Below are positions 1 to 20,173 of a DNA stretch of 20,173 nucleotides, piece by piece. Made by a program: the position numbers and the translations under genes. Below the pieces are notes generated by a model. The model was not told the origin of the DNA, ran no database searches, and saw only the letters and a list, made by a program, of their open reading frames with translations. The stretch is from positions 1-20,173 of IMG/VR virus record IMGVR_UViG_3300037189_005000; one strand, given 5' to 3'. Each line of letters opens with the position of its first letter. Positions within the stretch are counted from its first letter, which is position 1. The stretch is from a virus.

Positions 1-138
1 CGCGAGGCAGAGGCCGCGCGGCTTGCCCAGCTGGAACGGTCGCTCGAGCGCTTGGCGACGAGCGTGTCCGAGCTCACTATCCTGATGGCGCGCGCGGGGC
101 TCGAGGACAGCGCATCGAGGAGGCAGACGCATGGCTGA
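1..138 (+). CDS. C-terminal end of an unidentified coiled-coil protein (5' truncated)
   Basis: An open frame runs from the first base to a TGA at 136-138 and encodes about 45 residues. The visible part is Ala/Arg/Glu/Leu-rich with leucines at heptad-like spacing (LAQLERSLERLATSVSEL), which predicts a short amphipathic helix or coiled coil, followed by a polar tail. The stop overlaps the start of the next gene by 8 nt, as is usual in this tightly packed operon, which supports it being a real gene. The family cannot be determined from the tail alone; a small virion or tail-associated protein is an inference from context. Confidence 0.6.
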   Translation, partial: REAEAARLAQLERSLERLATSVSELTILMARAGLEDSASRRQTHG

Positions 139-472
139 CGCATACGAACTACGCATACGCCAGGGCGCTACCGAGACGGTCGCGTTCACCTTTGCAAGCC
201 TCGACCTAACGGGCTTCTCTGCCCGCATGAAGGGCAAGAAGCGACACGACTCGACGACGAACGTGTTCAGCCTGACGACGGGCGGCGGCGGCCTGAGCCT
301 GACGGCCGGCAGCAACTCCGTCGTGACGGCGACCTTTGCCGCGACGACCACGGCCGCGATGGACGCGCCGGCGACGGGTGTCTGGGATCTCGAGTGCTTC
401 AACACGACGACGGGCGTTGTCCATCGCGACGTTCAGGGCGTGTTCCTGATTGACAGGGAGGTCACGACCTGA
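131..472 (+). CDS. Small phage structural protein with Ig/BppU-like beta domain
   Basis: This 113-residue, Thr/Gly/Ala-rich protein reads as one beta-sandwich. It starts YELRIRQGATETVAFTF, continues with DLTGFSARM near residue 30, and ends with a GVWDLECFN...VVHRDVQGVFLI strand pair. The pattern (a polar start reading 'rqGat...tf...dLTGf.armk', then 'tG.wdle') is one I recognise from small phage proteins encoded beside tail fibres and related to baseplate-upper-protein N-terminal domains; this is from memory. It is probably a virion component of the tail tip. The ATG at 131 overlaps the upstream stop, and its own stop shares a base with the next start (TGATG at 470-474), so translational coupling is likely. 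There are no catalytic motifs, signal peptide or membrane segments. Confidence 0.75.
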   Translation: MADAYELRIRQGATETVAFTFASLDLTGFSARMKGKKRHDSTTNVFSLTTGGGGLSLTAGSNSVVTATFAATTTAAMDAPATGVWDLECFNTTTGVVHRDVQGVFLIDREVTT

Positions 473-1275
473 TGGCTACGCAAGAGGTCACGGTTACGCC
501 GACCGTTCAGTCGGTCACGGTCGGGAGCGCGCCCTACGGCGCGGCGGGCGGCGATCTGACGGGGCAGTATCCAAGCCCGACGATTGACCAAAGCGCGATG
601 CAGCGCCGCAGCTTCAAGCTTTGGAGCGACTTCGCAAACCTAGGCGACTGGAACTCGGTCGTTACGTTGGGCGCGACGATCACGTTTACGATGGACTTCG
701 ACGGCTGCGCCTGCTATGCCGTGATGAAGTTGGCGACAGGCACGGCAGGGTCGCGCGGTTGGATCAGCGAACGAAACCTGCTTGCCGGCGGAACTGTGAT
801 CCTCGCCGGAGCTTACGAGATGGAATGCTCCGCGCGCGTTCGGCTGATTCGCAACGGAGATACCGAGACGGGCTTCCGCATCGGATTTATCCAGGGTCAC
901 GTTTCAAGTAATGATCCTCCAGGCGATGTCAGCGCGATCAACTTCCAAGTCGCTGGAACAAAGTCGACGTGGCAAGTCGTCTGCATCTCAACGGCGGTGA
1001 CCCATGCATACATCGACACAGGAGTCGCCGTCAACGACTGGCACGTTCTGCGCGTCTGGGTGAATGCGGCCGGCACGCTCGCCCGATGGTACATCGACGG
1101 CGTGCAGGTCCATGAAGAGACAGACCCGACGCATCTTCCGAACGCCAGCAACACGACGGTGGCAGGCAACAGGATGCACGCGGGAGCGTTGATCCGCACC
1201 AGCAACGAAGCGGCAAGCATCGTCGACGAGATGCATATCGACTGGATGTTCATGGAATACAAGTACCAGAGGTGA
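472..1275 (+). CDS. Tail-fibre-like protein with lectin/LamG-type C-terminal domain
   Basis: The 267-residue protein begins with a beta-rich head and carries the tail-fibre signature GGDLTGQYPSPTID at about residues 26-39. This Gly-Asp-Leu-Thr-Gly-x-Tyr-Pro-x-Pro element is frequent in phage fibre proteins. Residues from about 50 to the end look like a concanavalin A/LamG-type jelly roll: many short beta strands, then NDWHVLRVWVNAAGTLARWY and IDGVQVHEE at about 185-215, and a closing IDWMFMEYKYQ strand. Such domains often bind glycans, so a host-recognition role at the tail tip is inferred. The start codon shares a base with the upstream stop. Two small paralogous genes follow directly. No peptidase or depolymerase motif is visible. 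Confidence 0.75.
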   Translation: MATQEVTVTPTVQSVTVGSAPYGAAGGDLTGQYPSPTIDQSAMQRRSFKLWSDFANLGDWNSVVTLGATITFTMDFDGCACYAVMKLATGTAGSRGWISERNLLAGGTVILAGAYEMECSARVRLIRNGDTETGFRIGFIQGHVSSNDPPGDVSAINFQVAGTKSTWQVVCISTAVTHAYIDTGVAVNDWHVLRVWVNAAGTLARWYIDGVQVHEETDPTHLPNASNTTVAGNRMHAGALIRTSNEAASIVDEMHIDWMFMEYKYQR

Positions 1276-1277
1276 CC

Positions 1278-1550
1278 ATGCCGACCTTCGGAACACGAAC
1301 GACCGCAGCAACCGTCACGCGCCTCATCAGCGACAGCACCATCGGATCCGTGGATATGCAGTTCTGCACGGCAGGAGAGGCACAGCGGTTCATCTTCGCC
1401 CTGAATGCCAAGGACGCAGGCGACGCGCTTGCCGCCGGCGAGTTCTTCCAGCTGCCGACCACCGCAAAGTTCTCCTGGCGTGTCGATCCCAACTACGTCT
1501 GGGTCGCATCGCTTGCTACGGCAGGAACCGTGATTTACCGATACGAGTGA
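1278..1550 (+). CDS. Small phage protein, tandem paralogue A
   Basis: The 90-residue protein is beta-rich and has no recognised family. The ATG at 1278 is preferred over the in-frame GTG at 1272 because GAGG at 1269-1272 lies 5 nt upstream and because the protein then begins MP, like its neighbour. It shares with the next protein the elements RLxxDxTIG (about residues 14-22), a central QF/LF strand, and a C-terminal FxWxxDPxxxWVA...GT block. The two are clear duplicates that have diverged. Position between a fibre-like gene and the lysis-type genes suggests a virion-associated accessory protein, perhaps decorating the fibre; no direct functional signal is present. Confidence 0.75.
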   Translation: MPTFGTRTTAATVTRLISDSTIGSVDMQFCTAGEAQRFIFALNAKDAGDALAAGEFFQLPTTAKFSWRVDPNYVWVASLATAGTVIYRYE

Positions 1551-1554
1551 CACC

Positions 1555-1836
1555 ATGCCCTCTATGAAGCAATACACAACGGGAACGACCTTCCAGCGTC
1601 TCACGACGGATACGACGATCGGATACAAGCCGATCCTCTTCTCGTCGGCCACCGCCGTCGCCTACTACGTTCTTGACGCGACGGATGCCAGCAATGCCGC
1701 TACGAAGTACGGCAACGGCGAGACGTTTAGCGTTCCCGTCACGCAGATTTTCGAGTGGTACATCGACCCCTCACGCCTGTGGGTCGCCACGGCAAGCGGA
1801 AGTGGAACAGCATCCATTCTCATCAAGGACCAATGA
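1555..1836 (+). CDS. Small phage protein, tandem paralogue B
   Basis: This 93-residue protein is a diverged copy of the protein just upstream. RLTTDTTIG and FEWYIDPSRLWVATASGSGT match RLISDSTIG and FSWRVDPNYVWVASLATAGT in register, with a two-residue insertion between the blocks. The conserved Trp and Asp-Pro suggest a compact beta fold. The gene starts 4 nt after the upstream stop and ends in an ATGA overlap with the holin-like gene. The codons are less GC-rich than in the capsid genes (the line 1561-1620 is 31/60 GC by hand count). The function is unknown; a virion or tail-tip accessory role is an inference from location only. Confidence 0.75.
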   Translation: MPSMKQYTTGTTFQRLTTDTTIGYKPILFSSATAVAYYVLDATDASNAATKYGNGETFSVPVTQIFEWYIDPSRLWVATASGSGTASILIKDQ

Positions 1837-2021
1837 TGGACACCAAACCCGGCTACAAGACGACTGAGTTCTGGCTTTCCTTCGCGGCGCTCTGCATCGG
1901 CGCGGCCTTTGCCAGCGGCGTGTTCCCGAGCGAGAGCCAAGGCGACAAGATTCTCGGCTTGGCAGCGACCGTGCTGTCTGCGCTCGGTTACACCGTCTCG
2001 CGCACGATGGTGAAGAAGTGA
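1833..2021 (+). CDS. Small two-helix membrane protein, putative holin
   Basis: The 62-residue protein starts MMDTKPGYKTTEFWLSF and has two hydrophobic stretches, about residues 13-32 (FWLSFAALCIGAAFASGVF) and 40-56 (KILGLAATVLSALGY), separated by a short polar turn (SESQGDK), then a basic tail ending KK. Small size, two membrane segments and a charged C-terminus fit small phage holins, which permeabilise the inner membrane to trigger lysis. It lies just upstream of the spanin-like pair, supporting a lysis cassette. The start at 1833 makes an ATGA overlap with the upstream stop; the ATG at 1836 is an alternative. An open frame extends further upstream but is only an overlap with paralogue B. 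No endolysin is seen next to it, so 'holin' remains a prediction. Confidence 0.65.
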   Translation: MMDTKPGYKTTEFWLSFAALCIGAAFASGVFPSESQGDKILGLAATVLSALGYTVSRTMVKK

Positions 2022-2230
2022 CTACTTCATCGGAGCGCTGGCTTGACGCAGGGACGACCCATTCGCGCGCGCTGGCCTCATGCGAGGACCGATGCGAGCG
2101 AATGCGGATGCTCGCCAGCGCTCCGATGTTCTCGCTCTGGCGGGAGATCAAGGTCGAACTAGAGGAAGCGGCCGACGAGATCGACAAGCTCAAGCAGCGC
2201 GTTCGGGAGCTCGAGGATGACGGAGGCTGA
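2018..2230 (+). CDS. Small coiled-coil protein in the lysis region
   Basis: The 70-residue protein is hydrophilic. The first 30 residues contain a Cys pair (ASCEDRCERM) and residues 40-68 form a strong predicted coiled coil (LWREIKVELEEAADEIDKLKQRVRELEDD). It starts with GTG in a GTGA overlap with the putative holin stop and ends 3 nt before the next start. No signal peptide or transmembrane segment is visible, so it is probably cytoplasmic or a virion oligomerisation element. Function is unknown; location between the holin candidate and the spanin-like genes permits a role in lysis control but does not show one. Confidence 0.6.
   Translation: MTTSSERWLDAGTTHSRALASCEDRCERMRMLASAPMFSLWREIKVELEEAADEIDKLKQRVRELEDDGG
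2222..2226 (+). promoter_or_regulatory. Strong Shine-Dalgarno for the Rz-like gene
   Basis: GGAGG lies 7 nt upstream of the ATG at 2234. This decides for the start at 2234 and against the overlapping in-frame start at 2217 that would extend the lipoprotein frame. Confidence 0.75.
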
Positions 2231-2233
2231 ACC

Positions 2234-2461
2234 ATGCTCGCCAAGGCACTTGAAGCCATCGTCGGCGCTGTCCTGCGGTTCATCGCCGGCCAGGCCGAGC
2301 GCTCGCGCACGGCGACCGATGCTCAGTCTGACCGCGGCCTGCTGCGTCGCGCTGGCCGTCGCATCCGCGACAGGCTGCGGGCGCACGGTGTTCGTCCACG
2401 AATCGACACCGATGCGGATCGGCCCGATGACGAAGGGCCGCGTCTACCTTCGGATCGCTGA
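2234..2461 (+). CDS. Putative inner-membrane spanin-like (Rz-type) small protein
   Basis: The 75-residue protein has a hydrophobic N-terminus (MLAKALEAIVGAVLRFIAG) that could be a single membrane anchor, followed by a very basic helical region (SDRGLLRRAGRRIRDRL) and a polar Asp/Pro/Arg-rich tail. The GGAGG site 7 nt upstream of the ATG is among the best in the window. The lipoprotein gene begins inside this frame in the +1 register, the arrangement of lambda Rz/Rz1, in which an inner-membrane and an outer-membrane protein together fuse the two membranes at lysis. Against this, the protein is shorter than classical Rz and lacks a long periplasmic coiled coil, so it may be a different small membrane protein. 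Confidence 0.55.
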   Translation: MLAKALEAIVGAVLRFIAGQAERSRTATDAQSDRGLLRRAGRRIRDRLRAHGVRPRIDTDADRPDDEGPRLPSDR

Positions 2462-2552
2462 CGAGTGGGTGCTGTCGTCGAACGCCGTGCCGATTCCCGA
2501 GGGCTGGTACATCGTGCCGCCGTCGTTTGTCGATGAGGAGAGCGCCGAATGA
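2319..2552 (+). CDS. Small lipoprotein, putative outer-membrane spanin (Rz1-like)
   Basis: Starting at the ATG at 2319, the 77-residue product has a signal peptide (MLSLTAACCVALAVASATGC) with a lipobox-like ATG-Cys at residues 17-20, predicting lipidation at Cys20 and a mature protein of about 58 residues. The mature part is compact: VFVHESTPMRIGPMTKGRVYLRI, then EWVLSSNAVPIPEGWYIVPP. The block 'P..i....k.rvy.r....wv.s....pegWY..PP' is one I recall from phage lipoproteins encoded after small membrane proteins. The gene overlaps the upstream frame by 143 nt in another register and ends in an ATGA overlap with the next gene. An outer-membrane spanin is the best guess; it implies a host with an outer membrane. 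Confidence 0.65.
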   Translation: MLSLTAACCVALAVASATGCGRTVFVHESTPMRIGPMTKGRVYLRIADEWVLSSNAVPIPEGWYIVPPSFVDEESAE

Positions 2553-2761
2553 TCCGCGTCTATCCAGCAGCCTACGAGATCAACCTAGGCGACGGACTCG
2601 CCGTGGTCGACGCGCAGCTTGAGGCCGACGTTCAGTTTGGCGACCTGACCGACGTAGACGCGCCGTCGCCGGCTGACAAGGACGTACTGCAGTACAAGAC
2701 CTCAACATCGAAATGGACACAGACCGCCCAGACCGAACTAGTCGACGGCGGGAACTTCTGA
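2549..2761 (+). CDS. Small fibre-associated protein
   Basis: The 70-residue protein contains LTDVDAPSPADKDVLQYKTSTSKW at about residues 34-57, the recurring phage-fibre pattern 'L.DV....P.d.dvL.y.....W' found once or repeatedly in tail fibres. It ends VDGGNF, closely matching the IDGGTF end of the next, much larger fibre. It starts in an ATGA overlap with the lipoprotein gene. It is probably a small tail-tip or fibre accessory protein, possibly a free-standing copy of a fibre segment; no other family is recognised. Confidence 0.7.
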   Translation: MIRVYPAAYEINLGDGLAVVDAQLEADVQFGDLTDVDAPSPADKDVLQYKTSTSKWTQTAQTELVDGGNF

Positions 2762-2772
2762 GGTAGACGAAC

Positions 2773-4053
2773 ATGGCAAACACCCTGCGAATCAAGCGCC
2801 GCGCCTCTGGTGGATCTGGCGCACCCTCGAGCCTGGCGAACGCGGAGCTTGCGTTCAACGAGGTGGACGACACGCTCTACTACGGCAAGGGAACGGGCGG
2901 CGCAGGCGGCACGGCGACGACCGTGGAGGCCATCGGCGGCATCGGCGCGTTCGTCGGCCTGAGCGGTACGCAGACGATTACGGGCAACAAGACGTTCAGC
3001 GGTACGGTAGCCCTTGGCTCCAGCGCGACCGCGACGACCCAGACTGCCGGCGACAACACGACGAAGCTGGCAACGACCGCCTTCGTCACCTCTGCGGTCA
3101 GCGCCGCCGGCGGCGGAACCGTCTCGAGCGTGGCGCTCACCGCGCCGTCGTTCCTGTCAGTTGCCGGCAGCCCGATCACGACCTCGGGAACCATCGCGCT
3201 GTCACTGGCGAGCCAGACGGCAAACCATGTATTCATCGCGCCGAACGGCAGCTCGGGCGCGCCGACGTTCCGCGCGCTCGTCAGCGCCGACATCCCCGAC
3301 CTGTCGGGAACGTACCTTCCGCTCACGGGCGGGACCATCTCGTCGAACCTGACCATCTCGGGCAACCTGACCGTAAACGGCACGACGACGAACATCAACT
3401 CCACGAACATCGTCGTGGAAGACAAGAACATCGTCCTTGGCGACGTAACCACGCCCAGCGACACGACCGCGGACGGCGGCGGCATCACGCTGAAGGGCGC
3501 GACCGACAAGACGTTCAACTGGGTCGACGCAACTGACGCGTGGACCTCGAGCGAGCATCTCAACCTGCTCACGGGCAAGGCGTTCTACATCAACGGCTCG
3601 TCCGTCCTCAACGCGACGACCCTGGGCTCTGGCGTGACGGGCTCGAGCCTGACGAGCGTCGGCACGATCGGAACGGGAACCTGGCAGGGAACGGTCGTCG
3701 GAATCAGCTACGGAGGCACGGGCGCGAACAACGCGGGCAGCGCGCGCAGCAACCTCGGCCTTGCCATCGGTACGGATGTTCAGGCGTACGACGCTGGCCT
3801 AGCGTCCATCGCCGGCCTGACCACGGTCGCGGATCGGATGATCTACACGACCGCGTCGGACACCTACGCGGTGACGACGCTGACCTCGGCGGGTCGCGCG
3901 ATCCTCGACGATGTCGACGCATCGGCGCAGCGGACGACCCTCGGCTTGGGTACGATCGCCACGCAGAACGCGAACAACGTCTCCATCTCGGGAGGCAGCG
4001 TCACGAACCTGACGACGTTCGATGGGATCACGATCGACGGCGGAACCTTCTAA
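2773..4053 (+). CDS. Tail fibre protein
   Basis: The 426-residue protein is low in charged residues and dominated by Gly/Thr/Ser/Ala. The N-terminus (MANTLRIKRRASGG, then LANAELAFNEVDDTLYYG at about 22-39) matches the 'l..gElafn..d..ly.g' anchor domain of many phage fibres and of the Mtd-type N-terminus. Middle segments show fibre elements: TQTITGNKTFSGTVAL (about 65-80), YLPLTGGTISSNLTISGNLTVNGTT (about 180-204), a VVEDKNIVLGD block typical of fibres with a collagen-free beta helix, and SYGGTGANNAGSARSNLGL (about 313-331). The C-terminus is GITIDGGTF. A GAGG site precedes the ATG. The next gene has the same N-terminal type. It is probably a trimeric receptor-binding fibre; no catalytic depolymerase motif is seen. 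Confidence 0.85.
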   Translation: MANTLRIKRRASGGSGAPSSLANAELAFNEVDDTLYYGKGTGGAGGTATTVEAIGGIGAFVGLSGTQTITGNKTFSGTVALGSSATATTQTAGDNTTKLATTAFVTSAVSAAGGGTVSSVALTAPSFLSVAGSPITTSGTIALSLASQTANHVFIAPNGSSGAPTFRALVSADIPDLSGTYLPLTGGTISSNLTISGNLTVNGTTTNINSTNIVVEDKNIVLGDVTTPSDTTADGGGITLKGATDKTFNWVDATDAWTSSEHLNLLTGKAFYINGSSVLNATTLGSGVTGSSLTSVGTIGTGTWQGTVVGISYGGTGANNAGSARSNLGLAIGTDVQAYDAGLASIAGLTTVADRMIYTTASDTYAVTTLTSAGRAILDDVDASAQRTTLGLGTIATQNANNVSISGGSVTNLTTFDGITIDGGTF

Positions 4054-4062
4054 GGCAACGCG

Positions 4063-4443
4063 ATGGCAAACACGATCCTGCACAAGCGGTCAAGCACGAC
4101 GGGCGCGACCCCGTCGAGCGGTTCGCTTTCGGCAGGCGAACTCGCCATAAACACCGCCGATGGCAAGCTCTTCACGAAGAAGGACAACGGCACGGTCGTT
4201 GAGATCGGAGGCGGTTCGGGCGGCGTGACCGATGGCGACAAAGGCGACATCACCGTCTCGTCTTCTGGCGCGACTTGGACCATCGACAACGCGGTCGTGA
4301 CCGTTGCGAAGATAAGCGCGACCGGCACGGCCGACAGCACGACCTTCCTTCGCGGCGATGGAGCCTGGGCAACTCCGAGCGGCGGCGGCGGCGCTGATTC
4401 ACCGATCACGATCATCTCGGCCTATCAGCAGGGAATCATCTAA
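4063..4443 (+). CDS. Short tail-fibre-like protein with the same N-terminal anchor
   Basis: The 126-residue protein starts [14 protein letters not shown] and carries [20 protein letters not shown] followed by VVEIGG, the same type of anchor as the N-terminus of the preceding fibre (MANT..KR, ELA.N..D..L, VE.IGG). Its second half ([25 protein letters not shown], then [17 protein letters not shown]) is a standard phage-fibre module whose FLRGDG.W element is widespread in such proteins. It ends in a short hydrophobic tail without a receptor-binding head, so it may be a short fibre, a fibre base to which other proteins attach, or a truncated duplicate. The stop and next start share a base (TAATG at 4441-4445). 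Confidence 0.8.
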
Positions 4444-4856
4444 TGGCAACGACAGCACAGTTCACGGCGCAGCCGACCATCGACATCTCGCAGGTCAGCA
4501 CGGCGAACACGAACCGAGACGGCACGGGAACCATCGTGACGGTGGCGACTGGACCGTCGACGACCGCGGCCGCAGGCGTTGGCGAGCGAATCAACAGGGT
4601 GACGATCCACGCGACGGGAACGACCACGGCCGGCGTGATCCGCTTCTACATCAGCCTTGACAGCGGAACGACGAATCGGCTCATCTGCGAGCGGCTTGTG
4701 ACGGCGATCACGCCGTCGACGAGCGTTGCTGCTTTCCGAACCGAAGTCGGTGAACTGGTCGGCCTGATCCTGCCAGGCGGCGGCGCGGCAATGCTGCGCG
4801 CGTCGACGAACAACGCTGAGACGTTCAACATCATGGTGGAATCGGGGCTGCTGTGA
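4443..4856 (+). CDS. Small beta-rich virion-associated protein
   Basis: The 137-residue protein contains INRVTIHATGTTTAGVIRFYI (about residues 50-70), a LICERLVTAITPS block, and a C-terminal LRASTNNAETFNIMVESG. I recognise this combination (T.kAtGtTtaG.irlfi...R...e..v.a.tPs, then RasT.naetFn) as a common small phage protein found among tail-tip and fibre genes, usually annotated as hypothetical. It is likely a structural beta-sandwich subunit. It begins in a TAATG junction with the short fibre and ends in a GTGA overlap with the glycine-rich adhesin, so it is co-translated with both. Its exact role is unknown. Confidence 0.7.
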   Translation: MATTAQFTAQPTIDISQVSTANTNRDGTGTIVTVATGPSTTAAAGVGERINRVTIHATGTTTAGVIRFYISLDSGTTNRLICERLVTAITPSTSVAAFRTEVGELVGLILPGGGAAMLRASTNNAETFNIMVESGLL

Positions 4857-5791
4857 ACGCAGGGCTATTCGGATTCCCACAGCGTGACGGCCAGCTGATC
4901 TCGGTGCAGGACTTCACATCTAGCGGGACATATTCTGTTCCGCCAGGCGCATCCGTCATACGCATAATGGCTATCGGTGGCGGTGGCGGCGGCGGTGGAG
5001 GTCGCAGGGGAGCAGCTGCAACCATTGCAGGAAGCGGCGGCGGCGGTGCAAGCGGAGCTATGCAGCTCATCGACTTGCACGTTTCGGAGTTGGCTTCCGT
5101 GTCGGCTCTACAGATCATCATCGGATCAGGCGGAACCGGTGGACCTGCCGCCGCTGCGGATTCGACAAACGGCACTATTGGAACAGATGGAGGTGCTACC
5201 GAAGTCCGACACCTCGGCTATCCAAATCGCTTCGTATTTGCCGCACCAGGAGTGGGTGGGGGCGCTGGCACGACGTCTGGAGGATCTGGAGGCGTAGCCT
5301 ATGCCTGCAACATCCACAAATGCAGTTCGACGGCAGGTAGTGGAACTGTAGGGAGAACAGCATCTTTTGGCTTGACCGTAAGCCCAAACAGCAACTCTGG
5401 GCTTTGCGGCGGCGCTGGTGGCGGCGGCGTAGATGCCGCGAATGTTGGATATGCAGGCAACAACGTCAACTCGAAAACTGCAAGCGGCAGCATCTCGGGC
5501 GTATTGAATCCGTCGCTAGTCTTCAACACAGCGGTAGCAACAGGCGGCGCGGTCAACAGCGCTGCGGGACCGACACCGACTCCACAAGAAGCAACCGACA
5601 ATCCCAGCCGATTCGGCCCTGGATTCGGAGGTGCGGGAGGCGGCGCAGGAACTACGCAGGCCGCGACGAACGGCGGCAACGGAGTGCGCGGAGGTGGAGG
5701 CGGTGGCGGCGGCGGGAGTCGAAACGGATTTGCAGCTGGCGCAGGCGGTCGCGGCGGCGACGGATACGTCTGCATCTGGGCATGGGGCTAA
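4853..5791 (+). CDS. Glycine-rich tail-tip adhesin
   Basis: The 312-residue protein begins (GTG start, GTGA overlap) with a short head and the element FTSSGTYSVPPGASVIRIMAI, immediately followed by a run of nine glycines. Further polyglycine blocks occur at about residues 60-66, 180-187, 257-265 and 275-283, and the end is GGRGGDGYVCIWAWG. 'f...Gt.tvP.g...i.v...GGGGGG' and the terminal 'GG.GgdGyv.iw' are hallmarks of glycine-rich phage fibre/adhesin domains, comparable in principle to the polyglycine-sandwich adhesins of some T-even-like phages, in which loops between Gly strands contact the receptor. Its codons are clearly less GC-rich than neighbouring genes (132/240 over four lines counted by hand), suggesting separate ancestry. 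Receptor binding is inferred. Confidence 0.8.
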   Translation: MNAGLFGFPQRDGQLISVQDFTSSGTYSVPPGASVIRIMAIGGGGGGGGGRRGAAATIAGSGGGGASGAMQLIDLHVSELASVSALQIIIGSGGTGGPAAAADSTNGTIGTDGGATEVRHLGYPNRFVFAAPGVGGGAGTTSGGSGGVAYACNIHKCSSTAGSGTVGRTASFGLTVSPNSNSGLCGGAGGGGVDAANVGYAGNNVNSKTASGSISGVLNPSLVFNTAVATGGAVNSAAGPTPTPQEATDNPSRFGPGFGGAGGGAGTTQAATNGGNGVRGGGGGGGGGSRNGFAAGAGGRGGDGYVCIWAWG

Positions 5792-5793
5792 TC

Positions 5794-6204
5794 ATGAGAA
5801 TGGCGATCATCGACAGCACCACGGTAAAGGTCACCAACGTCATCGTGGGCGAGCAAGGCACTCCCGTTGGCGCGTCGGAATACCTCGTAGCGCTTGACGC
5901 GGACGAGCGATGCGAGATCGGCCAGGACTTCGACCCGCTTGCCGATCCGCGGTTCAGCGGCACGCCGTACAGACCGCCGCAGTCGTGGACCGCATACCAG
6001 TTCCTCTTACGATTCACCGCAGAGGAGCGCGCCGCGTTCCGCGCGGCTGCGATCACCGATCCGAACGTGGCTGACTTTCAGCAGCTCGCGCAGGCCGCGC
6101 AGGAAGTCGTCAGCGACGACTCGATGACGGTCGCCGGCATGGCGTACCTCGTCTCTGTTGGACTGCTAACATCCGCGCGCCGCGACGAGATCCTCGGCGG
6201 CTAG
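5794..6204 (+). CDS. Tail-fibre-assembly-like small protein
   Basis: Starting from the ATG at 5794, 3 nt after the adhesin stop, the product is 136 residues. The N-terminal part (MRMAIIDSTTVKVTNVIVGE, YLVALDADERCEIGQDFDP) resembles the short 'ivdg.vvnvi..' start of many phage fibre-end or fibre-assembly proteins. The second half is helical (SWTAYQFLLRFTAEERAAF, DFQQLAQAAQEVVSDDSMTVAGMAYLVSVGLLT), the familiar 'fm.lft.aE..air....d..v.df..la..a..i..d...t..gl..L...gllt..R...Il.g' pattern. Location right after the adhesin suggests a chaperone or fibre-base role, but the family is described in many phages without a proven function. The frame is open further upstream, but that part is only an overlap with the adhesin gene. 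Confidence 0.7.
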   Translation: MRMAIIDSTTVKVTNVIVGEQGTPVGASEYLVALDADERCEIGQDFDPLADPRFSGTPYRPPQSWTAYQFLLRFTAEERAAFRAAAITDPNVADFQQLAQAAQEVVSDDSMTVAGMAYLVSVGLLTSARRDEILGG

Positions 6205-6213
6205 GAGAACGCG

Positions 6214-6822
6214 ATGACAACCGACCCGCGATGGAAATCCCAGCTGGGACAGGACCGCTTCGTGTGGGAGACGCTCGACCGCAAGACCGGCGGGACGTTC
6301 TTCGACATCGGTGCAGGTCATCCCGATCGGATCAGCAACACCGTGGTACTCGAGCGCGGATTCGGCTGGCGCGGCCTGTTGTCGGACATCGAGTACGACA
6401 GGCAGCTGCGCGAGCAGCGCGCCAAGAACAACATCTACCGCGCCGATGCGACGGACATCGACTACGAGGCGCAATGGCTGCGGCTTGCGTCCGACGAGTT
6501 CCGATGGGTCGACTTCCTGTCGCTGGACCTCGAGCCGCCAGACCTGACGGCGCGCGTGTTGCTTCGGATGCCGCTTGACCGCATCCGCTTCCGCATCGCC
6601 TGCGTCGAGCATGACGCGTACCGCGACGGCGAGCGAGGCATCCTGCGCCGCGACATGATGCGGAGCTTTATGGAGTGGAGCGGCTACGTCCGCGTGGCCG
6701 ACATCGTGGTGAATATGCAGACCGAAGACGAGATGATCCAGGCGCATATCGAGGACTGGTGGATCCATCGGGAAAGCGGGCTTGTCGAGAAGGCGCGCGC
6801 GGTGCTTGGAGTCAACGCATGA
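6214..6822 (+). CDS. FkbM-like SAM-dependent methyltransferase
   Basis: The 202-residue protein looks like a compact class I methyltransferase of the FkbM type. SQLGQDRFVWE at residues 9-19 matches the 'sQ.gqD.fv...l' start of the family; TFFDIGAGHPDRISNT (28-43) is the SAM-binding motif I; GWRGLLSDIE (51-60) is the acidic motif II equivalent; RADATD (76-81) and VDFLSLDLEPPD (99-110) match later motifs, and a 'vEHD' follows at 131-134. FkbM-type enzymes mostly O-methylate sugars or small molecules. An AGGAG ribosome site precedes the ATG, and the stop overlaps the next gene (ATGA). Placement between fibre genes and a DNA methyltransferase is unusual; a target on a virion or host glycan is an inference. 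Confidence 0.75.
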   Translation: MTTDPRWKSQLGQDRFVWETLDRKTGGTFFDIGAGHPDRISNTVVLERGFGWRGLLSDIEYDRQLREQRAKNNIYRADATDIDYEAQWLRLASDEFRWVDFLSLDLEPPDLTARVLLRMPLDRIRFRIACVEHDAYRDGERGILRRDMMRSFMEWSGYVRVADIVVNMQTEDEMIQAHIEDWWIHRESGLVEKARAVLGVNA

Positions 6823-7940
6823 AGACAGAACGCGTACCCATCGGCTCGGTGCAGTTCGATCCCGCGAACGTCCGCAGGCACGGCGAGAAGAACCTTGACG
6901 CGATCAAGGCGAGCCTGTCGCGCTTCGGCCAGCAGAAGCCGATCGTGGTCGACGCGGACGGCATCGTTCGCGCCGGCAACGGCACGCTCATGGCTGCGAA
7001 GGCGCTGGGATGGCCAGAGGTGACGATCGTCCGAACTGCGCTCAAGGGCGCGGAGGCGACCGCCTACGCGATCGCGGACAACCGTACCGCGGAGCTTGCA
7101 GAGTGGGACGACGACGCGCTGGCGCAGACGCTTGCGGCGCTCCAGATCGAGGACGAGGAGCTCGCGAAGGTGACGGGCTTTGACGATGCCGACATCGACG
7201 CGATGCTCGCGCCAGACGAGGTGACGGAGGACGAGGTTCCAGAGCCTCCCGTCGATCCGATTACGAAGCCTGGCGACCTTTGGCTCCTCGGGGAACATCG
7301 CCTCCTCTGCGGAGACTCGACGAAGGCTCATGATGTCGCGCGGCTGATGCACAAGCAAACGGCAGATGCAACCATTTCCGATCCGCCATACGGTCTCGGC
7401 TATGAGTATGCAACCCATGACGACTCGGACAACAACGCGAACGCGAGCCTAGTTGCATCGGCGTTCGCCCTAGGATCGAGCTTCATCGTTTGGACGCCAG
7501 GCCAGCAGAACCTCGCGAGAGACATCAATCGTTTCGGAAAGTCCAAGGTGCTCATCTGGTTCAAGAAGTTTGCAGCGATGGGAAACGGACTCGGAGGCGC
7601 GTCCGTATGGGAGCCGATACTAGTTGTCGGGAAGCCGCCGAAACGAGAGCTGAAAACCGATGTGATCGAATGCATGACGGAGCGTCTAGAGGTCGACGGG
7701 AAGCCGCTTCGCAGCCTGCATACTTGTCCGAAACCCGTCGCTTTGTACGCGGGGCTCATCGAGTCTTTCACCGAGCTAGGACAACTGATCCATGAGCCGT
7801 TCTGCGGATCAGGAACGACGCTCATCGCTGCCGAGCAACTTGGTCGTAAGTGCTACGGGATGGAGATAAGTCCCGCCTACTGCGATGTCATCGTGAAGCG
7901 ATGGGAGACTCTGACGGGAAAGAAGGCCACCCGTGGCTAG
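6819..7940 (+). CDS. ParB-like domain fused to an N6-adenine/N4-cytosine DNA methyltransferase
   Basis: The 373-residue protein starts at an ATGA overlap. Residues 1-95 form a ParB/Srx-type domain (VPIGSVQFDPANVRRH, then IVRAGNGTLMAAKALGW at 49-65 and ADNRTAE at 87-93). After an acidic linker (130-147) comes the methyltransferase: LWLLGEHRLLCGDS at 154-167, catalytic motif IV DPPY at 188-191, HTCPKPVAL at 301-309 and SAM-binding FCGSGTT at 328-334. Motif IV before motif I marks the beta class, which contains N6-A and N4-C enzymes. No restriction nuclease adjoins it, so it is probably an orphan methylase acting on phage or host DNA, for example against restriction. ParB-methylase fusions are frequent in phages near terminase. 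The two halves differ in base composition. Confidence 0.88.
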   Translation: MKTERVPIGSVQFDPANVRRHGEKNLDAIKASLSRFGQQKPIVVDADGIVRAGNGTLMAAKALGWPEVTIVRTALKGAEATAYAIADNRTAELAEWDDDALAQTLAALQIEDEELAKVTGFDDADIDAMLAPDEVTEDEVPEPPVDPITKPGDLWLLGEHRLLCGDSTKAHDVARLMHKQTADATISDPPYGLGYEYATHDDSDNNANASLVASAFALGSSFIVWTPGQQNLARDINRFGKSKVLIWFKKFAAMGNGLGGASVWEPILVVGKPPKRELKTDVIECMTERLEVDGKPLRSLHTCPKPVALYAGLIESFTELGQLIHEPFCGSGTTLIAAEQLGRKCYGMEISPAYCDVIVKRWETLTGKKATRG

Positions 7941-8271
7941 ACCGAAGGGAACCGTAAAGCCCGTCGACCTGCGGCAAGTCGAAGCGCTCGCCTCGATGGG
8001 TCTGACGCAGGATGAGATCGCCGCCGTCGTCGGATGCACCTCGCGCACCCTGCGCGCGCGCGCGGATACCCGCGCCGCGCTCACGATCGGCGGTCACAAG
8101 ATTCGCGCGTCGATCCGCCGCTGGCAGTACGAGAAGGCGAAGGAAGGCAACGTCGCCATGCTCATATGGCTCGGCAAGCAGCTGCTCGGCCAGCGCGAAC
8201 GCATCGAGCAGGACATCCGCGAGGAAACGGTTGTAATCGAGCCCATCGCCAAGAGCGGAACCAATGCGTGA
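7933..8271 (+). CDS. terS: Putative small terminase subunit (HTH DNA-binding)
   Basis: The 112-residue protein starts with GTG, overlapping the methyltransferase end by 8 nt. Residues 14-43 are a helix-turn-helix (QVEALASMGLTQDEIAAVVG, then TSRTLRARA), followed by a helical, basic segment with KAKEGNVAMLIWLGKQLLGQ at about 69-88. This N-terminal HTH plus 'A..Gn..m..wl.k..lGw/q.e' is typical of phage TerS-like proteins, which bind the packaging site and present DNA to TerL. It lies directly upstream of, and overlaps, the large terminase gene, which strongly supports this role. The 'terS' name rests on context and architecture rather than a strict family match. Confidence 0.8.
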   Translation: MARPKGTVKPVDLRQVEALASMGLTQDEIAAVVGCTSRTLRARADTRAALTIGGHKIRASIRRWQYEKAKEGNVAMLIWLGKQLLGQRERIEQDIREETVVIEPIAKSGTNA

Positions 8272-9449
8272 GGATCAGGCTTCCCGCCATCGAGAGCGTG
8301 CTGCATGAGTCGCAGCGCGAGGTATACGGGAAGCTCGCGCGCTTCTCGGTTCTCGAGATCGGCCGGCGCTGGGGAAAGACCACGTTCGGCCGCGTGATCT
8401 CCACCTATGACGCGATCCACGGCAAGAAAGTCGGATGGTTTGCCCCGTCGTACAAGTACCTTGCGGAACCCGTCCGTGAGTTTGAGCGCGCGCTAGGGCC
8501 AGTCATCGCCAGGCACGACCGCATAGAGCATCGGATGGAGCTGCGTACGCGCGGCGTGGTCGACTTCTGGACGCTCGAGGATGTCGACGCGGGCCGATCG
8601 CGCGACTATGACCTGGTCGTCATCGACGAGGCGGGAATGGTCGGGCATCTCTTGGACTGCTGGCAGCAGTCGATCCGCGCGACCTTGACCGACCGCAAGG
8701 GCCGCGCGCTGTTCCTCGGCACGCCGAAGGGCAGCGGCGATTTCCATCGGCTCTTCTCCCAGGCAGAGTCGGACGCGTCGGGAGAGTTCCGCGCGTTCCG
8801 CATCGGATCGGCTGCGAACCCGCACCTTGACCCAGCGGAGATCGAAGCCGCGCGGCGGATGCTGCCGGCGCAGGTCTTCGCGCAGGAGTACGAAGGCATA
8901 CCCGCGGAAGACGGCGGGAACCCGTTCGGACTGTCAGCCATCGCGCAATGCGTCGCGCCTATGTCGTCCGATGCGCCTGAGGTCTGGGGCGTGGACCTTG
9001 CGAAGTCGAGCGACTACACCGTCGCCGTGGCGCTCGACGGCGCAGGGCGCGTCTGCAGGCTTGAGCGATGGCAAGCGCCGTGGACGGTCACGCGCGAGAA
9101 GCTGGCGCGGATGCTCGGGCAGCTGCCGGCGCAGATCGACTCGACTGGCGTAGGCGATCCCATCGTCGAGGATCTACGCAAGGTCTGCCGCCGCGCTGAG
9201 GGCTTCAAGTTCTCGAGCGCGACCAAACAGCAGCTCATGGAAGGCCTGCAGATCGCCATCCAGACGGCTGAGGTACGATTTCCCGAAGGCTGGCTCCGCG
9301 CTGAACTGGAGGCCTTTGGCTTCCGATACTCACCACGGGGCGCGGTGCAATACGAGGCAACGGTCGGCCACGACGACGGAGTGTGCGCGCTTGCCCTCGC
9401 GCTCCATGCTCGACGGCAGCGGCGGCCCCTCATCGTGAAGGTCATATGA
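8268..9449 (+). CDS. terL: Large terminase subunit (packaging ATPase/nuclease)
   Basis: From the GTG at 8268 (GTGA overlap with the small subunit) the product is 393 residues. The ATPase half has a Walker A variant GRRWGKTT at 32-39, Walker B DLVVIDEA at 115-122 with catalytic Glu121, and the coupling motif LFLGTPKG at 148-155. The RNase H-like nuclease half has three acidic positions: GVDLA (Asp243), IDSTGVGD (Asp291) and GHDDGV (Asp369/370). This is the normal motor of dsDNA tailed phages: it translocates DNA through the portal and cuts at headful or site. The size is at the compact end of the usual range. The frame is open upstream, but that segment reads against the small terminase and has the composition of an overlap, not a domain. 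Confidence 0.95.
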   Translation: MRIRLPAIESVLHESQREVYGKLARFSVLEIGRRWGKTTFGRVISTYDAIHGKKVGWFAPSYKYLAEPVREFERALGPVIARHDRIEHRMELRTRGVVDFWTLEDVDAGRSRDYDLVVIDEAGMVGHLLDCWQQSIRATLTDRKGRALFLGTPKGSGDFHRLFSQAESDASGEFRAFRIGSAANPHLDPAEIEAARRMLPAQVFAQEYEGIPAEDGGNPFGLSAIAQCVAPMSSDAPEVWGVDLAKSSDYTVAVALDGAGRVCRLERWQAPWTVTREKLARMLGQLPAQIDSTGVGDPIVEDLRKVCRRAEGFKFSSATKQQLMEGLQIAIQTAEVRFPEGWLRAELEAFGFRYSPRGAVQYEATVGHDDGVCALALALHARRQRRPLIVKVI

Positions 9450-12400
9450 GACGACTACTCGACCGAATCAAGCGCGCGTTCAACGAGGACAAGTTCCTGC
9501 AGACCTCGATGCAGATTCTGAGCGGCGACGAAGCCAAGCGCCAGCCGTTCAGCTACCACGCCGCCGTCGCGTCGTACCGATCATGGATCTACGCAGCCGC
9601 AAACCTAAACGCGGTCGCGGTCGCATCGCAGCCGATCCGCCTCTACGTCAGGAAGGGCGGCCGCAAGAGCCTTTGGCGCACGCGCGCGCCTGGCATGAGA
9701 GCGAAGGCCTATCTAGCCGGCGACCTATCCGCGCAGCCGTCGCGTACCGTGATGACCAAGGCCGCAGAGTACGGCGACGACTACGAGGTCGTCACCGAGA
9801 TGCACCCCGTCCTCGATGTACTGAGCAAGTTCAATCAGTACCAGAACGGCTTCGACGCGACCATCCTACGCATCCTGTATACGGAGCTCACGGGCAACGC
9901 GTACATTCATCCCGTCATCGACCGCCAGCTCGGTCGCCCTTCGTCGCTTTGGATCATGCCGTCGCAATGGGTCGAGGTCGTGCCGGGAAAGGTCGAGTTC
10001 GTCGACGGCTATCTCTATGGCGCGACCCGCGATCAGCGGCGTTTTTTCCCTGCCGACGAGGTGATTCACTTCAGGCGGCCGAACCCTGGCGACCTGTACT
10101 ACGGGCTCGGCAAGGCTGAGGCCGCATGGGGCGCGGCGATGCAGAACGAGGCCGTGCATGAGATGGACCTGTCGTTCTTCTCCAACAAGGCGCGTCCCGA
10201 CTACCTGCTGACGTTCAAGGGCGTTGCCGATCCAAACGAGATCGAGCGGCTCGAGGTCCAGATTGACGAGAAGCTGCGCGGCAAGAAGCGCACGGGCCGC
10301 TTCCTGACGATGTCGTCCGATGTCGACCTCAAGCCGATGGGCTTCCCGCCGAAAGACCTGGCAGGCCGCACGGAGATCATCGAGGAGATCGCCGCGGTAT
10401 TCGGCGTGCCTGTCTCGATGCTCAAGGCCAACGACCCGAACCTCGCGTCCGCGCAGGTCGGCTTCGCGTCGTGGCGGTCGAACACGATCCTGCCGCTCCT
10501 GCGGATGGACGAGGAGACGCTGAATCAGTCTCTGCTGCCGCTCTTCGGCATCGAGGACGACGCGTTCCTTGCGTACGACAATCCCGTTCTCGAGGATGAG
10601 CGCTTTGAGTTTGAGCGCGTCCGCGCCGCGGTATCCGCTGGCATGATGACGGTCAACGAGGCGCGCGAGCTGCAGGGGCTCGCCGCTAGCGATGACCCGA
10701 ACGCGGATTCCCTGCTGTTCAACAACCAGCCGCTCGGCGGTCCCGTCCCGCCGCCGCCGGCTGTCCCGTCCTTCTCCCCTGAGCCGCCGTCCGCGCCCGC
10801 CGGCCCCGCCGGGCCGGACGGTGGCGGAGAGGCCACGACACCCGTGGACGAGCCCGTCGCGGAGGTCGGCGTGAAGTCGTTGCAGAATGCGATGCACACG
10901 CTCGGCGCGATCGAAGAGAAGGCGAGCCCCGCCGACTGCGTCTCCGAGAAGATTCCGAAGCTTCTCGACGAGGGCTACCCGCGCGACCAGGCGATCGCCA
11001 TTGCGATTTCCATGTGCGATGCGGGATCGAAGGCGGTGTCCGACATCGACACGAAGCCGCCCGAGACGGTGGCCCGCAACGCGCAGCGCGCGCTCGAGGT
11101 CCGAAGCGAGAAGCCAGACAGCCAGCGCGGCATGACCGAAGTCGGCATCGCGCGCGCGCGCGACCTGGCGAACCGTGCGAATCTGTCGGAGGAGACGATT
11201 CGTCGCATGGCCGCGTACTTTGAGCGGCACGAAGTCGACAAGCAAGGCGAGACATGGGACGAGCAGGGCAAGGGCTGGCAGGCATGGTACGGCTGGGGCG
11301 GCGACGAGGGCTGGGCATGGGCTCGCCGCAAGGTCGAGGAGTTCGACCGCGCGCGCGGCGTGAAGTCTGGCTGCGGCTGCGACCGTGCCAAGGACTTTGC
11401 CGCGGACCTCGACGCGTGCCTCTGCGACGAGGTCGAGACGAAGAACTGCGGCACGGGCGCAGAGGGATTTGAGGACGGCAACACCTGCGGCGGCGGTAGT
11501 GGCGGCGGCGGTGCATCGTCTGGAGGAGACGGAGCATCGAAGCCAGCGTCAGACAAGCCGAAGAAGCCGTCGAGCCGCAAGCCGAAGCAGCCCAAGGCAG
11601 AGGCCGGCAAGCCTCCCGCGGCGGGACTCAAGGAACCGAAGAAGCACGACGTTGCCCTGCCGGTCAATCCCCGCAAGATGAGCATCGACCAGTTTGACGC
11701 TGGTCTGCGCGCGCTCGGATACACCGAGGTCGGAAAGCGCACCGAGAACCCGTACAGCCGCACCGATCGCCGCACCTACTACACGGTGCGCGATGCGGAC
11801 GGCAACACGGCAGAAGTCGAGATGAACGAACTTCTCGGCACGATGTACGCGAACTCGAGCGATCCGAAGCTGCAGGCGGTCACGCCGAAGCCGCGGTCCA
11901 AGTCTGTGTGCGGCTGCGGCTGCGAGTCGGGCGCGTCCATCTCGCAGAAGGCGCTCTGGTCTATGGACGGCGAGCAGCTGCCCGAGATCCACACGAAGGC
12001 GCGCGCGAAGAAGCCCGATGCCGGCGACGAGTTCGAGGAGATCACGGAAGACGAGCGCGCCATCGGCAACGCAGTCGACCGCGTCCTGCAGCGCCAGATT
12101 TCGGCGGTCCTCAAGGAACTCAACGCGTCGACAGCGCCGAGCGCCGAACTGACGCTCAAGGTCGAGTCGCTGCTGAAGAGCGCGAGATGGGACCGCGAGC
12201 TGGTGGCGGCGCTTCGGCCCTACCTGCAGTCGAGCCTCAAGACGGGCATCTCGCTCGGAACGGACACCATCAAGAACTTGGCGACGGCGTTGCCAGACTT
12301 CACGCCAGAGACGGCGAACCTCGACGCGTACGTCGAGTCGGAATCGGTGCGCCTTGCCCGCAACAGCGCGCGCTCGGTCAACCAGTACACCTCCGTGCGC

Positions 12401-12898
12401 GTGTCCAAGATTCTGGGGGACGGCATCCAGAGCGGCGAGACTATCCCCGAACTCGCCACGCGCGTGCAGGAGTGGGCGGGCGAGAAGGGCGACGCAGCGC
12501 GGCAGACGCGCTCAAGGGCTATCACCATCGCCCGCACCGAGGCGCAGCGCGCTACCCGCAAGGCTGAGAGCGAGGCGTGGAAGTCGACGGGGCTGGTGGA
12601 GGGCAAGAAATGGCTCCTCGCGCCTGACCCCTGCGAGTTCTGCCAGGCCGCGTCCGAGCAGTTCGGGCAGAAGTCGGTCGGCATCAACGAGCCGTTCTAC
12701 AAGCAGGGCGACACGCTCACGGGCGCGGACGGCGGGGAGCTGGCGCTTGACTACGAGGCGGTCGACGGGCCGCCGCTGCACCCGAACTGCCGCTGTTCGA
12801 TGCAGCCGGTCCTCGTCGACGACTACGAACAGATCATCAAGGACATGGAAGCGGACGCGGCGAAGATGACGGGTCCGTACACGGAGCCAACGGAATGA
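9446..12898 (+). CDS. Portal protein fused to MuF-like head morphogenesis protein, with inserted domains
   Basis: The 1150-residue protein starts ATGA-overlapped with terL. Residues 1-430 are an HK97-type portal (SYRSWIYAAANLNAVAVA near 43-60, ELTGNAYIHPVI at 147-158, ADEVIHFRRPNP at 203-214, TEIIEEIAAVFGVPVSML at 309-326). A Pro/Gly linker (431-465) follows. Then come a small domain with DCVSEKIPKLLDEGYPRDQA (497-516); a domain with MTEVGIARARDLANR, AAYFERHEVDKQG and WYGWGGDEGW (563-623) seen in other phage head proteins but of unknown function; Cys-rich and Gly/Lys-rich linkers (640-735); an unrecognised domain (737-812); a second CGCGC knot (822-826); and a MuF-type end (866-1125) with ARTEAQR (1029-1035), CEFC (1063-1066) and DGPPLHPNCRC (1107-1117). 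The portal forms the packaging dodecamer; MuF proteins are carried in the head. Portal and MuF are usually separate neighbouring genes. Confidence 0.9.
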   Translation: MRRLLDRIKRAFNEDKFLQTSMQILSGDEAKRQPFSYHAAVASYRSWIYAAANLNAVAVASQPIRLYVRKGGRKSLWRTRAPGMRAKAYLAGDLSAQPSRTVMTKAAEYGDDYEVVTEMHPVLDVLSKFNQYQNGFDATILRILYTELTGNAYIHPVIDRQLGRPSSLWIMPSQWVEVVPGKVEFVDGYLYGATRDQRRFFPADEVIHFRRPNPGDLYYGLGKAEAAWGAAMQNEAVHEMDLSFFSNKARPDYLLTFKGVADPNEIERLEVQIDEKLRGKKRTGRFLTMSSDVDLKPMGFPPKDLAGRTEIIEEIAAVFGVPVSMLKANDPNLASAQVGFASWRSNTILPLLRMDEETLNQSLLPLFGIEDDAFLAYDNPVLEDERFEFERVRAAVSAGMMTVNEARELQGLAASDDPNADSLLFNNQPLGGPVPPPPAVPSFSPEPPSAPAGPAGPDGGGEATTPVDEPVAEVGVKSLQNAMHTLGAIEEKASPADCVSEKIPKLLDEGYPRDQAIAIAISMCDAGSKAVSDIDTKPPETVARNAQRALEVRSEKPDSQRGMTEVGIARARDLANRANLSEETIRRMAAYFERHEVDKQGETWDEQGKGWQAWYGWGGDEGWAWARRKVEEFDRARGVKSGCGCDRAKDFAADLDACLCDEVETKNCGTGAEGFEDGNTCGGGSGGGGASSGGDGASKPASDKPKKPSSRKPKQPKAEAGKPPAAGLKEPKKHDVALPVNPRKMSIDQFDAGLRALGYTEVGKRTENPYSRTDRRTYYTVRDADGNTAEVEMNELLGTMYANSSDPKLQAVTPKPRSKSVCGCGCESGASISQKALWSMDGEQLPEIHTKARAKKPDAGDEFEEITEDERAIGNAVDRVLQRQISAVLKELNASTAPSAELTLKVESLLKSARWDRELVAALRPYLQSSLKTGISLGTDTIKNLATALPDFTPETANLDAYVESESVRLARNSARSVNQYTSVRVSKILGDGIQSGETIPELATRVQEWAGEKGDAARQTRSRAITIARTEAQRATRKAESEAWKSTGLVEGKKWLLAPDPCEFCQAASEQFGQKSVGINEPFYKQGDTLTGADGGELALDYEAVDGPPLHPNCRCSMQPVLVDDYEQIIKDMEADAAKMTGPYTEPTE

Positions 12899-13569
12899 CC
12901 ACGAAGACCAAGGCGCTCGCCGCGGACATCAGCTCGACGGCAAAGGGCTTCACCGCCATCATCACGGCTGAGACGATCGACCGCGACGGCGAGGTGCTGA
13001 TCCCTGGCGGCATGAACTCCGCGACGTTCGAGACAAACCCTGTCCTCTTCTGGAACCACGACTACGAGAAGCCGGTCGGTCGCGCGACCTCGATCAAGCG
13101 GCGAGAGAAAGACATCGTGGCCGATTTCATCTTCGCCAAGCGACCTGACGGCTACTCGGGCGAGTTCTTTCCCGAGGTCGCCGCGGCGCTCGTCGGGCAG
13201 GGAATCGTCAAGGGCGTTTCGGTCGGCTACACCTCAGAGCCAGGCGGCACGCGCCGCGCCAGCGAGGTCGACCGCAAGAAGTACGGCGACGGGGTCCACA
13301 CGGTCTACAGCCGTTGGAAGCTGCTCGAGATCAGCCTTGCGCCGCTGCAGGCGAATCCCGAAGCGCTCATCACCGCGGTAAAGAAGGGCATCGTCAGCCC
13401 CGTCGCGGCAAAGCGGTTTTTCGGCATCGAGCCGCCGCGCCGCGTGTCGATCGTTGTCCCGATGTCGGTAAAGCGCGCGGACTCATCCGCCGCGGCCGCC
13501 AAGCCGATTGACGCAGAAGCCATCATCGCGCGCGAGATCGCTCGAGCGCGTGGACGGCTTTGGTCGTGA
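12895..13569 (+). CDS. HK97-family prohead protease
   Basis: The 224-residue protein begins in an ATGA overlap with the portal-MuF gene. It shows the catalytic elements of the HK97 gp4 family: FWNHDYEKPVGRA with His55, VKGVSVGY with Ser109, and WKLLEISLAPLQANPEA with Glu145. The N-terminal strand (GFTAIITAETIDRDGEVL) and the 'l..gg......np..l.nHd' context are also typical. The C-terminal 50 residues are basic and Ala-rich and may be self-cleaved. The protease assembles inside the prohead and removes the scaffold region of the major capsid protein and often other internal proteins. The next gene is the capsid protein with a long N-terminal region to be removed. Confidence 0.93.
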   Translation: MTTKTKALAADISSTAKGFTAIITAETIDRDGEVLIPGGMNSATFETNPVLFWNHDYEKPVGRATSIKRREKDIVADFIFAKRPDGYSGEFFPEVAAALVGQGIVKGVSVGYTSEPGGTRRASEVDRKKYGDGVHTVYSRWKLLEISLAPLQANPEALITAVKKGIVSPVAAKRFFGIEPPRRVSIVVPMSVKRADSSAAAAKPIDAEAIIAREIARARGRLWS

Positions 13570-13640
13570 GTCCGCGGCGCGCCTACGGAACGCCTGAAAG
13601 CGCGCCTCACGGCAGACCATAGAACGAAACGGAGTCCGAA
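13570..13640 (+). other. Gap before the capsid gene with a short direct repeat
   Basis: This 71-nt gap is one of the few real spaces in the operon. It holds two copies of GCGCGCCT (13577-13584 and 13600-13607, 23 nt apart), each followed by a close ACGG, and a GGAG ribosome site just before the capsid ATG. I see no convincing -35/-10 promoter and no terminator hairpin. Confidence 0.4.
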
Positions 13641-15023
13641 ATGAAGACCATGAACACCAGCGAGCTGCGCGAGCATCTCACCAAGGCTGCCGCCCTCAAG
13701 GGCGAGGCCGGCGTGATCGCGCAGAAGAAGCTCATCCTCGATCGCTTCATGATCGTGGACGAAAACGGTCTGGCGGTCGACCCCGAGGCGATCGACATCA
13801 CGATCGCGCCGGCCGCCGGAGAGCCCGAGATGGAAAACGACGCGGCCAAGGAGCCCGAAATGACCGAGGACCAGATTCAGAAGAGCGTGCGCTCGGCTCT
13901 CGCCAGCGCGAACCCGAGCGGCGCAAAGTTCGCCGTCACCGCCGAGCCGAAGCAGTGGGAGAGCGCCCGTCAGTACGGCCGCCTCAAGCACCTCAAGTCC
14001 AAGGAAACCGCGTACCGCATGGGCGCGTGGTTCCTCGGCGCGATGGGCCACAAGAAGTCCGCGGACTTCTGCGCCTCGCAGGGGCTCGTCATCCGCAAGG
14101 CCCATACCGAGGGCGTGAACTCGCAGGGCGGCTTCCTCGTTCCCGACGAGTTCGAGAACGAGCTGGTGACCCTCCGCGAGCAGTACGGCGTGGTGCGCCG
14201 CAACGCCCGCGTCTGGCCGATGGCGAGCGACACCCTCCGCATCCCGAAGCGCGCAGCTGGCCTTACCGCCTACTTCGTCGGAGAGGCTGCGGCCGGCACG
14301 GAGTCGACCCAGACCATCGACCAGGTCAACCTCGTCGCAAAGAAGCTGATGGCCCTGACGACCGTTACGAGCGAACTGCTCGAGGACGCGCTCGTCAACA
14401 TCGGTGACGACATCGCCGGCGAGATCGCCTACGCGTTCGCCTTCAAGGAGGACGACGCGGGCTTCAACGGCGACGGAACGTCGGGCTACGGCGGCATCGT
14501 CGGCCTCTCGACCACGCTTTCAGACTCGACCTACCAGATCAGCGACGGCGGTGCGACCGCTACCAGCGGCGTGACGACCGCTGAGATCGCGGCCGCGCTG
14601 GCGAAGCTCCCTGGCTGGGCGGCGCAGCGGAACAACATCAAGTTCTTCTGCAACAAGTCCGTCTACCACAGCGTCTTTGAGCGCCTGATGTTCCAGACGG
14701 GCAGCAACCCGACCGGCGCATCCGCCACGGAGATCGCGCGCGGCATCGCTGGCCCGACGTTCCTCGGCTACCCCGTCGAGTTCACCCAGGTTCTCACCGC
14801 GGCCCCGAGCGGCGCGGGCGCGACCTTCGCCTACGTCGGTGACATGACGCAGGCCGTATACCTGGGCGACCGTCGTTCCACCTCGATCGCTTTCTCCGAC
14901 TCGGCGCTGAACGCGTTCGAGCAGGACGAGCGCGTGATCCGCGGCACCCAGCGCTTCGACATCGTCTGCGCCAACTGCGGCAGCTCGTCTGCCGCTGGCG
15001 CGATGATCAAGATGACCCTCTGA
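13641..15023 (+). CDS. Major capsid protein, HK97 fold
   Basis: The 460-residue protein follows the protease and has the usual two parts. Residues 1 to about 120 are charged and helical (ELREHLTKAAALKGEAGVIA, MTEDQIQKSVRSALA), the delta/scaffold region normally removed by the protease. From about 156 the fold region starts (TEGVNSQGGFLVPDEFENEL at 156-175), with RIPKRAAGLTAYFVGEAAAG at 200-219, and QTIDQVNLVAKKLMALTTVTSELLEDA marking the spine helix and P domain. The C-terminus has GDMTQAVYLGDRR and RVIRGTQRFDIV. It ends at 15023, 20 nt before the next gene. GGAG lies a few bases upstream of the ATG. The cleavage site cannot be read from sequence. Expected to be the most abundant virion protein. 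Confidence 0.93.
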   Translation: MKTMNTSELREHLTKAAALKGEAGVIAQKKLILDRFMIVDENGLAVDPEAIDITIAPAAGEPEMENDAAKEPEMTEDQIQKSVRSALASANPSGAKFAVTAEPKQWESARQYGRLKHLKSKETAYRMGAWFLGAMGHKKSADFCASQGLVIRKAHTEGVNSQGGFLVPDEFENELVTLREQYGVVRRNARVWPMASDTLRIPKRAAGLTAYFVGEAAAGTESTQTIDQVNLVAKKLMALTTVTSELLEDALVNIGDDIAGEIAYAFAFKEDDAGFNGDGTSGYGGIVGLSTTLSDSTYQISDGGATATSGVTTAEIAAALAKLPGWAAQRNNIKFFCNKSVYHSVFERLMFQTGSNPTGASATEIARGIAGPTFLGYPVEFTQVLTAAPSGAGATFAYVGDMTQAVYLGDRRSTSIAFSDSALNAFEQDERVIRGTQRFDIVCANCGSSSAAGAMIKMTL

Positions 15024-15043
15024 TCAGAACGGAGCCAACACCC

Positions 15044-15448
15044 ATGAAGCCATCCAACACCAAGTTCCTCTGCGCGTCGGGCGCTGGCGTTACGACGCTG
15101 ACCGCGTCGATCGACACGCGCGGTTTCTCGTACGCCCAGATCGTCGCATTCAACAACGCGGCTGCCGGCCTCCACACGGCTGCTTCGAACACCGTCCTCG
15201 AGGAGTCGGACGACAACTCGACTTGGGCGACGGTCGTGACCGGCCTGACCCCTGCCACGACTGCCGCGGCTGCGACGGTCGCTAAGGTCGTCTGGAACGT
15301 CGACCTGCGCGGCCGCAAGCGGTATCTCAAGCCGACGACCGGCTACGCGGCGAGCAACTCGCTTTCGATTCTCGCGGTCCTGCACGAAGGTTCGGACGCG
15401 CCGAACACGGCAGCCGAGATCAACGCGGTCAACGTCGCCTACATCTGA
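15044..15448 (+). CDS. Small capsid-associated (decoration-like) protein
   Basis: The 134-residue protein is Ala/Thr-rich and beta-rich. The elements VLEESDDNSTWATVVTGL (about 51-68) and VVWNVDLRGRKRYLKPTTGY (about 82-101) followed by LSILAVL are a pattern I know from small proteins encoded directly after phage capsid genes, usually unnamed. A GGAG site precedes the ATG. It sits 20 nt after the capsid stop and is followed by a strong hairpin, so it is probably made at a high level with the capsid protein and could stabilise or decorate the shell; that role is an inference. Confidence 0.75.
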   Translation: MKPSNTKFLCASGAGVTTLTASIDTRGFSYAQIVAFNNAAAGLHTAASNTVLEESDDNSTWATVVTGLTPATTAAAATVAKVVWNVDLRGRKRYLKPTTGYAASNSLSILAVLHEGSDAPNTAAEINAVNVAYI

Positions 15449-15467
15449 CCGAACGACCCATTCGCGT

Positions 15468-15502
15468 GGAACGGGGCCGCACCTTGTGTGCGGTCCTGTT
15501 CT
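15468..15502 (+). terminator. Strong hairpin, possible intrinsic terminator or transcript-end element
   Basis: The arms 15468-15482 and 15488-15502 pair as a 15-bp stem (including three G-U pairs) around a 5-nt loop CTTGT. The core is GGGCCGCAC/GTGCGGTCC. The bases after the core are T-rich (TGTTCTCTTT, 15497-15506), but part of that tract is in the extended stem, so termination is likely partial. It separates the capsid cluster from the glycosyltransferase gene, where a step down in expression would make sense. Confidence 0.65.
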
Positions 15503-15521
15503 CTTTGGCTACCATCCGCGC

Positions 15522-15526
15522 AGGAG
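15522..15526 (+). promoter_or_regulatory. Shine-Dalgarno deciding the glycosyltransferase start
   Basis: AGGAG lies 6 nt upstream of the ATG at 15533. The longer alternative from GTG at 15488 would start inside the hairpin arm and has no ribosome site, so it is not used here. Confidence 0.75.
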
Positions 15527-15532
15527 ACAGCC

Positions 15533-16588
15533 ATGAACTACGAGAGTGGATTGCCAGAGCGCCGCGACCTCGGCATGACGGTGGCCGAGATGACTACCGA
15601 GGAGGCCGTCGAGTTGCTCCGCAAGCTTGCATCGGAGACGGACGACGGCGGCGAAGTTGTCATTACCGTGCCGGACTTCGACCGCGCCGTCGAACTCTAC
15701 AGAGCGGGATCGCCTGGCGCGGAGAAAGCCTGCGTCGACGGCGGCCGCTTCAAGTCGATCTGGAACCGTGCGAAGCTGCTGCGTCTGCTTGACGCGGCTG
15801 GCTTCTGCGCCGCCGGTCCCGCGTCGGGAACGTCTTGGGAGAAGGACGGCACGATCTCGATCGTCGCGCGCAAATACTGGCGTATGCAGCCGCCGAAGCC
15901 GCTCGACCAAATCCTCGCCATCATGTCGCTGCCGCGCGTTGCGTGGACGACGACGATGGGCTGCCTGCACGAATCCTGCAGCAAGCTGGGCATCGACGCG
16001 GTTCGGTCCACGGGCGTGTTCTGGGGCCAATGCCTCGAGCGGATGCTTGAGCAGACCGCGCGCGACGGCCACAAGTACGCGCTGACCGTCGACTACGACA
16101 GCATCTTCGACGCGAACGACATCGTGCGTCTCTGGCAGATCATGGAGTCGAATCCCGACATCGACGTACTCTGCCCGTTGCAGATCCAGCGCGACAAGCC
16201 GAATAGCCTCTTCTGCATCATGGGCGCGGACGGCAAGTTGCTCGACGCGTTGTCGGAAGAGCGGCTGCTTTGCGAGGCCATCGACATCTATAGCGGTCAT
16301 TTCGGGCTGACGCTGATCCGATGCAGCGCGCTCGAGGGAATCAAGCGGCCGCTCTTCTGGGGTCAGCCCGACGCGGACGGCAGCTGGGGCAAGGGCCGCA
16401 CGGACGACGACATCTTCTTCTGGAACCGTCTGCGCGAGGCTGGTCGGCGCGTCTGCCTTACGCCGCGCGTCAGGATCGGACACCTCCAGCTCGTCGTCTC
16501 ATGGCCTGACGAGTCGTTCGAGGCAATGCATCAGTACCACCCCGCGTACATCGACGAGGGGAGGCCGAAATGCACGACGACCTTCTGA
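15533..16588 (+). CDS. Glycosyltransferase-like protein with a methyltransferase-like N-terminal remnant
   Basis: The 351-residue protein has two parts. Residues 1-115 (EAVELLRKLASETDDGGEVV, then ITVPDFDRAVELY, RFKSIWNRAKLLRLLDAAGF) resemble the C-terminal half of a class I methyltransferase ('l...GG.v.i.vPdf', then 'h.s.wd...L..lL..aGF') but lack a glycine-rich SAM motif. Residues 120-351 resemble a GT-A glycosyltransferase: ALTVDYDSIFDANDIVRLW at 183-201 with a DxD-type DYDS, DIDVLCPLQIQRDKPN at 209-224, GHFGLTLIRCSALEGIKRP at 255-273, and RTDDDIFFWNRLREAGRRV at 289-307 followed by RIGH at 314-317. It is preceded by AGGAG and overlaps the next gene by 19 nt. The likely activity is sugar transfer, target unknown; a virion protein is possible given the location among head genes. 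Confidence 0.75.
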   Translation: MNYESGLPERRDLGMTVAEMTTEEAVELLRKLASETDDGGEVVITVPDFDRAVELYRAGSPGAEKACVDGGRFKSIWNRAKLLRLLDAAGFCAAGPASGTSWEKDGTISIVARKYWRMQPPKPLDQILAIMSLPRVAWTTTMGCLHESCSKLGIDAVRSTGVFWGQCLERMLEQTARDGHKYALTVDYDSIFDANDIVRLWQIMESNPDIDVLCPLQIQRDKPNSLFCIMGADGKLLDALSEERLLCEAIDIYSGHFGLTLIRCSALEGIKRPLFWGQPDADGSWGKGRTDDDIFFWNRLREAGRRVCLTPRVRIGHLQLVVSWPDESFEAMHQYHPAYIDEGRPKCTTTF

Positions 16589-16791
16589 TCGTGCTGAAGC
16601 CGTTCGCCGTGGCAGACCCGCGCCACGGGCGGCGCGAGCTTCGGCCAGGGACGGCGGTCCATCTGGACGCGCCGAACATCGAGGATCTGATCCGCCGCGG
16701 ATACCTGAAGCGGGTAGCGCCGGCTGCGCCGCTCTTCGCGGAATCGCCTGAGAACGCGCCTAAGCCGATGAAACGGCGCAAGGAGTCCTAG
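16570..16791 (+). CDS. Small conserved-type protein of the head-neck region
   Basis: The 73-residue basic protein has VLKPFAVADPRHGRRELRPG then VHLDAPNIEDLIRRGYLKRV, followed by a Pro/Lys-rich tail. The pattern 'k.f.......l.pG..v.l.....e.LirrGyl' resembles very small phage proteins just before the head-tail connector. A GGGGAGG ribosome site (16558-16564, 5 nt before ATG) lies within the end of the glycosyltransferase gene, so the overlap is real. The function is unknown. Confidence 0.7.
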   Translation: MHDDLLIVLKPFAVADPRHGRRELRPGTAVHLDAPNIEDLIRRGYLKRVAPAAPLFAESPENAPKPMKRRKES

Positions 16792-17606
16792 TGGCGATCA
16801 GCGCAGACACCCTAGTTTCGCTCTCAGACTTCAAGGTCTATGCGGGCATCACGACCGCGGCCGACGATGTCATCCTGCAGCAGACGATCGACCGCGCGTC
16901 GATCGCCGCGCAGACCTACTGCGGCCGCAAGTTCGTGCAGCAGGACTACATCGAGATCCGCGACACGACGGGGCAGGCGCGACTCGCGCTGCGTCAGTCG
17001 CCGGTTTCCGTCGTACGGTTCGTCGGGGTCGGCTGGGACTCAGTGCTGTCGATCAACTCGACGGTGGCTTCGGACGCGTTCGTGTCGGTGGCGATGAACG
17101 GGCAGCACCTCCACCTCTACCGCATCGCAAGCAACGGCGGGGCGACAGCAACGGCGATTTCTTTGGCGAACAACGACGTTACGACCGAGCTGGCCGCGGC
17201 GATCAACTCGCACACGGGATTCCTTGCGGCAACGCTCTTGAACGTTCCTACCAAGTACATCCGAAAGCTCGTCGGGCGCGATCTCAAGAACTCGACGGCG
17301 TATCTCGAGGCTCCGACCGATTCGTTCACCGACTACATTGCGGACCTCGATGCAGGCATCATCCACGGGCGAGGGCTGAACCTCCCGCGGTCGATGCTGA
17401 TCGACTACACGGCCGGCTACGAGGAAGTCCCGCTTGACGTTCAGCAGGCCGTGATGATGATCGCGCAGCGGATCTACCACGGCCGCAAGCGCGATTTCGG
17501 AGTGCAGAGCGAATCGCTCGGCGGCTACTCGTACAGCCTGCGCGCGGCAGCTGAGATCGACGGAGAGGCGCGCGCGCTGCTCGACGGCTATCGGAGGCTC
17601 CGTTGA
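16791..17606 (+). CDS. Head-tail connector (gp6-like) with a central insertion
   Basis: The 271-residue protein starts with GTG, sharing a base with the upstream TAG. The N-terminus (LVSLSDFKVYAGITTAADDVILQQTIDRASIAAQTYCGRKF, positions about 8-48) matches the helical start of HK97 gp6-type connector proteins, and the C-terminal region (LPRSMLIDYTAGYEEVPLDV, then QQAVMMIAQRIYHGRKRDF and SLGGYSYSL) matches their end. Between them, about residues 95-180 form a beta/alpha insertion (LYRIASNGGATATAISLANN and following) that is absent from minimal gp6 proteins of roughly 110-190 residues. Connector rings sit below the portal and start the neck. The insertion may add an outward-facing domain. Confidence 0.8.
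   Translation: MAISADTLVSLSDFKVYAGITTAADDVILQQTIDRASIAAQTYCGRKFVQQDYIEIRDTTGQARLALRQSPVSVVRFVGVGWDSVLSINSTVASDAFVSVAMNGQHLHLYRIASNGGATATAISLANNDVTTELAAAINSHTGFLAATLLNVPTKYIRKLVGRDLKNSTAYLEAPTDSFTDYIADLDAGIIHGRGLNLPRSMLIDYTAGYEEVPLDVQQAVMMIAQRIYHGRKRDFGVQSESLGGYSYSLRAAAEIDGEARALLDGYRRLR
17593..17597 (+). promoter_or_regulatory. Shine-Dalgarno supporting a TTG start
   Basis: GGAGG lies 5 nt before the TTG at 17603, which itself overlaps the connector stop (TTGA). No in-frame ATG gives a complete protein with a comparable site, so the rare TTG start is credible. Confidence 0.65.
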
Positions 17607-17986
17607 GCATCTCGAGCCTCGTCGGGCGGTTCGGGATCGACCTGTACGTCTACAGGCCGACGCTGACGACGGCATCTGACGGGACGGTCGTCCGAACATT
17701 TTCGTCCGCGGCGATCACCGCGCGTGGCTTCGTGCAGCCGACAGGACAGACGCAGGATGTCTTTGAGGGTCGCGCGTCGAGCCGCACGACGGGAACCGCG
17801 TATTTCGACGGCGCGCTGGATATCCGCATCGAGGACGAAATCTACAGCGGGACATCGGGCAGCGTGACGGCATGGCGGGTCACGGGCGCGGTCAATCCAG
17901 GCGAGATGGGACGGACCCTTGCGGCGCTCCATCTCAACATGACGGCCGTCGATGTCGTCGAGGTCGAGCCAACGGTGACGCTCTGA
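17603..17986 (+). CDS. Head-tail joining / stopper-like protein
   Basis: The 127-residue protein has a TTG start. Its pattern (LYVYRPTLTTASDGTVVRTF, then AITARGFVQPTGQTQDVFEGR, YFDGALDIRIEDEIYSG, WRVTGAVNPGEMGRTLAALHLNM) is that of small beta-barrel head-completion proteins (SPP1 gp16/HK97 gp7-like 'head-tail adaptors'): 'v.r......dG....t.....v.g.i.p.....e....gr....g..yf......i...D.i...g..y.V.g...p......h.....'. It closes the portal channel after packaging and forms the neck. It shares one base with the next start (TGATG). Confidence 0.75.
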   Translation: MSISSLVGRFGIDLYVYRPTLTTASDGTVVRTFSSAAITARGFVQPTGQTQDVFEGRASSRTTGTAYFDGALDIRIEDEIYSGTSGSVTAWRVTGAVNPGEMGRTLAALHLNMTAVDVVEVEPTVTL

Positions 17987-18498
17987 TGGCGAAAGCAAAG
18001 GTCAACATCGACCCGAAGGCGATCAAGGCCACGTTCGACTCTGCGAACCTGGAGGCCATGAACGTCTCGTTCCTCGCGCTTGGCCGTCTGGTCCGCACCA
18101 AGCTGTCGCAGCCAGGCACGGGGCGCATCTACCGCGTGTCGCGCGGACGCGGGCGCGGCGCGCGCAACCTGCGCGCGGCTGGATTCCACCGCGCCAGCGC
18201 GGCAGGCTTCCCGCCGGCGGTGAACACGAACCGCCTGCGCGCGTCGTTCATCTCCGACCAGCTGGGCCAATGGAAGTACGGCTTTGCCCGCGTCGACCAG
18301 ACCGAGACGAAGACGATCCTGAACTACGGCAGCCGCGTGACGTACGCGCCGATGCTTGAGTATGGAACGCGTCGAATGCGCGCGCGCCCGTATCTGCGAC
18401 CGACCGTCGACGTATTCCGCAAGCAGGTCGGCCGCATCTTCGGCGTGGCGTTCCGCCGTTGGTTCGGGCCGCAGTCGCCGGCAGGAGGTGGCAAGTGA
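17986..18498 (+). CDS. HK97 gp10-like minor tail/neck protein
   Basis: The 170-residue protein starts at the ATG sharing a base with the upstream stop. It is very basic, with Arg/Gly-rich segments (RIYRVSRGRGRGARN) near residues 44-60, an amphipathic N-terminal helix, and the diagnostic block YAPMLEYGTRRMRARPYLRP (about 121-140), matching 'YA.yvEfGT..m.arPflrpa' of the HK97 gp10/tail-completion family. The central region (GFPPAVNTNRLRASFISDQL) also fits. It connects the stopper to the tail tube. A longer frame upstream lies inside the previous gene and is not used. Confidence 0.85.
   Translation: MAKAKVNIDPKAIKATFDSANLEAMNVSFLALGRLVRTKLSQPGTGRIYRVSRGRGRGARNLRAAGFHRASAAGFPPAVNTNRLRASFISDQLGQWKYGFARVDQTETKTILNYGSRVTYAPMLEYGTRRMRARPYLRPTVDVFRKQVGRIFGVAFRRWFGPQSPAGGGK
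18483..18488 (+). promoter_or_regulatory. Perfect Shine-Dalgarno for the tail terminator
   Basis: AGGAGG lies 6 nt before the GTG at 18495 and fixes that start against an in-frame start further upstream at 18459, which would overlap the gp10-like gene. Confidence 0.75.
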
Positions 18499-18893
18499 GC
18501 CAGAAAGCCATCCTCGACGCGCTGGCGACCCGCTTGGCGGCTTCCACGATCAATACGACGCTAGGCGGCCGCATCGGGCTAGACCAGCTCGCGGCGAACG
18601 TGGCGCTTCCGCTGCTCGTCTACCGCGTTGCCTCGGCAAACACGGCGCAACTGTTCGGCGGCATCGAACGGTTCGACCTGCAGGTCGAGTTCCAGTTCTT
18701 CCAGAAGGCATCGGACGGCACGACGATGCACACGCTGTCCAGCCAGCTCAAGACCGCGCTCGACACGCAGCTCGCGGCGACGGGCTTTGATCGCGTCGTC
18801 TTCATCCGTACGTCGGTAGGCACGCCCTCATACGAGGATGATGCTTGGACGATGACCGACAACTACAGGGCCGTCGCGTTCCGCACGGCGTGA
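18495..18893 (+). CDS. Tail terminator-like protein (DUF3168/gp11-type)
   Basis: The 132-residue protein starts from GTG in a GTGA overlap. It has the pattern of the tail-terminator/DUF3168 family: ILDALATRLAAS at the start, LGGRIGLDQLAANVALPLLVYRV (about 26-48), then ERFDLQVEFQFFQ and the C-terminal TMTDNYRAVAF strand. Tail terminators cap the tail tube when it reaches full length and join it to the head. Size, gene order (right before the tail tube) and strand pattern agree. Individual active residues are not expected because it is structural. Confidence 0.8.
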   Translation: MSQKAILDALATRLAASTINTTLGGRIGLDQLAANVALPLLVYRVASANTAQLFGGIERFDLQVEFQFFQKASDGTTMHTLSSQLKTALDTQLAATGFDRVVFIRTSVGTPSYEDDAWTMTDNYRAVAFRTA

Positions 18894-18903
18894 AAGGAAA
18901 GCA

Positions 18904-19362
18904 ATGGCAGTCACCCACTACCTCATCGGAAACGACGGCGACGCGACCTTCAAGGCCGGCACGACCACGCAGACCATCTTCCGCGTGCGGTCCTACGCGG
19001 CGACTCTCACTCGCAACTCGGTCGACCTGACGGCGTTCGGAGACACGGGCCGCCGCAAGCGCCTCGGTATGCTCGATGTCACGGGCTCGCTCAACGCGGT
19101 CCTCGGACTCGACAACACCGCCACGCCCGTCACGACCAACTTCTTCCAGAGCGAGCAGCGGACCTACAACACCAGCGAGGTCGTGGAGCTGACGTTGAAG
19201 CTCGGTGGCTCGACCGCGTCGACGACCAACGAGGCCAAGATTGTGTCGAAGGTCGTCATGAACAACTTCGCATTCAACAGCGACAAGGCCGGCGAGGCCA
19301 CGCTGTCCTGCAACTTCGAGAACGCGGACGGCAACGCGCCCGTGGTGACCTGGCTGATCTGA
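18904..19362 (+). CDS. Major tail (tube) protein
   Basis: The 152-residue protein starts after a purine-rich AAAGGAAAG site. It has HYLIGNDGDATFKAG, TIFRVRSYAATLTRNSVDLT, AFGDTGRRKRLGMLDVTGSL and VVELTLKLGG, followed by AKIVSKVVMNNFAFNSDKAG and LSCNFENADGN at the end. The 'v.sw.......d.T.fgd...r...gl.d.tGs..g..d' pattern is the core of siphovirus tube proteins, which stack as hexameric rings. It is the expected product in this position, between the terminator and the tail assembly chaperones. It has no extra Ig domain. Confidence 0.85.
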   Translation: MAVTHYLIGNDGDATFKAGTTTQTIFRVRSYAATLTRNSVDLTAFGDTGRRKRLGMLDVTGSLNAVLGLDNTATPVTTNFFQSEQRTYNTSEVVELTLKLGGSTASTTNEAKIVSKVVMNNFAFNSDKAGEATLSCNFENADGNAPVVTWLI

Positions 19363-19363
19363 G

Positions 19364-19621
19364 ATGCTCGACGTATTCGCGCCGAATGGAGACGACTGGG
19401 TGTCGACGCTGGTCCTACGGGACGGGCGTGTGATGCGCCGTCGTTTTTCGCCCGGGTCGATGCCAGAGGAAGACGTTCTGCGTATCTCGATCCACCTGTC
19501 GGGAGTCGCCGCGAAAGACGTTCTGGACGCTACGATCCGCAGGGCTTCGGACGCTACCGTCGAGGTTCCTGCGGACGACCATTTCGACAGACTCATGCGG
19601 AGGATACGCGAATGCAGCTAG
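19364..19621 (+). CDS. Small unknown protein in the tail module
   Basis: The 85-residue protein has a beta-rich first half (STLVLRDGRVMRRRFSPG) and a helical, charged second half (LDATIRRASDATVEVPADDHF). It starts one base after the tube-protein stop and overlaps the chaperone gene by 10 nt. I do not recognise a family. The coding pattern is regular and without it the 250-nt space would be empty, so it is probably real; a tail-assembly accessory role is inferred from position. Confidence 0.6.
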   Translation: MLDVFAPNGDDWVSTLVLRDGRVMRRRFSPGSMPEEDVLRISIHLSGVAAKDVLDATIRRASDATVEVPADDHFDRLMRRIRECS

Positions 19622-20001
19622 CCGCCCCGTTCCCTGTCACGCTCGACGAGCGGCAGGTGATGCTCAAGCCCTTGACCGTCCGTCAGCGGCTCCAGTTCTC
19701 AAACATCCTCGTAGAGCGGGCGCGCGCGCGTGCCGTCGAGGCTGGCAAGGCCGCGGGTCTGACCGGCAAGGAACTTGCCGAGATGATCGCGGATGCCGCA
19801 CTCGAGGCCGAGCGCGTTTCGGCGGTGGTGGTCGCGGCGTTCACGTTTGAGGGCGCGATGCTTGTCCTCGGCATGGCATCGAGCAAGGAAGACGCGGAGG
19901 CGATCGGCGGCGCGCTTGAGCCTGGAGAGGTCGGCGTGCTTGCGGCGCGATGCCTCGGTGTCGATGTCGCGGCGCGCGCTGGGAACAACGCGGGAAACTG
20001 A
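19612..20001 (+). CDS. Tail assembly chaperone, gpG-like
   Basis: The 129-residue protein starts from ATG with GGAGG at 19599-19603. It is mostly helical and Ala-rich: LDERQVMLKPLTVRQRLQFS, then ARAVEAGKAAGLTGKELAEM, and a C-terminal AARCLGVDVAARAGNNAGN. Small helical acidic/Ala-rich proteins after the tube protein are the lambda gpG counterparts, which with a frameshifted GT form bind the tape-measure protein during tail assembly. The strongest evidence is at its end: the last sense codons before TGA are GGA AAC, part of GGGAAAC, and the -1 frame continues open to the window end. Confidence 0.8.
   Translation: MQLAAPFPVTLDERQVMLKPLTVRQRLQFSNILVERARARAVEAGKAAGLTGKELAEMIADAALEAERVSAVVVAAFTFEGAMLVLGMASSKEDAEAIGGALEPGEVGVLAARCLGVDVAARAGNNAGN
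19992..19998 (+). promoter_or_regulatory. Programmed -1 ribosomal frameshift slippery site GGGAAAC
   Basis: The heptamer is in the required register G GGA AAC relative to the chaperone frame and is directly followed by TGA. Slipping back one base gives GGG AAA CTG AGC and so on. It has the X XXY YYZ form, differing only in the last base from lambda's GGGAAAG between genes G and T. Confidence 0.85.
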
Positions 20002-20173
20002 GCGCGCCGGCCGCGCGCGCATGGACGCGTGACTGGCTGGCCGAGGCGCATGTCATTGCGCGATCCGCGCCAGGGCTCGGGAACCCGCTCGACATGACGG
20101 TCGCGGAGTTCGACCGCCACCTCGCACTAGCGGCGAACGGTGGCTCGGTCGATGAGAGGCCGTGGCATAGACG
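19998..20173 (+). CDS. gpT-like extension made by -1 frameshift (partial at 3' end)
   Basis: After the slip at 19992-19998 the reading frame continues with LSAPAARAWTRDWLAEAHVI, then ARSAPGLGNPLDMTVAEF and DRHLALAANGG, open to the last base, about 58 codons. This is the T part of a G-T fusion; in lambda-like phages the extended form is a minor product that joins the tape measure to the tube protein. An in-frame ATG at 19950 could in principle start a separate protein, but no ribosome site precedes it and the slippery site makes the fusion more likely. The tape-measure gene should follow just beyond the window. Confidence 0.75.
   Translation, partial: MSAPAARAWTRDWLAEAHVIARSAPGLGNPLDMTVAEFDRHLALAANGGSVDERPWHR
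20002..20018 (+). promoter_or_regulatory. Hairpin just downstream of the frameshift site
   Basis: GCGCGC at 20002-20007 and 20013-20018 can form a 6-bp all-GC stem with the loop CGGCC. It begins 3 nt after the slippery heptamer, slightly closer than the usual 5-9 nt, and could pause the ribosome to promote slippage. Confidence 0.5.

What the first reader, a model, noticed from the sequence alone, without database searches (positions are those of the whole stretch)
9446..12898. One 1150-residue polypeptide carries portal, several extra domains and MuF
Portal and MuF-like proteins are normally two neighbouring genes. Here the frame is uninterrupted from a complete HK97-type portal (1-430) through at least three extra segments to a MuF-type C-terminus with ART-E, CEFC and PPLHPNCRC. 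If all copies are full length, twelve portal subunits would each carry a roughly 700-residue tail, which is hard to fit without proteolysis. The adjacent prohead protease could release the MuF part inside the shell, making this a structural polyprotein. Portal-MuF fusions are known in phages; the number and kind of inserted domains here look unusual. What is seen: the continuous frame and the motifs. What is inferred: processing.
Basis: partly seen in the sequence, partly recalled or inferred. Interest (0 to 1): 0.75.

Follow-up and report, generated by a model that had tools for sequence, protein, structure and literature searches.

The report
Portal–MuF polypeptide with swappable cargo cassettes
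One phage gene joins the DNA-entry ring protein to other head proteins in a single chain, and near-identical phages swap whole modules in and out of its middle (in relatives these include toxin-like enzymes), often marked by the same short cysteine-glycine peptide, which may be how many uncultured phages load proteins into their heads.

Summary
The continuous 1150-aa frame is real: HK97-type portal (1-415), helical hairpin (496-524), W-rich domain (530-640), motif CGTGAEGFEDGNTC (668-681) in a disordered linker, small alpha/beta domain MID (714-815), MuF (859-1150). It is no sequencing error: 61 of 72 non-redundant relatives keep portal and MuF fused, and an isolate (Streptomyces phage Chymera) also has a portal-MuF gene. 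The new part is the middle. Phages with 98-99% identical portal, W and MuF parts differ by whole in-frame modules; the window's nearest relatives lack exactly the motif+MID cassette. The motif CGxGxGGFxxGNxC recurs before many head-encoded cargo domains (ADP-ribosyltransferases, topoisomerase IB, GNAT) in HK97- and lambda-type portal ORFs, in protease ORFs, or 5-30 residues after the start of stand-alone ORFs. Its synonymous codons vary, and it was absent from 289 bacterial genomes. With cargo other than MID, MuF is a separate gene in 11 of 13 cases, otherwise in 0 of 59. Packing needs no proteolysis: twelve tails are 0.95 MDa, 1-2% of a T=7 interior. Best reading: a portal-anchored carrier of exchangeable head cargo; protease processing is untested.

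The parts
9446..12898 (+). whole ORF, 1150 aa, portal-to-MuF chain
9446..10690 (+). HK97-type portal, aa 1-415
   Evidence: Pfam PF04860 aa 109-411 E=3e-45; GTA portal 6TBA E=1e-22
10931..11017 (+). helical hairpin with CVSEKIPKLLDEGY...AIAISMC, aa 496-524
   Evidence: PHROG 2423 E=6e-5; two helices in the model
11033..11365 (+). W-rich helical domain, aa 530-640, present in nearly all relatives
   Evidence: PHROG 2859 E=3.5e-17; model; census
11363..11380 (+). CGC repeat 1 (KSGCGC, aa 640-645), left edge of the exchange site
11447..11488 (+). motif CGTGAEGFEDGNTC, aa 668-681, in a disordered linker
11585..11890 (+). MID, alpha-beta3-alpha cargo domain of unknown function, aa 714-815
   Evidence: model pLDDT 89.8; homologues behind the motif in portal, MuF and protease ORFs
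11900..11923 (+). CGC repeat 2 (KSVCGCGC, aa 819-826), right edge of the exchange site
   Evidence: L005, L006 and L018 lack the 179 residues between the repeats
12020..12895 (+). MuF-type minor head module, aa 859-1150
12895..13569 (+). S78-type prohead protease, the neighbour proposed as the processing enzyme
   Evidence: Pfam PF04586 E=1.3e-5, PHROG 80

Best explanation
The gene encodes a portal protein whose C-terminal tail is a carrier for head cargo. Constant parts are the portal, a helical hairpin, a W-rich domain and MuF. Between W and MuF (sometimes between the hairpin and W) lies an exchange site into which modules are inserted in frame. A typical cassette is the motif CGxGxGGFxxGNxC, a low-complexity linker and a cargo domain. 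In the window the cargo is MID (function unknown); in relatives it is often an ADP-ribosyltransferase or another effector-like enzyme. Shown: the architecture, the exchange, the recurrence of the motif, and the link between cargo type and gene splitting. Inferred: by analogy with other portals the tail faces the capsid interior, so up to twelve copies place cargo and MuF near the DNA exit, and the cargo enters the host with the DNA. The motif is most likely a head-targeting or release signal. Cleavage by the prohead protease is possible but not required.
For: Pairs with at least 97% identical portals but different modules keep W (mean 98.9%) and MuF (median 98.8%) as similar as pairs with equal modules. 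The window's relatives L005, L006 and L018 lack exactly 179 aa between the CGC repeats. Cargo behind the motif includes ADPrib_exo_Tox, ART-PolyVal, Topoisom_I and GNAT, and two cargo domains match the RNA polymerase ADP-ribosylase PHROG. 36 motifs in 21 virus records all lie in one to three neighbouring ORFs. The motif starts stand-alone ORFs. Synonymous codons vary, so selection is on the peptide. Splitting goes with non-MID cargo: 11 of 13 versus 0 of 59; seven independent pairs, p=0.016.
Against: No virion data. The position of the tail inside the capsid is by analogy. MID has no known function or fold match, so the window's own cargo is not shown to be an effector; it might be structural. 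26 of 61 fused relatives carry neither cassette, so cargo is dispensable. All exchange evidence comes from metagenome contigs, where chimeric assembly is possible in single cases.
Confidence: 0.62

Rival explanations
1. Structural polyprotein: the adjacent S78 prohead protease cuts the chain in the disordered linkers (at the motif or the CGC repeats), releasing MID and MuF inside the shell while the portal domain stays in the ring.
For: A protease gene follows directly; the linkers 640-713 and 819-860 are predicted disordered; the same modules are separate proteins in L095; T4 gp21 and P1 process head cargo (PMC9026906; PMC5512222).
Against: Only circumstantial. Motif-bearing records L105, L142, L094 and L160 (35-39 kb) show no S78, S49 or ClpP match, so the motif is not tied to S78; the protease is also present in relatives that lack the motif. 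No space argument remains.
Confidence: 0.25
2. The inserts are only neutral linker growth: domains drift in and out of a permissive linker without a role in delivery, and the motif is a structural staple.
For: Cassette-free relatives are common (26 of 72); MID lacks a known function.
Against: The peptide motif is strictly kept across unrelated portal families and in stand-alone ORFs near the start codon; cargo is enriched for enzymes known from injected phage proteins.
Confidence: 0.1
3. MuF is a separate protein hidden by a sequencing error or made from an internal start.
For: An internal ATG at aa 840 has AGAAGG about 11 nt upstream.
Against: Independent assemblies keep the frame; 61 of 72 relatives are fused; the Met is not conserved; the isolate Streptomyces phage Chymera has one 670-aa gene annotated portal whose C-terminus matches MuF.
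Confidence: 0.03

Closest known systems
Portal-MuF fusion proteins (e.g. Streptomyces phage Chymera gp4, 670 aa)
   Same: Portal and MuF in one gene, same order terL - portal-MuF - protease - MCP
   Different: The window chain is nearly twice as long, with a hairpin, a W domain and an exchange site with a motif cassette
Polyvalent proteins of phages (Iyer et al. 2017, PMC5512222)
   Same: Effector domains (ART, GNAT, ParB-like, peptidase) fused to virion proteins, thought to be injected
   Different: That paper lists fusions but a text search finds no mention of cysteines or linkers; here there is a recurrent peptide motif and recent cassette exchange at one site
MuF polymorphic toxins (Jamet et al. 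2017, PMC5576092)
   Same: MuF head protein with variable toxin-like domains including ADP-ribosyltransferases
   Different: Their toxins are C-terminal to MuF and in temperate phages; here cargo lies before MuF and 11 records had no integrase match
T4 capsid targeting sequence and Alt (PMC9026906)
   Same: A short peptide shared by diverse head cargo, near the N-terminus in stand-alone proteins; cargo includes an ADP-ribosyltransferase
   Different: Unrelated sequence; the motif here also sits inside long fusions; targeting and cleavage were not tested

Membership tests
Portal-MuF fusion protein | Portal domain and MuF domain in one open frame | tested here: met
Portal-MuF fusion protein | Fusion conserved in relatives | tested here: met
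   61 of 72 non-redundant relatives
Polyvalent protein | Two or more effector-type domains in one chain | tested here: inconclusive
   Window: only MID, function unknown. Met in distant motif-bearing relatives such as L159
MuF polymorphic toxin | Toxin domain C-terminal to MuF | tested here: not met
   The chain ends soon after MuF
Structural polyprotein cut by the prohead protease | Cleavage between modules in the virion | not testable with these tools
   needs mass spectrometry
T4-type capsid targeting sequence | Short peptide at the N-terminus of several cargo proteins of one phage | tested here: inconclusive
   Motif 5-30 residues from a start codon in stand-alone ORFs, two such ORFs only in some phages; in the window it is internal
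T4-type capsid targeting sequence | Necessary and sufficient for packaging | not testable with these tools
   needs a packaging experiment

The most novel reading that the evidence does not exclude
CGxGxGGFxxGNxC is an undescribed head-cargo signal (targeting and/or release) used by many uncultured tailed phages with unrelated portals, letting them plug interchangeable effectors into portal, protease or MuF chains, or carry them as stand-alone tagged proteins.
Probability: 0.38. Interest if true: 0.82.

Novelty: new variant of a known kind. Interest (0 to 1): 0.64.

Why it matters
How most tailed phages choose which proteins enter the head and then the host is unknown outside a few models such as T4. 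A short, recognisable peptide that marks head cargo across unrelated portal families would make injected effectors findable by sequence, and the natural with/without-cassette pairs of near-identical phages are ready-made tests of what a cargo does.

Tried and rejected
(1) Sequencing error: rejected. (2) Space problem: rejected by volume. (3) A DNA-level recombination signal as the reason for motif conservation: rejected, since synonymous codons vary. (4) Motif as a mere hinge between domains: unlikely, as it also occurs next to start codons. (5) Motif common in bacteria: not found in 289 genomes of the class of the Rhodobacteraceae MAG, nor in the four MAG genomes behind loci L083-L086. (6) Fold searches of aa 470-1150 and of MID gave nothing significant. 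(7) tblastn of a 35-aa motif query against isolate phages gave no match, but the low-complexity filter probably masks it, so this is not evidence of absence; the 240-aa linker query also found none, with the same caveat. (8) No paper in the library holds the motif letters that I searched for. (9) A separate internal start for MuF: not conserved. (10) A scan with the split MuF ORF of L077 returned only its own close relatives.

Full report
Observation. The window is a 20,173-base IMG/VR virus record. The + strand frame 9446-12898 is open for 1150 codons. It begins with an ATG that overlaps the terL stop (ATGA), and its own stop overlaps the ATG of an S78-type prohead protease; an HK97-type major capsid gene follows. 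Pfam finds Phage_portal at 109-411 and Phage_Mu_F at 987-1119, the latter a hair under its cut-off but supported by PHROG 2468 at E=1e-22. An AlphaFold model of residues 470-1150, with 28 aligned sequences, shows folded islands at 496-524, 530-636, 714-810 and 859-1142, with disordered linkers at about 640-713 and 819-860.

Not an error. Contigs L003 and L004 from other metagenomes carry the same full-length frame at 98-99% identity. Of 72 non-redundant relatives in which both portal and MuF could be located, 61 are fused. The only internal Met near the start of the MuF module (840) is absent in relatives such as L008 and L019. A single 670-aa gene of Streptomyces phage Chymera, annotated as portal, ends in a MuF match and sits in the same gene order, so portal-MuF fusion as such is known. 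PMC5512222 also describes fusions of effector domains to MuF and portal domains.

Space. Residues 416-1150 weigh 78.8 kDa; twelve copies are 0.95 MDa or about 1,140 nm3, between 1.1 and 1.6% of a sphere of 26-29 nm radius. The radius for a T=7 head is from general knowledge. Proteolysis is not needed to make room.

The exchange site. In L005, L006 and L018 the portal, W and MuF parts are 97-99% identical to the window but the chain is 971 aa: 179 residues between two KSxCGC repeats are missing. In the window the repeats share the 11-nt stretch TGCGGCTGCGA (read). A census over the family shows fused chains with no cassette (26), motif+MID (18), a module that contains a DUF5824 match (10), MID plus that module (5) or motif+other cargo (2), and split forms (11). 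Pairs with portal identity of 97% or more but different architecture (147) have mean portal identity 98.1%, W 98.9% and median MuF 98.8%, the same as 35 pairs with equal architecture (98.2, 98.7, 98.7). On a portal tree at least 36 architecture changes are needed for 72 rows. That number is a property of this sample, which kept near-identical rows only when they differed in architecture, and weakly supported branches may inflate it; the existence of many recent exchanges does not depend on it.

The motif. The inserted cassette holds a peptide of the form CGxGxGGFxxGNxC (window CGTGAEGFEDGNTC, aa 668-681). A scan of IMG/VR with it confirmed 159 places. It lies in portal ORFs of the HK97 family (PF04860) and of the lambda family (PF05136: L092, L098, L108), in S78 protease ORFs followed by a MID homologue (L111, L121), in a MuF ORF (L135), up to three times in one ORF (L159, 1838 aa) and six times in three neighbouring ORFs (L156). 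In stand-alone ORFs an in-frame start codon lies 5-30 residues before it (L077-L079, L093, L095, L136, L153/L160, L157). In 21 whole virus records of 9-93 kb all 36 matches lie in one to three neighbouring ORFs. No match was found in 289 genomes of the class of the Rhodobacteraceae MAG, while the same query matched in every virus record tested (those were chosen because they carry it). All conserved positions use several synonymous codons. Each half of the motif predicts the other in 89 of 89 and 84 of 85 distinct cases; the confirmation step of the scan favoured complete motifs, but copies reached through the portal search and secondary copies in the same ORFs are free of that bias and also complete. 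A variant CGR[DEQ]xxG+FxxGNxC occurs in L144, L150, L154, L155 and L161.

Cargo. Domains that follow the motif include ADPrib_exo_Tox (L077, L159), ART-PolyVal (L159; weak in L137), Topoisom_I (L101), GNAT acetyltransferase (L159) and weak metallopeptidase matches (L156). Two cargo domains weakly match the PHROG of the RNA polymerase ADP-ribosylase, the T4 Alt type (L095, L077; E about 5e-4 and 1e-3). In the window the cargo is MID, an alpha-beta3-alpha domain (pLDDT 89.8) without a significant fold or profile match. MID also follows the motif in L076 (between portal and W), in the split MuF ORF of L077 and in the protease ORFs L111/L121, so it travels with the motif.

Fusion versus splitting. 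Chains with cargo other than MID are split before MuF in 11 of 13 cases; those without such cargo are never split (0 of 59). Fisher's p is 2.6e-11 without correction for relatedness; on seven independent pairs of the portal tree the association goes the same way in 6.6 on average, never the other way, median p=0.016. In L095 portal-W, motif-ART, a second motif-cargo and MuF are four separate ORFs, with other genes in between. One reading is that an enzyme cargo needs a free C-terminus or release; that is inference.

Mechanism. Shown: modular chain, recurrent motif, recent exchange, cargo classes, link with splitting. From established knowledge: C-termini of such portals face the capsid interior (not tested here); T4 packages and injects the ART Alt and targets head proteins with a short N-terminal peptide that gp21 removes (PMC9026906); phage ARTs are often fused to or encoded beside head proteins (PMC9503650). 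Inferred: the tail holds cargo inside the capsid near the exit, and the motif targets or releases it. Processing by the S78 protease is one option. Against it as the general function of the motif, four motif-bearing records of 35-39 kb (L105, L142, L094, L160) show no S78, S49 or ClpP match, although absence of a match is weak evidence and L160 has a weak head-protease PHROG hit.

Lifestyle. No integrase was found in 11 family virus records of 21-35 kb, while the control genomes all gave matches; the records may be fragments. The one host clue is L083, a syntenic relative in a Rhodobacteraceae MAG contig.

Verdict. A real, well-conserved fusion; fusion as such is not new, while the exchange site and the motif appear to be. 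New variant of a known kind; interest 0.64.

Noticed in passing
L101:3249-5912: A portal ORF carries, behind the motif, a complete type IB topoisomerase core (PF01028, E=9e-28).
   Followed up: partly
L157:8036-9103: A 356-aa ORF between the motif-bearing ORFs and MuF has EF-hand/dockerin repeats (E=8e-12).
   Followed up: no
L114:5632-8253: An 874-aa ORF joins a W-type domain, head protease and major capsid protein (PHROGs 2859, 133, 4523).
   Followed up: no
L161:1636-3864: A W-type domain also starts an ORF with a head maturation protease match (PHROGs 2859, 9644, 80), so the W domain is shared by portal and protease chains.
   Followed up: no
L023:3987-5276: The split MuF ORF starts with a small Cys-rich domain (CAHCIHRTDRTCRAFPNGIP) absent from fused forms; might go with the ART-like cargo before it.
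   Followed up: no
window 15530-16588; L105, L142 and L160 after the MCP: A gene with weak glycosyltransferase matches lies soon after the capsid genes in the window; ORFs with a similar-looking start lie after the MCP in several motif-bearing phages.
   Followed up: no
L153/L160 stand-alone motif ORFs, L116, L137: Some cargo behind the motif is a predicted coiled coil starting RDRIEGT..EV rather than an enzyme.
   Followed up: no
window 6214-7940: A 202-aa ORF without a family match, then an N6/N4 DNA methylase (E=1.5e-19) with a weak ParB-like N-terminus, just upstream of the terminase genes.
   Followed up: no

Follow-up and report, generated by a model that had tools for sequence, protein, structure and literature searches.

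The end of virus record IMGVR_UViG_3300037189_005000 carries a predicted programmed −1 ribosomal frameshift signal, through which two tail assembly chaperones, G and GT, would be made from one start codon. The window analysed here was the entire record of 20,173 bases. The frameshift reading was given a probability of about 0.95 and is supported by the register of the slippery heptamer, its conservation, selection in frame −1, loci lacking a start codon for T, coevolution of the stem-loop and gene position. Frameshifting of the G/GT type had been proposed in an earlier note on this DNA, and this evidence fits that proposal. The mechanism is already known, since GGGAAAC sites have been predicted for phages KL1 and Colossus. 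Judged by sequence comparison, the novelty lies in the protein family, with no Pfam match, a marginal PHROG match and no match among cultured phages, and in the comparative support across uncultured phages.

Slippery heptamer and reading frames

The earlier note had placed the heptamer GGGAAAC in exact X XXY YYZ register immediately before TGA and had described the −1 frame as open and a start at position 19950 as false; all three descriptions held. Read in frame 0, the sequence is ...AAC AAC GCG GGA AAC TGA, with the heptamer G_GGA_AAC at 19992–19998 and TGA at 19999–20001 directly 3′ of it. This stop ends an ORF of 129 amino acids (19612–20001, + strand), gene G, which is the putative short tail assembly chaperone. 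From 19998, the −1 frame reads CTG AGC GCG CCG and contains no stop as far as the window end. This T extension (19998–20173, + strand), supported by the ORF list, by relatives and by −1-frame third-position substitutions, has 58 of its 67 codons complete within the record, and its product would be GT. A mechanical ORF at 19950–20171 on the + strand begins with an ATG inside G and has the T domain as its 3′ part. This ATG was confined to the group of close relatives and was absent from locus L012 and most other loci. Dedicated frameshift tools such as PRFect exist, but both parts must be called as genes (PMC10885494).

The likely genes of the window hold 6638 codons. In-register heptamers of the form XXXYYYZ (X not equal to Y) occurred seven times in these codons and GGGAAAN three times, the copy at 19992–19998 being the only one located within 130 codons of a stop. 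The heptamer at this position exceeds chance expectation.

The window being the complete record, relatives were used for the sequence past its end. G was found at 98–100% amino-acid identity in six virus contigs (L002–L007), all with an identical heptamer. Their −1 frame comprised 67 codons, LSAPAARAWTRDWLAEAHVIARSAPGLGNPLDMTVAEFDRHLALAANGGSVDERPWHRRYVEEAARR, followed by a stop 27 nt past the window edge. There the stop overlaps the ATG of the next gene (379 aa) as ATGA and is therefore regarded as the natural gene end and not as premature. The downstream extension proposed earlier as a check was thus obtained through relatives, and the −1 frame reaches the next gene with no early stop.

Conservation across distant relatives

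The upstream putative tail protein (18904–19362) was used as a query for distant relatives. It retrieved contigs at 84%, 82%, 65%, 49% and 48% identity, all with the same arrangement. Heptamer and stop were GGGAAAC TGA in L012 and L013, GGGAAAG TGA in L014, GGGAAAC GCC TGA in L015 and GGGAAAC GCC TAG in L016, and T was conserved in frame −1 in these five loci. Alignment-based searches yielded many further loci on viral contigs and one in a Rhodobacteraceae MAG. With a profile search, G and T were found together in 154 loci, corresponding to 83 non-redundant loci, among which the identity of the G proteins went down to 25%.

T was in frame −1 relative to G in 83/83 non-redundant loci, and an in-register GGGAAA followed by C, A, G or T was located near the G stop in 80 of them. 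GGGAAAC was the most frequent heptamer (55 loci), followed by GGGAAAA (19), GGGAAAG (3), GGGAAAT (3) and AAACCCT (2), with none in one locus. Heptamer and stop were separated by no codon in 41 loci, by one codon in 35 and by 18 codons in three, while separations of three, four and five codons were found once each. TGA, TAG and TAA were all present as G stops across the family. The three loci without GGGAAA were L064, L072 and L141. Two of these had A_AAC_CCT one codon before TAG; in L141 no recognisable heptamer was found, yet T was in frame −1. Missing conservation of the slippery site in close relatives had been named beforehand as a result that would speak against frameshifting, and the site is kept in close and distant relatives alike.

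Selection at the heptamer and start codons for T

Representatives with more than 20% divergence were drawn from the loci having GGGAAA. In these 34 sequences GGGAAA was invariant and the flanking columns were variable. The Z base of the heptamer varied freely, exchanging Asn and Lys. The codon before GGA was TCG, GCG, CCG, CAG, GAG or CGG, so that its final G was constant across six amino acids (S, A, P, Q, E and R). Selection at the heptamer acts on nucleotides.

Substitutions were counted in 28 independent close pairs. Upstream of the heptamer, 147 of 184 substitutions were at frame-0 third positions; downstream, 146 of 201 were at third positions of frame −1. The heptamers themselves held one substitution. 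In the window's own group, the corresponding values were 30/33 upstream and 8/8 downstream. As the third-position substitutions switch frame at the heptamer, coding selection changes frame there. The downstream −1 frame is thus under coding selection, a defining feature of a −1 frameshift site. In 16 of the 83 loci, the T frame had no ATG, GTG or TTG from the upstream stop down to the conserved motif, and some members of the family appear to have no route to T other than frameshifting.

Stem-loop downstream of the heptamer

A stimulatory stem-loop was predicted by folding at 20002–20049 (+ strand), where 20002–20005 pairs with 20046–20049 and 20006–20019 pairs with 20026–20041. Its first pair is 4 nt downstream of the heptamer. 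The 54-nt stretch following the heptamer folded at −30.0 kcal/mol, a value reached by 0.3% of the 54-nt windows of the record. Compared with synonymous recodings, the hairpin had a z of −1.9, with 15 of 500 recodings as strong; when this very GC-rich stretch was shuffled by dinucleotides, the hairpin did not stand out (z = −0.15). The GC hairpin described before therefore stands as a strong fold that moderately exceeds recodings, but not as one above dinucleotide shuffles. The window alone does not prove it; the proof comes from the family-wide tests.

Across the family, the 54 nt after the heptamer folded more strongly than synonymous T-frame recodings, with a mean z of −2.1 over 56 distinct sequences. 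The recoding z was below −1 in 49 and below −2 in 31 of these; the Wilcoxon p of 8e-11 is optimistic because the sequences are related and not independent. Where the structure was clearest, the main stem began with a pair 6–7 nt after the heptamer. Two mixed-clade alignments gave no single shared structure with RNAalifold because different clades pair different segments, the partner segment being the codons of RDW in some clades and of AEAH in others. Within one clade, RNAalifold returned a GCGCCT/AGGCGC stem in which two pairs showed compensatory changes. Synonymous recoding and an arm-swap test were used in place of RNAalifold. When 5′ and 3′ arms were exchanged between 28 divergent representatives, a mean of −24.5 kcal/mol for the own arms stood against −20.2 kcal/mol for permuted arms (z −7.3), and 0 of 20000 permutations were as strong. 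The two arms coevolve. The 3′ stem-loop has the properties of a stimulatory element, and stimulation of frameshifting is predicted.

Gene order and protein function

The module around G includes genes for terminase, a portal with MuF domain, protease, capsid and connectors. A single ORF of 1149 amino acids at 9449–12898 encodes the portal and a MuF-type head morphogenesis domain as one fusion; a Gly/Ser-rich linker and Cys-rich segments separate the two. A 366-aa ORF at 15488–16588, between the capsid and connector genes, looked glycosyltransferase-like by eye and had no Pfam match. Just upstream of the terminase module, an N4/N6 DNA methylase gene (PF01555) was present at 6816–7940.

The gene at 18904–19362 (+ strand, 152 aa) is a putative major tail (tube) protein, its function being assigned by gene order only. 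Between it and G, a conserved small ORF of 85 amino acids (19364–19621, + strand) overlaps the G start; it was found in the ORF list and in relatives, and its length was 85–90 amino acids in the relatives examined. Neither product had a PHROG or Pfam match. The order of tail-tube-like gene, G/T and tape-measure-like gene is conserved in relatives, the identities of the flanking genes themselves being given by position. Where complete, the gene after T encodes roughly 320–470 amino acids (379 aa in close relatives; L005:2721–3860) and is probably the tape measure, a name that rests mainly on gene order. The shortness of this putative tape-measure gene suggests short tails.

No Pfam match was obtained for G, T and both neighbours, and no PHROG match for the putative tape-measure gene. 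The PHROG matches returned for G were only weak, with phrog_344 'tail assembly chaperone' matched by 2/48 members at a best E of 1.2e-3. GT, the tail protein and G and T of other members had no tblastn match in 50,697 phage records. For G, which is conserved in about 80 non-redundant loci, AlphaFold2 predicted a beta-hairpin and helices with a pLDDT of 89.9; for T, it predicted three short helices with a pLDDT of 79. The structural comparison listed 2OB9, the HK97 chaperone, with a Z of 3.0 amid unrelated entries. A fold search of the PDB gave nothing at E 0.001, and PDB and BFVD together gave no firm chaperone match. The names tail chaperone and tape measure, as given in the earlier note, fit the gene order, but the matches in sequence and fold are weak. 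The tail-chaperone assignment rests on gene order and on the frameshift arrangement. This arrangement is characteristic of long-tailed phages (PMC5009743).

Alternative explanations

T might be a separate gene, read from its own start or by reinitiation at a stop-start overlap of the form NTGA, with the heptamer being incidental. The 19 loci with GGGAAAA and the three with GGGAAAG agree with this where the heptamer lies directly before TGA, since the T frame then has a start overlapping the stop as ATGA or GTGA, and in the window the ATG at 19950 opens that frame. This ATG is absent from L012 and from most of the other loci, the window's lineage has CTGA at this place, and the 16 of 83 loci with none of ATG, GTG and TTG ahead of the conserved motif offer no such start. 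Reinitiation would also leave the invariant GGGAAA, the preceding wobble G and the stem-loop unexplained. Independent initiation of T as the general mechanism was rejected on the basis of the start-less loci, the invariant GGGAAA and the stem-loop, and is considered very improbable; some reinitiation may occur in the GGGAAAA TGA and GGGAAAG TGA lineages.

Two further explanations concern the transcript and the assembly. Transcriptional slippage at the GGGAAA run would put some mRNAs in the −1 frame and would likewise yield a fusion protein, but no result of the analysis favoured it. For slippage by a polymerase, runs of three bases each (G, then A) are short, and such slippage needs neither the codon register nor the downstream stem-loop, both of which are conserved. 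Its probability is judged slighter still. An assembly error or pseudogene, in which G and T form one ORF broken by an artefact, would be the least credible explanation, with a negligible probability. The contigs are metagenomic and a one-base error would give such a break; however, about 80 non-redundant loci, obtained from many samples and with TGA, TAG and TAA as stops, are broken at this same heptamer, and no locus had G and T in one frame. This recurrence across loci refuted the assembly artefact.

Proposed mechanism and coupling to the next gene

According to the frameshift reading, most ribosomes would terminate at TGA 19999–20001, which releases the 129-aa G. A smaller share would pause at the stem-loop a few nucleotides downstream, and P-site tRNA-Gly and A-site tRNA-Asn would slip from GGA/AAC to GGG/AAA. 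Translation would then resume at CTG (19998) and add 67 codons, so that the product GT would have 196 aa. As the A-site codon is AAC, tRNA-Asn would slip to AAA, and the main junction is therefore expected to be ...ARAGNNAGN-LSAPAAR. The junction AGK-L proposed in the earlier note has to be corrected accordingly, as it would arise only if the slip precedes decoding in the A site. By analogy with lambda, G would form a coat on the tape-measure protein, the T part would recruit the tail-tube subunit, and G would have to exceed GT in amount. We infer the slippage itself, the chaperone function and its partners. The efficiency of slippage is probably low. In E. coli, frameshift efficiency is low for G_GGA_AAC and high for G_GGA_AAG (PMC4066793), and the host of this phage may differ. 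In lambda, little GT fusion is made, at a ratio of 30:1 (PMC5009743). The low efficiency of G_GGA_AAC agrees with this small amount of GT.

The T stop overlapped the start of the next gene (ATG, TTG or GTG) by 4 nt in 74 of 81 loci (for example L005:2697–2725), and therefore only −1-shifted ribosomes terminate on that start. Frameshifting might in this way also set the supply of the tape-measure-like protein, a tentative and rather doubtful proposal. If the next gene mainly reinitiates, a single slip would link how much G, GT and tape measure is made. The start of the next gene was often preceded by a Shine-Dalgarno-like GAGG, and ordinary initiation is equally possible. Coupling is put forward as a hypothesis because four-base overlaps are common in phages.

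Comparison with known systems

For a large group of uncultured phages without family-library matches in these genes, the family gives sound grounds to name the tail chaperone pair and, from their position, the genes for tail tube and tape measure. GGGAAA together with the motif RDWLAEAHLIARxAPGLGNPLDL in frame −1 can serve as a marker. Relying mainly on the weak G_GGA_AAC with strong, clade-specific stem-loops, the family should also help in studies on the tuning of efficiency.

The heptamer of lambda is GGGAAAG. In contrast, the heptamer here mostly ends in C, no sequence similarity to lambda gpG/gpGT was detectable, T comprises about 51–72 codons and a strong GC stem-loop is present. A short ORF before the tape-measure gene, a −1 slip near its 3′ end and a small amount of fusion are features in common with lambda (PMC5009743). 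The earlier description as lambda-like consequently applies to the mechanism only; G_GGA_AAC is weak in E. coli (PMC4066793). The HK97 tail assembly chaperone (PDB 2OB9) is also a small chaperone, and its structural Z of 3.0 was tied with unrelated chains.

Colossus, a phiCbK-like siphophage of Caulobacter, has a GGGAAAC slippery site in its tape-measure chaperone pair (PMC3556154) and differs in having no sequence match in the phage collection. Burkholderia phage KL1 likewise gave no match when the window and family proteins were compared with this collection by tblastn. In KL1 gp18/gp19, GGGAAAC lies immediately before the TGA of a 142-aa ORF and a −1 fusion has been predicted (PMC3483164). 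This is the same GGGAAAC-TGA arrangement as in the window, with a fusion of 264 aa in KL1 compared to 196 here and an extra gene separating the pair from the tape measure in KL1. The haloarchaeal virus HCTV-1 differs by its archaeal host, sequence comparison having covered the phage collection only, and uses the same heptamer, G_GGA_AAC, in g-t frameshifting (PMC5009743).
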